This document shows, one piece after another, positions 1-64,000 of a DNA stretch of 64,000 nucleotides. Position 1 is the stretch's first letter, and every line of letters starts with the position of its first letter. This DNA comes from Novosphingobium kaempferiae (GTDB taxonomy: Bacteria > Pseudomonadota > Alphaproteobacteria > Sphingomonadales > Sphingomonadaceae). Where the stretch lies: contig NZ_CP089301.1 of the NCBI RefSeq assembly GCF_021227995.1, forward strand, positions 4,216,001-4,280,000. The letters run 5' to 3'. The notes beneath the pieces are model-generated. The model searched no databases, was not told where the DNA came from, and saw only the letters and a program-made list of their open reading frames with translations. Made by a program: the position numbers and the translations under genes.

Positions 1-2156
1 TACTGCGTGAAGGCGCGGCTTGCGCCCTCCACCGGATCGCCCGCGGCGATGAGGACGAGCGCCTGCGTCTTGATCTTGCGGGCGCCGCGCGCTGCGGCCT
101 CGCGCGAGTAGGGCACGGCGACGGCGCGGTCGTGCAGGGCTTTCAGCGGCGCGGCCAGTTCGGTGCCCAGCCAGCGCTTGAGCGCCTCGCGCTCGGCATG
201 GATGGCGCCGGGGTCGGAGATGGCGAGCTGCTCGGCAAGGTAGCTCTCGGCGGGCAGGATCATCAGCTCGCCGCGCATCAGGTCGTCGAGCGCCGGGTCG
301 GCGATCACCGCGCCGAACGCCTGCACGATGGCGGCGCGCCCCTCGGCCCGCGCGGCATCGTCGAGCGTGCCGGACACGGCGGCGACGAGGTGCTGGACGA
401 CGAGGCCCTGCATCGCCTCGTAGCGCGCGAACGGATCGTCGTCATGCGCGGCGAGGAACACGGGGTCGGCGTTGTCGCGCGCGAAGTCGATCGCCACCGG
501 GGCGGAGAAGCCGCGATTGATCGAGAGTACCGGCATCCTGGCGAAACCGTCGAAGGTGAAGGTGTCGGTGTCCTTGTCGAGCACGATGAGCTGCTCGCCG
601 GAATGCTCGCCGGTGTCGCGGTCGAACAGGGCGATGCGCAAGGGGATCGGCATCGCCTGCTTCTCGGGCTGGCCGGGCGTCGCCGGGACCGTCTGGGTGA
701 GCTTCAGCACCGCCTTGGTGCCGTTCAGTGCAAGCTCGACGGCGACCTGCGGGGTGCCGGCCTGCGAGTACCAGAGGCGGAATTGCGTGAGATCCAGCCC
801 GGTGCCGTCCTCGATCGCGCGGACGAAATCCTCGCAGGTCGCGGCCTCTCCGTCATGCCGGTCGAAGTAGAGATCGGTGCCTTTCCGGAACTTCTCAAGG
901 CCCGCCATGGTGCGCATCATGCGGATCACCTCGGCGCCCTTGTTGTAGATCGTCGCGGTGTAGAAGTTGCTGATTTCCTGATAGGAATCGGGACGGATCG
1001 GGTGCGCCAGCGGCCCCGAATCCTCGGGGAACTGGGCGACGCGCAGGACGCGCACGTCCTCGATCCGCTTGACCGCCTCGCTGCCCATCGCCGAGCTGAA
1101 CAGCTGGTCGCGCAGCACGGTGAAGCCTTCCTTGAGGCTGAGCTGGAACCAGTCGCGGCAGGTCACGCGGTTGCCCGACCAGTTGTGGAAGTATTCGTGC
1201 CCGATCACCCCCTCGACCGCGTCGTAATCGCCGTCGGTCGCCGTCTCCGGATCAGCGAGGACGTAACGGGTGTTGAAGACGTTGAGCCCCTTGTTCTCCA
1301 TCGCGCCCATGTTGAAATCGGACACGGCGACGATGTTGAACAGGTCGAGATCGTACTCTCGCCCGAACGCTTCCTCGTCCCACTTCATTGAATTGATGAG
1401 GGAATCCATGGCGTGCTGGGTGCGGTCCTCGTCCCCCGGGCGGACCCAGATGTTAAGGTCGACCTTGCGCCCGCCCATCGTCTCGAACGTGGCGTGGTTG
1501 GCGATGAGGTCACCCGCCACCAGCGCGAAGAGGTAGCTCGGCTTGGGCCAGGGATCGTGCCATTCGGCCCAGTGCGTGCCGCCCTCGCCCTCGCCCTGAT
1601 CGGTGCAGTTGCCATTGGCGAGCAGGATCGGAAACTTCGCCTTCTCGCCGCTCATCCGCACCGTGTAGGTGGAGAGCACGTCGGGACGGTCCGGGAAGAA
1701 GGTGATGCGGCGGAAACCCTCGGCCTCGCACTGCGTACAGAGCATCCCGTTCGAGGCGTAGAGGCCCATGAGCTGGCTGTTCGCGCCGGGATTGAGCGCG
1801 GTCTCGATCTCCACCGCATGCGCGTCGCCGGTCAATTCGACGAGCAGGTCCGCGCCGTCGAGCCGCCAGTCGTTCGCCTCGCGCCCGTCCACCCGCACCG
1901 CGAGCGGGGCGATCTGGTCGCCGTTGAGACGCAGCGTGGTCGCGCCGTTTCCGGCGGGGTTGCGGGTGACGGAGAGGGTCGCGGTGACATGCGTGGCATC
2001 CACGCCGAGGCGGAAGTCCAGCGCCACTTCGGGCACCAGCCAGGCCGGAGCCAGGTAATCCTCGCGCCGGATGACCGGCGGGGAGATCGGCGCCGGGGCG
2101 GCATCGGCGATCTGGGTGTTCTCGACGGGCTCGGAGGGTCTGCTGGCGATGTCCAT
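1..2156 (-). CDS. pepN: Aminopeptidase N (M1 family), 3' end cut by window
   Basis: Zinc metallopeptidase that removes N-terminal residues from peptides in the cytoplasm. The reading frame is open from the ATG at 2156 to the left edge, giving the first ~718 residues; the C-terminal part lies outside the window. The substrate-binding GAMEN motif is at residues 284-288 (nt 1293-1307). The zinc motif HEYFH is at 320-324 (nt 1185-1199), followed 18 residues later by the third ligand Glu in SLKEG. The 36-residue GAMEN-to-HEXXH spacing is that of E. coli-type PepN. No signal peptide is seen. The gene is divergent from the reductase at 2279, with a repeat-containing gap between them. Confidence 0.95.
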   Translation of the reverse strand, partial: MDIASRPSEPVENTQIADAAPAPISPPVIRREDYLAPAWLVPEVALDFRLGVDATHVTATLSVTRNPAGNGATTLRLNGDQIAPLAVRVDGREANDWRLDGADLLVELTGDAHAVEIETALNPGANSQLMGLYASNGMLCTQCEAEGFRRITFFPDRPDVLSTYTVRMSGEKAKFPILLANGNCTDQGEGEGGTHWAEWHDPWPKPSYLFALVAGDLIANHATFETMGGRKVDLNIWVRPGDEDRTQHAMDSLINSMKWDEEAFGREYDLDLFNIVAVSDFNMGAMENKGLNVFNTRYVLADPETATDGDYDAVEGVIGHEYFHNWSGNRVTCRDWFQLSLKEGFTVLRDQLFSSAMGSEAVKRIEDVRVLRVAQFPEDSGPLAHPIRPDSYQEISNFYTATIYNKGAEVIRMMRTMAGLEKFRKGTDLYFDRHDGEAATCEDFVRAIEDGTGLDLTQFRLWYSQAGTPQVAVELALNGTKAVLKLTQTVPATPGQPEKQAMPIPLRIALFDRDTGEHSGEQLIVLDKDTDTFTFDGFARMPVLSINRGFSAPVAIDFARDNADPVFLAAHDDDPFARYEAMQGLVVQHLVAAVSGTLDDAARAEGRAAIVQAFGAVIADPALDDLMRGELMILPAESYLAEQLAISDPGAIHAEREALKRWLGTELAAPLKALHDRAVAVPYSREAAARGARKIKTQALVLIAAGDPVEGASRAFTQ

Positions 2157-2212
2157 GTGCGTTACTTAGAGCGTCGCCGGGCGATTGCCAGCGGCGCATT
2201 CGAGGATTCGTC

Positions 2213-2233
2213 GTCCCGGACTTGATCCGGGAC
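2213..2233. repeat. Dispersed palindrome, family A copy 1
   Basis: GTCCCGGA-CTTGA-TCCGGGAC is an 8-bp perfect stem with a 5-nt loop. Near-identical copies lie at 8951-8971 and 31699-31727. It sits between the divergent pepN and reductase genes. Confidence 0.85.
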
Positions 2234-2278
2234 CGGTGGCGGTCTTTAGGTGTGCGCCACGCCGTAGAAGGACACCCC

Positions 2279-3091
2279 ATGCCCCGCCTGTTCATCTTCG
2301 GCCTCGGCTACACCGCCAGCGTCATCGCCACGCTGTTCGCGGCGCGCGGGTGGGAGGTGATCTCGACCGGGCGCGAGGGAACACTGTCGTTCGAGGACGA
2401 GGGCAGCGTGCGCCTCGCCCTTGCCGATGCGGACCATGTGCTGTCCTCGGTCCCCCCGGGTCGCGAGGGGCGGGGCGAGCCGCTCGATCCGGTGCTGGAA
2501 CGCTACGGCGACGCGCTACGCGGAAAGCCCCTGTCCTACCTCTCCTCCACCGGCGTCTACGGCGATGCCGGCGGCGCATGGGTGGACGAGAGCGCGCCTA
2601 CCGGCACCGGTCGCCGCACCGCCCGCGCAGAGGCCGACGCGGCATGGCTGGCAGTGGGCGCGCGGGCCTATCGCCTGCCCGGCATCTACGGCCCCGGCCG
2701 CTCGATGCTGGAGCGCGTGGCGGAGGGCCGCGCTCACCGCATCGACCTGCCGGATCAGGTGTTCAGCCGGGTCCATGTCGAGGATATCGCCGCGGGCGTG
2801 TTCGCCGGGATCGGCGCGCCGGGCGGGGCCTACAACCTCGCCGACGACCTGCCCTGCCCGCAGAACCGGCTGGTCGAGGAGGCCTGCCGCCTCACCGGGT
2901 TGCCGTTGCCGCCGTTGCAGACGCTGGAGCAGGCGAACCTGTCCCCCATGGCGCGGGCGTTCTATGCGGAGAACCGCCGCGTCGCCAACGGCAAGGCCAG
3001 GCGCGTGCTCGGCTGGCGGCCGCGCTATCCGACTTACGTGGAAGGGCTAGCCGCGCTTGCGCGTGGCGAGGGCGATCACCAGCCCGGATAG
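2279..3091 (+). CDS. NAD(P)-dependent SDR / epimerase-like reductase
   Basis: 270-residue extended-SDR-type protein. The Rossmann start is FGLGYTASVIA (residues 6-16). An SSTGVYGD segment occupies the place of the catalytic Ser/Tyr strand of atypical SDRs. The C-terminal half resembles epimerases (LPGIYGPGRSM and HVEDIAAGV). Such proteins are usually annotated as NAD-dependent epimerase/dehydratase of unknown substrate. The ATG at 2279 has an AAGGA Shine-Dalgarno about 7 nt upstream; an in-frame TTG at 2222 lies inside the upstream repeat and is unlikely. Its last 45 nt overlap the 3' end of the convergent exporter gene. Confidence 0.8.
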   Translation: MPRLFIFGLGYTASVIATLFAARGWEVISTGREGTLSFEDEGSVRLALADADHVLSSVPPGREGRGEPLDPVLERYGDALRGKPLSYLSSTGVYGDAGGAWVDESAPTGTGRRTARAEADAAWLAVGARAYRLPGIYGPGRSMLERVAEGRAHRIDLPDQVFSRVHVEDIAAGVFAGIGAPGGAYNLADDLPCPQNRLVEEACRLTGLPLPPLQTLEQANLSPMARAFYAENRRVANGKARRVLGWRPRYPTYVEGLAALARGEGDHQPG

Positions 3092-3958
3092 AGCGAGGAC
3101 CGCGCCGCCCGCCGCCAGCGTGGTCCAGCGATAGCCCTCGAACAGCGTCGAGAGCGCCATCGCCACTACCGGCACCGCGACCCCGTTGTAGGCCGCGCGG
3201 CCCGGGCCAAGCTCGCGGATCAGCATGAAGTAGAGCGGGAACGTCACCACCGAACCGGCGATGGCGAGGTAGAGGATGCCCGCGAGATACTCCCACCGCG
3301 TCTCGATCACCGGCGGCCCGGCGGTGGCGAGGCTGAAGCCGATGTCGACCAGCGTGCCCCAGAACATGGCCCAGGCGATCATCGGCACGATCGGCTGCGC
3401 GCGGCCCACCGGCCCCGCCTGCAACACGTTGGCGACCGAGGCGCTCAGCAGCCCGGCGCAAGTGAACAGCAGGCCGAGCAGGATCGCGCCTTCGGGCGGA
3501 GCGGTGCGGTATTCGTGAATCATCAGCAGCGCGATGCCGCCCATCGCGACCACCGACCCGGCGATGAAGCCCGGCCCGACATGCTGCTTGAGGAATACCC
3601 GCGCCAGGACCGCGTTCGGCACCATCAGCAGCGCGTAGAACACCGCCACCAGCCCCGAGGTCAGGTGCATCTCCGCCCGGTAGACGAACTGGAAGTTGCA
3701 CACGAACTGCGCCAGCCCGACGAGCAGCGCGAAGATCATGCCCTGCCGCGACAGCCGCAGCGATTCGCGCCGGACCAGCGCAAAGGCGAACATGCCGGCG
3801 CAGGCGACGAGGAAGCGGTAGGTGATCGACCACGTCGCCGGGACCGAGCCAACCTGATCCTTGATGACCAGCCAGGTCGACCCCCAGATCGCGGTGACGA
3901 CCAGGAACGCGACGATCACTTTCGTCCGCGAGGCAGGCGCCTCGACCGTCGTGCTCAT
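3047..3958 (-). CDS. EamA/DMT-family transporter
   Basis: 303-residue inner-membrane protein with about ten hydrophobic segments in two EamA repeats. The first repeat starts near VTAIWGSTWLVI and the second near the middle of the protein. Drug/metabolite-transporter family members usually export amino acids, metabolites or drugs; the substrate cannot be inferred here. The start ATG (3956-3958) overlaps the TGA of the upstream threonine aldolase gene (ATGA), so the two are probably cotranscribed and coupled. That pairing raises the possibility of amino-acid export, but this is only inference. Confidence 0.85.
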   Translation of the reverse strand: MSTTVEAPASRTKVIVAFLVVTAIWGSTWLVIKDQVGSVPATWSITYRFLVACAGMFAFALVRRESLRLSRQGMIFALLVGLAQFVCNFQFVYRAEMHLTSGLVAVFYALLMVPNAVLARVFLKQHVGPGFIAGSVVAMGGIALLMIHEYRTAPPEGAILLGLLFTCAGLLSASVANVLQAGPVGRAQPIVPMIAWAMFWGTLVDIGFSLATAGPPVIETRWEYLAGILYLAIAGSVVTFPLYFMLIRELGPGRAAYNGVAVPVVAMALSTLFEGYRWTTLAAGGAVLALSGLVIALATRKRG

Positions 3959-4956
3959 AGCGCCGCCAGCGCCTTGACCAGCGCCATGACGTGCCCGTCC
4001 TTCGCATCCCACGACGTCACCAGCCGCGCCGCGTCGGCGCCCCAGTCGTAGAAGGCGAAGCCTTGCGCGCGCAGGGCCTCACGCTCGGCGGCGGTGCAGG
4101 TGAGGAAGATCTCGTTGGCCTCCACCGGATGGAGCAGGCGCTCGGGCGCGGCGGCGGCGATGGCAACGGCGGCGGCGTTGGCGGCGCGCGCGTTCTCCAG
4201 CCACAGGTCGTCGGCCAGCATGGCGAGGATCTGCGCGGCCATGAAGCGGCCCTTGGACTGGAGGTGCCCCGCCCGCTTGCGCCGATAGCGGATGGCCTTC
4301 GCGGCCTCGACGTCGAAGAAGACGATGGCTTCCGCGCCCATGCCGCCGTTCTTGACGAAGCCAAAGCTCAGCGCATCGACATCGCCCGCCGCCTCGGCCG
4401 GGGTGCAGCCAAGGTGCGCCACGGCATTGGCGAAGCGCGCCCCGTCCATGTGCAGGCCAAGCCCGCGCGCCTTGGCAAAGGCGGCGATTTCGGCGACTTC
4501 GGCGGGGCGGTAGACGCAGCCGTATTCGCTCGCCTGCGTGATCGAGATTGCGTGGGGCTGGACCTGATGCACGTCGTCGCGGATCGGGTCGATCACGGCG
4601 GTGAGGGTCTGCGGCGTCACCTTGGCACTCTGCCCGTCGGCCAGCAGCAGCTTGGCGCCGTGGAGGAAGAAGCCGGGCGCGCCCGCTTCGTCCATCTCGA
4701 TATGCGCCTCGCGGTGGCAGACGACGGCGCCGTGCGGCGGCACCATGGCGGCGAGGGCGAGGCAGTTGGCCGCCGTCCCGCTCGCCACCCACAACACCGC
4801 GCACTCGCGCCCGAACAGGTCCGAGAACACGCCGTCGAGGCGGCCGCTCAGCGAGTCGTTGTCGTAAGGCGCATCGGGCGCGTCGGCCGCCATCATCGCG
4901 CGCCAGACGGCGGGGTGGACGGCGGCGGCATTGTCGGAGTTGAACTGCATGGCCAT
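3955..4956 (-). CDS. ltaE: Low-specificity L-threonine aldolase
   Basis: PLP enzyme that splits L-threonine or L-allo-threonine into glycine and acetaldehyde. About 333 residues with the beta-eliminating-lyase fold. Visible family features are FNSDNAA near the N-terminus, LHMDGARFANA (~168-178) and SFGFVKNGG, with the PLP lysine at about residue 202. The ATG at 4956 is chosen; 4950 and a GTG at 4962 are in frame, and no strong ribosome site separates them. It overlaps the downstream exporter by ATGA. It is divergent from the small acetyltransferase at 5008. Confidence 0.9.
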   Translation of the reverse strand: MAMQFNSDNAAAVHPAVWRAMMAADAPDAPYDNDSLSGRLDGVFSDLFGRECAVLWVASGTAANCLALAAMVPPHGAVVCHREAHIEMDEAGAPGFFLHGAKLLLADGQSAKVTPQTLTAVIDPIRDDVHQVQPHAISITQASEYGCVYRPAEVAEIAAFAKARGLGLHMDGARFANAVAHLGCTPAEAAGDVDALSFGFVKNGGMGAEAIVFFDVEAAKAIRYRRKRAGHLQSKGRFMAAQILAMLADDLWLENARAANAAAVAIAAAAPERLLHPVEANEIFLTCTAAEREALRAQGFAFYDWGADAARLVTSWDAKDGHVMALVKALAAL

Positions 4957-5007
4957 ATGCACTGAAAGCGCGACGAGCCCCCGTCAAGCGCAGAGCGAGG
5001 AGCATCC

Positions 5008-5298
5008 ATGGTTGGCGTGACCATTACCAAGCACGAGAACGGAACCTCGGGCGAATATCAGGCCCATGTCGCCGACAGCGACCACATCGGCCGCCTCACC
5101 TGGACCGAGCGCGACGGCGTGCGCTACGCCGATCACACGCTGGTCCCGCAGGCCATCGGCGGGCGCGGCGTCGCCGGGCGACTGGTCGAGGCGATGGTGG
5201 CGGACGCGCGCGAGAACGGCTTCCGCATCGCGCCGCTGTGCAGCTACGTGGACGTGGCGTTCAAGCGCCACCCGGAATGGGCCGACGTCAGGGCCTGA
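5008..5298 (+). CDS. Small GNAT-like acetyltransferase (YjdJ type)
   Basis: 96-residue protein matching the short GNAT-related YjdJ-type domain. It has a beta-rich N-terminal half, then VPQAIGGRGVAGRLVEAMV, corresponding to the acetyl-CoA loop (G-x-G-x-A/G), and PLCSYVDVAFKRHPEW at the end, with the conserved cysteine and the terminal H-P pair. These proteins bind acetyl-CoA, but their substrates are mostly unknown. The ATG at 5008 has GAGGAG about 6 nt upstream. The stop lies 2 nt from the convergent M20 gene's stop. Confidence 0.85.
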   Translation: MVGVTITKHENGTSGEYQAHVADSDHIGRLTWTERDGVRYADHTLVPQAIGGRGVAGRLVEAMVADARENGFRIAPLCSYVDVAFKRHPEWADVRA

Positions 5299-5300
5299 GT

Positions 5301-6515
5301 TCAGCCCAGCCCGTCCGACAGGAAGCGCGTCGCCAGCCCCGCAAGGAAGGCGGCGCCGCGCGGCAGGACGGTTTCGTCGACCATCATCTTCGTCGAGTGG
5401 ATGCCGCAGCAGTGGCGCCAGTCCGCGCCTTCGTGGCTGACGCCGAGGAAGAACATCGCGCCGGGCACTTTCTCCAGCACGTAGGCGAAATCCTCCGCGC
5501 CCATGATCGGGTCGGCCAGGCGCAGGAAGGCCGCCTCCCCCAGCAACTCGCGCGCCACGCCCTCTCCGAACTCGACGGCGGCGGCATCGCAGACGGTGAC
5601 GGGGAAGCCTTCGAGGATATCGACCTCCGCCATCAGCCCGTGCGCGCCTGCGATCCCGGCGGCGAGCAGCGGGAGTTCCTCCTTCAGCCGCGCGCGGTTG
5701 GCCGCGGAGAGGGTGCGCATCGTGCCGACCATCTTCGCGGAGTCGGAGATGACGTTGTGGGCGCTGCCGGCCTCGATCTTCGCGATGGTGACGACCACCG
5801 GATCGAACACGCTGAACCGGCGCGCCACCATGGTCTGGATGGCGCCGACGATCTCGCAGGCGATCGGCACCGGGTCGAGCGTGTCGTGCGGCATCGAGGC
5901 ATGGCCGCCGCGCCCGGTGACGGTGATGGTGATCTGATCCGCCGCCGCCATGAGCGGCCCCGCGCGCCCGCCGACGAGGCCATGCGGCGCATTGGGCATG
6001 ACGTGGAGCGCGAAGGCGGCATCGGGCAGCGGGCGGTCGAAGCCTTCCCCGCCGAGCAGCCCGTCCTCCAGCATGAAGCGGGCGCCGTGATAGCCCTCCT
6101 CGCCCGGCTGGAACATGAAGCGGACCTCGCCCGCCAGTTCGTCTACCCGGTCCGCCAGAATCTGCGCCGCGCCTGCCAGCATGGCGACGTGGGTGTCATG
6201 GCCGCAGGCGTGCATGGTGCCGGGGATGGTGGAAGCGAAGTCCAGCCCGGTCTCCTCGGGCATCGGCAGCGCGTCCATGTCGCCGCGCAGCAGCACGCAG
6301 CGACCGGGTCCGGCCCCGCCCTTCAGCGTGGCGACGAGGCCGGTGGTCGATGGCCCCTCCACCCATTCCAGCGGCAGGTGGGCCAGCGCCGCGCGGATCT
6401 TGTCGCGGGTCTTCGGGGTATGGAGCCCGATCTCGGGCTCGGCATGGATGGCGCGGCGCAGGGCCACGATGCTGTCGGAAAGGGCGGCGGCTTCGGCGAC
6501 GAGGGAGGCTGTCAT
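5301..6515 (-). CDS. M20-family amidohydrolase (hippurate hydrolase-like)
   Basis: 404-residue metal-dependent amidohydrolase or aminoacylase. The metal-site features are LRGDMDALPMPEETG, MHACGHDTHVAML and FQPGEEGYHGARFML, with a late histidine in CCGIHSTKMMVDE. It probably deacylates N-acyl amino acids; the actual substrate is unknown. The ATG at 6515 is chosen because translation further upstream runs into the end of the flippase gene. It follows the flippase on the same strand after 40 nt, so it could be in the same transcript, although a functional link is not evident. Confidence 0.88.
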   Translation of the reverse strand: MTASLVAEAAALSDSIVALRRAIHAEPEIGLHTPKTRDKIRAALAHLPLEWVEGPSTTGLVATLKGGAGPGRCVLLRGDMDALPMPEETGLDFASTIPGTMHACGHDTHVAMLAGAAQILADRVDELAGEVRFMFQPGEEGYHGARFMLEDGLLGGEGFDRPLPDAAFALHVMPNAPHGLVGGRAGPLMAAADQITITVTGRGGHASMPHDTLDPVPIACEIVGAIQTMVARRFSVFDPVVVTIAKIEAGSAHNVISDSAKMVGTMRTLSAANRARLKEELPLLAAGIAGAHGLMAEVDILEGFPVTVCDAAAVEFGEGVARELLGEAAFLRLADPIMGAEDFAYVLEKVPGAMFFLGVSHEGADWRHCCGIHSTKMMVDETVLPRGAAFLAGLATRFLSDGLG

Positions 6516-6555
6516 CCCGGCATGATACCCCGGACCGCCCGCCTGTCGAGCCGCG

Positions 6556-7923
6556 TCACTCGTTGCCGGACACTTCCGCATCGTCTGGAAGGCCGACCGA
6601 GATCTGTCCGCCCTCGACCTGCTTGAGCGTGCGCCACGCCATCAGGCCCATCGCCACGTAGGACACCGCCCCCGCCAGCGCCACGGCCCAAGCCGCGCCG
6701 CTCGGGCCGAGGGGAATGAACTGCCACAGCCCGAAGCCCAGCGCGACAACCGCGATCAGCCGCGCCGTCAGCGAATGGCGCGCCCGCCCGGTCGAGTGCA
6801 GCACCGGCTCGAAGGCCACGCTGGCAAGGTCGAAGCTGGCGGCGATGGCAAGCGGGATCAGGATCGACGCGCCGCTCTCGAAATCGTCGCCGCCGATCAT
6901 CGCCAGCAGCGTCTCGCCCGCGAAGTAGGCGACCGCCACCACGGCGATGCCCGCACCGCCTGCGATCAGGCTGGTCTGGAGCGCGAGCTTGCGGAACTCG
7001 TCCGCCTTGGAGGCGACCCGCACGCGCGCGACTTCGGCGTAGACCGAGCGGGTCAGCAGCGTCGACAGCTTGCTCAGCGCCTGCGAGAGCTGCGAGGCAA
7101 GGCGATAGAGGCCCGCCGCACGCGTGCCCACCCAGCCGCCGACGACGAGCAGAGGCCCGTTCTTGATGATCGCGTCGGTCGCCGATCCCATGTAGGTAAC
7201 GAGGAAGAACTGCGTGACGCCGGGGTTCTCCCGCAGCGCCTGCCGCAGCTGGAACAGGTAGGACAGCTTCACCGCCTGCGGGCACAGCCGCCGCGCCATG
7301 ATCCAGTAGAGGATGGCCTCGAGGATATCGATCGCCGCCCAGGCGGCAAGAAACCGCCCGACGCTCGGCCCGGTCGCCCAGATCAGCAGCGCGGCGACGA
7401 GGCGTCCGCTCGGCACGATGGCCTCTACATAAACGGCCATGTCGAAGCGGTTGAGCGCGCGCACCATGCCGGTCGGCGCGGACACCAGCGCCCAGAGCGA
7501 TCCGACGCAGAACAGGAACGCCACGTCGATGTAGGACGGGTTGAGGTCCAGCACATGCGCGAAGCCGTAGATCATGACCGCCGCGAGCGCGCAGCCGAGC
7601 ACCGCGCCGACCGCGTCGATCACCCCGCACAGCATTCCGAGGCGCCCGAACTTGTCCCACTCCTGCGCGTGGACATGCTCGGAACCGTAGCGGACCACGA
7701 CCCGCCAGGTCTGGAACCCGGCGAGCGCGATGAGCGCCTGCGCGGTGCCGAAGATCAGCGAAAAGTGGCCGAAATCCTTGAGGCCCAGCGTGCGCGTCTG
7801 AATGGCGAGGTAAGCGAGGCCGCAAACCGCACCGAAGCCCTTGCCGCCGAGCAGCCAGGCCGTGTTCTGGAGTATCCGCCCTAGCGGAGATGCACTCTCC
7901 TGGCGGTAGCGTTTGGCGGACAT
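6556..7923 (-). CDS. Polysaccharide/lipid flippase-like membrane protein (MATE/Wzx superfamily)
   Basis: 455-residue protein with about twelve to fourteen hydrophobic segments. It has the N-terminal pattern of O-antigen/exopolysaccharide flippases (LGRILQNTAWLLGGKGF, then TRTLGLKDFGHFSLI). It probably moves a lipid-linked glycan or modified lipid across the inner membrane. The ATG at 7923 is the first sensible start and has no strong ribosome site. It is divergent from the nucleotidyltransferase at 8072, and the 148-bp gap must hold both promoters. The neighbouring lipid-headgroup genes suggest a lipid or glycan cargo. Confidence 0.8.
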   Translation of the reverse strand: MSAKRYRQESASPLGRILQNTAWLLGGKGFGAVCGLAYLAIQTRTLGLKDFGHFSLIFGTAQALIALAGFQTWRVVVRYGSEHVHAQEWDKFGRLGMLCGVIDAVGAVLGCALAAVMIYGFAHVLDLNPSYIDVAFLFCVGSLWALVSAPTGMVRALNRFDMAVYVEAIVPSGRLVAALLIWATGPSVGRFLAAWAAIDILEAILYWIMARRLCPQAVKLSYLFQLRQALRENPGVTQFFLVTYMGSATDAIIKNGPLLVVGGWVGTRAAGLYRLASQLSQALSKLSTLLTRSVYAEVARVRVASKADEFRKLALQTSLIAGGAGIAVVAVAYFAGETLLAMIGGDDFESGASILIPLAIAASFDLASVAFEPVLHSTGRARHSLTARLIAVVALGFGLWQFIPLGPSGAAWAVALAGAVSYVAMGLMAWRTLKQVEGGQISVGLPDDAEVSGNE

Positions 7924-8071
7924 TGGCTCGCATGTGAACGAGGGTGATGACAGTTGCAAGGGTGTGGCTCGCTCTGTTGTATGGATGCGGGACGGATCGC
8001 CCCGCCAGAGCTTTCCCTTTCTTGCTGCAGTCGCTAGATGCCGCCCTTCCTCCAAGCAGACTGAATGACAC

Positions 8072-8827
8072 ATGATCGAACATGCAATCCTTCTCAGCGC
8101 CGGTCAGGGTTCGCGCCTGCTGCCCCTCACGGCGGAGCGTCCCAAGTGCCTGATCGACTTCTCCGGTCGCTCGCTGATCGAATGGCAGATCGAGATGCTG
8201 GCGCGCGGCGGGGTGAAGCGGATCGACGTCGTCACCGGCTTCATGACCGACATGCTGGAGGAGCACCTCAATTCCATCCGCGACCCGCGCGTGGAGATCA
8301 CGGTGCGCTTCAACCCGTTCTTCAAGGTCGCCGACAACCTCGGCTCCTGCTGGATCGCGCGCGAGGCGATGCGCGGCGATTTCCTGATCCTCAACGGCGA
8401 CACGCTCGTCTCGGAGGAGATCGTCCGCAAGGTCCAGCAGGGCGCGACCGGCCCTGACGGCAAGCCCTGGCCGATCACCGTGACCGTCGATGTGAAGGCT
8501 GACGGCTACGACAGCGACGACATGAAGGTCGAACGCAGCCCCGAAGGCCGCCTGATCCACATCGGCAAGACGCTGACCCCGGCGCAGTCGAACGCCGAAT
8601 CGATCGGCTTCCTCGCCTTCCGGGGCGAAGGCGCGGACCTGTTCCGCGAAACCGTCCGCCAGGCCATGCGCACGCCCGAGGGCGTCCAGCACTGGTATCT
8701 CAAGGTGATCGATTCGATCGCCCCCACCGGTAAGGTCGGCACCGTCTCCATCGAGGGCCTGAACTGGGCCGAGGTGGACTTCCTCAACGACATCGAGATC
8801 GCGACGAAGCTGACCGATACGTGGTGA
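8072..8827 (+). CDS. NTP transferase, phosphocholine-cytidylyltransferase-like
   Basis: 251-residue nucleotidyltransferase that probably activates a phospho-alcohol or sugar phosphate with CTP or another NTP. The nucleotide-binding signature is LLSAGQGSRLLPLTAERPK (7-25). The metal site is FLILNGDTLVS and there is a WAEVDFLNDIE metal-binding tail. The segment NPFFKVADNLGSCWIARE is characteristic of LicC/phosphocholine-cytidylyltransferase-type members. With the CDP-alcohol phosphotransferase at 9544 it could supply CDP-activated headgroups, but this pairing is inferred. It is divergent from the flippase. Confidence 0.82.
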   Translation: MIEHAILLSAGQGSRLLPLTAERPKCLIDFSGRSLIEWQIEMLARGGVKRIDVVTGFMTDMLEEHLNSIRDPRVEITVRFNPFFKVADNLGSCWIAREAMRGDFLILNGDTLVSEEIVRKVQQGATGPDGKPWPITVTVDVKADGYDSDDMKVERSPEGRLIHIGKTLTPAQSNAESIGFLAFRGEGADLFRETVRQAMRTPEGVQHWYLKVIDSIAPTGKVGTVSIEGLNWAEVDFLNDIEIATKLTDTW

Positions 8828-8859
8828 TCGGCCGAGGGCCGGTCATTTCGAACCTTCTT

Positions 8860-8934
8860 CGTCATTGCGAGCGCAGCGAAGCAATCCAGCGTCGTGGGCC
8901 GACCGTGGATTGCTTCGCTGCGCTCGCAATGACG
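8860..8934. repeat. Dispersed inverted repeat, family B copy 1
   Basis: Two perfectly complementary 29-nt arms (8860-8888 and 8906-8934) begin CGTCATTGCGAGC and end in AATCCA, separated by 17 nt. Related copies are at 33075-33161 and 53579-53662. It carries no coding capacity of its own and resembles a small MITE-like or REP-like element. Confidence 0.9.
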
Positions 8935-8950
8935 ATTAAAAGAGCACGTC

Positions 8951-8971
8951 GTCCCGGACCTGATCCGGGAC
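8951..8971. repeat. Dispersed palindrome, family A copy 2
   Basis: GTCCCGGA-CCTGA-TCCGGGAC, the same stem as at 2213-2233 and 31699-31727. It sits between a family B and a family C repeat. Confidence 0.85.
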
Positions 8972-8993
8972 CGCTGGCGGTTTGCGTCGAGGG

Positions 8994-9094
8994 GGCTTCG
9001 ACAGGCTCAGCCTGAGCGGAATTGAAGGTTCTTACGCCAACCCCGCTCACCCTGAGCTTGTCGAAGGGTCATGGTTGAGCCTGTCGAAGCCCCC
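8994..9094. repeat. Dispersed inverted repeat, family C copy 1
   Basis: The left arm GGCTTCGACAGGCTCAGCC (8994-9012) pairs with the CCTGAGCTTGTCGAAGG arm near 9051-9067, and a third partial arm (GAGCCTGTCGAAGCC) follows at about 9077-9091. The copy at 49218-49295 shares both arms and the CCAACCCCGCTCACCC segment. Confidence 0.85.
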
Positions 9095-9110
9095 GCGGCA
9101 TAAACCGCCG

Positions 9111-9539
9111 TCAGCCGAAGTACCCCTTCAGCCACGCCACCAGCGCATCCAGATCCGCGCCCTCCAGTACAACCGCGTGGCCAAGGTCCGGCACCTTGGG
9201 CCAGCCGCAGTCCACGAACTCGCGGCCCTGCCACTCGCGCGCGCCCTCGTAGCGGGGGATGACGTGGAAATGGACGTGCGGGTCCACCATCATCAGCATC
9301 AGGTAGTTGAGCCTGGCATAGCCGACCGCCTCGCCCAGCGCCGCTTCGATCGCGGTGGTGACGGCCTTGAGCTCGGCATGGGCTTCGGCGGGCAGGTCGC
9401 CGAATGCGGTGGCGTCGCTCTTGGCCGCCAGCACCAGCGAGCCCAGCGTCGGCTGCGCGGGGCGCGTCAGCACGACCCAGTGCGCGAACTCGGCGACCGT
9501 GGTCGCGGGCCAGCCGAACTTCTCGAGCGTCGCGTTCAT
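9111..9539 (-). CDS. HIT-family nucleotide hydrolase/transferase
   Basis: 142-residue histidine-triad protein. The triad is HVHFHVIPR (about residues 88-96), matching HxHxH followed by the expected Pro-Arg. HIT proteins hydrolyse nucleoside phosphoramidates or dinucleoside polyphosphates, or transfer NMP. The gene begins 4 nt after the CDP-alcohol phosphotransferase stop, so it is almost certainly in the same transcript. Its role in that context is unknown; removal of adenylated or cytidylated by-products is possible but speculative. Confidence 0.88.
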   Translation of the reverse strand: MNATLEKFGWPATTVAEFAHWVVLTRPAQPTLGSLVLAAKSDATAFGDLPAEAHAELKAVTTAIEAALGEAVGYARLNYLMLMMVDPHVHFHVIPRYEGAREWQGREFVDCGWPKVPDLGHAVVLEGADLDALVAWLKGYFG

Positions 9540-9543
9540 CGTG

Positions 9544-10680
9544 TCAGCCTTCCGCCAGCCAGGAGGTGATCGTACCGCCCCTCGCCCGCACGATCCATGC
9601 CTGAACGAGCCGGACGGCGTGGATCAGGCACGACAGCGCCGTCCACCACGCGACGGCGATGAGGCCGATGTCGGGGCGCGCGAAGATCATGGCGACGAAC
9701 AGGATCACCATGTTCGGATTGCGGCGCGCGGTGATGAGGCGGAACCTGCTGTCGAACGGTCGCCAGACGTGGATGTGCATCAGCCCGTTCTGGCGCATGA
9801 ACGCACCCTCGATCAGCCGCTGGACGACATAGCCTCCCTGAATCGCGCCCTGCACCCACCAGAACGTCGTCGTGTCGTAGGCAAGGCCCCATGCGCCAAG
9901 CCCGGTCGCCCAGAACCACCACCAGAACGGCGGATGGACAAGGTCCATGCCATGATCGAACACGTTGCCCCAGGCCGAGGACGTGATCGTGCAGCGCGCC
10001 AGCTTGCCGTCCACGGTGTCGAGCACCATGAACACCAGTCCCGTCGCCATGCCCGCCCAGTAATGCCCATAAGCGAACAGGGCAGTTGCAATGACGCAGA
10101 ACACCGCGCCGACGGTCGTGACCTGATTGGGCGTGATCCCGAACTTCGCACACACGCGCGTCAGCACCAGCGCCCACTCGGGCCAGAGGTACTTGGTCAG
10201 GACATCGGTCACGCCCTTGTACGCGCCGAAGTAGCTGGCCCGCTCGATCGGCCGCAAAGTGGACGCAATCAGCGGCATCAGGAACGGTGTCTCCCGCTTG
10301 CGCAACTGCTTGTTTTCAATGGTCGGTCGGTCCTCGTAGGCCACCGTCAGGAGCCCCTTGGTGTCGTTCAGTACCGTGTTCGACGCCATGGCGTGGGCGA
10401 TTCGGGCCGCCTGATCCGCATCTGCTGCATGTGCGAGAGCCGGAACACCGCCCAGAGTCAACACCATGCCCGGCCTCCCGGTGATGTGCGCAAACCACGC
10501 CGGATCCCACGCAAAAGCGGCATTCGAGAGGATCGCCGGCCCCTCCGGCACCGTCTCGACAGGCTCCAGCCCCGCCGCGCGGGCGATCCTGCCGACCCGC
10601 TGAGAAGGGCTAAGACCCCAGAGTTTAACGGGATTTTCGCCGATCGTCGCCACCGGCAGCACTTGCGTATTCTGGACCAT
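9544..10680 (-). CDS. CDP-alcohol phosphotransferase with degenerate N-terminal nucleotidyltransferase-like region
   Basis: 378-residue inner-membrane enzyme that would join a CDP-alcohol to an acceptor alcohol, releasing CMP. The family motif D-G-x2-A-R-x8-G-x3-D-x3-D reads DGKLAR ... G NVFDHGMD in the second half, with about six membrane segments around it. The first ~150 residues (for example KLWGLSPSQRVGRIARAAG) look like an eroded nucleotidyltransferase domain, as in bifunctional cytidylyltransferase/CDP-AP proteins, but without a recognisable NTP loop. The ATG at 10680 is chosen over an upstream in-frame TTG. It is divergent from the lipid kinase at 10806. Confidence 0.85.
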   Translation of the reverse strand: MVQNTQVLPVATIGENPVKLWGLSPSQRVGRIARAAGLEPVETVPEGPAILSNAAFAWDPAWFAHITGRPGMVLTLGGVPALAHAADADQAARIAHAMASNTVLNDTKGLLTVAYEDRPTIENKQLRKRETPFLMPLIASTLRPIERASYFGAYKGVTDVLTKYLWPEWALVLTRVCAKFGITPNQVTTVGAVFCVIATALFAYGHYWAGMATGLVFMVLDTVDGKLARCTITSSAWGNVFDHGMDLVHPPFWWWFWATGLGAWGLAYDTTTFWWVQGAIQGGYVVQRLIEGAFMRQNGLMHIHVWRPFDSRFRLITARRNPNMVILFVAMIFARPDIGLIAVAWWTALSCLIHAVRLVQAWIVRARGGTITSWLAEG

Positions 10681-10805
10681 GGACCGGCACGTAATGCCTT
10701 GGACACGCAGTGACAATGCGCCGCCCCCGGTTGCTCCGAATCCGTGTCAATACGGTCACAAGCGCCATCAAACTGTAACGCAAATGTGTCAGAGCATGTT
10801 TCTGG

Positions 10806-11885
10806 GTGATTTTACGGGCGGGCGACACTACATGGGTCGTCGTGCACGGAAGCATTCACACCTTCGAAACGCTGCCGATCTTCGGCGAGCTTGGTCGCCG
10901 GGACGGGGCGCGCACGGTGCGTCCGGTCCGTCGTGGGCGCGCGGTTCCCCTCGTCGGCATCGTCCGTAATCCCCGCAGCCATCGCAACAAGGGCGTCTCG
11001 CCCGAGATGGCGGATTGCTCCAACATTCTCACGCAGACCCCGCGCACCCGCGAGGAACTGCACGGCACGCTGAGCGAGTTCGCCCGCCGCGGCGTCGACT
11101 ACCTCGTGGTCGATGGCGGCGACGGCACCGTGCGCGACGTGCTTTCCGCAGGCGCCGACATCTTCGGCGACGACTGGCCGACCTTCATCGTGCTGCCCAA
11201 GGGCAAAACCAACGCACTGGCGGTCGACCTCGGCCTGCCCAACCGCTGGTCGCTGGCCGAAGCACTGAGTTCTGCCCATCGCGGCAAGACGATCGCGCGC
11301 AGCCCGCTGCGCATCTCCCCCGCCGACGGAACCGCACGCTGCGTGCAGGGTTTCATCCTCGGCACCGGCGTCTTCTCGATCGCCACCGAGGCCGGGCAGG
11401 AGGCGCATCGCCGCGGCCTGTTCAACAGCTTCGCAGTAGGCCTGACGATCCTCTGGGGCGTCGTCCAGACGCTGTTCGGCGGCGCCCGCAACGCATGGCG
11501 TGTCTGCACGCCGACCCGCATCGTCGATCGCCGCAGCGGCGAGCATCTGCCGTATCATGGCAAGGGCAACGCGGATGAGCGCTACCTGACCATTGCGACC
11601 ACGTTCGAGCGCTTCCCGCTCGGCGCGCGGCCTTTCGGACGTCATCCGGCACCCGGCCTGAAGCTTGCCGTGGTCGACTGGCCCGTGCGCTGGCTGATTG
11701 CCCTGCTTCCGGCGATGATGTTCGGCCTGAACCTGCCGTTCCTCGCTCGCAAGGGCGCGCAGCGCGTGAGCGCCCGTGAGGTCGAGATGGACATCGGCGG
11801 CTCGTTCATCCTCGATGGCGAGGCATTCCCGGCAGGTCGCTATGTCCTTGAGGAAGGCCCGCAGATCAACTTCGTCGTCCCCTGA
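10806..11885 (+). CDS. Diacylglycerol/sphingosine-kinase-family lipid kinase
   Basis: About 359 residues with the lipid-kinase catalytic motif VDGGDGTVRDVL (GGDGT at ~104-108), preceded by the LVGIVRNPRSHRNKG nucleotide-loop segment. The C-terminal half is the beta-rich domain of the family. It probably phosphorylates a lipid alcohol (diacylglycerol, a sphingoid base or ceramide). No ATG is available near the N-terminus. GTG at 10806 is the first start and GTG at 10842 is an alternative, so the first ~12 residues are uncertain. It is followed by the two nucleotidyltransferase genes on the same strand. Confidence 0.82.
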   Translation: MILRAGDTTWVVVHGSIHTFETLPIFGELGRRDGARTVRPVRRGRAVPLVGIVRNPRSHRNKGVSPEMADCSNILTQTPRTREELHGTLSEFARRGVDYLVVDGGDGTVRDVLSAGADIFGDDWPTFIVLPKGKTNALAVDLGLPNRWSLAEALSSAHRGKTIARSPLRISPADGTARCVQGFILGTGVFSIATEAGQEAHRRGLFNSFAVGLTILWGVVQTLFGGARNAWRVCTPTRIVDRRSGEHLPYHGKGNADERYLTIATTFERFPLGARPFGRHPAPGLKLAVVDWPVRWLIALLPAMMFGLNLPFLARKGAQRVSAREVEMDIGGSFILDGEAFPAGRYVLEEGPQINFVVP

Positions 11886-11944
11886 CGATCTGTTGACCGC
11901 AGGCCTTTGACGGCGCGGGCTTGTAATTGCCGCAAGCCTGTCCG

Positions 11945-12862
11945 ATGCACGCCGCGATGAGCGCGCAGTCCCCCCTCCATGATCGCATCGCCGCCGCCCT
12001 GACGCGCGAGGTCGTGCCCGAAGTGCGCGCCTTCGCCGAGCGGCTGGCGAACGAAGCGGGTGCGCTGGGCGTGCTGTTCTACGGCTCCAACCTGCGCACC
12101 GGGTCGCTGGAAGGCGTGCTCGACTTCTACGTGCTGCTGCCCGGCCCGCAGGTCGAGCGCATCTGGCCGCGCGTCAGCTACCACGAATGGACGCACGGCG
12201 GCGTGCCGCTGCGCGCCAAGGTCGCCACGATGGCGCTGGAAACCTTCGCCGCCGCCGCCGCCGGAGAGCACCTCGACACCACGATCTGGGCGCGTTTCGT
12301 CCAGCCGAGCGCGCTTGCCTGGCAGCGCGATGCGGCGGCGGGCGAGGCCGTGGCGCAGGCCGTCGCGGGCGCGGCGCGCACCGCCGCGCGACTGGCCGTG
12401 GCGCTGGGCCCCGCGACCGGCACTCCCGAAGACTACTGGCGCGCGCTGTTCCGCGCGACTTACGCCGCCGAATTCCGCGTCGAGAAGGCAGGCCGCGAGG
12501 ATTCGATCCTCGCCGCCAACCGCGCGCACTTCGACGGATTGCTGCCGCTTGCGCTCGATGCCGCAGGCGTGGCGTTCTCGCAGGATGGGAGCACGATCAG
12601 GCCCATGCTCGATCCGCGCGACCGGGCGCGCACGCTCGGCTGGTGGAAGCGCCGCCAGCGCCTCGGCAAGCCCTACAACGTCCTGAGGCTGCTCAAGGCC
12701 TCGACCACGTTCGAGGGCGCAGCCCGCTATGCCGCGTGGAAGATCGAGCGCCACACCGGCGTTCCCGTGACGATCACACCATGGCGCGAACGCCATCCCA
12801 TCCTCGCCGCACCGGGCGTTCTCTGGCAGGTCTGGCGCGGCAAGCGGGAGCGCGCTGCATGA
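11945..12862 (+). CDS. Tam41-like nucleotidyltransferase-fold protein
   Basis: 305 residues. FYGSNLRTGSLEGVLDFYVLL (split here as FYGSNLRTGSLEG and LDFYVLL, about residues 44-64) has the G-S ... D-x-(Y/D) arrangement of the DNA polymerase beta-type nucleotidyltransferase fold, and resembles mitochondrial CDP-diacylglycerol synthase Tam41. The assignment is tentative. The ATG at 11945 is chosen; ATG at 11957 is possible. The stop overlaps the next start by ATGA, so the pair is coupled. Its place between a lipid kinase and a second nucleotidyltransferase supports a role in making a CDP-lipid, but this is inference. Confidence 0.6.
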   Translation: MHAAMSAQSPLHDRIAAALTREVVPEVRAFAERLANEAGALGVLFYGSNLRTGSLEGVLDFYVLLPGPQVERIWPRVSYHEWTHGGVPLRAKVATMALETFAAAAAGEHLDTTIWARFVQPSALAWQRDAAAGEAVAQAVAGAARTAARLAVALGPATGTPEDYWRALFRATYAAEFRVEKAGREDSILAANRAHFDGLLPLALDAAGVAFSQDGSTIRPMLDPRDRARTLGWWKRRQRLGKPYNVLRLLKASTTFEGAARYAAWKIERHTGVPVTITPWRERHPILAAPGVLWQVWRGKRERAA

Positions 12863-13629
12863 CGACGTCGAAGATTCCGGCCGTTCTGGTCCTCGCCGGG
12901 TCGCGGCCCGGTGCGCCAGATCCGGTCGCCGACGCGGAAGGCGTGGCGCACAAGGCTCTCGTCGAGATCGCCGGTCGGCCGATGCTCGCCCTCGTCGTCT
13001 CTGCACTGCGCGATGCGGGGATCGAGCGTATCGCCGTCTCCGCCAGCGAGCCGCAAGTCCGCGACCTCGCCCTCCGGCTGGGCTGCGAGGTGCTGGCGAC
13101 CGGCACGGGGCCAAGCGCGAGCGTCGCCATCGGCCTCGACGCCCTTTCCGCACCGCTGCTGGTGACAACCAGCGACCATGCGCTTCTCAAGGGCGAGTGG
13201 GTGCGCGATTTCCTTGCCGATACGCCCGAGGGCAGCGACGTCGCCGTCCTGCTCGCCCGGCGCGAGGCGATCGAGGCCGCCATGCCCGGCAGCCGCCGCA
13301 CCTACCTGCGCTTCGCGGACGGCCACTGGTCGGGCTGCAACCTGTTCCTGCTCGCCACCAGCCGGGCAGGCCTCGCCATCGAGACATGGAAGATGGTCGA
13401 GGCCGACCGCAAGCGCCCCTGGCGCATCGCCGCGCGGCTCGGTCTCGGCATGCTGGTGAGCTACGCGCTCGGCCGCCTGACGCTGGCCGAGGCCATCGGA
13501 AGATTGGGTCGCCGGATCGGCGTAACCGCCAGCCTCGTCGCCGCGCGGGACGGGCTTGCGGCGGTGGATGTCGACAAGCCCGCCGATCTCGTGGACGCCC
13601 GCGCCATCATGGATGCGCGCGGGGCCTGA
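12859..13629 (+). CDS. MobA-like NTP transferase
   Basis: 256-residue nucleotidyltransferase of the MobA-like NTP transferase fold. The N-terminus is VLVLAGSRPG followed by HKALVEIAGRPMLALVV, the sugar- or alcohol-phosphate binding loop. TTSDHALL occupies the metal-binding position. A basic hydrophobic stretch near 185-215 (RIAARLGLGMLVSYALG) could touch the membrane. It would activate a small phosphorylated alcohol. It is coupled to the preceding gene by ATGA. The stop lies 4 nt from the end of the convergent DUF2141 gene. Confidence 0.8.
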   Translation: MTTSKIPAVLVLAGSRPGAPDPVADAEGVAHKALVEIAGRPMLALVVSALRDAGIERIAVSASEPQVRDLALRLGCEVLATGTGPSASVAIGLDALSAPLLVTTSDHALLKGEWVRDFLADTPEGSDVAVLLARREAIEAAMPGSRRTYLRFADGHWSGCNLFLLATSRAGLAIETWKMVEADRKRPWRIAARLGLGMLVSYALGRLTLAEAIGRLGRRIGVTASLVAARDGLAAVDVDKPADLVDARAIMDARGA

Positions 13630-13633
13630 GGGC

Positions 13634-14152
13634 TCACATGTACTTCATCTGGATGCGGATCGACTTCACGCCCTCGCCCACGGGCACGCCGACCTTGGTG
13701 TAGCTCGGCTTGCCGAGGTTGAAGATGTTGATCGACGGGTTGTTGGACATCGCGCCGCCATCGGTGCGGATGTCCGTCTCGCCGTTGCCGTTGACGTCGT
13801 GACGCACCGCGACGCCGTAAGTGCCCGAAGCCGGGACCGGCACGCAGAAGGTCATCGTGCCCGCCTTCGCAGGCACTTCAATGCGCGAGAGCCACTTGCC
13901 CTTGACCAGCCACTCGCCCGAGGTCGCGCGATAGGACTGGACGCGCAGCTTGCCGGAGGACGACTTGATGCCGTCGACGGTCACCATCATCGCCGGGCCC
14001 TTGTCGGACTGGCAGCGGGCGGGTTCGTTGCGGATTTCGTTGCGATAGGCTTCGGCCAGCGCCGGAGCAGGCGCGGCAAGCCCGGCGACCGCGCTCAGGG
14101 CGAGCGCGAGGGACGAGCGGTGAAGCAGGGTTCTGGAAATGGTCTTGGTCAT
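13634..14152 (-). CDS. Secreted DUF2141-family protein
   Basis: 172 residues with a clear signal peptide (Lys/Arg start, hydrophobic core, cleavage near PALA-EAYRNE). The mature part carries the DUF2141 pattern: VTVDGIKSSSGKLRVQSYR, a conserved AVRHDVNGNGETDI calcium-loop-like segment, and a C-terminal beta strand. The function of the family is unknown, and it is likely periplasmic. The ATG at 14152 has a strong GGGAAAGAG immediately upstream; the longer reading frame above it is not needed. It sits at the end of the lipid module but is convergent with it. Confidence 0.85.
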   Translation of the reverse strand: MTKTISRTLLHRSSLALALSAVAGLAAPAPALAEAYRNEIRNEPARCQSDKGPAMMVTVDGIKSSSGKLRVQSYRATSGEWLVKGKWLSRIEVPAKAGTMTFCVPVPASGTYGVAVRHDVNGNGETDIRTDGGAMSNNPSINIFNLGKPSYTKVGVPVGEGVKSIRIQMKYM

Positions 14153-14417
14153 CTCTTTCCCGTGTAGTCGACTCATGGGTGGCAGGCCACCGGCCCGCTT
14201 GAAACCCGTTTCGGAGCGCGAAGTGCCCCAGACGCCGTGAATGACCTCTGAACCTTCTGTTACGGCGCTGGAAAGCCCCGGCTCGTCGCATAGTCGCCGA
14301 AAAGCGGCGAAACCGGGCCTTGCCACAAGATCGCGTGTGGAAAACGGCAGGCCGAACGCTTGTCGCCCCAAGATGTGGTGGCGTATTCCGGGGAAAAGGA
14401 GCGTTCGTTAAACTGCC

Positions 14418-15086
14418 ATGACAACCCCGCTGATTTCCCCTTCGATCCTGTCCGCCGATTTCGCCCGGCTTGGCGAGGAAGTGCGCGCCATCGACGAAGC
14501 CGGGGCCGACTGGATCCACGTCGACGTCATGGACGGCCATTTCGTTCCCAACATCACCATCGGCCCGGCCGTGGTGAAGGCCCTGCGCCCGCACAGCGCC
14601 AAGCCTTTCGACGTCCACCTGATGATCTCCCCGGTGGACACCTATCTCGAGGCTTTCGCGGAAGCTGGCGCCGACTACATCACCGTCCACCCGGAGGCCG
14701 GTCCGCACGTCCATCGCACGGTGCAGACGATCCACAACCTCGGCAAGAAGGCCGGCATCTCGCTCAACCCGGCGACGCCCGCCAAGATGCTCGATTACCT
14801 GATCGACGAGATCGACCTCGTCCTCATCATGAGCGTCAACCCCGGCTTTGGCGGGCAGAGCTTCATCTCCAGCCAGCTTCGCAAGATCGAAGCGGTGCGC
14901 AAGATGATCGACAAGTCGGGCCGCGATATCCGGCTTGAGGTCGACGGCGGCGTCGATGCGCGCACCGCACCGCTGTGCGTCTCCGCAGGCGCCGACGTGC
15001 TCGTCGCGGGCTCGGCCACCTTCAAGGGCGGTCCGTCGCAGTATGCAGCCAACATCCGCACACTGAAGGGGCTCGACCTGCCGTGA
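14418..15086 (+). CDS. rpe: Ribulose-phosphate 3-epimerase
   Basis: 222-residue TIM-barrel enzyme of the pentose phosphate pathway, interconverting ribulose 5-phosphate and xylulose 5-phosphate. Motifs are [27 protein letters not shown] (metal and catalytic Asp), [17 protein letters not shown] and LEVDGGV. It is full length for the family. An in-frame TAA just upstream fixes the ATG at 14418. The stop overlaps the start of the heparinase gene by GTGA. The order rpe - heparinase - purH is, as far as I recall, common in related alphaproteobacteria. Confidence 0.96.
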
Positions 15087-16981
15087 ACTTCACCGCCCGC
15101 CCGCCGCTTGCGCCACGGAACCCGGAGACTTCACGGGCTGTTCCCTTGTCGCAGGCGGCCGTGGAGGGCGTGATGAACGAAACCATGGAAGAGACGCGCC
15201 CTGCCCCTGCGGCAGCCAATCCGGTCGAAGTGATCGAGCCCGGCCATATCGAGCCGGGCCGGGCGCTGGCGCTCGTCGATTTCTCGCCGCCCTCGGTCGG
15301 CGTCGGCGAACGTCTGATCCGCATGGCCTACCGCATGGGCGTGCCGGGGGCGATGCTGTCCGGACCGGTCGGCAAGAAGGCGCGCACGCGGCTGCTGGCG
15401 ACCGTCAACAACACCCTGCCCGGCAGCCGCAGCGCGGGCACCGCCATCCGCGCGGGCCACTTCATGGTCCACGGCGCGAAGACGCCGATCGCGCAGGTCG
15501 ATTTCGCCGGTGCCGCGCGCATGACGCCGCCACTGGAGAAGGTCGTCCACTCCTTCTCCTGGCTGACCGACCTCGAAGCCTGCGCCGCGCGCGAACAGGG
15601 CGCGCCGGTGGCCGAGCGCATTCTCAGCGCATGGCTACAGGCCAATCCCAAGCCGCCTGCCAAGCCCGGCAAGTCCCCCGCCTGGAGCGTGGGGAACACC
15701 GGCACGCGACTGGCGAACTGGCTGGCCCATGCGCCGCTGATCCTGTCGGGCGAAAAGGCGCTGCGCTCCCGCACGCTGGCGCACATCGCCGCGACCGCGC
15801 GCTGGCTCGATCGTCACGTCACCAATGCCGAGGACGGGCTGGCCGAAGTGGCGGGCTGGGTCGGCATCGTCGCGGCCGGGCTGCTGCTGCCCGATGGACG
15901 TCCGCGCCGCCTCTATGGCGAGGCTGGACTCATCAAGGCGCTGGGCGAACTGATGGGCGACGACGGCGGCGTGCTTTCGCGCAGTCCGCTCGCGCAGATG
16001 GAGGCGATCGCGCTGCTGGTGCGGCTGCGCAACTGCTACCACGCGACCCGCCGCGATGCGCCGTCCTCGGTCGAGCGTGTGGTCGAACTGCTGGTGCCCC
16101 CGCTGCTCGCCCTCACCCATGGCGATGGCGGGCTGGGTTCATGGCAGGGCGGCTGGGCAGTCGATGCGGTCGACCTCGAGGCGCTGATCCATGCCAGCGG
16201 CGTGCGCACGCGCCCGCTGCGCGACGTGCGCCAGTGGGGCTACCAGCGCGTCTCCGCCCACAAGTCGATCCTGCAGTTCGACACCGCCCCGCCGCCGATG
16301 CCCGCGCAGGCCCGCTTCGGCTGCGCCTCGACGCTGGCGTTCGAACTCTCCCACGGCGCGCACCGCCTCATCGTCAACTGCGGCGGCGCGGCGAGCGGCG
16401 GCGGGCTGGTGCCGGTGCGGCTGGAGCAGGGCCTGCGCGCCACCGCCGCGCATTCGACGCTGACGCTGGACGACGCCAACTCCACCGCCGTGCTCATCAA
16501 CGGCATGATCGGTTCGGGCGTCACCGAAGTCGCGGTGGACCGCAAGACGCTGCCGCAGGAAAAGGGCGCCAACGCCACCCGTCTCGACGCCAGCCACAAC
16601 GGCTATGCGGCGCGGTACGGCCTGACCCACCAGCGCATCCTGTTGCTGCGCGATGACGGCACGGAACTGCGCGGCGAGGATCTGCTCGTCCCCGCCGGGA
16701 AGAAGGGCAAGCGCGGCAAGGTCGGCTTCGCGATCCGCTTCCACCTCGGCCCGGAAGTCGATGTGAACCTGACGGCGGACGGCAGAGGCGCCGGTCTGTC
16801 CCTCCCCGACGGGAGCTACTGGCAGTTCCGCTCCGCCGCGGACGAGGGCGAGGTCACGGTGGAGGACTCGCTCTGGGTCGATGGACAGGGGCGGCCGCAG
16901 GCGACCCAGCAGATCGTCGTGCAGGGCATGGTCTCGCGCGGCGGCGGCACATTCGGCTGGATCATCAAGAAGATGAACTGA
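15083..16981 (+). CDS. Heparinase II/III-family protein
   Basis: 632 residues if the GTG at 15083, which overlaps the rpe stop (GTGA), is used. An ATG at 15173 would give 602. The all-alpha N-terminal toroid includes FSWLTDLEA and [17 protein letters not shown]. The C-terminal beta-sandwich carries the heparinase II/III domain ([16 protein letters not shown], then [16 protein letters not shown]). These enzymes are polysaccharide lyases; in sphingomonads the gene is conserved next to rpe and purH but the substrate is unknown. No signal peptide is evident with either start, which is odd for a lyase acting on external glycans. Confidence 0.88.
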
Positions 16982-17098
16982 GAGGCCGCGCCGCGTCCGG
17001 CCTTCCCGCCGGGACAAAGCGACGCAGCGCCCTTGCCCCCTTCCCCCTCGCAGCCTAAGGGCGCGCGCGAAGAGACATTCGCCAGGGAAGCCCGCCTC

Positions 17099-18691
<1,593 letters not shown>

Positions 18692-18727
18692 GGGCCGGTA
18701 CGCAGGACAGCAGGAGAAGACGCGACG

Positions 18728-18928
18728 ATGACGCTGACCGCATTCGGCCCGCTCGTCGTCGTCGGCTTCCTTGCCGGTCTCACCATCGCCGCCGTCCTGC
18801 TGCGTCTCGGCAAGCTCCGCTCACCCGCAAGCGCACTGGCGGCGGCCGCCCTGCCCTTCGGCTGCGCGGCGCTGCCGGTCGCGATCCTTGTCACATTTTC
18901 GGTGATTATGGCGGTTTCAGGTCACTGA
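18728..18928 (+). CDS. Small two-helix membrane protein
   Basis: 66 residues with two predicted membrane helices (residues ~6-26 and ~41-62), joined by a short basic loop (LRLGKLRS). AGGAG lies about 12 nt before the ATG. It lies 36 nt after purH on the same strand and may be cotranscribed. I do not recognise a family. Confidence 0.65.
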   Translation: MTLTAFGPLVVVGFLAGLTIAAVLLRLGKLRSPASALAAAALPFGCAALPVAILVTFSVIMAVSGH

Positions 18929-19099
18929 GCCCGATTGTTCCCGCCGTTCGTCCCGCCAGGTCAACCGTTCGTCGAAGAATCGGGATGTGAACCCTTTTGT
19001 TCACTGGACCGCAATCCATTTCCGGCCAAAGGGGCGCCACGCCTTAATCGACCGGCCTTTTCCCGGTCCCTGAGAGACAAATTCGAAAGCCGATCCGTC

Positions 19100-19249
19100 A
19101 TGGGTATCTTCAAAGCCGACTTCTACCGCTACTTCGCCTTCGGCTTCGCTGGCGGTGCTCTGCTGGTGCTCGGCGCGATGGGGATCGGCCACGTCTCGCC
19201 GCTGTCGAGCGACCTGGTGCCGCCCGCGCAGGCCGCCCAAGCCGAGTGA
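19100..19249 (+). CDS. Small single-helix membrane protein
   Basis: 49 residues. A short aromatic N-terminus (FKADFYRYF) is followed by one glycine/alanine-rich hydrophobic helix (~13-31) and an Ala/Gln-rich tail ending AQAAQAE. A longer in-frame reading upstream looks non-coding. The ribosome site is weak. Not recognised beyond this; the base composition fits coding in this genome. Confidence 0.55.
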   Translation: MGIFKADFYRYFAFGFAGGALLVLGAMGIGHVSPLSSDLVPPAQAAQAE

Positions 19250-19302
19250 TCTCAGGCGGAGTAATCCGAGCACCGATTGCCTAGCGGTGCGACAGGCCCC
19301 AT

Positions 19303-19773
19303 ATGGGGCTTATGTCCGGCAACCATAACCACCACGAACATTCCGGCGACAATCTCGTCAAGGCCGCCCGTCACGCTCTCGTCGATGCGGGCGAGCAGTG
19401 GACCGAGATGCGCGCCGATGTCTTCTCCGCCCTTGCCGAGCGGGAACGCCCCGCCTCGGCCTACGACCTTGCCGAAAGCGTCTCGACGCTGCGCGGCAAG
19501 CGCGTCGCCCCCAACAGCGTCTATCGCATCCTCGACCTGTTCGTGCGCACCAACCTTGCGCGCCGGGTGGAGAGCGCCAACGCCTACGTCGCCAACAGCC
19601 ACCCCGGCTGCCAGCACGACTGCATCTTCCTGATCTGCGACAGTTGCGGGCAGGCGGTCCACATCGACGACGACAAGCTGACCGGCGCCCTCATCGCCGC
19701 CGCCAAGGGCGCGGGCTTCGCCGACGTTCGCCCGGTGGTGGAACTGCGCGGCATCTGCGCGGACTGCAACTAG
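19303..19773 (+). CDS. zur: Fur-family regulator, Zur-like
   Basis: 156-residue (153 from ATG 19312) winged-helix metalloregulator. A His-rich start (NHNHHEHSG) is followed by the DNA-binding domain. SVYRILDLFVRTNLARRVES is the recognition region. Two CxxC pairs (ICDSCG and ICADCN) make the structural zinc site. The HDDCIF-like segment (CQHDCIFLI) and overall pattern fit Zur better than Fur, so it probably represses zinc uptake genes when zinc is sufficient. Its stop overlaps the convergent VOC gene's stop through a shared CTAG. Confidence 0.82.
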   Translation: MGLMSGNHNHHEHSGDNLVKAARHALVDAGEQWTEMRADVFSALAERERPASAYDLAESVSTLRGKRVAPNSVYRILDLFVRTNLARRVESANAYVANSHPGCQHDCIFLICDSCGQAVHIDDDKLTGALIAAAKGAGFADVRPVVELRGICADCN

Positions 19774-20156
19774 GCCGATTCGGTCAGGCTCAGGTTGTTG
19801 CCGTCGGGATCGTTGAACCACGCGACTTTGGCGCCGCCTCCGGGTGCATGCCACACTCCGTCGGCATCCTGCCCGAACCCTTCGTAGATCTGGAAGACGA
19901 CGCCCTTGGCCCGCAGGGCTGCCATCGTCGCGGCCATGTCCGGCACGGACCATCCCAGCACGGTATGGCCGCTCGGCACATGGCCCGGCACCGGCGTCAG
20001 CCTGAGAGTGGCCTCCCCGCCCAGCGCGTAGGTCGTGGCGAAGTCGTCGCGCCCCGCCTCCGCAAGTCCAAGCACATCGGTGTAGAAGGCCTCTGCTCGG
20101 GCGCGATCAGTCGTCAGCACGAATGCTATGGGTCGGGCAGCAGGAACGATAGACAC
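19770..20156 (-). CDS. VOC/glyoxalase-like protein
   Basis: 128 residues from the GTG at 20156, preceded by AAAGGA 6 nt upstream; an ATG at 20189 gives 139 residues with a poorer ribosome site. It has the paired beta-alpha-beta-beta-beta fold of the vicinal oxygen chelate family: [21 protein letters not shown], then [16 protein letters not shown] and [16 protein letters not shown] proteins include glyoxalases, dioxygenases and resistance proteins; the function here is not defined. It is divergent from dxs. Confidence 0.82.
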
Positions 20157-20254
20157 GGCAAGTCCTTTCCTTGTGCAAGCGTTCTGCATTTCAGCGCGAT
20201 ATTACGAAAGCCGTCAATCGACACGTCCGCAACAAGGGTGTAAGGGCCCGAGAA

Positions 20255-22177
20255 ATGAACGCCAATCCGGCCACGCCCCTGCTCGACACGGTTTCGACTC
20301 CCGACGACCTGCGCAAGCTCAAGCCTGCCCAGCTCCGCCAGCTTGCAGACGAACTGCGCGCCGAGATGATATCGGCGGTGGGCCAGACCGGCGGCCACCT
20401 CGGCTCCGGCCTCGGCGTGGTCGAACTGACCGTCGCCATTCACTACGTCTTCGACACCCCGGTGGACCGCCTGATCTGGGACGTCGGCCATCAGGCCTAT
20501 CCGCACAAGATCCTGACCGGTCGCCGCGACCGCATCCGCACGCTGCGCCAGGGCGGCGGCCTGTCCGGCTTCACCAAGCGGACGGAGAGCGAGTACGATC
20601 CGTTCGGCACCGCGCATAGCTCCACCTCGATCTCGGCGGCGCTGGGCTTCGCCATCGGCAGCAAGATCAAGCAGGAGCCGGGCCGTGGCATCGCCGTGAT
20701 CGGCGACGGCGCGATGAGCGCGGGCATGGCCTACGAGGCGATGAACAACGCGCGCGAGGCCGGGAACCGCCTCATCGTCATCCTCAACGACAACGACATG
20801 TCGATCGCGCCGCCGGTGGGTGGCCTGTCGGCCTATCTCGCCCGGTTGGTGTCCTCGGGCCAGTTCCTCGGCCTGCGCGAGCTGGCGCGCAAGTTCGCCC
20901 GCCGCCTGCCCCGCCCGCTCCACGTCGCCGCCAAGAAGACCGACGAGTTCGCGCGCGGCATGGCCATGGGCGGCACCCTGTTCGAGGAACTGGGCTTCTA
21001 CTACGTCGGCCCGATCGACGGGCATGACCTCGACGCGCTGGTCCCGGTGCTGGAAAACGTGCGCGACGCGGGCGAAGGCCCGATCCTCGTCCATGTCGTG
21101 ACGCAGAAGGGCAAGGGCTACGCCCCGGCCGAGAACGCGGCGGACAAGTACCACGGCGTCCAGAAGTTCGACGTCATCACCGGCGAACAAGCCAAGGCTC
21201 CCGCCGGTCCGCCCAGCTACACCGGCGTCTTCGCCAAGGCCCTCGTCGCCGAGGCGCAGGCGGACCCGACGATCTGCGCCATCACCGCCGCCATGCCCTC
21301 GGGCACCGGGCTCGACAAGTTCGCGCAGCTGTTCCCGGACCGCAGCTTCGACGTCGGCATCGCCGAACAGCACGCCGTCACCTTCGCGGCCGGTCTGGCA
21401 GCGCAGGGCATGCGCCCGTTCTGCGCGATCTATTCCACCTTCCTCCAGCGTGCGTTTGATCAAGTAGTCCACGACGTAGCGATCCAGAACCTCCCGGTAC
21501 GCTTCGCAATAGACCGCGCGGGCCTGGTCGGCGCGGACGGCGCGACGCATGCCGGTTCGTTCGACGTGACCTATCTCGCTACCCTTCCAAACATGGTGGT
21601 CATGGCGGCAGCGGACGAGGCGGAACTGGTCCACATGGTCCACACCGCCGCGCTCTATGATGCGGGCCCGATCGCCTTCCGCTACCCGCGCGGCAACGGC
21701 GTGGGCGTGGAACTGCCCGCAGTCCCCGAGGCATTGGAGATCGGCAAGGGCCGTATCGTCCGCGAGGGTTCCAAGGTCGCACTGCTCTCGCTCGGCACCC
21801 GCCTCGGCGAAGCGCTCAAGGCGGCGGATCAGCTCGAAGCCAAGGGCCTGTCGACCACGGTCGCCGACCTGCGCTTCGCCAAGCCGCTCGACACCGACCT
21901 CATCCGCCGCCTGATGCTGAGCCACGAAGTCATCGTGACGGTGGAGGAAGGCTCGGTCGGCGGCCTCGGCGCGCATGTGCTGACGATGGCGAGCGACGAG
22001 GGCCTGACCGACGCGGGCCTCAAGATCCGCACCATGCGCCTGCCCGACGTGTTCCAGGACCACGACAAGCCCGATACGCAGTACGACGAGGCCGGTCTCA
22101 ACGCCCCGCAGATCGTCGACACCGTGCTCAAGGCACTGCGCCACAACAGCGCGGGCGTGAACGAGGCGCGGGCTTAA
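20255..22177 (+). CDS. dxs: 1-deoxy-D-xylulose-5-phosphate synthase
   Basis: 640-residue thiamine-diphosphate enzyme joining pyruvate and glyceraldehyde 3-phosphate, the first step of the MEP isoprenoid pathway. It has [19 protein letters not shown], the [12 protein letters not shown] segment, the ThDP/Mg motif [17 protein letters not shown], and in the middle domain [15 protein letters not shown]. It is full length. The ATG at 20255 begins the usual family N-terminus; the in-frame extension upstream looks non-coding. A hairpin and a dispersed repeat follow the gene. Confidence 0.97.
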
Positions 22178-22210
22178 GCGCGGCTTTGACAAGCGCGGCC
22201 TGAACGAAAT

Positions 22211-22237
22211 GGCGATCAGCTTGAAAGCTTGGTCGCC
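22211..22237 (+). terminator. Hairpin downstream of dxs
   Basis: GGCGATC-AGCTT ... AAGCTTGGTCGCC forms an imperfect stem-loop 33 nt after the dxs stop, followed by CTCTCCCTTC without a long T run. It may be the dxs terminator. Confidence 0.4.
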
Positions 22238-22249
22238 TCTCCCTTCATC

Positions 22250-22275
22250 GTCATCCCCGCGCAGGCGGGAATGAC
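22250..22275. repeat. Dispersed palindrome, family D
   Basis: GTCATCCCCGC ... GCGGGAATGAC is an 11-bp stem with one mismatch and a 4-nt loop. A diverged half copy lies at 28325-28347. It sits between convergent genes and could also act as a terminator. Confidence 0.65.
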
Positions 22276-22343
22276 GAACGCGGATCAAATCCGCCGGGCG
22301 ATTGGGGCGGGCAGGAGCCGGTCGTCGCTGCCCGCCATTTCCA

Positions 22344-23651
22344 CTACCAGTCGTAGGCCTTCGGCAGATAGGTCTCGTCGAGATCCTTGTACCGTGCGCG
22401 CAGGCGGCTCTGGTGGCTGTCGACGGACTGCTTCACGCCGTCGATCCACACATCCACCGGAGCGGAGGATACCTCCAGCGGATCGCCGTCCCACAGCACA
22501 ACGTCGCCTACGGCACCGGGAGCCAGCACCCCGGCCTTGCCGCCGAAGCCGCTGATCTCCGCCGGGACGGAGGTGATCGCGGCCAGCGCCTCGCCCCAGG
22601 TCAGACCGGTTGCGCCCGGGATCTTGGTCAGCGCCACGAGGTTGCCTGCCTGTTGCGGCGCATTTCGGGGCTGGTTGCCGCCTTCGAACAGGCCGATGGC
22701 GACCTTGACACCCGCCTTCTTCAGGCGCCCGACGTTGGACATGGTGGCGGCCAGCGTCTCGAACGCGGCCGGAAGGTCACGCATCGGCATGGTCACGACC
22801 GGCACCTTGGCCGCCGCGATCTCCGAGGCGACGAGCCAGCCTTCCGTGGCGCCGACGAGCACGAGGTCGAGCTTGGGGAACTCGGGCTTGAGCGCCAGCA
22901 CGTTGCGGATGTCCGCCGCGCGCTCCACGCCGACGTAAAGGGTCTGTGTCCCGTCCACGACCTTGGCAAGCGCCACCGCATCGGCGCGGGTGAGCAGGAC
23001 ATCGCCCTGTCGCTGCGCCCCGGCGGTCAGGGTCGCAACCTCGCGCGCCTCACGCAGCGCATTGCGCAACGCGGTGTGTGCGGCGACGCGGCTGCCGCCC
23101 GCCAGCTTCGCACCGGCCTCTCCGAGTTCGACGTACTGGAACGCCCGCGGCTTGACGACGATTGCGGCATCTTCGCCAAGATCGATCACCGCGCCCTGTC
23201 CCGCGAAGATCGAGCCGCCGTTGAACGGGGTCACGCTGGCGCGGGTGACGCCGCCCTCGCGGCTGACGGCGATGTGCTCGCTGGAGGGGTTGAGCGCAGG
23301 CACAACATCCAGCGCGGCGTTGAAGGGCGACTTGTCGGCGGAAGTGTCGTTGCTGTCGTCCACGCCTTCGACGTCCCAGAGGCCGAGGTCGGTGATCGCG
23401 GAGAACAGGCCGGGCGTCACCCACTTGCCGGTGCCGTCGACGGTCTGGATGCCGGCGGGCACGGCGACGCCTGCACCTGCGGCAACGATCTTGCCGGCGC
23501 GCACGACGACGGTGCCGTGCTCGATCGGCGCGCTGCCGTCACCCGTGGCGACGGTGGCATTGGTGATGGCGAAGTCCTGCGCGAGCGCGGACAGGGAGGC
23601 CGTCAGGGCTGGGGCCGCAAGCAGGGCGGCAAGGATCAGGCGGCGCTTCAC
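22344..23651 (-). CDS. Secreted amidohydrolase-fold protein lacking the metal HxH
   Basis: 435 residues with a signal peptide (KRRLILAALLAAP ... SALA-QDF). It has the composite beta-sandwich of amidohydrolases (TVVVRAGKIVAAG, then GKWVTPGLF). The metal motif that should follow reads SAITDLGLWD instead of xxHxHLG. The later strand positions also lack clear His ligands, and the terminal VGDVVLWDGDPLEV strand is intact. It is thus probably catalytically impaired or uses different chemistry. It is coupled by ATGA to the upstream amidohydrolase, whose metal site is intact, suggesting the two act as a pair in the periplasm. Confidence 0.82.
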   Translation of the reverse strand: MKRRLILAALLAAPALTASLSALAQDFAITNATVATGDGSAPIEHGTVVVRAGKIVAAGAGVAVPAGIQTVDGTGKWVTPGLFSAITDLGLWDVEGVDDSNDTSADKSPFNAALDVVPALNPSSEHIAVSREGGVTRASVTPFNGGSIFAGQGAVIDLGEDAAIVVKPRAFQYVELGEAGAKLAGGSRVAAHTALRNALREAREVATLTAGAQRQGDVLLTRADAVALAKVVDGTQTLYVGVERAADIRNVLALKPEFPKLDLVLVGATEGWLVASEIAAAKVPVVTMPMRDLPAAFETLAATMSNVGRLKKAGVKVAIGLFEGGNQPRNAPQQAGNLVALTKIPGATGLTWGEALAAITSVPAEISGFGGKAGVLAPGAVGDVVLWDGDPLEVSSAPVDVWIDGVKQSVDSHQSRLRARYKDLDETYLPKAYDW

Positions 23652-25042
23652 TTCACGTCTCCTTCACCGGGCTGGCCGAGTTCGAAATCGCTGACCGGCT
23701 TTCGCTTCGGATCGTCGGCATCATAGAGTAGCGCACCGTCGGACCAGACCTTCTCGGGCCGCGAATAGATCGACAGCGGGTTGCCGTTCCACAGCACCAC
23801 GTCGGCCATCTTGCCGGTTTCGAGGCTGCCGGTCTTCTCGCCGATGCCCATGGCCTTGGCGGCATTGTAGGTGAACCAGCCGACGACCTGCGCGTCCGGC
23901 ACGTCCACGCCGATGCGGCGCCCTGCGGCCTGCGCGCGGGCGGCCGCCTGGTTGAGCCGCTGAATGCCGTTCTCATCATCGGAGTGGATCACCACGCAGG
24001 CGCCCTGCTTGGCGAGCAGCGCGGCGTTTTCAGGGATGCCGTCGTAGGCTTCCATCTTGAAGCCGTACCAGTCCGCCCAGATCGCAGCGCAGACATCGTT
24101 GGCCTTGAGGATGTCGCCGATCTTGTAGGCTTCGACGGCATGGTGGAAGGCCGTGACCTTGTAGCCCATCTCCTTCGCCATATCGAGAACCTGCGCCATC
24201 TCGTCCGCGCGGTAGCAGTGGTTCTGGACGAGGATCTCGCCCTTCAGCACGCCTTCCAGCGTATCCTTGCCGAGATCGCGCTCGGCATGGTCGCCGTCCA
24301 TGTACTGCTTGGCGTCGATCCAAGCCTGGCGGTTGACCGAGAAGTTGCCCATGCGGGTCATCGGCTTCTGCCCCTTGCCGCCGTAGACCCGCTTGGGATT
24401 CTCACCGCAGGCCATCTTGAGCGAGTAGGGCGCGCCGGGATACTTCATGCCCTGCACCGTGCGGCTGGGCACGTTCTTGAGTGTCACCGCGCGCCCGCCC
24501 ATGAGGTTGCCGGAGCCCGGCAGGATCTGCAGCGTGGTGACGCCGCCGTTGACGAGCGCGCGGCTGAAGCCGGGATCCTGCGGCCAGACAGAATGCTCGG
24601 CCCAGACGTCCGGCGTGGTGGGGGAGGTCATCTCGTTGCCGTCCGACAGCGCATCGACCGAAGGGCTGGGATAGACGCCGAGGTGCGAGTGGATATCGAT
24701 CACCCCGGGGGTGACGAACTTGCCCTTGCCGTCCACACGATCATAGCCTGCGGGCACCGTCAGGTCCGCACCGCCCACGGCGACGACCTTGCCGTTCTCG
24801 AACAGCACCGTGCCGTTGTCGATCCGCCCGCCGCGACCGTCATAGACCGTCGCGCCGACCAGCGCCGTGGGGCGGCCGGGATAGGGCTTGTAGGTGGAGG
24901 CGTAAGGCGCTTCGCCCGCCTTCTCGTCCTTGCCCTTCTTCTTCGCGTCGGCCGCCTGCGTCGACAGCGCGACGCCGAGCGCCAGCGCACACGTCAGGCT
25001 GCGGGCCAGTCGCCGTTTCCAAGGCGATACCGTCATCAGCAT
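23648..25042 (-). CDS. Secreted amidohydrolase with intact metal site
   Basis: 464 residues with an N-terminal signal peptide (KRRLARSLTCALALGVAL ... TQAADA). Amidohydrolase motifs are FVTPGVIDIHSHLGVYPSP (HxH), KVTAFHHAVEAY and VVIHSDDENGI (the metal Asp/His region), with MADVVLWNGNPLSI closing the beta-sandwich. It is probably a periplasmic peptidase- or imidase-like hydrolase. AGGGG precedes the ATG at 25042. It sits 59 nt after a peptide-transporter gene, so peptide-derived substrates are likely but not shown. Confidence 0.88.
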   Translation of the reverse strand: MLMTVSPWKRRLARSLTCALALGVALSTQAADAKKKGKDEKAGEAPYASTYKPYPGRPTALVGATVYDGRGGRIDNGTVLFENGKVVAVGGADLTVPAGYDRVDGKGKFVTPGVIDIHSHLGVYPSPSVDALSDGNEMTSPTTPDVWAEHSVWPQDPGFSRALVNGGVTTLQILPGSGNLMGGRAVTLKNVPSRTVQGMKYPGAPYSLKMACGENPKRVYGGKGQKPMTRMGNFSVNRQAWIDAKQYMDGDHAERDLGKDTLEGVLKGEILVQNHCYRADEMAQVLDMAKEMGYKVTAFHHAVEAYKIGDILKANDVCAAIWADWYGFKMEAYDGIPENAALLAKQGACVVIHSDDENGIQRLNQAAARAQAAGRRIGVDVPDAQVVGWFTYNAAKAMGIGEKTGSLETGKMADVVLWNGNPLSIYSRPEKVWSDGALLYDADDPKRKPVSDFELGQPGEGDVK

Positions 25043-25101
25043 ATTCCCCTGTTGCAGATGGAAATCCGGCCCGGGGAGCGCCCGGGCCGGAGAGGTCTTC
25101 G

Positions 25102-26757
25102 TCAGTCTTTCTTCATGGCCGGGTGGAAGCCCGCTTCCTGCGCCTCCAGCCCGAACTCGGCGCTGCCGGCGAGGTCGGCGTCGCCCGCCCGATCACCCAG
25201 CGTGTCGAGGTGCATCCAGCGCCGCACAATGGGCGAGAGGAGCAGCACGACCACCGCGACGCCGATCGTGATCCAGCCGATCTTCGAGTAGATCGACAGG
25301 GTCAGCGCCTTGTCCATGGTGCCGCTTTCGCCGCCCGTCGCCTCGCCGATCTTGCCCGCGACGAAGTTGCCGACCGCGGTCATGTAGAACCACGCGCCCA
25401 TGATGAAGCTGCCGAGGTGCAGCGGCGACAGGCGGGTCATGGCCGAAAGGCCGACCGGCGACAGGCACAGCTCGCCCGTGGTGTGCAGCATGTAGATGAG
25501 GAACACGAAGACGACCGAAGTCATCACCGCCGGATCGCCGGTGCCCGCGCCCCACACGAAGACGAGGAAGCCGAGGCCGACCTGCGCCAGCGCCAGCGCG
25601 AACTTGGCCGGTGCGGAAGGCTCCAGCCCCTTCTTGCCGAGATAGGCCCACAGGCCCGCAAAGATCGGGCCGAACAGCACGATGTAGATCGGGTTGATCG
25701 ACTGGAAGAGGCTCGTCGGCACGCCGCCGCGATCCACGAACTTGTCGGTGTAGAGGCTGAGCGATCCGCCCGCCTGCTCGAACAGGCCCCAGAAGATCGG
25801 ATTGAGCGCGATCAGGAACAGGATCGCGAAGATGCGCTCACGCGCTTCCTTGGGCAGCTTGAATGCCTCGTAGAGCGTATAGAGCAGCATCGCGATGCCC
25901 GAGACCACCAGCAGCGACTGGATGACGCTGACGTACTGGATCAGGAACCAGATCACCGCGACCGACGCCGCACCGATGCCGTAGAGCATCAGTTCGTTGT
26001 TCTTCGCCAGCGGCTTGGGCGGCTCACCCCGGCCCTTGAGCGCGGGCCTGCCGACCACGAAGATGATAAGGCCCAGCACCATGCCGATGCCCGCGAGGCC
26101 GAAGCCGTAGGACCAGCCGATCGTCTCGCCCAGATAGCCGACGAGGATCGTGCCGAGCGCCGCGCCGGTGTTCACGCCCATGTAGAAGATCGTGTAGGCC
26201 GCGTCGCGCCGGGTGTCGGTCATCTTGTAGAGCTGGCCGACGATCACCGAAATGTTGGCCTTCAGGAAGCCCGAGCCGACGATGATGAGCGCCAGCGCCA
26301 GCCAGAACACGTTGATGGCGGGGTCAGCCTGCTTGACCGCCGGATCGGTGACGCCCTGCAGGCCCTCGTAGGCCATGAACAGGTGGCCGAGGGCGAGGAC
26401 GATGCCGCCGAACAGCACGGCCTTGCGCTGCCCCAGCCAGCGGTCGGCCAGATAGCCGCCCAGCACCGGGGTGATGTAGACGAGGCTGGTATAGGCCCCG
26501 TAGATCAGGTTCGACGGGCCGTCCGAGAACAGCCAGAACTTGGTGAGGTAGAGGATCAGCAGCGCGCGCATGCCGTAGTAGGAGAAACGCTCCCACATCT
26601 CGGCATAGAAAAGCACGAAGAGGCCGCGCGGATGGCCGACGAATTCCTCGCTCTTGCGCGTGGCGATGATGCCGCCCACGGCGAGCACGGCGAAGAGGAA
26701 TACGGCGCCGATCGCGGCGATCCAGTCCCCTTCGTTCCAAAGTGCGATGTCTTTCAT
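25102..26757 (-). CDS. Proton-dependent oligopeptide transporter (POT/PTR2)
   Basis: 551-residue major-facilitator protein with twelve to fourteen membrane helices, importing di- and tripeptides with protons. It has the ExxERFSYYGMRALLILYL type N-terminal signature (here MWERFSYYGMRALL), GGYLADRWLGQRKAVL and the PTR2 motif IFYMGVNTGAALGTIL. The first gene of a likely operon with the two downstream amidohydrolases, suggesting uptake linked to periplasmic peptide processing. A putative promoter lies in the 315-bp gap before ihfB. Confidence 0.93.
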   Translation of the reverse strand: MKDIALWNEGDWIAAIGAVFLFAVLAVGGIIATRKSEEFVGHPRGLFVLFYAEMWERFSYYGMRALLILYLTKFWLFSDGPSNLIYGAYTSLVYITPVLGGYLADRWLGQRKAVLFGGIVLALGHLFMAYEGLQGVTDPAVKQADPAINVFWLALALIIVGSGFLKANISVIVGQLYKMTDTRRDAAYTIFYMGVNTGAALGTILVGYLGETIGWSYGFGLAGIGMVLGLIIFVVGRPALKGRGEPPKPLAKNNELMLYGIGAASVAVIWFLIQYVSVIQSLLVVSGIAMLLYTLYEAFKLPKEARERIFAILFLIALNPIFWGLFEQAGGSLSLYTDKFVDRGGVPTSLFQSINPIYIVLFGPIFAGLWAYLGKKGLEPSAPAKFALALAQVGLGFLVFVWGAGTGDPAVMTSVVFVFLIYMLHTTGELCLSPVGLSAMTRLSPLHLGSFIMGAWFYMTAVGNFVAGKIGEATGGESGTMDKALTLSIYSKIGWITIGVAVVVLLLSPIVRRWMHLDTLGDRAGDADLAGSAEFGLEAQEAGFHPAMKKD

Positions 26758-27072
26758 GATGCTCGTGCCTTCGCGCCCTGTCGTCTCATGTTTCTTGTCT
26801 TGCGGCCGCAGAGGGGCCGCGCGTGAAGGAACGGGAGGTTAGCGGGCAATTTGCCGCTGTAAATGGCCGCACCCCGGTGGATCACCACGTCGGACCCGCC
26901 TTCATCCCGACTTTCCCCCATCTTTAGCGAGCCCATTGCGCGAAGCGGGCACCGGTGGCATTTTCACGACAGGCCACGGGGAGGCCGGACGTAATTTTGT
27001 GTTTCGTCACGCGGTTGAAGAAATTTTCTGCCGCGTTTTCCGGGCACGCTTTTTTTTGCGGGGATAGTCGCG
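26758..27072. other. Divergent intergenic region, transporter / ihfB
   Basis: 315 bp between the start codons of the peptide transporter (minus) and ihfB (plus). No coding region is convincing. It must hold both promoters. The side next to ihfB is relatively AT-rich (GAAGAAATTTTC near 27016) and has an 8-T tract at 27050-27057 just before GCGGGGATAG and the ihfB ATG. I see no clear operator or riboswitch. Confidence 0.6.
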
Positions 27073-27357
27073 ATGATAAGGTCCGAACTGCTGCAGGTTC
27101 TCGGCAAGGACAATCCGGAACTGCGCGCCGAGGACGTCGAGCGCGCGGTGGATACCTTCTTCGAGGAGATCAGCCAGCGCCTTGCCGACGGCGGCCGCGT
27201 GGAACTGCGCGGCTTCGGCGCGTTCTCGACCCGCCACCGCGATGGCCGCAAGGGCCGCAACCCGCGCACCGGCGAAAGCGTGGAAGTGCCCGAGAAGCGC
27301 GTTCCCTACTTCAAGCCGGGCAAGGAAATGCGCGCCCGCCTCAACGTGGCGGACTGA
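27073..27357 (+). CDS. ihfB: Integration host factor beta subunit
   Basis: 94-residue DNA-bending protein of the HU/IHF family. It forms a heterodimer with IHF-alpha, acting in transcription, recombination and replication. It has the N-terminal helices ([11 protein letters not shown]), then [32 protein letters not shown], quoted here as two conserved pieces [11 protein letters not shown] and GRNPRTGE, where the proline arm inserts in the minor groove. It ends [11 protein letters not shown]. The start MIRSEL and RLNVAD ending match IHF-beta rather than HU. Confidence 0.94.
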
Positions 27358-27423
27358 CGCTCGCTCCGAGATTGCACCGAAGGTCGCGCGCCGCTAGATG
27401 ACGGCGCGCCGATCTGCGTGTTC

Positions 27424-27507
27424 GCGGGCGTGGCGGAATGGTAGACGCTGCGGACTTAAAATCCGCTTGGGTATCCAGTGCGGGTTCGAGTCCCGCCGCC
27501 CGCACCA
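27424..27507 (+). tRNA. tRNA-Leu (anticodon UAA)
   Basis: 84 nt with encoded CCA. The acceptor stem is GCGGGCG/CGCCCGC (27424-27430 with 27497-27503) and the discriminator is A. The anticodon stem GCGGA/TCCGC encloses the loop CTTAAAA, with anticodon TAA at 27457-27459. The T-arm is GCGGG-TTCGAGT-CCCGC at 27480-27496. The long variable arm (27467-27479) fits a class II leucine tRNA. Confidence 0.95.
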
Positions 27508-27684
27508 GATCTTGAGCCTGAACATCTACTTGGGCGAATATTTGCAGTTTCTTCGCAAAGAAGATTCTATTCAAACGATTGCGTTTACAAATACGTAACT
27601 TGCGAAAGAGTATCAAATACTAGGTACTCCCCCATCGCACACCGTTCGGGCGTCGGGGTGCGCGTACCGAGGGGTATCGTTGGC

Positions 27685-28299
27685 ATGACCTTTCAGGAAA
27701 GCCTGTCGACCAGCCGGGCGTTGACGCACGAGGAGCAGCGGGCAAGCCCGCGCTTCGCGTTGCTCTTGCGCGCCGCAAAGCTGATCGGCCGTGAGGGTGA
27801 GTACCTGTGCATCGTCCGCGACGTCTCCGAAACCGGCGTGAAGCTGCGCCTTTTCCATCCGCTGGCAACCGAACGGCGGCTTGCGCTGGAAAGCGCGGCG
27901 GGCGACCGGCTGGGCGTGGAGAAAGTCTGGGAACAGGGTGGCGAGGCGGGCTTCCGCTTCGACCTGCCGATCGACGTCCAGCGTTTCATCGCCGAGGCCG
28001 GACCTTACCCCAAGCGCCCGATCCGCATCGGGGTCGAACAGGTGGCCCGCGTCACGATCATGGGCGAAACCAGCGTCGTGCGCCTGCGCGACCTCTCGCG
28101 CCAGGGCGCCGGGATCGAGACCGACCGCCACCTCGCCATCGGCCAGTACCTGCGCATCGAGGCGGAGGACATGCCCGAATTTGAAGCGACGGTATGCTGG
28201 CGCAAGCACCCGGCCTACGGCCTCGTCTTCCGCCAGCTCATGAGCCTTGAGGAACTGGCGGTCCGAGCCTTTCACATGCAGCCCGGACGCCTTCGCTGA
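27685..28299 (+). CDS. Tandem PilZ-domain protein
   Basis: 204-residue cytoplasmic protein with two PilZ c-di-GMP-binding domains. Domain 1 has RASPR (RxxxR, residues ~19-23) and DVSETG (DxSxxG). Domain 2 has KRPIR where RxxxR is expected and DLSRQG. In the second the first Arg is replaced by Lys, so binding may be weaker or asymmetric. It probably senses c-di-GMP in motility or envelope control. The ATG at 27685 is chosen; the in-frame extension starts inside the tRNA gene. The 177-bp region before it is AT-rich and has no other gene. Confidence 0.88.
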   Translation: MTFQESLSTSRALTHEEQRASPRFALLLRAAKLIGREGEYLCIVRDVSETGVKLRLFHPLATERRLALESAAGDRLGVEKVWEQGGEAGFRFDLPIDVQRFIAEAGPYPKRPIRIGVEQVARVTIMGETSVVRLRDLSRQGAGIETDRHLAIGQYLRIEAEDMPEFEATVCWRKHPAYGLVFRQLMSLEELAVRAFHMQPGRLR

Positions 28300-28324
28300 G
28301 CGGGTCTCGCTGAACGGTTTAGCA

Positions 28325-28347
28325 CTCATTCCTGCGAAGGCGGGAAC
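28325..28347. repeat. Diverged copy of family D repeat
   Basis: CATTCCTGCGAAGGCGGGAA resembles the palindrome at 22250-22275 (CATCCCCGC ... GCGGGAATG), with a less perfect stem. It lies between convergent genes. Confidence 0.4.
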
Positions 28348-28400
28348 CTATCTCCTGACATTGCCTGTTGCACGGGATGACGACGAAAGTGGGACGCAGC

Positions 28401-29606
28401 CTAGCTGGCTGCGCGCCTCCACCAGCGACGCCCCGTCCCCTGCGGGCCGGACTTCATCGCCTTCTTGCGGAACAGCATCGATCCGCCCCGGACCAGGAGC
28501 AGCAGCCACAGCGCCTGCCATGCCAGCGCCGCTAGGTGCGGCAGCAGGGCGGGATCCTGCGCCGCGCGCGCCAGCATCGCGAAGGGTGAACTGAAGGGCA
28601 GCAGCATCGCCAGAAGCTCGATCCGGCTGCCCGGCTGCGTCATCGCGAAGGTGGCGAAGAAGAACAGCATGAGCTGCATCATCGTCACCGGCATCGAGAG
28701 CGTCTGCACCTCGCGCACGGTGTTCGCCAGCGACCCGATCGACAGGAACACCGACCCGAGCAGCAGGTAGGCCATGGCGAAGTAGATGACGCCGAGCGCC
28801 ATGAGCAGCGGCCAGCCGACTGCGGGATCGGGCAGCACCGGAAACGCTGAACCCGCGACGATGTAGAGCACACCGCCGACGCCGCCCCATACGGCGATGC
28901 CCACGAGCGAGACGCCGAGCATTGCGAAGAGCTTGCCGAAGAATACCGACTCCATCGGTATCGCGGCAGCGAGCACCTCGATGATCTTGTTGCCCTTCTC
29001 CTCGACGAGGTTCGACAGGACCATGCCCGCCAGCATCATGGTAAGCAGGAACAGCAGGGTCTGCGCCGCCTGTGCAGTCCTGAGACGGCTGCGGCGGTCA
29101 GCCGAAGCATGGTGCGTCGCCGAGGCTTCAAGGCGCACGCGCGGCCACGCATGGAGCGAATCGCTGCGGGCCTGCGCTGCGATCATCTCGACGTCGCCGC
29201 GCCATGCCTCGATCTGCGCGGCCTGGCCGCCGAGCACGGGGGCGGCAGGCGTACCGGTCAGCAAGGCGGCGGCATCACCGCGATCCTCGGCGCTCTTCAC
29301 GATGCGCAGTTCCGGCAGGCCCTGCCCCAGCCGACCGGCAAGGGCATTGCGCGCGGCGACCATCGCCTTTGCATCGGCCTCCTGCATGGCGACGGCGATG
29401 GCGGGCGCATCACCGCTCTGGTCGACCTGCTGGCCCACGCTGCCCGCCAGAATGCCCACGATCACCGGGAACAGCGGGCCGAGCAGGAAGAAGAAGAACG
29501 TCCGCGAGAACAGGATCGCGGTGAAATCGCGCCGCGCCACCACCCACGCGGCGGCGAGCATCGAGAGCCTGCCGCGATGGGCGACGCCTTGCGAATCGGC
29601 GATCAT
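28401..29606 (-). CDS. ABC-2 type exporter permease (NatB-like)
   Basis: 401 residues. An N-terminal membrane anchor (FSRTFFFFLLGPLFPVIVG) is followed by a ~140-residue external domain, then five helices with the ABC-2 pattern VLSNLVEEKGNKIIEVLAA. It is the membrane partner of the upstream ATPase and overlaps its stop by ATGA. It resembles Na+ exporter/ABC-2 permeases; the substrate is unknown. The ATG at 29606 is fixed by the overlap. Confidence 0.88.
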   Translation of the reverse strand: MIADSQGVAHRGRLSMLAAAWVVARRDFTAILFSRTFFFFLLGPLFPVIVGILAGSVGQQVDQSGDAPAIAVAMQEADAKAMVAARNALAGRLGQGLPELRIVKSAEDRGDAAALLTGTPAAPVLGGQAAQIEAWRGDVEMIAAQARSDSLHAWPRVRLEASATHHASADRRSRLRTAQAAQTLLFLLTMMLAGMVLSNLVEEKGNKIIEVLAAAIPMESVFFGKLFAMLGVSLVGIAVWGGVGGVLYIVAGSAFPVLPDPAVGWPLLMALGVIYFAMAYLLLGSVFLSIGSLANTVREVQTLSMPVTMMQLMLFFFATFAMTQPGSRIELLAMLLPFSSPFAMLARAAQDPALLPHLAALAWQALWLLLLVRGGSMLFRKKAMKSGPQGTGRRWWRRAAS

Positions 29607-30595
29607 CGGCGCGGCTCCTCGGGCTTTTCCTCGTCGAGTGCGCGGGCGGCGGCGGCGCCGGCGATGGAGACGAAAGCATCGTGCAGTCCCGCCCGCTCGA
29701 TGGAAAGCGACAGGATGCCCGCCTCGCCCGCGATCAGCGCGCGCAGCAGGGGTTCGATCCCGGAATCGGGCAGCGCGAAGCGCCAGAAGCGACCTTCCCG
29801 TCTGGCATCCGGCGGCATCGCGGTGCGCCAGAGGCCGGTCTCGGCCTGCGTTTCGAGGCGGACCTGCGCAGGGATGCGATCCCGCGCCACGTCCACCGGC
29901 CCGGCGAAGGGCACCCGGCCTCCCGCGATGATCGCGACCTCGTCGCACAGGCGCTCGGCATGGGCGATGACGTGCGTGGAAAAGATGACGGTTGTGCCGT
30001 CCTCCGCCAGCCCGCGCATCATCGCCTCCAGCTTGCCCTGGTTGAGCGCGTCGAGGCCGGAGAACGGCTCGTCGAAGATGACGAGGCGGGGGCGGTGGAC
30101 CAGCGTGCCGAGGATCTGCACCTGCTGCGCCATGCCCTTGGAAAGCTGCCGGATCTGCCGGTCCGCCGCATAGCCGAGGCCGTGCCGTTCGAGCAGTTCG
30201 TGCGCGCGCTTGCGGCCCTCCTTCAGCGGCAGCCCGCGCAGCGCGCCAAGGAAGGCGATGGCCTCGGTCGCCTTCATCGCCGGGTAGAGCCCGCGTTCTT
30301 CCGGCAGATAGCCGATGGCGTGGGCGACGTCGTGCGGCCGCTCCGCGCCGAGGATGCGGCGATAGCCCGAATCAGGCTCGATGATGCCCAGCAGCATGCG
30401 CAGCGTCGTCGTCTTGCCCGCACCGTTGGGGCCGAGGATGCCGTAGACGGAGCCTTGCGGTACGCTGAGGTCCACGCCGTCGACCGCGGTGGTCCCGTCG
30501 AAACGCTTCACCAGCCCCCGCGCCTCGATCGCCAGCGGCAGATCGAAGCTTCGCTCATTGCCGGTCAACCGAGGATCTCCTACTTGCGCATCCAT
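29603..30595 (-). CDS. ABC transporter ATP-binding protein (NatA-like)
   Basis: 330-residue ATPase. Walker A GPNGAGKT is at ~55-62, the signature is LSKGMAQQ and Walker B is [12 protein letters not shown], followed by the H-loop ([10 protein letters not shown]). A ~100-residue C-terminal extension is typical of ABC-2 ATPases of the NatA type. It pairs with the downstream permease (ATGA overlap). The ATG at 30595 has GGGGG nearby, but it shares the tetranucleotide CATG with the proposed queG start on the other strand. A TTG at 30568 is the alternative start if queG is correct. Confidence 0.9.
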
Positions 30596-31715
30596 GAAGC
30601 CCCCAGGGTCCAGCACTTGCGACGATCATACCGCAGTCCCGGTTAAGAGCGCACTAAGCGTTTTTGCCGAGGCTGTGGAGGCGGAGGCGCGCGCGCTGGG
30701 ATTCTGCGCCTTCGGCATCGCCTCGGCTGCGCCTGATGGGCCCCGCGCGGCGCGGCTCGATGCCTGGCTTGCGGCGGGCATGCACGGCACGATGGGCTGG
30801 ATGGAGGAGCGCGCGCACCATCGGCGCAGCCCGCAGGGGCTGTGGCCCGAGGCGCGCAGCGTCATCGCGCTCGGCATGAGCTACGCCCCGGCCGCCGATC
30901 CGCTGCGGCTGGCGGACGAGGGCGGCATCGGTCGGATTTCGACGTATGCGCAGGGCGCCGACTATCACGACACGGTGAAGAAGGCGCTCAAGAACCTCGC
31001 CCGCTGGATGGTGGGCGAAGGGGCGAAGCGCGGGCTGGGAGAAGTCGGCGTGAAGGTCTTCACCGACACCGCGCCGGTCATGGAAAAGCCGCTCGCCGCC
31101 GCAGCCGGGCTCGGCTGGCAGGGCAAGCACACCAATGTCGTCAGCCGCGAGCATGGTTCGTGGCTGTTCCTCGGCGAGATCTACACGACGCTGGACCTGC
31201 CGCTGTCGGCTCCGGCGCGGGATCGCTGCGGGTCGTGCAGCGCCTGCCAGGACGCGTGCCCGACCGATGCCTTCCCCGCGCCCTACCGCCTCGATGCGCG
31301 GCGCTGCGTCAGCTACCTGACGATCGAGCACAAGGGGCCGGTGCCAGAGGACATGCGTGAGGGCCTCGGCAACCGCATCTACGGCTGCGACGACTGCCTT
31401 GCGGTATGCCCGTGGAACAAGTTCGCGGCGACGGCGCACACGATGAAGACCTTCCTGCCCCGCGCGGAACTGACCGCGCCTGAACTGGCGGACCTGCTGA
31501 CGTTGGACGATGCGGGGTTCCGCAGGCTGTTCTCGGGCAGTCCGATCAAGCGGATCGGGCGGGACCGGTTCGTGCGCAACTGCCTCTACGCGGCGGGGAA
31601 CAGCGGGATTGCGGCGCTGCTGGCGCAGGTCGAGCCGTTGCTGGCGGATGGAGATGAGGGCGTGGCGGATGCCGCGCGGTGGGCGAGGGATAGGCTCACG
31701 TCGTCCCGGACCTGA
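30594..31715 (+). CDS. queG: Epoxyqueuosine reductase
   Basis: About 373 residues; an iron-sulfur, cobalamin-dependent reductase making queuosine from epoxyqueuosine in tRNA anticodons. Two 4Fe-4S motifs are present: [12 protein letters not shown] (~residues 216-227) and [22 protein letters not shown], just before the first motif, is also characteristic. The ATG at 30594 is the only ATG before the conserved LGFCAFGIA but begins within 2 nt of the divergent ATPase start; GTG at about 30675 is too late to keep the usual N-terminus. Its last codons and stop are written by a dispersed repeat (family A). Confidence 0.9.
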
Positions 31716-31727
31716 TCCGGGACGACG
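31699..31727. repeat. Dispersed palindrome, family A copy 3
   Basis: Perfect 12-bp inverted repeat, CGTCGTCCCGGA ... TCCGGGACGACG, with loop CCTGA. The TGA stop of queG (31713-31715) is in this loop. It lies between convergent genes and may work as a bidirectional terminator. Confidence 0.9.
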
Positions 31728-31733
31728 CCATCT

Positions 31734-32960
31734 TCACACCATTTCCTTGAGCGGCGTCCCCGCATCGGCGAGCCGCTCTACATCCGGCATCGCGCCGGCT
31801 TCGACCAGCTTGCGGCCCTGCACGTAGTCCTTGACCATGTTGACGCAGTCCAGCGCCACCACGCGCCCGTCCTTGAGGTACACCACCGAGAACGAACGCC
31901 CCTCGACATCGCCGCGCACCACGGTCCGATCGAAGCCCATGTTGATCCCCGCCGTCTGCAGCTTGAGATCGTACTGGTTCGACCAGAACCACGGGAACGC
32001 CTTGTAGGGCTTCTCGTCGCCGCAGATCGCCCTGGCCACGCAGGTCGCCATGTCGTTGGCGTTCTGCACCGATTCCACCCGCATCACCGTGCCGCCCGCA
32101 TAGTCGCAGGCGAAGGCCGCGCAGTCGCCGATCGCATAGACGTCCGGCAGCGAGGTGCGGCAGTATTCGTCCACGTCCACGCCATTGGCGCCCGAGGCGC
32201 CCGCCACGATCAGCGGGCCGACCGCCGGCACGATGCCGATGCCGACGATCACCGCTTCGGCGGGCACGATCTCGCCATCCGCCAGCTTCACGCCCGTCAC
32301 GCGATGCCCGTCGCCCTCCAGACACTCCACCGCCACGCCCGTGCGCAGGTCGACGCCATGCGCGCGATGTTCGTTCTGGTAGAACGCGGACAGTTCCTCG
32401 CCCGCTACGCGCGCCAGCACGCGCGGCAGCGCTTCGAGCAGCGTCACGTTGAGCCCCATCTTCGAGAGCACCGCCGCCGCTTCCAGCCCGATGTAGCCGC
32501 CGCCGATGACGACGATGTTCTTCGTCCCCGCGTCGACCTCGGCCATCAGCGTGTCGCAGTCCTCGCGCGTGCGCACCGCGTGGACGCCCGCCAGATCCGC
32601 GCCCGAGCACGACAGCCGCCGCGGATCGCCGCCGGTCGCCCAGACCAGCCTGCCGTAGCCGAACGTGCTGCCGTCCGAGAGCGTCAGTTCCTTCGCCGAG
32701 GCGTCCACCTTCGTCACCTCGGTGCCGAGCCGGAACGCCACGTCCTTCTCCGCCCAGAACGTCGGCGGGCGGATGTAGAGCCGGTCGAAGGTCTTCTCCC
32801 GCGCGAAGTATTCCTTCGAGAGCGGCGGCCGCTCATACGGATACTCCGGCTCGCGGCCGATGACGGTGATGGTCCCCTCGAACCCGTTCTGGCGCAGGGC
32901 AAGCGCACACTGCGCTCCACCATGTCCCGCTCCCACGATGACGACGTCTGATTTGCTCAT
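31734..32960 (-). CDS. FAD-dependent NAD(P)H:ferredoxin/rubredoxin reductase-like protein
   Basis: 408-residue pyridine-nucleotide-disulfide-type flavoprotein. The FAD-binding fold has [14 protein letters not shown], the NAD fold has [21 protein letters not shown], and the FAD ribityl/pyrophosphate motif is [22 protein letters not shown] is typical of BphA4/ferredoxin reductases of oxygenase systems. It probably passes electrons from NAD(P)H to a ferredoxin that serves a monooxygenase or dioxygenase. No partner ferredoxin is adjacent; the P450 at 51398 in the window could be a user, which is speculative. The ATG at 32960 is chosen. Confidence 0.86.
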
Positions 32961-33074
32961 GGCGCTTGGGTTCCGCAATTTAAGCGCGCGGTCAATGCCT
33001 CAGGCGAAATCTAGTTACCTTGATAGGTAGGCATCGTAGTGCCGGAAGGAGTCGTCCCGATCACTCACCCCCTT

Positions 33075-33161
33075 CGTCATTGCGAGCGCAGCGAAGCAAT
33101 CCAGCGTCGCCACCCAGCATAGGGGGCGGACATGGATTGCTTCGCTACGCTCGCAATGACG
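33075..33161. repeat. Dispersed inverted repeat, family B copy 2
   Basis: 29-nt arms at 33075-33103 and 33133-33161 match the copy at 8860-8934, with one mismatch between arms. They are separated by 29 nt. Confidence 0.9.
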
Positions 33162-33177
33162 ATTCATGGGTGTGTCA

Positions 33178-34167
33178 TCAGGCAGGCTGCTTAAGCACGT
33201 CCATTGTCAGTTCCAGCGAGCGGATCTGCGCTTCGGGGTCGTAAGTCGCGATGCTGACCATCAGTTCGTCGGCCTGCGTGCGCGCCACGAAGTCCTCAAG
33301 ACCCTGCCGCACGGTCTGCGGGCTGCCGACGGCGCTGACCGAGCGGACCTGCTCCAGCATCGCCTTCGCCGCACCCGGCAAGCCCGCACGGTAGTCGCGC
33401 ACAGGGGGCTGGAGGCGGCCGGGATTGCCGGTGCGCAGGGCCACGAAGCTCTGGTCGGTGGAGGAGGAAAGATAGACCGCCTCCTCGTCCGTATCGGCGG
33501 CGACGACGTTGATCGCGGCCATGAAGTGCGGCTTGTCGAGCGATTCGGACGGCTGGAACCGCTCGCGATAGACGTGCGCGGCCTCGTCCAGCGCGGCGGG
33601 GGCGAAGTGCGAGGCGAAGGCGTAGGGCAGGCCCAGCATGGCGGCGAGTTGCGCTCCGAACAGGCTGGAGCCGAGGATCCACATCTCCACGTCCGCATCG
33701 ACCGCCTGCGGAGACGGCACGCCGCCTGCCGCCTGCCCGGCGAATCGCGCGCGCAGTTCCACCACGTCGTTGGGGAAGCGCTCGGACGCCGCATGGATGT
33801 CCTTGCGCAACGCGTGGGCGAGCCGCCCGTCCGCACCCGGCGCGCGTCCGAGGCCGAGGTCGACACGGCCGGGGAACATCGCGGCCAGCGTGCCGAACTG
33901 CTCGGAGATCACGTAAGGCGTGTGGTTGGGCAGCATGATCCCGCCCGCGCCGATGCGGATGGTGGACGTATGGTTGCCGAGATGGGCGAGCACCACCGAA
34001 GTCGCGCCGCCCGCGATGCCGTCCATCCCGTGATGCTCGGCCACCCAGTACCGCTTGTAGCCCGCCCGTTCCGCCGCCTGCGCGGTGCGGACCGAGATAT
34101 CGAGGGCCTGGGCAACGGTGCCGCCTTCGCGGACGGTGACGAGATCGAGGACGGAAAGCGGAACCAT
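33178..34167 (-). CDS. Luciferase-like monooxygenase (LLM class, MsnO8-type)
   Basis: 329-residue flavin-dependent (FMN or F420) oxidoreductase with the TIM-barrel bacterial-luciferase fold. Motifs are YWVAEHHGMDGIAGG, IRIGAGGIMLPNH and PGRVDLGLGRAPGAD. The substrate is unknown. It starts at ATG 34167, 10 nt after the TPR gene, and is probably in one transcript with the TPR protein and the hydrolase upstream, although that grouping has no obvious pathway meaning. Confidence 0.85.
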   Translation of the reverse strand: MVPLSVLDLVTVREGGTVAQALDISVRTAQAAERAGYKRYWVAEHHGMDGIAGGATSVVLAHLGNHTSTIRIGAGGIMLPNHTPYVISEQFGTLAAMFPGRVDLGLGRAPGADGRLAHALRKDIHAASERFPNDVVELRARFAGQAAGGVPSPQAVDADVEMWILGSSLFGAQLAAMLGLPYAFASHFAPAALDEAAHVYRERFQPSESLDKPHFMAAINVVAADTDEEAVYLSSSTDQSFVALRTGNPGRLQPPVRDYRAGLPGAAKAMLEQVRSVSAVGSPQTVRQGLEDFVARTQADELMVSIATYDPEAQIRSLELTMDVLKQPA

Positions 34168-34177
34168 GGGGGAAGCC

Positions 34178-35077
34178 TTATTTTGCCGGAGCCGGGTCTG
34201 GAGCCCCGAGCTGGGAGAGGTATTGTTTCGCGGTCACCGCTGCGTCGCTGGAAGGGGCGGTCTTGACCACCGAATCCCAGCTGCGCCGCGCGGCGGCCTC
34301 GTTGTCGGACAGCATCGCGATCACGCCCGCCTCAAGCCCGATCTCGGGATCCTGCGGGGCGAGGCTGGCGGCCTTCTCGATCTGGGTCTGCGCCACGGCG
34401 AGCTTGTCCTGACGACGCGAGAGCGTGGCGGACAGCAGCCAGGCCTGCGCATTGTCGGGCTGCGCGGCGCGGGCTTCGGCAAGGGCGTTGGCGGCCTCTT
34501 CCGGCTGCTTCACCGCGACGAGCGCGCGGGCGCGGTCGAGCGCGATCGTCGCGGTAAGCTCGGCATCGCCGACGATCTTGGCATCCGTCGCGGCAGGCGC
34601 CAGCAGCGAGAGCGCCTGCCCCGGCTGGCCGGCTGCCAGCGCGGCATTGCCCGCCATCGCGCCGAGCCGGGCGCGGCTGGCGTGGTCCTCGCTCTCCGCC
34701 GTGTCGCGGGCGTCGGAGAAGGCGGCGCGCGCCTCGTCCCAGCGGTTGAGGTCGCTCAGCGCGACGCCGAGGCAGAGCCCAGCGCGCACCCGCTCACGCC
34801 CCACCGCATCGGCGAGCGCGCTGCGGATGACTTCGACCGACTTTTCCGGGTTGGCCTCGACCGCGCTCATGCAGCCCGCGCCGCTGCCGCTGCCACCGCC
34901 GATCGAGGGCATCGCCACGTTCTGCGCCTCGCGGGCGCGGCGGTCGCGGTCCTGCTTGTCCTTCTTCTCGATGATTTCGAGCGGAAGCTCGGAGGCATAG
35001 GGCCGCTGGGCGCTCGGCAGGGTCGAGGCGGGGCCGACCTGGGCCAGCAGCGGAAGCAGGAGAAGCAGCGAGGACAT
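34178..35077 (-). CDS. Periplasmic tetratricopeptide-repeat protein
   Basis: 299 residues with a short hydrophobic leader (MSSLLLLLPLLAQ). A linker of mixed charge (EKKDKQDRDRRAREA) precedes several 34-residue alpha-hairpin repeats, for example ALSDLNRWDEARAAFSDA and LLSATLSRRQDKLAVAQTQI. TPR proteins usually act as scaffolds. It contains one isolated Cys (GAGCMSA). A likely three-gene unit with the alpha/beta hydrolase (5 nt apart) and the LLM gene. Confidence 0.75.
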   Translation of the reverse strand: MSSLLLLLPLLAQVGPASTLPSAQRPYASELPLEIIEKKDKQDRDRRAREAQNVAMPSIGGGSGSGAGCMSAVEANPEKSVEVIRSALADAVGRERVRAGLCLGVALSDLNRWDEARAAFSDARDTAESEDHASRARLGAMAGNAALAAGQPGQALSLLAPAATDAKIVGDAELTATIALDRARALVAVKQPEEAANALAEARAAQPDNAQAWLLSATLSRRQDKLAVAQTQIEKAASLAPQDPEIGLEAGVIAMLSDNEAAARRSWDSVVKTAPSSDAAVTAKQYLSQLGAPDPAPAK

Positions 35078-35082
35078 GGGGA

Positions 35083-35859
35083 TCAGGACTCCGGGCCATC
35101 CTCCACGCGCGGCAACACAAGCTCGGCGACGGTGCGCAGCAGCAGGCGGATGTCGGATTCGCGCGAGAGGCGATGATCGCCGTCCTTGATGAGCGTGACC
35201 TGCACGTCGGCTGAACGCAGTCGTTCGGCGAGGCGCATGGAGATTTCCCAGGGCACGTCGGGGTCGCGCTGGCCGTGGAGCAGGCGCACCGGCACGTCGA
35301 TGGCGATCTCGCCCTCCAGCATCAGACTGGCCTGACCGTCGGCCCAGAAGCCGGGGTGCGTCGGGGTCGGTTCGGGGCCGTAGGGATTGTCTTCGAAGAG
35401 GATCTCGCCATCGGCCAGCAGTGCCTTGTCCATCTGGGGGATGCCCCAGTCGGTGAAGTCCGGCGCGGCGGCGATGCCGACGAGACCCGCCAGCCGCTCG
35501 CCCAGCGCGAGGCCCGCCTTGAGCATCAGCCAGCCGCCCATCGACGAGCCGACGAGCACGATTTTCGCGTCCGTCTCCAGCGCGGCGACGAGGGCGAGCA
35601 CTTCCTGCGTCCAGCGCGACAGGGTGCCGTCGGCGAAGTCGCCCGGGCTCTCGCCGCAGCCGGAATAGTCGAACAGCAGGCAGGGGATGCCGCTGGCGTG
35701 CGCCATCTCGAACAGGGCGGCGGCCTTGGAGCCTGCCATGTCGGACATGTAGCCGGGCAGGAAGACGATCACCGGGCCGGCATAGGACGCTCCGCCGGGC
35801 GTGAAGCGGTAGGCGATGGAGCGCCCGTCGGACAATTCGAGATAGCTGGTCGAGGTCAT
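35083..35859 (-). CDS. Alpha/beta hydrolase
   Basis: 258-residue hydrolase. The nucleophile elbow is GSSMGG (~residues 101-106, Ser103), the probable Asp is GQRDPDVP and the catalytic His is DGDHRLS. VIVFLPGYMSDMAGS supplies the oxyanion region. It resembles serine aminopeptidase S33-type lipase/esterases. The ATG at 35859 is chosen over an upstream start at 35895. It ends 5 nt before the TPR gene. The substrate is unknown. Confidence 0.85.
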   Translation of the reverse strand: MTSTSYLELSDGRSIAYRFTPGGASYAGPVIVFLPGYMSDMAGSKAAALFEMAHASGIPCLLFDYSGCGESPGDFADGTLSRWTQEVLALVAALETDAKIVLVGSSMGGWLMLKAGLALGERLAGLVGIAAAPDFTDWGIPQMDKALLADGEILFEDNPYGPEPTPTHPGFWADGQASLMLEGEIAIDVPVRLLHGQRDPDVPWEISMRLAERLRSADVQVTLIKDGDHRLSRESDIRLLLRTVAELVLPRVEDGPES

Positions 35860-35961
35860 GCTGCCCTTAGTGGGAACCCGAGGGATGAACGGCAAGCCAA
35901 AGACTTGCTTGCAGGGGCGTAATGCGATCTTAAGTCCCCGTCCCTAAACGATCGGGCCGAC

Positions 35962-37299
35962 ATGAGCGCCAAGGTCATCCACTTCCCCACCCGCCCCTCC
36001 CGGCTCGCGCTGCGGCTCGAATGGTTCGCCACCGATCGCTCGGTGCTGCTCGGCATCTGGGCGCTGTACTTCGCCCTGCGCGCGGCGGTGCTGATGATCG
36101 ATGTGGCGCCCACTTCGGACGCGGAATGGTACTACACCCGCGCGGTCAGCCTGGCGGCGGGGCAGGGGTATCTCGACAACCATGGTGCGCCGACTGCGTT
36201 CTGGCCTGCGGGCTGGCCGATCGCCCTTGGGCTCGTCTTCGGGCGCTTCAGTGCATCCTTGGTGTCGCTTGGTATCTTCAATCTGGTCAGTTCGCTGCTG
36301 ATCGGAGCCCTGACGCTGGCCCTCGGACGCCGCCTGTTCGGCTCGGAAGGCGCGGCGCGGGCGGGATTGCTGCTGCTCGCGGTGTACCCCAACGCCATCG
36401 GCTACGTGCCCCTCGCGCTGACCGAAGTGTTCTATACGGCGCTGCTGATGGCGGGATGCTGGGCGGTCGTAACCCGCTCGAATCGTTGGCAATTGGTCAG
36501 CGCTGGACTACTGTTCGGCATCGCCACAATGGTGAAGGCGCAGACCCTCGTGGTCGTGCCCCTGCTCTTCGCGATCGAGTGGCTGCGCATGGGCCAGGTG
36601 TGGAAGCGCATGCCCGGCCTCGTCGTCGAAGGCATGATCGTGCTGGCCCTCGCCGGACTGACCGTGCTGCCCTGGACCGTGCGGAATCAAGCGCAACTGG
36701 GCCACTGGGTCGCCGTCTCGACCAATGGCGGCTACACGCTCCTGACCGGCAATCACGACACCGCGACCGGCGACTACACGCCCGATGCGCCGGTGGTGAA
36801 GGAACTCATGGCCCGCCCCGGCCTCGACGAAGTGACCCGCGATGCCGAGGCGCGGAGGCTCGGCATGGAGTGGATCGCCGCGCACCCGGACCGCTTCGCG
36901 AAGCTGCTCCCGAAGAAGTTCCTGCGCCTCTGGCTGCCGGATGGCGAGGCGGAATGGGCCTATCAGGGCGGCGCGCCCGGCTACGAGCGGTTCGAACTGG
37001 CCTATCGCGCGGTGCGCGTGCTCAATCAGGGGTACTACGTCCTGCTGATGGCAGGGTTCGCCGTCGCCTTCTTCGTCATGATCGCAAGGCGCCGTCGCGA
37101 CGGGCAGCGATGGATCGGCTGGTGGCTGCTGCCTTACGGGATCGCGCTCTATCCGACGCTGATCTGCCTCGTTTTTTCAGGGCAATCGCGGTTCCACTAT
37201 CCGGTGATGCCATGGGTATGCATGACGGTGGGATGGCTGGCGATGACCACGCTAGGCCGACTGGGCGAGCGCGGCACAACCGCACACACCCTGCACTGA
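35962..37299 (+). CDS. Glycosyltransferase family 39-like membrane protein
   Basis: 445-residue protein with about nine or ten membrane helices. DAEWYYTRAVSLAAGQGY supplies the first-loop catalytic acidic residue and aromatic pair of GT-C enzymes. A conserved CxxWP-like WPAGWPIALG segment follows. The C-terminal external loop (NHDTATGDYTPD) is shorter than in mannosyltransferases. Probably transfers a sugar from a polyprenyl carrier to lipid, glycan or protein. Its stop is 3 nt from the convergent small membrane gene's stop. Confidence 0.8.
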   Translation: MSAKVIHFPTRPSRLALRLEWFATDRSVLLGIWALYFALRAAVLMIDVAPTSDAEWYYTRAVSLAAGQGYLDNHGAPTAFWPAGWPIALGLVFGRFSASLVSLGIFNLVSSLLIGALTLALGRRLFGSEGAARAGLLLLAVYPNAIGYVPLALTEVFYTALLMAGCWAVVTRSNRWQLVSAGLLFGIATMVKAQTLVVVPLLFAIEWLRMGQVWKRMPGLVVEGMIVLALAGLTVLPWTVRNQAQLGHWVAVSTNGGYTLLTGNHDTATGDYTPDAPVVKELMARPGLDEVTRDAEARRLGMEWIAAHPDRFAKLLPKKFLRLWLPDGEAEWAYQGGAPGYERFELAYRAVRVLNQGYYVLLMAGFAVAFFVMIARRRRDGQRWIGWWLLPYGIALYPTLICLVFSGQSRFHYPVMPWVCMTVGWLAMTTLGRLGERGTTAHTLH

Positions 37300-37302
37300 A
37301 GT

Positions 37303-37500
37303 TCAGTAGAGGTGCGGAGAGAAGACCTTCAGCACCAGCTTCCCATCGGCACGGATCGCGCCGAGAGTGCTCTCTTCCCGAGGGGCATCACGGTCTCCCG
37401 AAGTCCTGAACAGACCGAGCGACACGGCCATGGCGACCGCGATGGCCACGGCGGCGCCCAGCCATGCTCCCCTTCTGCGCCGCTGCGGGCCGGTAGCCAT
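37303..37500 (-). CDS. Small single-helix membrane protein
   Basis: 65 residues: a basic N-terminus (QRRRRGAW), one membrane helix (~13-32), then a short polar tail ending FSPHLY. ATG at 37500 overlaps the XRE gene's stop in TGATG, which fixes the start. Third gene of the XRE cassette. No recognised family. Confidence 0.7.
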   Translation of the reverse strand: MATGPQRRRRGAWLGAAVAIAVAMAVSLGLFRTSGDRDAPREESTLGAIRADGKLVLKVFSPHLY

Positions 37501-37694
37501 CACTCACCCCTCTGGAAGATATCCTCGATCGCCATACCAAAGACATCGGCGATGCGGAAGGCCAGCGGCAAAGAGGGATCGTAACGCCCCGTCTCGATCG
37601 CATTGACGCTCTGGCGGGAGACTTCCAGCCTTTCGGCAAGTTCCTGCTGGCTCCAGCCACGTTCGGCGCGGAGCACCTTGAGGCGGTTCTTCAA
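37500..37694 (-). CDS. XRE-family helix-turn-helix regulator with TTG start
   Basis: 64-residue Cro/C1-type DNA-binding protein (YozG-like): KVLRAERGWSQQELAERLEVSRQSVNAIE covers the whole HTH, quoted here as WSQQELAERLEV and SRQSVNAIETGRYDPS. It ends ADVFGMAIEDIF. The start is TTG at 37694 with GGAGGGA 3 nt upstream, overlapping the upstream gene's TGA (TTGA). A much longer frame upstream is a shadow of the neighbouring membrane gene. It probably autoregulates its operon. Confidence 0.88.
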   Translation of the reverse strand: MKNRLKVLRAERGWSQQELAERLEVSRQSVNAIETGRYDPSLPLAFRIADVFGMAIEDIFQRGE

Positions 37695-38275
37695 CGCTCC
37701 CTCCAGCGGACAAAGGCGCTGCCGAGCCCGAGCCCGATGGCCCAGACGGGAATCGCGGCCCATCCTGCGACATGCGGGACGAGGCGGAAGGTCTCCAGAA
37801 AGCCCCAGAGCGTGGCCAGGCCCAGCAGCAGGCCCGTCGCCCAGAGCGCCGCGGTGACGACGCGCATGCGGAGGTATTCGTCGGTTTCCTCCACCAGATA
37901 GCGCGCCATCGCCCAGAGCAGGTAGAGGATCGGCAGCGCCGGCAGGACCGCCAGCAGCCACAACAGTGCCCCATTAGCACCCGCCTTGGCCCCGGCTATC
38001 GCGACGAAGAGCAGCACCATGTACGCGAACGACCAGGCCATCGCCCGCCGGTTGTAGCGGCGGGTTGCCGGAGACAGCGATCCGCATGCCCCCTGCGCCC
38101 GCTCGGTCGCGCGGCGGAAGGGTATCAGCAGCAGCATCGGCGGCACCATGACCGCCATCGACGCCACGGTGCCGAATTGCAGCGCCCGCGCCATCAGCCC
38201 GGCGCCGAACATCCCGACGAAGAAGGCCGCACCCCACAGCCACACGGGTCGACGATCGACTGCTTCACGTTCCAT
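37691..38275 (-). CDS. Four-helix membrane protein adjacent to XRE regulator
   Basis: 194-residue inner-membrane protein with four to six hydrophobic segments (e.g. LWGAAFFVGMFGAGLMA and MVPPMLLLIPF), a basic cytoplasmic stretch (RRATERAQGACG) and an acidic loop (YLVEETDEYLRMR). It resembles membrane proteins often encoded beside YozG-type XRE regulators; the function is not known. First gene of the cassette; AAGGGAACTTGTC precedes ATG 38275. Its promoter lies in the 401-bp gap shared with thrS. Confidence 0.7.
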   Translation of the reverse strand: MEREAVDRRPVWLWGAAFFVGMFGAGLMARALQFGTVASMAVMVPPMLLLIPFRRATERAQGACGSLSPATRRYNRRAMAWSFAYMVLLFVAIAGAKAGANGALLWLLAVLPALPILYLLWAMARYLVEETDEYLRMRVVTAALWATGLLLGLATLWGFLETFRLVPHVAGWAAIPVWAIGLGLGSAFVRWRER

Positions 38276-38330
38276 GACAAGTTCCCTTGCTTAGATGTAA
38301 AGTTTATTTGTCATTGTTGTGCATCGAAGT

Positions 38331-38363
38331 CAAGCTTCATTGACATTATGAAAATGATGCTTG
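38331..38363. promoter_or_regulatory. Inverted repeat over -35 of thrS leader; possible operator
   Basis: CAAGCTTCATT (38331-38341) and AATGATGCTTG (38353-38363) are inverted copies with one mismatch, 11 nt apart. TTGACA at 38340-38345 could be a -35 for rightward transcription, although no good -10 is seen at 16-18 nt. On the other strand TTGACT (38328-38333) could serve the XRE cassette. Either could be an operator for the XRE regulator. Confidence 0.5.
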
Positions 38364-38428
38364 TCTCACGAAACGCCCGCAGCCGCGAACCTTGGCTTTC
38401 CTCCGCCGAATCGCTACATGCACCGACG

Positions 38429-38497
38429 ATGACGCACGCGCGCACCACGACTACCCGCACTACCCGGCTCGTCCGGGCACGGTCGGTCGCGGGCTGA
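38429..38497 (+). CDS. Threonine-rich leader peptide of thrS (attenuator)
   Basis: 22 codons, MTHARTTTTRTTRLVRARSVAG split as MTHARTTTTRTT and RLVRARSVAG. Seven of 22 residues are threonine, with four Thr codons in a row. A four-codon mini-ORF starting at 38418 ends in the same ATGA. It has no good ribosome site. The stop is 180 nt before the thrS start chosen here, with hairpin-forming sequence in between. Threonine starvation would stall ribosomes on the Thr codons and favour read-through into thrS. Leader-peptide attenuation is established for biosynthetic operons; its use for thrS here is inferred. Confidence 0.72.
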   Translation: MTHARTTTTRTTRLVRARSVAG

Positions 38498-38591
38498 GTT
38501 CGCGTCGCCGCCGTCGCCCGGATTTCGGGCGAGGCCGGCGTCTCTCTCCCGAAACAGAGCCAATTTAGCCGACGCCGCACCTTCACCCGGA

Positions 38592-38625
38592 GGCGCGCCT
38601 GTGCCATGGCGCGCCCAAGGATTTT
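38592..38625 (+). terminator. Candidate attenuator hairpin before thrS
   Basis: GGCGCGCC-TGTGCCAT-GGCGCGCC forms an 8-bp, all-G/C stem (38592-38615), followed by CAAGGATTTT with a short T4 run at 38622-38625. It lies 52 nt before the chosen thrS start and follows the threonine-rich leader peptide, as expected for an attenuator terminator. Confidence 0.55.
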
Positions 38626-38676
38626 CCGCCCACATGCTCTGGTATGGCATGGGGCAAACGAGAGATGAGTTCGTCC

Positions 38677-40668
38677 ATGTCCGAGATGTTCAAGATCAGC
38701 CTGCCCGACGGTTCGGTCCGCGAGATGCCCGAGGGCTCGACCCCGGCCGACGTCGCCGCCGCCATCGGCCCCGGCCTCGCCAAGGCGGCCCTCGCCGCAA
38801 AGATCGACGGTGAGCTGGTCGACCTCAGCCGTCCCTTCACCGGCGACGCCAGCCTTGCGCTCGTGACCAGCCGCGACGAGGCAGAGGCGCTGGACCTTGC
38901 CCGGCATGACTACGCGCACGTCCTCGCCGAAGCGGTGCAGGCGCTGTTCCCCGGAACGCAGATCACCTTCGGCCCTTCGACGGACGATGGCTTCTACTAC
39001 GATTTCGCACCCAAGGATCGCCCGTTCACGGACGAGGATCTGCCCGCGATCGAGGCGGAGATGCGCAGGATCATCGCCGCCAACAAGCCGCTGCGCCGCG
39101 AGGTGTGGGACCGCGAACAGCTCATCAGCCGCTGGAAGCAGCAGGGTGAGAGCTTCAAGGCGGAATGGGCCGCCGAACTCCCCGGCGACGAGCCGCTGAC
39201 GGTCTACTGGTCGGGCGACGACTGGCTCGACATGTGCCGCGGTCCGCACCTGCCCTCGACCGGCAAGCTGGACCCCGCCGCCTTCAAGCTGACGCGCGTT
39301 TCGGGCGCCTACTGGCGCGGCGACCAGAACAACGCGATGCTTTCGCGCATCTACGGCACCGGCTGGCTGAACAAGAAGCAGCTTGCCGAGCACCTGATGC
39401 GCCTTGAGGAAGCCGCCAAGCGCGACCACCGCAAGCTCGGCAACGAGATGGACCTGTTCCACCTCCAGCACGAAGCGCACGGTTCGGTGTTCTGGCACCC
39501 CAAGGGCTACGTGATCTACCGCGCGCTTGAGGACTACATGCGCCGCGCCATCAGCAAGGCCGACTGCAAGGAGGTCAAGACCCCGCAGGTCATGGACGCG
39601 CGCCAGTGGGAGCAGTCCGGCCACTGGGGCAAGTACCGCGAGAACATGTTCGTCATCCCCGACGAAGTGCCCAACACCGAGGACGACGGCCCGATCATCT
39701 CGGACGATGCCGAGTGGATGGCGCTCAAGCCGATGAACTGCCCGGCGCACGTCCTGATCTTCAAGCAGGGCATCAAGTCCTACCGCGACCTGCCGCTGCG
39801 CATCGTCGAGAACGGCTGCTGCCATCGCAACGAACCGCACGGCGCGCTGCATGGCCTGATGCGCGTGCGCCAGTTCACGCAGGACGACGGCCACATCTTC
39901 TGCCGCGAAGATCAGATCGTCGGCGAAGTGCAGGCCTTCTGCGAGATGGCGGACAAGGTCTACCGGGACTTCGGCTTCACCTACGCGATCAAGCTGGCGC
40001 TGCGCCCGGACAACCGCATCGGCACCGACGAGCAGTGGGACAAGGCCGAAGCCGAACTGCGTGATGCCGTGGTTCGTGCGGGCCTCGCCACGCCGGAATA
40101 CGGCTGGGAGGAACTGCCGGGCGAAGGCGCGTTCTATGCGCCCAAGCTCGAATGGCACCTCACCGATGCGATCGGCCGCACCTGGCAGGTCGGCACGATC
40201 CAGTCGGACCGCATGCTGCCCGAGCGCCTCGACGCGCATTACATCGGCGAGGACGGTGAGAAGCACCGCCCGGTCATGCTGCACCGCGCCATCTTCGGCT
40301 CCTACGAGCGCTTCATCGGCATCCTGATCGAGCACTTCGCGGGCAGGCTGCCCGTGTGGCTCGCCCCGGTGCAGGCCGTGGTCGCGACGATCGTGTCGGA
40401 CGCCGACGGCTATGCGCAGGACGTGGCGCAGAAGCTCAGGGCGGCGGGCGTGCGCGTCGAAACCGACCTGCGCAACGAGAAGATCAACTACAAGGTGCGC
40501 GAACACTCGCTCAAGAAGGTTCCCCACCTCCTCGTCGTCGGCAAGCGCGAGGCGGAGGAGGGCACCGTCGCCCTGCGCACGCTGGGCGCCGAGCACCAGA
40601 AGGTCATGACCCTCGACGAAGCCATAGCGCTCCTGAAGGACGAGGCGACCGCCCCGGACCTCAAGTGA
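38677..40668 (+). CDS. thrS: Threonyl-tRNA synthetase
   Basis: 663-residue class II synthetase charging tRNA-Thr. It has the TGS domain ([14 protein letters not shown]), editing domain ([16 protein letters not shown]), [12 protein letters not shown], the catalytic core ([20 protein letters not shown], broken here as GNEMDLF and [10 protein letters not shown]) and the zinc-binding residues around [27 protein letters not shown] and [16 protein letters not shown] are motifs 2 and 3. The ATG at 38677 begins the usual family N-terminus; 38644 and 38665 are alternatives. It overlaps the next gene by GTGA. Confidence 0.97.
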
Positions 40669-41102
40669 TCCGTCCGGGTGGCCCCACCGACGCCCCGCGC
40701 GCCTTCGCCATCTGGCGCGCGGCGGTGGACGCCACCCACGGCTTCCTCTCGACCGGGGACAGGGCCGGGATCGCCGGCGACGTGGAAACGATGCTGCCGC
40801 AGGCGCCGCTCTGGATCGCCGAGGATGCCGCCGGAGAGCCCCAAGCCTTCATGATCTTCATGGACGGCGTGATCGAGGCCCTGTTCGTCGATCCGGCGGT
40901 CCACGGCAGCGGCTTCGGCTCCGCACTCGTCCGTCATGCACTGACCCTCGATCCGGCCCCTCGCGTCGATGCCAACGAGCAGGCCGACAACGCCCTGCCC
41001 TTCTACGAGGCGCGCGGCTTCGTGCGCACCGGACGTTCCGAACGCGACAGCGCGGGGCGCCCCTATCCCATCATCCATCTGCAATACGGACGACCGTCAT
41101 GA
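40665..41102 (+). CDS. GNAT-family acetyltransferase
   Basis: 145 residues from a GTG at 40665 that overlaps the thrS TGA (GTGA). It has the GNAT acetyl-CoA loop [18 protein letters not shown] and the terminal [15 protein letters not shown]. It resembles YjaB-type acetyltransferases. The ATGA overlap with the downstream spermidine-synthase-like gene makes a three-gene coupled set with thrS. The substrate is unknown. Confidence 0.88.
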
Positions 41103-41773
41103 TCCAGCGCGAACTCATAGACACCGCTTGGGTGCCCGGCGGCGAAAAGCTTGAGCTTTTCAGGCACGACAAGGACTTCATGATCGTGCTCGGCCACAAC
41201 GAGTTGATGAGCACGCGCAAGTGGGGCTCCGAGGAAGCGCTGGCGACGATGTCCTACGATCGCATCAAGGGATCGCGCCGCCCGCACATGCTGATCGGCG
41301 GCTACGGCATGGGCTTCACCCTGCGCGCGGCGCTGAAGGTGCTGCCGGACAACGCGCAGGCGACCGTCGTCGAACTCATGCCCGAGATCATCGAATGGGC
41401 GCGCGGGCCAATGGCGCATCTCGAACAGGGCTGCCTCGACGATCCGCGCGTCACGCTGCTGATGGGCGACGTCTCGACCGTGATCGGCGCGGGCATGGGC
41501 GACTATGACGCGATCCTGCTCGACGTCGACAACGGGCCGGATGGGCTGGTGCGCGAGGATAACAACGTCCTCTACTCGCTGGCCGGCCTGCGCGCCGCCA
41601 AGCGCGCGCTCACCCCTGACGGCGTGCTGGCGATCTGGTCGGCAGGCCCGGACCCGGCGTTCACGCGTCGGCTGGAGAAGGCCGGGTTCTTCGTCAACGA
41701 AGTGAAGGTCTCGTCGCGCAGCAACGGCAAGGGGCCGAAGCACGTGATCTGGTTCGCCTCGAAGAAGGAGTAA
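41099..41773 (+). CDS. Spermidine-synthase-like SAM-dependent methyltransferase-fold protein
   Basis: 224 residues with the SAM/aminopropyl-binding fold: MLIGGYGMGFTLRAAL, then VVELMPEIIEWAR and DAILLDVDNGPD. It resembles spermidine synthase-family proteins but is shorter than the usual ~280-residue enzymes and lacks a clear spermidine-synthase N-terminal lid, so its activity is uncertain. Third gene after thrS, with an ATGA overlap. Confidence 0.82.
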   Translation: MIQRELIDTAWVPGGEKLELFRHDKDFMIVLGHNELMSTRKWGSEEALATMSYDRIKGSRRPHMLIGGYGMGFTLRAALKVLPDNAQATVVELMPEIIEWARGPMAHLEQGCLDDPRVTLLMGDVSTVIGAGMGDYDAILLDVDNGPDGLVREDNNVLYSLAGLRAAKRALTPDGVLAIWSAGPDPAFTRRLEKAGFFVNEVKVSSRSNGKGPKHVIWFASKKE

Positions 41774-41785
41774 GGAGGCCTCCTC

Positions 41786-42820
41786 CTACATCATTCGCGG
41801 ATCGACGACCGTGCGCACAGGTGTGCCCGGTCCGGACAGGTTGGCGATGGCCGCAGCCACGCCGCCCAGCCCGATCCGGCCGCCGAGCCATGGCGTCACG
41901 TCGATCCGGCCATCGGCGATTCTGCGCAGGGCAAGCTCCATGTCCTGCGGCTCCTCGCCGCCCGCGAACTGGATGTTGAGGCGCTTGTTCTGCGCGGCGA
42001 AGACGTAGAGCGGCTCCGGCTCCATGCAGTAGCCGCCCATGACGAGGCGCCCGTCGAACGGCATGCTCTCGATGATCCGCTGTAGCATCCCCGGCACGCC
42101 GACGTTCTCGTAGACCAGATTGACGCGCCGCCCCCCGAGATCGGGGAGCGGCCCATAGGGATCGGTCTCGCGCGGATCGACGGCGATATGCGCGCCCATC
42201 TTCAAGGCCAGCTCCCGCCGGTCGGCATGGAAGTCAGCCGCGACGATCGGTGCGATCCCGGCGAGCGCCAGCCCCGCAATCACGCCAAGACCGATGGCCC
42301 CGCAGCCGAGCACCAGCGCCACGTCGTCCTTGCCCGGCCGCCCGCGCCTTGCGTGTTCGAGGCCGACCGCCAGCGGCTCGATCATCGCCGCGTGGTCGTC
42401 GGGTAGGCCCTCGGGCACTTCGATCAGGAAATCCTCATCGAGCAGCATCAGTTCGCCGCAGCCGCCGGGGCAGGCATGGCTGAAACCGACGACGGCATGC
42501 GCGCCGCCCTGTCGCATGATCGGCACCGACGTCACCCGCCGCCCCGGCGCGACCGGACGGCGGCTGCCACTGCCATAGTCGATGACCTCTCCCACGAACT
42601 CATGCCCCGGCACGAAGGCCCGCGCATAGTCGAGCGCCGCGTAAGGCCCTCCCATCCGGCGCGAGAGGTCGATGACGTGCTGCCCGCCGGTCAGGAAATG
42701 CGCGTCCGACGCGCAGAGACCGCAGGAATGCGTGCGGACCAGCGCCTGCCCCTTCCCCGGCTCTGGATCGGGCAGCTCGCGGACATGGATCGCCCCGTTC
42801 TCGACGCAGGCCGCCTTCAT
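41786..42820 (-). CDS. Zinc-binding alcohol dehydrogenase
   Basis: 344-residue medium-chain dehydrogenase. The catalytic zinc site is SCGLCASDAHFL and GHEFVGEV; the structural-zinc lobe is reduced to HACPGGCGE rather than four cysteines. The Rossmann fold is VLGCGAIGLGVIAGLAL. It probably oxidises an alcohol. Its start overlaps the upstream LLM gene's stop (ATGA). It is the last gene of a four-gene set reading leftward from 45120. Confidence 0.88.
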   Translation of the reverse strand: MKAACVENGAIHVRELPDPEPGKGQALVRTHSCGLCASDAHFLTGGQHVIDLSRRMGGPYAALDYARAFVPGHEFVGEVIDYGSGSRRPVAPGRRVTSVPIMRQGGAHAVVGFSHACPGGCGELMLLDEDFLIEVPEGLPDDHAAMIEPLAVGLEHARRGRPGKDDVALVLGCGAIGLGVIAGLALAGIAPIVAADFHADRRELALKMGAHIAVDPRETDPYGPLPDLGGRRVNLVYENVGVPGMLQRIIESMPFDGRLVMGGYCMEPEPLYVFAAQNKRLNIQFAGGEEPQDMELALRRIADGRIDVTPWLGGRIGLGGVAAAIANLSGPGTPVRTVVDPRMM

Positions 42821-43818
42821 GCCGCAATCGCCTCGCGCAGCGCAGGCATCGTCTGCTCCAGCAGCCTGAGGCTCTTCCAGCCCTCCTCGGGCGAAAGGCC
42901 GCCCAACAGGGGCTGGAACCCGATGTTGCCGCCCTCGCGCCCGGCCACGGCGTCCAGCAGCATCTGCGGCGTCCATGCTGCGAACATGCCTGCATGGCGC
43001 AGGACGGCAGGGTCGGTAAGGCCCTTGAACGGGGAATTGGAACCGTCGCCCTCCGCCTCGGCCCACTTGGCATATTCGGTGATGACGTGGACGGCATGGG
43101 GGGCGATGGCCTCCCAGCCCTGGTCCGGGTCTTCGCACAAGTGGATCGCCAGCGGCATGCCGGGGCGCGGGCGGAAAGACGTGCGCGGACGATGGCCGAG
43201 CCGCTCGCACTCGGACAGGTAGATGTCGACGAGTTCGCCCTTCATCGGCCCGAAGCCGACCCCGAACCTCGCCGCCCGCTTCGCCGATGCCGGAACCCCG
43301 CCGCCGACGAGCACGATGTCCTCAGGCTCCTGCACCGGCAGCGGGCGCACGAAAATCGGCCGACCATCCGCCTCGAACCGCTCCCCCTTGAGGGCGCGCA
43401 GGATGATCTCCAGCCCCTCGTCCATCAGCCGGGCGCGGTCCTTCAGCGACTTGCGGAACATCGCGAATTCGTAAGGCACATAGCCCGCGCCGAAAATCAC
43501 GTTGAGGCGGCCGTCCGACATGTTGTCGACCACCGCGATCTGCTCGGCCAGCTCCAGCGGATCGTGCAGCGGCAGGATCACCGCGCCGAGGACGAAGCGG
43601 ATGCGCTGCGTCACCGCCGCCATGCCGCCCGCCAGCGCGAAGGGCTGCGGAAGGTAGCCGTCGTCCGAACCGTGATGTTGCATGAGGCCGATCTGGTCCG
43701 CGCCGATCCGGTCGACGAAAGCCGCCATCTCGATCGCCGCGCGGTAGAGCCGGGGCGTCGGCGTCGCCCAGTCAGGCGAGCGCATGTCGAACGAGACGGA
43801 GATCTTGAAGTCCTTCAT
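42817..43818 (-). CDS. Luciferase-like monooxygenase (LLM class)
   Basis: 333-residue flavin-dependent oxidoreductase. It has the LLM barrel features DQIGLMQHHGSDDGYLPQP, RIRFVLGAVILPLHDPLELAEQ (shortened here to VLGAVILPLHDP) and DGRLNVIFGAGYVPYEF. It probably oxidises a ketone, aldehyde or cyclic substrate with FMN or F420. It is coupled on both sides by ATGA, to the SnoaL gene upstream and the alcohol dehydrogenase downstream. Confidence 0.87.
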   Translation of the reverse strand: MKDFKISVSFDMRSPDWATPTPRLYRAAIEMAAFVDRIGADQIGLMQHHGSDDGYLPQPFALAGGMAAVTQRIRFVLGAVILPLHDPLELAEQIAVVDNMSDGRLNVIFGAGYVPYEFAMFRKSLKDRARLMDEGLEIILRALKGERFEADGRPIFVRPLPVQEPEDIVLVGGGVPASAKRAARFGVGFGPMKGELVDIYLSECERLGHRPRTSFRPRPGMPLAIHLCEDPDQGWEAIAPHAVHVITEYAKWAEAEGDGSNSPFKGLTDPAVLRHAGMFAAWTPQMLLDAVAGREGGNIGFQPLLGGLSPEEGWKSLRLLEQTMPALREAIAA

Positions 43819-44306
43819 CGTGCGCCTCCCAATGCGGCATAGGATGGGTCATCGCGGTCGCGCCGGGCCCAGTCGTGGCGCTTCATCGGCGTGACTTCGC
43901 GGATGGAATCGTAGTCGGTCACGGTGTCGCGGCGCTCGATCCGCCACACGCCGTCGCGACGGGACCAGCGGTCGCAGTAGCGCGACCAGACCTCCATGTG
44001 CATGACCTTGCCCTCGCGCTCCATGCGCAGGGTGGCGGTGACGTAAGCCTCGCTGCCCGCGCGGTCGCCGTCGACGTCGATGAGGATGTTCGAGATCTGG
44101 TGCGAGTGGGCGGCAAGCTGCCCGTGCGCCGCGCAGATCCAGTCGATCGCGGCATGCCCGCTACCCTGAAATCCGGACGGCCCGTAATCGACGGTGGCAT
44201 CGGTATGGAACACCGAATGGCCGAGCGGCGCGTCGAGCCGGTCGACGCTGCGGCAATAGCGATACAACTGTTCGGTGATGGCGAACTTGGCTTCAAGGTC
44301 GGTCAT
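43815..44306 (-). CDS. SnoaL/NTF2-fold protein
   Basis: 163 residues. The SnoaL-like fold is indicated by QLYRYCRSVDRLDAPLG, then HSVFHTDATVDYGPSGF and MEVWSRYCDRWSRRDGVWRIERR. Members of the family are isomerases, dehydratases or cyclases and are common in sphingomonad degradation clusters. It starts at ATG 44306, with an ATGA overlap to the LLM gene. It ends a short-chain dehydrogenase/reductase group. Confidence 0.85.
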   Translation of the reverse strand: MTDLEAKFAITEQLYRYCRSVDRLDAPLGHSVFHTDATVDYGPSGFQGSGHAAIDWICAAHGQLAAHSHQISNILIDVDGDRAGSEAYVTATLRMEREGKVMHMEVWSRYCDRWSRRDGVWRIERRDTVTDYDSIREVTPMKRHDWARRDRDDPSYAALGGAR

Positions 44307-44310
44307 CACA

Positions 44311-45120
44311 TCAGGCCTTCGCGTAGGCGGCGGAAATCGCCGCGATCCGGCGGATGCGCTCGCGGCGGTCGGCGGCGGACGAAGCCGACATCTTCGCCTC
44401 GTCATCCGCCTCGCCCCAGTTGCAGACCGGGCCGAAGGGCAGGCGTTCGAGGCCGAGGCGCGCCACCTCGTCCGGGTCGGCGAGACCGTCGGGAATGGCG
44501 ATGCCGCGCGCTTCCATCAGTTCGCGGTGCGCGGGGGTGTCGGTGCGGCCCAGCACGAAGCTGAGGACGTCGACACCGTGCGGCTCCAGTTCGGCCCACA
44601 GCGCCTCGCTCAGCACGAGGTCGAACGCTTTGGTCGCGGCATAGACGTTGATGCCGGGCAGCCCGCCGTAGCAAGCGCCTGAGCCCACGACCATGAGCCC
44701 GCCCCGCCCCCGCTCACGCATCGGCTCAGCAAATGCGTGCAGCGCCCGCGTCACCGTAAGCACGTTGCGCATGATGAGCGCGTCCCAGTTCGCCACTTCG
44801 GTATCAAGGAACAGCGAGCCATTGGTATCCGCCCCGGCGTTGAGGATCAGCAACCCGACTTCGCGCCCATCAGCGGCGGCGAGCAGTTGCTGGGTCGCCT
44901 CCTCAACCGACAGATCGATCGAGGCGGTCACGCATTCGATCCCGTGCGCGGCGCGCAGTTCCTGCGCCAGCCCGTCGAGCGGCCCCTCGCGCCGGGCGAC
45001 GAGAATGAGGTTCAGGCCCTTCTCCGCAAGCTGGCGCGCGAACGAAGCGCCCGTTCCTTCCGACGCCCCGGCGATCAGGGCCCACGGGCCGTAGCGCGCG
45101 GCGAACTCCTGCTGTTCCAT
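44311..45120 (-). CDS. Short-chain dehydrogenase/reductase
   Basis: 269 residues. The cofactor loop is ALIAGASEGTGASFA. The LILNAGAD strand and the YAATKAF active site (Tyr-x3-Lys) mark a classical SDR. It probably oxidises or reduces a hydroxy/keto group in the same pathway as the downstream LLM, SnoaL and alcohol dehydrogenase genes. It starts at ATG 45120 and is divergent from the GbsR-type regulator at 45191, which may control it. Confidence 0.88.
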   Translation of the reverse strand: MEQQEFAARYGPWALIAGASEGTGASFARQLAEKGLNLILVARREGPLDGLAQELRAAHGIECVTASIDLSVEEATQQLLAAADGREVGLLILNAGADTNGSLFLDTEVANWDALIMRNVLTVTRALHAFAEPMRERGRGGLMVVGSGACYGGLPGINVYAATKAFDLVLSEALWAELEPHGVDVLSFVLGRTDTPAHRELMEARGIAIPDGLADPDEVARLGLERLPFGPVCNWGEADDEAKMSASSAADRRERIRRIAAISAAYAKA

Positions 45121-45172
45121 GGCTTTGCTCTCCCAAGGTCCGGGCCGATTACCGCTGGCCTCCATCGATCAA

Positions 45173-45190
45173 ATTCAGTAAATCCAGAAT
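45173..45190. promoter_or_regulatory. Possible operator at GbsR-type regulator start
   Basis: ATTC-N10-GAAT (ATTCAGTAAATCCAGAAT) is an imperfect palindrome ending right before the regulator's ATG, in the 70-bp divergent gap. It may be an autoregulatory operator; not shown. Confidence 0.4.
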
Positions 45191-45712
45191 ATGTCGAACA
45201 TCAAGCTGTCACAGCAGGACGAAGCCTTTCTTGACGCCATGGCGATGTTGATGGCCCCTTGGGGCTGGCCCCGACCGGTCGGGCGCATCTATGCGTACCT
45301 GCTGCTGCGCGAGGAACCGGCGACGCTGGACGAGATCGCCGCGGACCTCGGCATGAGCAAGAGCAACGCAAGCACCGCCGCCCGGACGCTGGAGCATTGC
45401 GGCAATGCCCGCCGCCAGGGCGAACCGGGCAGCCGCCGGATCTACTACTCCCTACCGGGCGAGTTCAGCGGACCTTTCGTGGAGAAGGCGGCGCTGCTCG
45501 ACCGGCAGGTCCGACTCTTCTCCGGCCAGCGGGAGCGCGACATTCCCGACGCCGTCGCCGACCGGTTCGAGCGGATCAGCCAGTTCTACACTGCGATGCG
45601 CGCGGCGATCGAAGGCGTGATCGCCGATCAGGCCGGTTCGGCGATGCGTCCGGCGGGAACCGACAACGGCGCTGACAACCGCGCCAGAAGGTCCGCCACC
45701 CTCGCGCGGTAA
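45191..45712 (+). CDS. GbsR/MarR-type transcriptional regulator
   Basis: 173-residue winged-helix regulator. APWGWPRPVGRIYAYLLL is the GbsR hallmark, and ADLGMSKSNASTAARTLEHCG is the HTH (given here as DLGMSKSNASTAARTL). It probably represses the divergent SDR-LLM-ADH genes. No usual ribosome site is visible before the ATG, so a leaderless transcript is possible. Its last 85 nt overlap the convergent ferredoxin-oxidoreductase gene, so the 3' ends of the two mRNAs are complementary. Confidence 0.85.
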   Translation: MSNIKLSQQDEAFLDAMAMLMAPWGWPRPVGRIYAYLLLREEPATLDEIAADLGMSKSNASTAARTLEHCGNARRQGEPGSRRIYYSLPGEFSGPFVEKAALLDRQVRLFSGQRERDIPDAVADRFERISQFYTAMRAAIEGVIADQAGSAMRPAGTDNGADNRARRSATLAR

Positions 45713-48700
45713 GCCGCGACGCCTGCCTCCTTGACCGGGCCGTAGCCGACCACAAGGTCCGCCGCCGCTGCGATCTCAACCGCGACCTGCGTCGTTTCCG
45801 GCGTGACCTTCGCCGCCACATCGCGGATCAGATCGCGGTATTCCGCAATCAGCGCGCGCTCCATGCGCCGCTCGGCGGTATAGCCGAAGGGGTCGAAGGC
45901 CGTCCCGCGCAGGCCCTTCATCCGCGCGAGCAGGCGGAATGCCGGGAATATCCACGCCCCGAAGGCGATCTTGCGTGGTAGCCCGGTACGCGCATCGCGC
46001 CGCCACGCCAGCAGCGGCGGGGCGAGGTGGACCTTCAGACGCGGCGCGCCGTCGAAGGCTTCGGCAAGCCCATCGCGGAAGGGAGGCGCGGAATAGAGGC
46101 GCGCCACCTCGTACTCGTCCTTGTAGGCCATCAGCCGTGCCAGACCCCGTGCCGTCGCGGCGAGGAACGGCTCCCGATCCACGATGCCGCGCGCTTGCAG
46201 CGTGGTCTCCACGTCATTGAGGAAGGCTCGATACAGTGCCGCAAAGGCTTCGTCCTGATAGTCGGCGAGCAGTCGCGAGCGATGGGCGACCACGGCGGCA
46301 TAGTCGTGGGGCACTGGCGCATCGTCCATCGCTAGCCCCTCGTCCTCGCCCGCCGCCGCCAGTCGCCCGAGTGCCAGCGCGGCGAGGTTCGCGCGCACCG
46401 CGACACCGTTCATCCGCACCGCCTGCTCGATGGACTCCAGCCCGACCGGCAACAGACCGTGCTGGGCAGCGAAGCCGACCATCATCAGGTTGGTGAAGAT
46501 CGTATCGCCCAGCAACCTGCTCGCCAGTGCCCCGGCGCGCAGCGAGGCGATGTTGCCCGCCTCCACCCGCCTGCCGATGGCGGACAGGAAGCGGCTGGCG
46601 GTAAGGTCGAGGTCGCGGTTGCGCTGGAATTCCCCGGTCGGCACCACATCTTCGTTGGCGAGCACACGCGTTTCCGGGCGGGCTAGCGCCAGCACTTCCG
46701 GACTGGACGCGACGACGAGGTCGCAGGCGATCAGCACGTCGGCCTGCCCCGCGCCCAGCCGCGCCGAGGGGATCGCCGCGGTATCCGCGCCGATCCGCAG
46801 GTGGCTGGTAACTGCGCCGCCCTTCTGCGCCATGCCGGTCTGGTCGAGCACCTTGGCGGCCTTGCCCTCCAGATGTGCCGCCATCGACAGGATAGCGCCG
46901 ACCGTCAGCACGCCCGCCCCGCCGATCCCTGCCACAGCCAGAGCGACCGGACCGTTGGCAAGATCGAGAACCGGCGGTACCGGAAGCGCCGCCGCGCGGG
47001 CAAGCAGGGCCTTGTCGTCCGTCGCCCGCTTCGCCGGAATCGCGCCGGATACCTCGACGAAGCTCGGGCAGAAGCCCTTGATGCAGGAATAGTCCTTGTT
47101 GCAGGTCGACTGGTCGATGGCGCGCTTGCGGCCGAGATCGGTCTCGATCGGCACGACCGAGAGGCAGTTGGACTGGACCGAACAGTCGCCGCAGCCCTCG
47201 CACACCGCCGGATTGATCCAGAGCCGCTTGTCGGGATCGGGATGCACACCCTTCTTGCGGCGGCGGCGCTTCTCGTTGGCGCAGGTCTGTTCGTAGACGA
47301 TGGCGGACGTGCCCGAGGTTTCCCGCAACTCGCGCTGAACTTCGTCGAGCCGGTCGCGGTGCAGGATGCGCACGCCGGACGGCAGTTCCGCCGCCGAAAA
47401 GCGCGCGGGATCCTCGCTCACCAGCACGACCGGATCGACGCCCTCCACCACCAGTTCGCGCACGACCTGCTCCGGGCTCAACGCGCCCTCGGCGGGCTGG
47501 CCGCCGGTCATCGCGACGGCATCGTTGTAGAGGATCTTGAAGGTGACGCGGCTCTTGGCCGCCACCGCCGCGCGGATCGCCAGCAGGCCGGAGTGGGTGT
47601 AGGTGCCGTCGCCGAGGTTCTGGAACATGTGCGGCGTATCGACGAAGTGCTGCGCGCCGACCCAGGGCATGCCCTCCTGCCCCATCGAGACGGTCTGCAT
47701 CGTGCGCCTCTCGGGCATGTAGTGGGCGAGGCCGTGGCACCCCGTCGCACCCATCGCCGCGCTGCCTTCGGGCACCATGGTCGAGGTATTGTGCGGGCAG
47801 CCGGAGCAGAAGTAGGCGGGGCGGATCGCCGTGCGCTGGAGGCTCTGCGCGCCGTCCTCGATCACGCGCAGGGCGCCGCCGCGGGCGCGGGTTTCCTCGT
47901 CGAGAATGCCCAGCGCCGAGAGGCGGTTCACGAGTGCGCGGCGGACCGTGGCGGGGTCGAGAACGCCGGTTTCACGCAGGAGCGGTGTGCCGTCCGGCAG
48001 GGCCTTGCCGGTCAGGACCGGGGCATCGGCGCGGCCGTAGAAGATGCGGGCCAGCTGTTCCTCGATGAAGGCGCGCTTTTCCTCGACCACCAGGACTTCG
48101 GCGCTGCCGCCGCAGGAATCTCGCAGGAAAGCGCCATCCAGCGGCCAGACGAGGCCCAGTTTCACGACCCTGAGGCCCAGATTCCGGCGGCGTTCGTCCG
48201 TCAGGCCGAGGTCGGCGAGGGCCTGGCAGACATCGAGCCAGGCCTTGCCTGCGCTGACCACGGTGAGGCGTCGTTCGGGGGCATCATGGCTCACCCGATC
48301 GAGCCGGTTCAGCGCGGAAAAGCGGGGGACGATGGGCAGGCGGTGTTCGATCACGGCCGCTTCCTGCTCCAGCGCCGACATGGCGATGCGCAGGTTCGGA
48401 GATCCCGTGATTTCAGGGAGTTGTATCGGAAAACCGTGCCCCGGCAGCGTGACGGTGGTGGTCAGATCGAGCGTATCCGTAACGGCCTTGAGCGACACAT
48501 AGAGGCCACTGAGACGTGACAGAGCCCAACCGAGCTGGCCCATGGAGAGCATTTCGTCGGTCGTGGCGGGGTAGAGCATCGGCACCATCGCCGTGACCAT
48601 CACATGCTCGGACTGGTGCGCGGTGAGCGACGACTTCGCCGCGTGATCGTCCCCGCACAGCAGCAGCGCCCCGCCACGCGGATGGGTGCCTTCGAAGTTG

Positions 48701-49086
48701 GCGGCCTTGATCGCCTCGCCCGCACGCTCGACGCCGACGCCCTTGGCGTACCACAGCGCGAAGACGCCATCGACCTTCGGCCTGCCGTACCAGTCGAGCT
48801 GCTGCGTGCCGCGCAGCGAGGTGGCGGCGAGTTCCTCGTTCAGCCCCGGCTCGAAGCGGATCGCGTGGTCGGTGAGCAGCTTTTCGGAGGCCCAGAGCTG
48901 CGCGTCCAGCGTGGTGATCGGCGAGCCGCGATAGCCGGTCACGTAGCCCGCCGTGTTCAGCCCCCCCGCCCGGTCCCGCCGCGCCTGTTCGAGCAGCAGC
49001 CGCACGACGCCCTGCAGCGCCGAGAGCATGACCTGCCCTTCGCCTTGCGTGTACTTGTCATCGAGCGTGACGACCGAACGGGTCAC
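45628..49086 (-). CDS. Indolepyruvate ferredoxin oxidoreductase-family fusion protein
   Basis: 1152-residue fusion with the alpha/TPP part first, a ferredoxin-like Cys cluster (CEGCGDCSVQSNC, then CNKDYSCIKGFCP), a pyruvate-ferredoxin-gamma-type domain (AVAGIGGAGVLTVGAIL) and a C-terminal DUF6537-like region. The TPP motif is GDGTYTHSGLL with CSGCPHN upstream. It decarboxylates an aryl- or other 2-oxoacid to an acyl-CoA with ferredoxin as electron acceptor. GTG at 49086 has GGGAGG 4 nt upstream; the preceding in-frame codons look non-coding. It is on the same strand as the DUF2889 and P450 genes. Confidence 0.9.
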   Translation of the reverse strand: MTRSVVTLDDKYTQGEGQVMLSALQGVVRLLLEQARRDRAGGLNTAGYVTGYRGSPITTLDAQLWASEKLLTDHAIRFEPGLNEELAATSLRGTQQLDWYGRPKVDGVFALWYAKGVGVERAGEAIKAANFEGTHPRGGALLLCGDDHAAKSSLTAHQSEHVMVTAMVPMLYPATTDEMLSMGQLGWALSRLSGLYVSLKAVTDTLDLTTTVTLPGHGFPIQLPEITGSPNLRIAMSALEQEAAVIEHRLPIVPRFSALNRLDRVSHDAPERRLTVVSAGKAWLDVCQALADLGLTDERRRNLGLRVVKLGLVWPLDGAFLRDSCGGSAEVLVVEEKRAFIEEQLARIFYGRADAPVLTGKALPDGTPLLRETGVLDPATVRRALVNRLSALGILDEETRARGGALRVIEDGAQSLQRTAIRPAYFCSGCPHNTSTMVPEGSAAMGATGCHGLAHYMPERRTMQTVSMGQEGMPWVGAQHFVDTPHMFQNLGDGTYTHSGLLAIRAAVAAKSRVTFKILYNDAVAMTGGQPAEGALSPEQVVRELVVEGVDPVVLVSEDPARFSAAELPSGVRILHRDRLDEVQRELRETSGTSAIVYEQTCANEKRRRRKKGVHPDPDKRLWINPAVCEGCGDCSVQSNCLSVVPIETDLGRKRAIDQSTCNKDYSCIKGFCPSFVEVSGAIPAKRATDDKALLARAAALPVPPVLDLANGPVALAVAGIGGAGVLTVGAILSMAAHLEGKAAKVLDQTGMAQKGGAVTSHLRIGADTAAIPSARLGAGQADVLIACDLVVASSPEVLALARPETRVLANEDVVPTGEFQRNRDLDLTASRFLSAIGRRVEAGNIASLRAGALASRLLGDTIFTNLMMVGFAAQHGLLPVGLESIEQAVRMNGVAVRANLAALALGRLAAAGEDEGLAMDDAPVPHDYAAVVAHRSRLLADYQDEAFAALYRAFLNDVETTLQARGIVDREPFLAATARGLARLMAYKDEYEVARLYSAPPFRDGLAEAFDGAPRLKVHLAPPLLAWRRDARTGLPRKIAFGAWIFPAFRLLARMKGLRGTAFDPFGYTAERRMERALIAEYRDLIRDVAAKVTPETTQVAVEIAAAADLVVGYGPVKEAGVAAYRARVADLLARLSAPLSVPAGRIAEPA

Positions 49087-49217
49087 TCGGCCTCCCGGAT
49101 TTGCCTTGCCTTCCGGCGGCTTTCCAGAGGGGCAGGGCGGGCGCAAGCGGGAGGGCGGGCTTGCGCCGCAGCGGTCAAGCGGGGTTGCGGGGTGGGGCGG
49201 CGTTGTGCCTTGCCGGC

Positions 49218-49295
49218 GGGGCTTCGACAAGCTCAGCCTGAGCGGGGTCAGGGGTTGTTATGCCAACCCCGCTCACCCTGAGCTTGTCGAAGGGT
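49218..49295. repeat. Dispersed inverted repeat, family C copy 2
   Basis: The arms GCTTCGACAAGCTCAGCCTG (from 49221) and CACCCTGAGCTTGTCGAAGG (from 49274) are inverted copies, as at 8994-9094. It fills much of the 215-bp gap between the oxidoreductase and DUF2889 genes. Confidence 0.88.
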
Positions 49296-49302
49296 CAGCC
49301 AG

Positions 49303-50319
49303 CTAGGCTATCCGCCCCGCCAGCTCCGGCACGTCGGCCAGTGCGCGCAGGGCGTCGTTGAGGTGGGTGCAGCCGTCGGGGCCGCGCAAGTGCGCCAGCA
49401 CCTCCTCGCGGATCTCGGCGAGGTTGCGGCCGACGAGGCGCTGGGTGTTCGCCACCGCGCCGGGGCATTCGGGGAACGGCAGGATGCGCGCCTCGGGCTC
49501 CATCGAGAGCACTTCCAGCGTCGCGATGTCCGCCGTCGCGCGCAGGACGTATTCGTGGATGGCGACACGGGTGCCGTCGCGGCGCATGGCGCTGTCCTGG
49601 AAGGCGGAGTCGATGCGGATCACGCCTGCCGCATCGTCGCGCGTCACGTCGATGCGGCGCGCGCGGCGGAACCCCGGGCCATCGTGGTCAGAAAGCGAAT
49701 GCCAGCCGAGCGGATCCACCGGGTTGCGCAGATCGCCCGCGTCGGCATTGGCGACCTTCTCGGGATCGACGTCGCCCGATACGCCGATGTTGCCCTCCTG
49801 CAGCCCCCAGCACACGTTGACGCGACTGGCCATCATGCGGTCGTGCTGTTCGTCGCCCAGCTTCTCGCGCAGGCGGTCGGCCCAGTCGGGATACCACTGC
49901 GACCACGCGAAGCTGCTGACGAGCGCGGTGCCGGACAGATCGTCGAGCACGAGGTAGAGCGGGTGCGCATCGGCCACGAGCCCCGGCAGTTCCTCACGCA
50001 GCAGCCCGCGCAAGTGACCGCCCGCGCGCGCGCCGACCAGCGCGGCGATCCCCTCGGGCGCGGGGTCGGCATGAATCGCGGTGATCGTCTTGTCCTCGGT
50101 CATGCGCACTTCGTAGCGGCCCTCGGCAAGCGTCAGGCCGTCCTCCCCCGCCAGCGGGGTCCACAAGTCGCGCGCGGCGCCGACGAACAGGCGCTGGCCT
50201 TCGATGCCGTCCGGCCACGACACGTCGATGCTGGACGTGCGCCGCACCGACCCGGCGGCGCGGACCGGGGCCGGGTTCGCGGTGGCGCGCGGCGGCGGAG
50301 GGAGCGTCATGAAGTTCAT
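49303..50319 (-). CDS. DUF2889-domain protein
   Basis: 338 residues. The C-terminal segment GPDGCTHLNDALRALAD is the DUF2889 signature, and the N-terminal SSIDVSWPDGIEGQRLF is typical. No signal peptide. Members occur in degradation clusters but have no known activity. ATG at 50319 or 50310. It lies 44 nt after the MDR-type reductase gene and probably shares its transcript. Confidence 0.85.
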   Translation of the reverse strand: MNFMTLPPPPRATANPAPVRAAGSVRRTSSIDVSWPDGIEGQRLFVGAARDLWTPLAGEDGLTLAEGRYEVRMTEDKTITAIHADPAPEGIAALVGARAGGHLRGLLREELPGLVADAHPLYLVLDDLSGTALVSSFAWSQWYPDWADRLREKLGDEQHDRMMASRVNVCWGLQEGNIGVSGDVDPEKVANADAGDLRNPVDPLGWHSLSDHDGPGFRRARRIDVTRDDAAGVIRIDSAFQDSAMRRDGTRVAIHEYVLRATADIATLEVLSMEPEARILPFPECPGAVANTQRLVGRNLAEIREEVLAHLRGPDGCTHLNDALRALADVPELAGRIA

Positions 50320-50363
50320 TGCAAGAGACGCTGCACCCCGCCGCCGCCCGGATCAAGCCTGCA

Positions 50364-51401
50364 TCATGATCGGGGGGCGACACGCACCAGCAGCTTGCCG
50401 ACGTGGTCATGGCCCGAAAATACGCTGGAAAAGGCCTGCGGAGCCGCCTCGATGCCCTCGACGACGGATTCGGCGAAGCGGATCTTGCCCTCTTTCATCC
50501 ACCCGGCGATGTCCTCCAGCCCCTTCTGGCCCGCCAGCATCCCGGCGAAGCCCTTGATCTCGAGTCCCTTGTTCATGATGAGGCGGTAGAATCCGGGCAG
50601 CCGGTCCGGCCCCGGGCCTTCCATGCCGACGCCGTAATAGGCGATGAAGCCGCACATCGGCATACGCGCGCCGCGCTTCAGCAGCGGCAGCACGGTCATC
50701 GTCACGTCGCCGCCGACGTTGTCGAGGTACACGTCCGCGCCTTCGGGCATCGCCGCCTTGAGCTGGTCGGCGAAGTCGGCCGCCTTGTAGTCCGCCACCG
50801 CATCGAAGCCGAAGTCCAGCAGCGCCGCGCACTTGGCCGCGCCGCCCGCGATGCCGACCGCCCGGCCACCCAGCACCTTGACGATCTGCCCGGCGATCGA
50901 GCCCACCGCGCCCGCAGCGGCGGAGATCACCACCGTCTCGCCCGCCTTCACCTTGCCGACGTTGACGATGCCCTCGTAGGCGGTCTGCCCCGGCCCGCCG
51001 AGCGCGCCGAGCGCGGTGGAGACGGGCGCAAGCGCGGTATCCAGCTTGCGCGGCGGCCCGCGATAGTCGCTCTGGTCCGGGGCGAGCACGGCATATTCCT
51101 GCCAGCCGGAGCGCCCCTCCACCACGTCGCCCGCGGCGTAGTCCGGGTGGTTGGAAGCGACGACCTCGCTCACCACCGGGCCGACCATCGGCTGGCCAAG
51201 CTCGGCGCGGCCTGCACCGGTCAGCACCTTCTCGTCCACCGAGAAGCGCAGCAGCGGATCGACCGCTATGTAGAGCGTCCTGAGGAGTATCTCCCGCTCC
51301 CCCGGCTGGGGCACGGGCACGTCCTCCACGCGGAAGTCGGTCGGTTTCGGATTGCCCTGCGCATAGGCGGCCAGGACGACCTGCTTCATCGTCGCGCTCA
51401 T
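50364..51401 (-). CDS. MDR-family NADP-dependent oxidoreductase
   Basis: 345-residue medium-chain reductase without zinc, like prostaglandin/leukotriene reductases and YncB. It starts VVLAAYAQGNPKPTDF, has VDPLLRFSVDEK and the NADPH motif SAAAGAVGSIAGQIVKVLGG (shortened here to SAAAGAVGSIAGQIVK). It probably reduces an enone. It is coupled to the P450 by an ATGA overlap, suggesting action on a P450 product or substrate. Confidence 0.9.
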   Translation of the reverse strand: MSATMKQVVLAAYAQGNPKPTDFRVEDVPVPQPGEREILLRTLYIAVDPLLRFSVDEKVLTGAGRAELGQPMVGPVVSEVVASNHPDYAAGDVVEGRSGWQEYAVLAPDQSDYRGPPRKLDTALAPVSTALGALGGPGQTAYEGIVNVGKVKAGETVVISAAAGAVGSIAGQIVKVLGGRAVGIAGGAAKCAALLDFGFDAVADYKAADFADQLKAAMPEGADVYLDNVGGDVTMTVLPLLKRGARMPMCGFIAYYGVGMEGPGPDRLPGFYRLIMNKGLEIKGFAGMLAGQKGLEDIAGWMKEGKIRFAESVVEGIEAAPQAFSSVFSGHDHVGKLLVRVAPRS

Positions 51402-52717
51402 TTCAGCCTCACCGGAACGGCGGTCATGCCGCGATGTTCGAGGCCCCGGTACTCCGGTTTCGGCTTGCCGGGGTCGAGGGCCATGTTCGGGAAGCGGTCG
51501 AGCAGGCCGTTGATGGCGACGATCATCTCCTGCCGCGCGACCTCGATGCCGAGGCAGCGATGCGGGCCGTAGCCGAAGCCCATGTTCGCCTGCTTCTTGC
51601 GGAAGATGTCGTAAGTGCCCGGATCGGGGAACACGGCAGGATCGTGGTTCGCCGCGCCGAAGCACAGGAACACGCGGGTTCCGGCGGGCACCGGCACGCC
51701 CTCGACCTCGGTATCCTCCATGCAGAGGCGCGGCATCATCGGGTCGGTGCAGCGCCAGCGCAGCGATTCCTCGACCGCGAGTTCCACCAGCGAACGGTCG
51801 TCACGGCAGGCATCCCAGAAGTGGCGGTGGTTCATCAGCGCGTCGATGGTGATGCCCAGTTGCCGCCAGGTGGTGCCGCCACCCGCGAAGATCGCGAGCT
51901 TGCAGTAGCCGAAGATCTCGTCTTCGGTCAGCTTGCGCTTGAAGCCGTCCTCCTCGTCGACGATCTCGCTGGCGATGAGCCCGGTGATGAGGTTGTCGCC
52001 GGGATTGCGGGTGTTCTCGGCGATGAGTTCGCGCAAGGTCGCGTCGATCCACGCGCGCGATGCCGCCGCTTCCTCGGGCGTCAGCTTCGCCGCGCCGAAG
52101 GTGGCGCGGTTGAGCTGGTAGCGGAACTCGATCACGTCCTCCCCCTCCAGCCCGATGGCGCGGGTGACGGTGGCCATCGGCAGGCGGGCGCAGAGCTGGC
52201 TGTTGAGGTCGGTCGTCTCCTCGTCCAGCAGGCGGTCGAGCAGGGCGTCCACCGTCTCCTCGATCCAGCGGCGGTTCCACCAGTCGATCACCTTGGGCCG
52301 CTTGAACAGTGGCTGCGCGGCGGAGCGCAGGCGCTTGTGCGGCTTGCCGACCATGGAGAGGATCGTCGGCCCGATGGTGCGCACGCCGGGACTTTCGTTG
52401 TAGCCCTCGGACGAGAACAGCAGGTTCTCGCGAAAGCCGATCTCGCAGGCCCGCCAGGAAAAGAACGTCATCGCATCGCGCGGCGGGCCCATCGCATGGG
52501 CCATCTCCGGCACGCCGAGCAGTTCGCGCAAGCTGCCCTTGTGGACCGGGGCAGCGTCGCGCAAGGCGTTCATGTCGTCGGTATAGTCGCGGTTGCCGTC
52601 GACCCCGGCGTTGGCGCTCTCCTTGTTGACGTCGAACATCTCCGCATAGCGCGGATTGTCGCTCATCAGCGAGGCGAGCGCGGCGGAATTGCCGCCTCTC
52701 ATCGGGCAGGTCGCCAT
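51398..52717 (-). CDS. Cytochrome P450
   Basis: 439-residue soluble P450. The heme loop FGYGPHRCLGIEVAR gives Cys388. The I-helix is AGGGTTW and the ExxR is EESLRW. It hydroxylates an unknown organic substrate, probably with electrons from a ferredoxin and reductase. No ferredoxin is adjacent; the flavoprotein at 31734 is a possible reductase. It starts 3 nt after the SDR gene and overlaps the MDR reductase, forming a tight three-gene unit. Confidence 0.94.
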   Translation of the reverse strand: MATCPMRGGNSAALASLMSDNPRYAEMFDVNKESANAGVDGNRDYTDDMNALRDAAPVHKGSLRELLGVPEMAHAMGPPRDAMTFFSWRACEIGFRENLLFSSEGYNESPGVRTIGPTILSMVGKPHKRLRSAAQPLFKRPKVIDWWNRRWIEETVDALLDRLLDEETTDLNSQLCARLPMATVTRAIGLEGEDVIEFRYQLNRATFGAAKLTPEEAAASRAWIDATLRELIAENTRNPGDNLITGLIASEIVDEEDGFKRKLTEDEIFGYCKLAIFAGGGTTWRQLGITIDALMNHRHFWDACRDDRSLVELAVEESLRWRCTDPMMPRLCMEDTEVEGVPVPAGTRVFLCFGAANHDPAVFPDPGTYDIFRKKQANMGFGYGPHRCLGIEVARQEMIVAINGLLDRFPNMALDPGKPKPEYRGLEHRGMTAVPVRLK

Positions 52718-52720
52718 GGC

Positions 52721-53521
52721 TCAGCCCCCCGCCTTGCGCCCGGCGGACAGACCGCCGTCCACCGGCAGGTTCACGCCGGTGATGTTGGCGGCGAGGTCCG
52801 AGGCGAGGAACAGCGCGGCGGACGCGGTGTCGCGCGGGTCTATGGCCTTGCCCAGCGGGTGCGCCTTGCCCATGCCTTCGAGGATGCGGTCGCGATGCTC
52901 GCTGTCGGGGTCCATGCCCGCATAGTGCGTGAGCATCCCGGCGGGGCAGACGGCGTTGACACGGATGCCCTTGCCCGCGACCTCGATGGCGAGTGCGCGG
53001 GTCAGCTGCACGACCGCGCCCTTGGTCGCGCCGTAGAGCACGCCGCCGTAGCCCATCAGCCCCGCGACCGAGGCGGTGGAGACGATGGCCCCTCCGCCCC
53101 CTTGCTTCTCGAACTGGCGGATCGCCGACTGGCAACCGTAAACGACGCCGTTGATGTTGACGTCCTCCACCCGCTTCATCTCCTCCGGGTCGCACTCGAC
53201 GAGCGAGCGCAGGCCCTTGCCGGGGATCGGGCTGATGGTGATGCCCGCGTTGTTGTAGATGACGTCGAGCCGCCCAAAGCTCTCCACCGCCCTGGCCACG
53301 GCAGCATCGACGCTGGCGGGATCGGCGACGTTGCAGGCGACCGCCACTGCCTCCCCGCCCGCTTCCCTTGCGAGCGCGGCGGTTTCCTCGGCATTCGCGG
53401 CGTTGATGTCGGCGGCGACGACTTTCGCGCCATGCTCGCAGAACAGCAGCACGGCGGCGCGGCCAAGCCCCGAACCCGCGCCGGTGATGAGGGCGACCTT
53501 GCCCTGAACCAGTCCTTCCAT
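52721..53521 (-). CDS. Short-chain dehydrogenase/reductase
   Basis: 266 residues. The cofactor loop is ALITGAGSGLGRAAV, the NNAG strand is VIYNNAGITIS, and the active site is YGATKGAVVQL. NLPVDGGLSAG is the usual C-terminus. Likely oxidises the P450-made alcohol. ATG 53521 has GAGGACGAGG just upstream. The longer in-frame frame would read through the family B repeat at 53579 and is rejected. It is upstream of the P450 with a 3-nt gap. Confidence 0.92.
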   Translation of the reverse strand: MEGLVQGKVALITGAGSGLGRAAVLLFCEHGAKVVAADINAANAEETAALAREAGGEAVAVACNVADPASVDAAVARAVESFGRLDVIYNNAGITISPIPGKGLRSLVECDPEEMKRVEDVNINGVVYGCQSAIRQFEKQGGGGAIVSTASVAGLMGYGGVLYGATKGAVVQLTRALAIEVAGKGIRVNAVCPAGMLTHYAGMDPDSEHRDRILEGMGKAHPLGKAIDPRDTASAALFLASDLAANITGVNLPVDGGLSAGRKAGG

Positions 53522-53578
53522 CCTCGTCCTCTCCCTTATGTTCTCGCGTCTGAGGTCAAGCCTGCCCGCTCCCCACCT

Positions 53579-53662
53579 CGTCATTGCGAGCGAAGCGAAG
53601 CAATCCATCGCCGTTCGCGTCGCCGCAGATTGCTTCGTCGGCTTCGCCTCCTCGCAATGACG
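53579..53662. repeat. Dispersed inverted repeat, family B copy 3
   Basis: Left arm 53579-53607 (CGTCATTGCGAGCGAAGCGA...) and right arm 53628-53662 are diverged versions of the copy at 8860-8934, with an insertion in the right arm. Confidence 0.85.
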
Positions 53663-53704
53663 ACGGGGAACCGACGACGGCAGAGGGTGCCCACACCGCT
53701 CGCC

Positions 53705-55162
53705 TCACCCGCCGATGTTCAGCGTGGTCATCATCTGGAACTCGCGCAGGCCCTCGACGCCGCGTTCGCGGCCGAGGCCGCTCATCTTGATGCCGCCGCC
53801 GCTGGCGTAGCTGGACATCACCGCGCCGTTGATGTTGACCGCGCCGCTGCGGATCTTCAGCCCCACCTCCAGCGCCTTGACCTTGTCCGCGCCGTGGACC
53901 CAGCCGGACAGGCCGAAGCGGCTGTCGTTCGCCATCTCGACCGCGTGGTCGAGGTCACGGTAGCCGATGACGCCCACCACCGGGCCGAATATCTCCTCCT
54001 GCGCGGCGGGGTTGGCGTTGTCCGGCAGGTCGAGCACGGTCGGCTCCCAGTAGAAGCCCTTGTCGATCCCCTCGGGCCGCTTGCCGCCGCAGACGACACG
54101 GCCCCCTGCCTCGACGGCGGCTTTCGTGAAGTGCTCGCAGCGGTCGCGCTGGGCGGCGCTGATGACGGGGCCGAGCTGGGTGGCGGGATCGCTGGCCGGG
54201 CCGATCTTCACGTTCGCCAGCAGCTTCGCCATGCCGTCCAGCACTTCGGCCTTGCTCTCCTGCGGCACGAACACGCGCGTACCCAGTACGCAACCCTGCC
54301 CGGCGTGCGAAGTGCAGACCGAGTAGGCGGCGGACGGCGCGCGCGCCATGGCGTCGGGCAGATAGATCTGCGCGGACTTGCCGCCCAGTTCCAGCACCAG
54401 CCGCTTGAGCGTGGGCGCGGCCTGCTCCGCCACCTTGGCGCCTACCGTGCACGATCCGGTGAACGAGACCATGTCCACGCGCGGATCGGTGGTCATGGCA
54501 AGGCCGCCGGCAAGCCCTGGCTCGACGATCACGTTCATGACGCCGGGCGGCAGACCCGCTTCCTCGGCCGCTTCGGCGAAGATCATGGATGAGATCGGCG
54601 TCAGCGGATTGGGCCGCAGGATCACCGTGTCGCCCGCCATGAGCGCAGGCACCACCTTCCAGAACGCGGTGTAGAACGGCACGTTGTAGGCCGAGATCGC
54701 CGAGACAACGCCGAGCGGCGACCACCGCTTGAGGCTCTGCACCACGAAGTGCGGGTTGACCCGCTCGTGGATCGGCAGCGGGTTTTCCTCATGCTCCGGC
54801 AGGCGCAGGAACAGGTCGACGATCTCGTCCGTCATGCGCAGCGGCGCGTGGACCTGCGCGCCCATGACCGTGGCGGAGACCGGGCATCCGGCTTCGTTGA
54901 TCGCGCATTCCTTGAGCCAGTCCGCCCGCTTGCGCATCGCCTCTCCGAAGCGGGTCATCGCCGCGCCGCGCTCCTTCATGGAGAGCCCGGGCCAGGCGCC
55001 GGAATCGAACGCCTGCCGCGCGGCGGCGATGGCGGCCTCTGCCTGGGCAGCGGAAACGCCGGTCACTTCGGCGACCACGGATTCGTCCGAGGGGTTCTGC
55101 ACCGCGAACCGCTCGCCCTCGCCGCGCACGAACCTGCCGCCGATGTACCCTGCGTAGTCCAA
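53705..55162 (-). CDS. Aldehyde dehydrogenase
   Basis: About 485 residues; an NAD(P)-dependent enzyme oxidising aldehydes to acids. The catalytic Glu is in LVLELGGKSAQIYL. The nucleophile is Cys in SHAGQGCVLGTRV, and SGGGIKMSGLGRE and the GRE end are typical. The start is uncertain: TTG at 55162 has GGGAGAG upstream, while GTG at 55168 or 55186 also fits. It reads leftward, divergent from the semialdehyde dehydrogenase at 55373, across an AT-rich gap. Confidence 0.88.
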   Translation of the reverse strand: MDYAGYIGGRFVRGEGERFAVQNPSDESVVAEVTGVSAAQAEAAIAAARQAFDSGAWPGLSMKERGAAMTRFGEAMRKRADWLKECAINEAGCPVSATVMGAQVHAPLRMTDEIVDLFLRLPEHEENPLPIHERVNPHFVVQSLKRWSPLGVVSAISAYNVPFYTAFWKVVPALMAGDTVILRPNPLTPISSMIFAEAAEEAGLPPGVMNVIVEPGLAGGLAMTTDPRVDMVSFTGSCTVGAKVAEQAAPTLKRLVLELGGKSAQIYLPDAMARAPSAAYSVCTSHAGQGCVLGTRVFVPQESKAEVLDGMAKLLANVKIGPASDPATQLGPVISAAQRDRCEHFTKAAVEAGGRVVCGGKRPEGIDKGFYWEPTVLDLPDNANPAAQEEIFGPVVGVIGYRDLDHAVEMANDSRFGLSGWVHGADKVKALEVGLKIRSGAVNINGAVMSSYASGGGIKMSGLGRERGVEGLREFQMMTTLNIGG

Positions 55163-55191
55163 GTCCACTCTCCCGGATATATTCACATTTG

Positions 55192-55205
55192 CGAATTATT
55201 ATTCG
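55192..55205. promoter_or_regulatory. Small palindrome between divergent aldehyde dehydrogenases
   Basis: CGAAT-TATT-ATTCG, a perfect 5-bp inverted repeat in an AT-rich stretch, 30 nt upstream of the TTG start at 55162. Possible operator; no regulator is adjacent. Confidence 0.35.
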
Positions 55206-55372
55206 GATTTCAGACTAACGCAGGCTTGGAGGAGCGTCAATCGCGCGACCTCGCGCTTGTGGCAGGCGGCGGGTGCGGCTTGTAACGGCTAGGAGGCGTG
55301 CCTAGACCATGCCGGAACCCGCGCGTGTCCGTTCGAGAGACGCCACCGGCAACCAAGAGGAACCCGCAAGAA

Positions 55373-56824
55373 ATGGCCTACACCGACTTCCTGAAGCAGC
55401 AGTGCTACATCGACGGCGAGTGGGTCGGCGCGGATTCCGGGGCATCCTTCGAGGTGACGGACCCGGGCAGCGGCAAGGTTCTGGGCACGGTGCCGAAGAT
55501 GGGCGCCGACGAAACCGCCCGCGCGATAGACGCCGCCGAGGCCGCGCTCCCGGCATGGCGCGCCAAGACCGCGGGCGAGCGCGCCAGGCTGATGCGCAAG
55601 CTGTTCGAACTGATGATCGAGCATCAGGACGATCTGGGTGAACTGCTCAGCCGCGAACAGGGCAAGCCGCTGGCCGAGGGCCGGGGCGAGATCGCCTATG
55701 GCGCCAGCTTCATCGAGTGGTTCGCCGAAGAGGGCAAGCGCGCCTATGGCGACACCATCCCCGGCCATGCTCCCGACCGCCGTATCGTCGTCATCAAGCA
55801 GGGCGTCGGCGTCGTCGCGGCGATCACGCCTTGGAACTTCCCCAATGCGATGATCACCCGCAAGCTCGGCCCGGCGCTGGCGGCGGGCTGCACCATCGTC
55901 ATCAAGCCCGCCTCGGCGACGCCCTACTCGGCCCTCGCCATCGCGCAGCTGTGCGAGATGGCGGGCATCCCCAAGGGCGTGGTCAACGTCGTCACCGGCA
56001 GCGCGGGGCAGATCGGCTCGGCGCTGACCGCCAGCCCAAAGGTCGCCAAGCTGACCTTCACCGGCTCCACCGAGATCGGGCGCGACCTGCTGCGCGAATG
56101 CGCCGAGACCATCAAGAAGTGCTCGATGGAACTGGGCGGCAACGCACCGTTCCTCGTCTTCGACGATGCCGACGTCGATGCGGCGATCGAGGGCGCGATG
56201 ATCTCCAAGTTCCGCAACGGCGGCCAGACCTGCGTGTGCACCAATCGCTTCTACGTGCAGGACGGCGTCTACGACGAATTCGTGGAGAAGCTGGCCGCGC
56301 GCGTCAGCACCATGAAGGTCGGCTACGGCCTGGACGAAGGCGTGCAGGTCGGCCCGCTGATCGACGAGAAGGCGGTCGAGAAGGTCGAGGAGCACCTCAA
56401 GGACGCCGTCGACGGCGGTGCCACGGTGCTCGCGGGCGGCCAGCGCAATCCGCTGGGTGGCAGCTTCTTCAACCCCACCGTGGTCGCGGGCGTGAAGCCC
56501 GACATGAAGCTGGCGCGCGAGGAGACCTTCGGGCCGCTCGCGGGCGTGATCCGCTTCACCGACGAGGCAGACGCCATCCGCATGGCCAACGACACCGAGT
56601 TCGGCCTCGCCAGCTACTTCTACGCCAGCGACCTGAGCCGCGTGTGGCGCGTGGCCGAGGCGCTGGAGGCGGGCATGGTCGGCATCAACACCGGCCTCAT
56701 CTCCACCGAGGTCGCGCCATTCGGCGGCGTCAAGCAGTCGGGCCTCGGCCGCGAGGGCTCGCACTACGGCCTCGATGACTACATGGAGGTCAAGTACCTC
56801 TGCATGGGCATCAAGCCGGCCTGA
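55373..56824 (+). CDS. NAD-dependent succinate-semialdehyde-type dehydrogenase
   Basis: 483-residue aldehyde dehydrogenase. Visible are PWNFPNAMITRK, TGSTEIGRDLL, CSMELGGNAPFLVF (Glu) and NGGQTCVCTNRFYV (Cys). Overall it looks like GabD-type succinate-semialdehyde dehydrogenases, although related aldehydes are possible. The ATG at 55373 is chosen; the in-frame codons upstream look non-coding. A perfect hairpin (56836-56868) follows the stop and likely ends transcription. Confidence 0.9.
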   Translation: MAYTDFLKQQCYIDGEWVGADSGASFEVTDPGSGKVLGTVPKMGADETARAIDAAEAALPAWRAKTAGERARLMRKLFELMIEHQDDLGELLSREQGKPLAEGRGEIAYGASFIEWFAEEGKRAYGDTIPGHAPDRRIVVIKQGVGVVAAITPWNFPNAMITRKLGPALAAGCTIVIKPASATPYSALAIAQLCEMAGIPKGVVNVVTGSAGQIGSALTASPKVAKLTFTGSTEIGRDLLRECAETIKKCSMELGGNAPFLVFDDADVDAAIEGAMISKFRNGGQTCVCTNRFYVQDGVYDEFVEKLAARVSTMKVGYGLDEGVQVGPLIDEKAVEKVEEHLKDAVDGGATVLAGGQRNPLGGSFFNPTVVAGVKPDMKLAREETFGPLAGVIRFTDEADAIRMANDTEFGLASYFYASDLSRVWRVAEALEAGMVGINTGLISTEVAPFGGVKQSGLGREGSHYGLDDYMEVKYLCMGIKPA

Positions 56825-56835
56825 TCCGGGTCTGG

Positions 56836-56868
56836 CCGAAGTAGGCTTCGCGCCGAAGCCTACTTCGG
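56836..56868. terminator. Bidirectional hairpin terminator
   Basis: CCGAAGTAGGCTTCG (56836-56850) and CGAAGCCTACTTCGG (56854-56868) pair perfectly over 15 bp with a 3-nt CGC loop. It lies 11 nt after the dehydrogenase stop and includes the stop codon of the convergent secreted-protein gene. There is no long T run on either side. Confidence 0.75.
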
Positions 56869-57306
56869 CGTCCTGCATTGCTTGAGGGAGCGGGCCTGAA
56901 CCACCTGCATCATCGGCGCGCCCAGCGGGGTGCGCAGGGTGTTGTCATGCTCCACCAGCAGCGCGCCGCGCCGCTCTCCGTCGTTGAACATCAGCGTCAC
57001 GGGCATGTTGTCGCCGCCCCACTTGTCCTTGCCGTACTTGACCCCGACCCAGCGCTGGATGCCTTCGTAGCGCGCGCCGCCCGCGCAGGAATAGCACACG
57101 TCGACCGGCAGCGGCCCCGCCTTGCCCGCCGCAGTGTCGAGGAAGACCCCCGCCTTGCCGACGATAACCCGGGGCTGGCGCGTACAGTCGCCGCCCGGCG
57201 CATAGCTGCCGTATATCTCGGCGGGGATCTCGGGAGCCTGCGCCAAGGCCGGAGCAACAACCAGCAGCGGCAAGGCCATCGCCACTGCGAAGAACAACCG
57301 GGTCAT
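56860..57306 (-). CDS. Secreted protein of unknown function
   Basis: 148 residues with a signal peptide (RLFFAVAMALPLLVV ... LAQA). The mature part has two Cys pairs (DCTRQ, then VCYSCAGG and a late QCRT), a GERRGALLVEHDN segment and a basic end. It is probably periplasmic. Not recognised. The ATG at 57306 has AGGA about 11 nt upstream. It is convergent with the dehydrogenase and divergent from the FAH gene. Confidence 0.72.
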   Translation of the reverse strand: MTRLFFAVAMALPLLVVAPALAQAPEIPAEIYGSYAPGGDCTRQPRVIVGKAGVFLDTAAGKAGPLPVDVCYSCAGGARYEGIQRWVGVKYGKDKWGGDNMPVTLMFNDGERRGALLVEHDNTLRTPLGAPMMQVVQARSLKQCRTPK

Positions 57307-57452
57307 GCGTGGTTTTCCTGATACTGCCGATGCGGTGAATCCCAGTCTGGAGAACATCTCCGGACGATGAAACCGCGTCGATGGACCCTCTGCAATTGCG
57401 CGAGGGGAAAATCCGCATTCCCTTGCCGCGAGAACGAGAGGGGAATGCCGCA

Positions 57453-58328
57453 ATGAAGATCTGCCGCTATCGCACCGCGCCCGACGCACCGATCCGCCTC
57501 GGCGTGGTTCGGGAGGATCGGGTGCATGACGTCACCGCCGTGACCGAGGCCCTGCCCTCCGTGCGCTGGCCCTTCCCGCCCGGCGACCAGTTCATCGCCC
57601 ATCTCGACACCCTGCGCCCCCGGATGGAGGCGCTGGCCGACGCCGCCGAGGGTCTGCCCCTGTCCGGCGTGCTTCTTTCCAACCCCGTCGCCAATCCGGG
57701 CAAGTTCGTCTGCGGCGCGGGCAACTTCGAGGAAGTGCTGGCGGCGGGCGGCCATCCACGCCGCCTCGGCCTGCTGTTCAAGATGACCAGCGCCGCCGCC
57801 GGTCCCGCCGACGGCGTTACCCTGCGCTGGCCCGAACGCACGACCTTCCACGAAATGGAGATCGCCATCGTCATCGGCCGCGAAGGCACCGAGATCCCCG
57901 CGTCGGAGGCGCTGGACTACGTCGCAGGCTACTGCATCGGCCTCGACATGACGATGCAGGGCAGCGAGTTTCCCAGCTTCGGCAAGAGCTTCGACACCTA
58001 TGGCGTGATGGGCCCGTGGCTGACCACGAAGGACGAGATCGCCGACCCCGACGCACTCGACTTCCGCCTCACCGTCAACGGCGAGGACCGGCAGGTGGAC
58101 AATACCCTCCGCCTCGTCCTCGGCATCGCCGCGCTCGTCGAGCATGCGGCCTCGGTGATGACGCTGCATCCGGGCGACGTGATCTTTTCCGGCACCCCGC
58201 CGCGCTCGGTCGGCCCCGTGGTGCCGGGCGACACCATGCATGCGTGGATCGAGGGGCTGGGCGAGATGACCGTGGCGGTGCGCGGCGGCCCCGGCCGCAA
58301 GACGCCGCTGGAGGGTATGCTTCCCTGA
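57453..58328 (+). CDS. Fumarylacetoacetate hydrolase (FAH)-family protein
   Basis: 291 residues. The FAH fold has NPVANPGKFVCGAGNF, the metal ligands HEMEIAIVIG (Glu-x-Glu), VAGYCIGLDMTMQG in place of the usual ND, and GDVIFSGTP. Members are hydrolases or isomerases/decarboxylases of ring-cleavage products, so it could be the late step of aromatic breakdown. ATG 57453 has AGGGG upstream. It is followed by the sigma-factor operon. Confidence 0.9.
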   Translation: MKICRYRTAPDAPIRLGVVREDRVHDVTAVTEALPSVRWPFPPGDQFIAHLDTLRPRMEALADAAEGLPLSGVLLSNPVANPGKFVCGAGNFEEVLAAGGHPRRLGLLFKMTSAAAGPADGVTLRWPERTTFHEMEIAIVIGREGTEIPASEALDYVAGYCIGLDMTMQGSEFPSFGKSFDTYGVMGPWLTTKDEIADPDALDFRLTVNGEDRQVDNTLRLVLGIAALVEHAASVMTLHPGDVIFSGTPPRSVGPVVPGDTMHAWIEGLGEMTVAVRGGPGRKTPLEGMLP

Positions 58329-58436
58329 TTCCAAGCCGGTTATCAACGTCATGGCGCGGGCGTCATCAATGTGTCTCACATTTCTGATTTGTGACCGCCC
58401 GGCTCAGTCGGAGCCGTCACGTATTCGAGAAGACCG

Positions 58437-59033
58437 GTGGCCTCCAAGGCAAGCGACAAGGATCATCGCGAGGATCTGATCCAATGGGTCGCCACGCACA
58501 TCATACCACATGAGGCCGATGTCCGGCTCTGGCTGCGCAAGACGGTGCGTAGCCAGAGCGATGTCGATGACGTGATACAGGAAGCCTATTGCCGTCTCTC
58601 GGAACTGCCGGATACGTCCCACATCCAGAGCGGCCGCGCCTACTTCTTCACGATCGCGCGTTCGATCGTCATTCAGGGATTCAGGAGGGAGAAGGTCGTC
58701 GCCTTCGATGCTATCGAAGATGCCGAACTCGCCGACATCCGGGACGAGGCGCCTTCTCCCGAGCGGGTCGTCGATGCGCGGCTTCAACTGCGACGGGTTC
58801 TCGACGCGATAGCCACGCTGCCTCCCGCTTATCGTCATGTCGTCGAAATGCGGCGCATTCATGGGCTTTCGCAGAAGGAGACGGCCCGACATCTCGGCAT
58901 TACGGAGAAGATCGTCGAGAATAACTCGTTGCGCGGCCTGCGTATGATCATGAAAATCCTGTCCGATGGACAACCCCATAACGAAGCCGGCACCAGCCAT
59001 CGCGACGAGACGCCCCTCCATGCCTTCCATTGA
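58437..59033 (+). CDS. FecI-like ECF sigma factor
   Basis: 198-residue extracytoplasmic-function sigma factor. Region 2 has DVDDVIQEAYCRLSEL and AYFFTIARSIVIQGFRREK, and region 4 has RHVVEMRRIHGLSQKETARHL (shortened to RRIHGLSQKETARHL). It directs RNA polymerase to its target promoters when the FecR partner is activated. GTG start at 58437 with GAGAAG upstream. Its 3' end overlaps fecR by 68 nt, so the two are coupled. Confidence 0.9.
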   Translation: MASKASDKDHREDLIQWVATHIIPHEADVRLWLRKTVRSQSDVDDVIQEAYCRLSELPDTSHIQSGRAYFFTIARSIVIQGFRREKVVAFDAIEDAELADIRDEAPSPERVVDARLQLRRVLDAIATLPPAYRHVVEMRRIHGLSQKETARHLGITEKIVENNSLRGLRMIMKILSDGQPHNEAGTSHRDETPLHAFH

Positions 59034-59979
59034 CGAGATAGCCAATGCCTGGGCCGTGCGCTGGGACGCCGGAGTGCTGGATGCCACGCAAAAGCAGGAG
59101 CTTGAAGCCTGGCTCGCCATGGATCGCAGGCATCGTGGCGCCTATCTGCGGGCCCGCGCCACGCTGCAGTGGATAGACCAGGCGCGGGAGCCTGATGCCG
59201 CCGATGCGGCAGATCCGATCGTCATCCCGGCCGCCGCATATCTCGGAAGTAAAGGAGTTTCACGAGGATGGGGCATCGCATTTGCAGGCATTGCCGCTGC
59301 GGTTGGCGCATTCGTGCTGTGGCCCTCCCCCCCGGACTACGCCACGGCTATCGGGCAGCATCGCGACGTTATGCTCGCTGACGGGTCGCTTGCGGCGCTC
59401 AACACCGATACGGCTCTCGATGTCGACTACAGTGCTTCCCGGCGCGATCTGGCGCTTCGCAAGGGCGAGGCCTGGTTTCGCGTGGCGCATAACCGCGCCC
59501 GTCCTTTCGAGGTGACGGTCGGTTCGGTCCACGTTCGCGCCACCGGGACGGCCTTTGCCGTGCGCAGCGTGGACGAGGGAGTGAGGGTGACGGTCACCGA
59601 AGGCCGGGTGCTGGCGTGGATCGATGGGTCCGCGCACAAACCCATAGCCATCGCGATGGGAGACCAGGCTTTCCTGCGCCAGAACGGCACCAAGCATGCA
59701 CTGACGATCACCGAACCCTCACCGGCGGGCACCGACATCGAACAGACGCTCGCCTGGCGTCGGGGTGAAATCGTGCTCAACGGCCAGACGGGGAGCGAGG
59801 CGGCCGACGAGTTCAACCGGTACAATGAGCGCCCGATCCGGATCCGAAATGCGCGAGCGGCACGCTACCAGCTGGTCGGTTACTTCCAGACCAGTCAGTC
59901 GCTGGAATTCGCAACCGCGTTGGCGCGTATCAGCGGATCGCGATTGTCATCAAATCGAAATGAAATCATCATCGAATAG
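58966..59979 (+). CDS. FecR-like anti-sigma factor
   Basis: 337 residues. The N-terminal DUF4880 domain has ANAWAVRWDAG and LAMDRRHRGAYLRAR (residues ~25-67), a single membrane helix follows (~103-121), and the periplasmic FecR domain has RDLALRKGEAWFRVAHN and PFEVTVGSVHVRATGTAF. It controls the sigma factor and receives a signal from the STN domain of the receptor downstream. ATG 58966 lies inside the sigma-factor gene. Confidence 0.9.
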   Translation: MDNPITKPAPAIATRRPSMPSIDEIANAWAVRWDAGVLDATQKQELEAWLAMDRRHRGAYLRARATLQWIDQAREPDAADAADPIVIPAAAYLGSKGVSRGWGIAFAGIAAAVGAFVLWPSPPDYATAIGQHRDVMLADGSLAALNTDTALDVDYSASRRDLALRKGEAWFRVAHNRARPFEVTVGSVHVRATGTAFAVRSVDEGVRVTVTEGRVLAWIDGSAHKPIAIAMGDQAFLRQNGTKHALTITEPSPAGTDIEQTLAWRRGEIVLNGQTGSEAADEFNRYNERPIRIRNARAARYQLVGYFQTSQSLEFATALARISGSRLSSNRNEIIIE

Positions 59980-60030
59980 TCATCATAAAATTTTTCGACG
60001 AAGTTGAGGGAAAACACGCGGCCGATCTTC

Positions 60031-60051
60031 TTACCGGTTAACACTTACCGG
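60031..60051 (+). promoter_or_regulatory. Repeat pair overlapping receptor ribosome site
   Basis: TTACCGG occurs at 60031-60037 and 60045-60051. The segment CCGGTTAA-CAC-TTACCGG is also an imperfect palindrome, and the second copy runs into the GGAGG ribosome site of the TonB receptor. Possible translational control or sigma-target element. Confidence 0.4.
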
Positions 60052-60058
60052 AGGTCGC

Positions 60059-62914
60059 ATGTTTTCGTTTTCTCGCCCGTCGCCGTGGATGTTCGGCGCC
60101 GCCGTGACCGCATTGGTCGTCTCGATGCCCGCTTCTGCCCGGCCGACGCACTTCAACGTTCCGGCCCAGTCCGCCGCATCAGGCATTCAGGCTTTCGCCC
60201 GGCAGGCCGGCGTGCAACTTCTCGTCCAGAAGGAGCAGACCGACGGCAAGCGCACCGGTGAAGTGAAGGGCAACCTGGAGACGAAGGACGGCCTCTCCCG
60301 CCTGCTGCGCGGAACCGGGCTCGAAGTGCTTTCCATCGAGGGCACCGTCATCACCCTTGGCCGCCGCGAGATCGTCTCCTCGACGCCGCGCGGCATCGAG
60401 CATGGCGCGTCCTCCATCGTCGTGATGGCCCGCCGTTCCGACGAGCGCATCGCGCGCCGGGCCACCGCCGTGGTCGATGCCGTCCATATCGATGACGTCG
60501 CCACGCTGGCGGGCGGCGACGGGTCCGTCGTCGAGCAGCTGATTACGCTCCCCGGCATCACCGGCGTCGAGGAAGGCGACACGCCTCGCTTCATCTCGAT
60601 CCGCGGCATCTCCGCCAACCTCAACAGCACCCTGATCGACGGCATCGCGCTGGCATCGATCGGATCGGACGGCGACGGTTCGCGTCAGGTCAACCTGCAG
60701 CTCGTGCCCTCGAACATGAGTTCGGGCAACGAGGTCTACAAAAGCTTCACGCCCGAGCTTCCCGGCGATGCGATCGGCGGCGTGGTGAACGTCGTCACCC
60801 GGTCCGCCTTCGACAAGGACGGGCTCTACACCCTGTTCGACGCCAACGCGATCTACTCCACTTTTCGCGGCCCCGCAGGCATCAACGCCATCACCGGCAG
60901 CGGCGCGCACTGGGGCAAGGGCCTGAAAGGCGTCGTCAGCAGCCGGTTCGGCGCGGACGGGCAGTTCGGGATCGTCGTCACCGGCGAATACCAGGACCGC
61001 GTGCGCAATTCGTCGAAGTACTGGCAGGCCACCAAGTACTACTTCAGCGACGCGGGCAAGAAGCTCGCGAGCCCGGAAGACCCGAACTGGAACGGGCTGA
61101 TCGTCCCCTACGACCAGCAATATGCCAGCTACACCAACCAGCTGCGTTCCTACGGCGGTTCGGCCAAGCTGGAATGGTCTTCTCCGGACGAGCGCTTCTA
61201 TGCATCGATCCTCGGGTTCGGGCGGCGTCGCTATGAAGACTCCACCATGAACAAGCAGGACTACTACACCAAGAATTCGATCTTCGACCAGACCGAGGCG
61301 GGCGGCCGCCAGCAGATCAACTCGATCTACACCCGCTACCGCCACGACGACTGGAACCGTCGGCTGTTCGGCGGCATCGGCAATGTCGAATGGACCGAAG
61401 GCAAGAGCCACCTGCAGGTGCGCGGCGGCTACACCAAGGCCCTGTACGACAACCACCAGACCTCACTGGTGGCGCGCGCCTATCCCACTTCGGCTTTCCT
61501 GACCTACAGCTCGGAAGGCAGGATCCCGCACATCACTTCGCTCAGCGATCCCAAGGTGCTCGACCCGAAGAAGACGCCCTATCTGCTGAGCACCGCCTAC
61601 GACATGAACCGCGTCGCCCGCGAAGACATGGGCAATGCGCGTATCGACTATTCGTACAACGCAGGCGCCGACGATCGCGGCGTGGGCTTCGTGGTCGGCG
61701 CGGAGTGGCGTGACCTGGTGCTGCGCCGCAATCTCGACGAACTGGACTACAAGGTCGGCCGCAACATGGCCGATTACCTCTTCACGCCGGACTACACGGC
61801 GGCGGGCGCGATCTCGCCAATGCCGTGGATCAGCTACGGCTTCGTGAGCCAGATGCCGACGCTGGCGGTCGACAAGACCAACACCGCCTACAACTCCGCG
61901 ATCGGCGACTATCGCTACGCCGAGACGGTCGTGTCGCCGTTCGCCTCGCTCCATTACACCGCCGAGCGTTTCGCCATGGTCTGGGGCCTGCGGTTCGATC
62001 ACACGCGCTTCACCGCCGACACCCCGCAGGTGTCCAACGGAGCGATCGCGGGGACCGCGCGCAGCCACGGCGGCTATGAATTCGTGCTCCCCTCACTCTC
62101 GGCCGAATACAAGCTGACCGATACCGCCACGATCAGCGCATCGGCCAGCCGCACGCTCGGCCGCCCGACGCCCGGCGACATCGCGCAGGCCGAAAGCACG
62201 AGCTGCGGCGAGCAGGAGAACGGCAGCGAAGGCTGCGTCATCAGCCGAGGCAACCCCGACCTGCAGCCGCGCCGCGCCACCAACCTCGACTTCACCGCGA
62301 CGCAGGCGTTCAATCGCGGCAAGGGGCTGGTCGGCGTCAGCCTGTTCGCCAAGTGGATCGACGACGACATCTACAACCTGACCAGCCAGACCTCGATCGG
62401 CGACACCGTCTACAAGATCTCCCAGCCGATGAACTCCAGCGGATCGCGCATCATGGGTGCGGAAATGCGGGTCGAGAACAAGGGCATCAAGCTGGCGGGC
62501 CAGAAGTTCGACATCTTCGCCAACCTGACCTTGATGAAGGGCCATATGGAGGTCACTTCGGACGGCGGCGTGCGTGAGATCGACCGGCTGCTCTACCAGC
62601 CCGCCGTGCTCGCCAATGCGGGCGTGACCTGGCACACGCCGTTCCTGCACAGCGCCTTCACCGCCCGCTACAACTATCGCGGCAAGTACCTCGAAAGCGT
62701 CGGCGCCTCGCCGTGGCTCGACGAAGGGCGCGCGGGCTACGGCACGCTCGACCTCAGCCTGACGCAGCGGATCACCTCGTTCGCCACCCTGAAGTACGAG
62801 TTTTACAATGCCCTCGGCGAGAAGCCGCGCTGGCTGATGGGCGAGAACCTTCAGTACTACACCGAGGCGGACAACTACGGCCGCACCGCCTTCGTCCACC
62901 TCATCATCCGCTGA
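60059..62914 (+). CDS. TonB-dependent receptor with STN signalling domain
   Basis: 951-residue outer-membrane receptor. Signal peptide to about residue 27 (PASA-RPTHF), STN signal domain ~30-88 (SAASGIQAFARQAGVQLLVQ, shortened to SGIQAFARQAGVQLL), then a plug domain with LITLPGITGVEE, DTPRFISIRGI and GGVVNVVTRSAF, and a beta barrel to the end. It imports a ligand using TonB energy, and the STN domain signals to FecR. GGAGG sits 4 nt before the ATG. The final residue is Arg, not the usual aromatic. Substrate not known; the following gene suggests a phosphoester. Confidence 0.92.
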   Translation: MFSFSRPSPWMFGAAVTALVVSMPASARPTHFNVPAQSAASGIQAFARQAGVQLLVQKEQTDGKRTGEVKGNLETKDGLSRLLRGTGLEVLSIEGTVITLGRREIVSSTPRGIEHGASSIVVMARRSDERIARRATAVVDAVHIDDVATLAGGDGSVVEQLITLPGITGVEEGDTPRFISIRGISANLNSTLIDGIALASIGSDGDGSRQVNLQLVPSNMSSGNEVYKSFTPELPGDAIGGVVNVVTRSAFDKDGLYTLFDANAIYSTFRGPAGINAITGSGAHWGKGLKGVVSSRFGADGQFGIVVTGEYQDRVRNSSKYWQATKYYFSDAGKKLASPEDPNWNGLIVPYDQQYASYTNQLRSYGGSAKLEWSSPDERFYASILGFGRRRYEDSTMNKQDYYTKNSIFDQTEAGGRQQINSIYTRYRHDDWNRRLFGGIGNVEWTEGKSHLQVRGGYTKALYDNHQTSLVARAYPTSAFLTYSSEGRIPHITSLSDPKVLDPKKTPYLLSTAYDMNRVAREDMGNARIDYSYNAGADDRGVGFVVGAEWRDLVLRRNLDELDYKVGRNMADYLFTPDYTAAGAISPMPWISYGFVSQMPTLAVDKTNTAYNSAIGDYRYAETVVSPFASLHYTAERFAMVWGLRFDHTRFTADTPQVSNGAIAGTARSHGGYEFVLPSLSAEYKLTDTATISASASRTLGRPTPGDIAQAESTSCGEQENGSEGCVISRGNPDLQPRRATNLDFTATQAFNRGKGLVGVSLFAKWIDDDIYNLTSQTSIGDTVYKISQPMNSSGSRIMGAEMRVENKGIKLAGQKFDIFANLTLMKGHMEVTSDGGVREIDRLLYQPAVLANAGVTWHTPFLHSAFTARYNYRGKYLESVGASPWLDEGRAGYGTLDLSLTQRITSFATLKYEFYNALGEKPRWLMGENLQYYTEADNYGRTAFVHLIIR

Positions 62915-62925
62915 GACCCGGCGCC

Positions 62926-64000
62926 ATGATCCTCACCGACCGCCGCGCCCTGATGCGCATGATGGGATCGGCCGGCCTTGCCGCCGGCCTTCCCTTCCCC
63001 GCCTTCGCCCAGCAGCCGGAACCGCGCAACCTGCTCGCGGTGCCGAGCTTCCCGGATCACCCCTTCAAGCTCGGCATCGCGTCCGGCGATCCGGCTAGCG
63101 ACGGCTTCGTGATCTGGACCCGGCTTGCCCCGCTGCCGTTCGAACCGCACGGCGGCATGGACCTCAAGCCCGTGGCGGTCGGCTGGGAAGTGGCGGAGGA
63201 CGAACGCTTCACCGGCGTCGTCGCGAAGGGAACCGCCCTCGCCCATCCGGAACTGGCGCATAGCGTCCATGTGGAAGTGGCGGGCCTGCGCCCGGACAGG
63301 CCGTACTGGTATCGGTTCCGCGTGGGCAGCGAGCAGAGCGCGGTGGGCCGGTCCCGCACGATGCCCATGCCCGGCGCGCGGGTAGACCGGGTGCGCTTCG
63401 TCGCTGCGGGATGCCAGCACTACGAGCAGGGCCATTTCACGGCATGGCGCCGCATCGCCGAGGAGCCGGTGGACTTCGTGTTCCACTACGGGGACTATAT
63501 CTACGAAGGCGCGGATCGCGGGCCGGGGCAGTTCAAGGTGAACGGGCGCAGCTACGATCCCGTCCGCCGCCACATCGGCACGGAAATCTATACGCTGGAC
63601 GATTATCGTCGGCGTCATGCACTCTACAGGTCCGACGCCGACTTACAGGCCGCCCATGCCGCCCTGCCCTTCTGGATGAGCTTCGACGATCACGAAATCG
63701 ACAACAACTGGGCGAGCGACTTCGATCAGGACGGCACCCCCGCCGAAGTCTTCGCCTTCCGTCGCGCGCTGGCGATGCAGGCCTATTACGAGCACATGCC
63801 GCTGCGGCGGTCCTCGATCCCGCAGGGCAGCCACATGCGCATGTTCCGCGCCGCGCAGTACGGAGACCTGCTGAACGCATTCATCCTCGACACACGGCAG
63901 TACCGCTCCGACCAGTCCTACGGCGACAAGATCATGCCGCTGGGGCCGGAAGTCTATTCGCCCTACCGCACGATGATGGGTGACGCGCAGGAGCAGTGGC
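62926..64000 (+). CDS. phoD: Alkaline phosphatase D (PhoD), 3' end cut by window
   Basis: First ~358 residues of a secreted phosphodiesterase/phosphatase; the rest is beyond the window. The twin-arginine signal is DRRALMRMMGSAG (residues ~5-17). The N-terminal PhoD domain starts near FKLGIASGDPASDGFVIWTR. The metal-binding parts are RFVAAGCQHYEQ (Cys), VFHYGDYIYEG (Asp) and SFDDHEIDNNW. It starts 11 nt after the receptor stop, so the two are likely cotranscribed. It probably cleaves phosphodiesters such as teichoic-acid- or lipid-derived compounds, giving phosphate. Confidence 0.93.
   Translation, partial: MILTDRRALMRMMGSAGLAAGLPFPAFAQQPEPRNLLAVPSFPDHPFKLGIASGDPASDGFVIWTRLAPLPFEPHGGMDLKPVAVGWEVAEDERFTGVVAKGTALAHPELAHSVHVEVAGLRPDRPYWYRFRVGSEQSAVGRSRTMPMPGARVDRVRFVAAGCQHYEQGHFTAWRRIAEEPVDFVFHYGDYIYEGADRGPGQFKVNGRSYDPVRRHIGTEIYTLDDYRRRHALYRSDADLQAAHAALPFWMSFDDHEIDNNWASDFDQDGTPAEVFAFRRALAMQAYYEHMPLRRSSIPQGSHMRMFRAAQYGDLLNAFILDTRQYRSDQSYGDKIMPLGPEVYSPYRTMMGDAQEQW

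Follow-up and report, generated by a model that had tools for sequence, protein, structure and literature searches.

Upstream of thrS in Novosphingobium kaempferiae, a short threonine-rich leader reading frame is followed by RNA segments with two mutually exclusive sets of partners. By its anatomy this resembles an attenuator of the his type, and at the level of sequence it is a conserved threonine-codon switch. We consider it probable, at roughly 70%, that a ribosome-dependent attenuator governs readthrough into thrS from P1, a promoter-like box before the leader. The analysis covered a 64,000-nt stretch of DNA, here called the window, from a genome that consists of a single 5.7-Mb contig. 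The following features of the locus are needed first.

38392..38419 (+): P1, promoter-like, with -35 TTGGC (38392-38396) and -10 GCTACAT (38413-38419)
38429..38497 (+): threonine-rich leader ORF MTHARTTTTRTTRLVRARSVAG, 22 amino acids with 7 threonines; a threonine run is present in relatives
38665..40668 (+): thrS, threonine--tRNA ligase (NCBIfam TIGR00418), starting at 38665 or 38677

The threonine-rich leader before thrS

The identity of thrS was established by NCBIfam search (TIGR00418, 641.5 bits against a cut-off of 383.65), and the best named match of its product was ThrS of Novosphingobium beihaiensis, at 88% identity. Nucleotides 38665-38676 form an in-frame extension of the gene. An earlier note on this DNA had described a 22-codon ORF with seven threonine codons before thrS, and it lies at 38429-38497 (+) as described; a four-codon mini-ORF said to overlap the thrS start is absent, the ATGA overlap with the ATG at 38665 belonging to a 20-codon ORF at 38606-38668. 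Further upstream, an ORF on the opposite strand (37500-37961, -) with a helix-turn-helix-like stretch LKVLRAERGWSQQELAERLEVSRQSVNAIETGRYDPSLPLAFRIADVF overlaps a 194-amino-acid ORF (37691-38275) that is divergent from thrS and has no NCBIfam match. Elsewhere in the window, a tRNA-Leu with anticodon TAA occupies 27424-27507.

Because the leader frame stays open upstream as far as 37772 (241 codons), we place its start at 38429 from its position after the promoter box and from conservation. Within the 400 nt upstream of thrS, the densest short ORF reached six threonines in ten residues, a density found in 0 of 2,000 dinucleotide shuffles of those 400 nt (8 of 2,000 reached five). Across the whole window, 7 of 527 short ORFs (8-60 amino acids) reached five threonines in ten and none reached six, so that a single sequence by itself is weak evidence.

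Relatives supplied the comparison. A short ORF with at least five threonines in ten residues was present in 111 of the 257 regions examined before thrS, compared with 5 of 1,285 shuffled copies. The count of 111 is inexact in both directions because L107, L143, L198 and L205 were scored negative yet carry shorter threonine runs, three negatives have the element outside the 400 nt scanned, and L201 is probably a false positive at the end of another gene. Regions were counted if they held at least 200 nt upstream of thrS, which kept 257 of 259 (L007 and L078 were dropped); 238 came from the family or near relatives and 19 were other or unplaced (L059-L080 without L067, L073 and L078), some genomes, such as those of L004 and L117, being counted twice. 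All 111 positives fell among the 238. They reduced to 91 non-redundant loci, to 73 after filters for length, the D motif (described below) and redundancy, and to 69 aligned loci, with L082, L201, L241 and L252 left out of the alignment. Threonine counts across regions formed two peaks and rose to nine in ten; none of the other 19 residues had a second peak, and a few His- or Pro-rich ORFs probably reflect ACC runs read in another frame. Among the named carriers are N. beihaiensis, N. percolationis, Croceicoccus sediminis, Erythrobacter ramosus, Allopontixanthobacter sediminis, Blastomonas natatoria and Sphingomonas sp. 8AM.

At five aligned codon positions, ACN occurred in 55 of 67 loci and then in 64, 63, 68 and 67 of 69. 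The third bases of these codons were variable at the first four positions and nearly always C at the fifth; selection on threonine codons therefore fits the variation, and a DNA repeat does not. Conservation of the threonine codons, which the earlier note had proposed to check, held in the aligned relatives without loss among carriers, the element as a whole being absent from many relatives. The seven window ORFs with five threonines in ten might suggest that the leader arose by chance in GC-rich intergenic DNA or is a microsatellite of ACC units; the shuffles, the diverse third bases and the conservation across genera make this improbable in the extreme. In our reading, the C-terminal RGRxVA of the leader would overlap RNA segments.

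P1 in the window predicts a transcription start near 38426, with the leader ATG at 38429 and a gap of 9 nt between box and ATG. In 70 of the 91 non-redundant loci a GCTAnnT-type 7-mer preceded an in-frame start codon by 7-9 nt, a fraction that is approximate because the box pattern is loose and was defined after examples had been seen; 10 loci had no such box, and after shuffling of the 60 nt upstream it appeared in 33 of 1,620 cases. At a fixed distance before the box, nTGAC was conserved (T in 63, G in 65, A in 51 and C in 45 of 70). Since the box ends so close to the leader start, the leader is probably translated from a nearly leaderless mRNA. A strict sigma70 scan omitted P1 and listed 38274-38303 (+) instead (ATGACA, 18 nt, TAAAGT). 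No other consensus sigma70-like site lies close to the leader; this one, about 125 nt before the ATG, is a candidate alternative start for the leader transcript.

Two mutually exclusive RNA structures

Downstream of the threonine codons, six segments can be arranged as 1:2, 3:4 and 5:6 (helices A, B and C) or as 2:3 and 4:5, two mutually exclusive RNA states.

38463..38467 (+): segment 1, 5' arm of A (CCCGG), directly after the threonine codons
38473..38486 (+): segment 2, 3' arm of A and onward (CCGGGCACGGTCGG), within the leader ORF; its partner is segment 1 or 3
38511..38521 (+): segment 3, 5' arm of B (CCGTCGCCCGG), with covariation
38522..38532 (+): segment 4, loop and 3' arm of B (ATTTCGGGCGA); its partner is segment 3, or segment 5 through TTTCGGG (38523-38529)
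38536..38554 (+): segment 5, 5' arm of C, CGGCGTC (38536-38542), together with CCCGAAA (38548-38554)
38571..38577 (+): segment 6, 3' arm of C, GACGCCG, which closes a terminator-like stem

Two of these helices had been seen before: the hairpin TCGCCCGG-ATT-TCGGGCGA is indeed present at 38514-38532, as is the long-range stem CGGCGTC/GACGCCG (38536-38542 with 38571-38577). The earlier note lacked the pairing of segment 2 with segment 3 and that of the hairpin B loop with CCCGAAA at 38548-38554.

Covariation was assessed in an alignment of 69 loci (A1), with an unguided, APC-corrected G-test over all column pairs. The 20 best pairs included members of C (114:152, CG 61 and UA 8; 117:149), of 4:5 (97:130 and 99:128), of 2:3 (33:73 and 39:67) and of B (75:104), plus pairs outside any helix; clade effects explain some of the strong unguided pairs. 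Helix by helix, 79.2% of cells were paired in A, whose register shifts by one between clades, 92.9% in B across the 69 loci, 93.8% in C (both sides changed in 5 of 7 pairs), 82.3% in 2:3 (both sides changed in 8 of 11 pairs) and 92.9% in the 4:5 core, where pair 97:130 was UA in 24 and GC in 20.

Taken as whole states, A+B+C had 89.3% of its cells paired, with 61 double-change cells where shuffles averaged 25.6; for 2:3+4:5 the values were 86.3% and 83, against a shuffle average of 34.0. Sliding the partners by 1-3 columns lowered pairing to 39.7-50.8% for A+B+C and 33.7-54.8% for 2:3+4:5, a control that favours both structures because they were read from the same sequences. Pairs with double changes numbered 13 in A+B+C against 5-9 in the slides, and 12 in 2:3+4:5 against 7-13, slides +1 and +2 giving 13 each. 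Arms preferred their own partners to swapped ones in every helix (z of -8.2 for C, -5.3 for B, -10.6 for 4:5, -8.9 for 2:3 and -6.4 for A); this aligned version supersedes an earlier swap test with a crude hairpin finder (mean rank 0.34, chance 0.5). RNAalifold alone recovered only B and C, and single-sequence folds of the window's leader were slightly better than shuffles (z of -1.70 and -2.11). At the level of the family, covariation thus backs both exclusive states predicted from the sequences, and the competing hairpins sought by the earlier note exist within carriers as exclusive structures, both of them covarying.

Searches with covariance model R1 and strict filters, because of which weak relatives may be missed, found one significant match in the window (97.1 bits). 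In the family, R1 matched 40 of 119 genomes in 31 of 96 genera, leaving 79 of 119 without a match, and 39 of the 40 matches lay upstream of thrS; the fortieth (G156, E 9.4e-4) lay elsewhere. Thirty-six of the 39 ended 48-96 nt from the thrS match. The other three (G154, G207 and G248) lay farther off, at 568-584 nt, and an ORF of about 168 amino acids separates the element from thrS there. At L207, L210 and L211, an ORF of this length (MRYYIDTEFNG...) between switch and thrS starts about 11-14 nt past C; we take it by motif to be exonuclease-like, and the one of three that was searched had no Pfam match. A draw across the class gave R1 in 2 of 190 genomes, both of this family. The Rfam scan of the window yielded a single family at the gathering threshold, tRNA, and no Rfam leader or T-box match, the curated families including Thr_leader and T-box; the weak matches within 38300-38720 were P33 (E 4.6) and proV (E 3.7).

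The fate of transcription at stem C

We simulated the ribosome by barring the nucleotides beneath it from pairing, with folding at equilibrium and kinetics ignored. A ribosome at the stop codon (+12 nt) left C above 0.5 in 53 of 69 loci, and one stalled where the threonine run ends (+9 nt) did so in 12 of 69. The stalled result was sensitive to the footprint: with +12, 24 of 69 loci had C, and with +15 the fraction was 0.64. C also formed without a ribosome (fraction 0.49), and a ribosome early in the threonine run gave C in 20-35 of 69 loci. The mean probability of 4:5 was at most 0.32 in every simulated state. In the window itself, C went from 0.00 when stalled (+12) to 0.99 at the stop codon (+12); B stood at 0.87 in every masked fold, and 2:3 and 4:5 were both unformed in the stalled state.

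The mechanism that we propose would run as follows. When threonyl-tRNA is ample, the ribosome would reach the stop codon and mask segment 2, leaving 3:4 (B) and 5:6 (C) free to form, and C would halt transcription. When it is scarce, the ribosome would stall on the threonine codons and mask segment 1; 2:3 and 4:5 would then form, C would be blocked and polymerase would continue into thrS. We infer that thrS is raised when threonyl-tRNA runs short, and a weak downstream promoter, P2, would provide the basal supply.

Stem C lacks a U tract: exactly two T occurred in the next 10 nt in 44 of 69 loci and at least five in 2 of 69, which places it outside the class of intrinsic terminators. Transcription would stop at this terminator-like stem. 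A few Sphingomonas-type leaders (L036, L055 and L057) read CTCTTTTC right after C. Rho may instead decide the outcome of the same threonine-codon switch, a version that overlaps our main explanation and that we hold to be a lesser but substantial possibility: after leader translation, the C-rich loop of C and naked RNA would recruit Rho, and in the stalled state 4:5 would hide the region. The missing U tract is consistent with Rho, as are the composition of the C loop in the window (10 C and 4 G in 28 nt) and the U-tract terminators in two 20-kb stretches of the window, which were no commoner than in shuffles (11 against 9.1 and 6 against 7.8); the strong 5:6 covariation would not be needed by Rho alone.

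The earlier note had assigned termination to a G/C hairpin followed by TTTT. The palindrome GGCGCGCC is present at 38592-38615 and so is the TTTT (38622-38625), which begins 6 nt past the palindrome, and a T run at that place is inconsistent in the relatives examined. The palindrome is part of an element, D, of the form CTT-N16-TGTGCCA, and it looks more like a promoter than a terminator in its geometry; leader-negative relatives share it.

38582..38609 (+): P2 candidate, TTCACC (38582-38587), 15 nt, GCCATGG (38603-38609); start predicted near 38616-38618

With at most one mismatch, D occurred in 80 of 91 loci, and any other spacing from 10 to 23 gave at most 31 of 91. A slightly looser motif was present with at most one mismatch in 30 leader-negative regions, some of which are short-leader cases. 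At L272 and L275, a promoter-like CTTGGG...TTTGCCATAG with the geometry of P2 stands 30-33 nt before a pyruvate kinase gene. Across 21 genomes the D pattern had 59 matches, the reversed pattern 16; of 11 loci inspected, 2 were before pyruvate kinase, 1 before thrS and 8 without a clear promoter position. The still simpler TT-N19-G[CG][CT]A was found in 100 of 111 leader-positive regions (6.4 expected) and 61 of 125 leader-negative ones (9.2 expected), the third -35 base being G in 3 of the 100 and 36 of the 61. The strict sigma70 scan did not list P2. One leader-negative relative, L181, has tandem CTTCCGGCGAAGGCCGGTTTCTGCC units at the P2 position.

We therefore read D as a probable promoter: its spacing is fixed, relatives that lack the leader have it too, and it turns up again before pyruvate kinase genes, observations that disfavour an RNA terminator or an operator for the threonyl-tRNA synthetase (ThrRS). 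D would be a P2 that is weak in leader carriers; the preference of its arms for their own partner (z -6.5, n=82; z -2.8, n=30) stays unexplained. That preference is what one might expect if ThrRS repressed its own gene through the 5' region in the E. coli manner, with TGTGCCA as a putative anticodon-like loop, and among the 83 loci selected with at most two mismatches, TnTGCCA retains its T, T, G and A in 83, 82, 83 and 83. Self-repression is nevertheless very unlikely, given the promoter-like spacing that recurs before pyruvate kinase genes and a putative anticodon whose middle base varies (G 70, C 10).

A second promoter so close to thrS bears on how much the switch matters, and P2 could reduce it to a quantitatively minor role. 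P1 might serve chiefly to make a trans-acting product, a short leaderless mRNA or sRNA plus a putative peptide, with thrS transcribed from P2. The predicted P1 start at the leader ATG and the P2-like site in 100 of 111 leader-positive regions suit this proposal, for which rnTrpL/peTrpL of Sinorhizobium meliloti offers a precedent in the accessible text of PMC7298713; against it, a different gene follows C directly in L207, L210 and L211, and leader carriers have a poor -35 box in P2, its third base being C or T in 97 of 100. We regard it as unlikely. Those same three loci, where by eye about 11-14 nt separate C from the start codon after it, are compatible with control of translation initiation, C or its alternative hiding or freeing the ribosome-binding site of the next gene. 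We judge such control quite improbable, however, because in 36 of 39 cases 48-96 nt lie between the end of the element and the thrS match, and the 41 best paired columns include no antiparallel covarying set that joins the switch to the start of thrS.

Attenuation of readthrough from P1 stays our preferred reading. The leader-peptide attenuation of thrS advanced in the earlier note has strong support in the sequences; its termination step would be the stop at C just described, and the sequences do not support the terminator named there. In the fullest version of the model, a threonine attenuator of his layout that lacks an intrinsic terminator would stand between two promoters of thrS in about one third of the sampled Sphingomonadaceae (GTDB) genomes; we offer this tentatively, as a combination that is less likely than not to hold in all its parts. 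If it did, C would end beside the -35 of P2, and the switch may set both the number of P1 polymerases that reach thrS and how often they cross P2.

Candidate thrS attenuators elsewhere and known systems

Beyond the family, none of 16 loci from other Sphingomonadales families (L325-L340) reached five threonines in ten, and 4 of 86 from other orders did (L292-L317 and L341-L400): L317, L354, L384 and L390, the case of L390 being doubtful. L317 and L384 come from two species under one genus label in another alphaproteobacterial family.

L317: leader MFKRPTIETTATTTLLEGP, four-segment form before thrS, T6 after the last stem
L384: leader MTYPTTATMTTTATRCGGP, four-segment form before thrS, T6 after the last stem

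Their segments, picked by eye, gave energies (L317/L384, kcal/mol) of -10.8/-10.4 for 1:2, -16.7/-14.4 for 2:3 and -15.3/-20.1 for 3:4, and the fold of the whole L317 leader had z -1.32 against shuffles. With a stem followed by a U tract in both, they appear from their sequences to be classical thrS attenuators; if the fullest version of the model above holds, these T6-type elements would represent a separate answer, reached independently in another part of the class, to the same problem. At L354, in a further alphaproteobacterial family, a threonine-run ORF MRTHPVLRSTATTTTTATGGRWRMRA ends 253 nt before the thrS match and is followed by a ACGCCCCG/CGGGGCGT hairpin.

If the main reading is true, the family holds a threonine-sensing switch that is sharply defined by sequence and that one covariance model detects, in a group that includes organisms used in lignin and pollutant degradation; transcription start sites of one member, N. 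aromaticivorans, are the subject of PMC7471390, as its accessible text indicates. It also raises two questions: by what means GC-rich alphaproteobacterial attenuators that lack a U tract end transcription, and what effect a promoter has right behind an attenuator.

A literature search returned no thrS leader peptide in Alphaproteobacteria among the matches listed, as far as the accessible parts of those sources go, and the word thrS is absent from the main texts of PMC4833913, PMC8632094, PMC2965389, PMC4117421 and PMC10117765. We claim no priority, because Lopatovskaya et al. (2010), a study of attenuation in aminoacyl-tRNA operons, may already predict such a thrS leader.

The his attenuator of enteric bacteria has six segments, A-F. 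The element described here resembles it in the run of regulatory codons and in the layout of 1:2, 3:4 and 5:6 against 2:3 and 4:5, and differs in preceding an aminoacyl-tRNA synthetase gene, in its threonine codons, in having no U tract after the last stem and in the promoter-like P2 that follows. The synthetase operon pheST of E. coli is likewise controlled by leader-peptide attenuation, there with Phe codons, an intrinsic terminator and a gammaproteobacterial host. thrS itself is known mainly for autogenous repression and T-boxes; the E. coli operator and the Firmicutes T-box also control thrS, by binding protein or tRNA and with no leader peptide, the operator through tRNA-like domains that bind ThrRS and overlap the ribosome-binding site.

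Against that background, the earlier note had called a peptide-based thrS attenuator unusual, which holds, with one precedent. In Streptomyces lividans TK24, according to the accessible text of PMC8079986, thrL precedes thrS, is leaderless and has one hairpin and no U-rich sequence. The two systems share a leader with threonine codons before thrS and the lack of a U-rich sequence, and the leaderless start of thrL has a predicted counterpart here; thrL has only two threonine codons (MKRVRPFLETTPGFVPAR) and belongs to Actinobacteria, and the accessible part of that paper reports no alternative structures or covariation. The trpL transcript of S. meliloti is reported to begin with ATG (PMC7298713 and PMC10117765, in their accessible portions), so that rnTrpL/peTrpL matches our leader in its alphaproteobacterial host and in an mRNA that begins at its ATG, as predicted to within a few nt for ours, and differs in its Trp codons, in its gene, trpE(G), and in having an attenuator sRNA and a peptide with trans functions. 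Other synthetase genes are preceded by leader ORFs too, for other amino acids and in other hosts: the available text of PMC1262725 describes trpS and leuS attenuators in some Streptomyces, and that of PMC4117421 a small CDS before trpS in Caulobacter.
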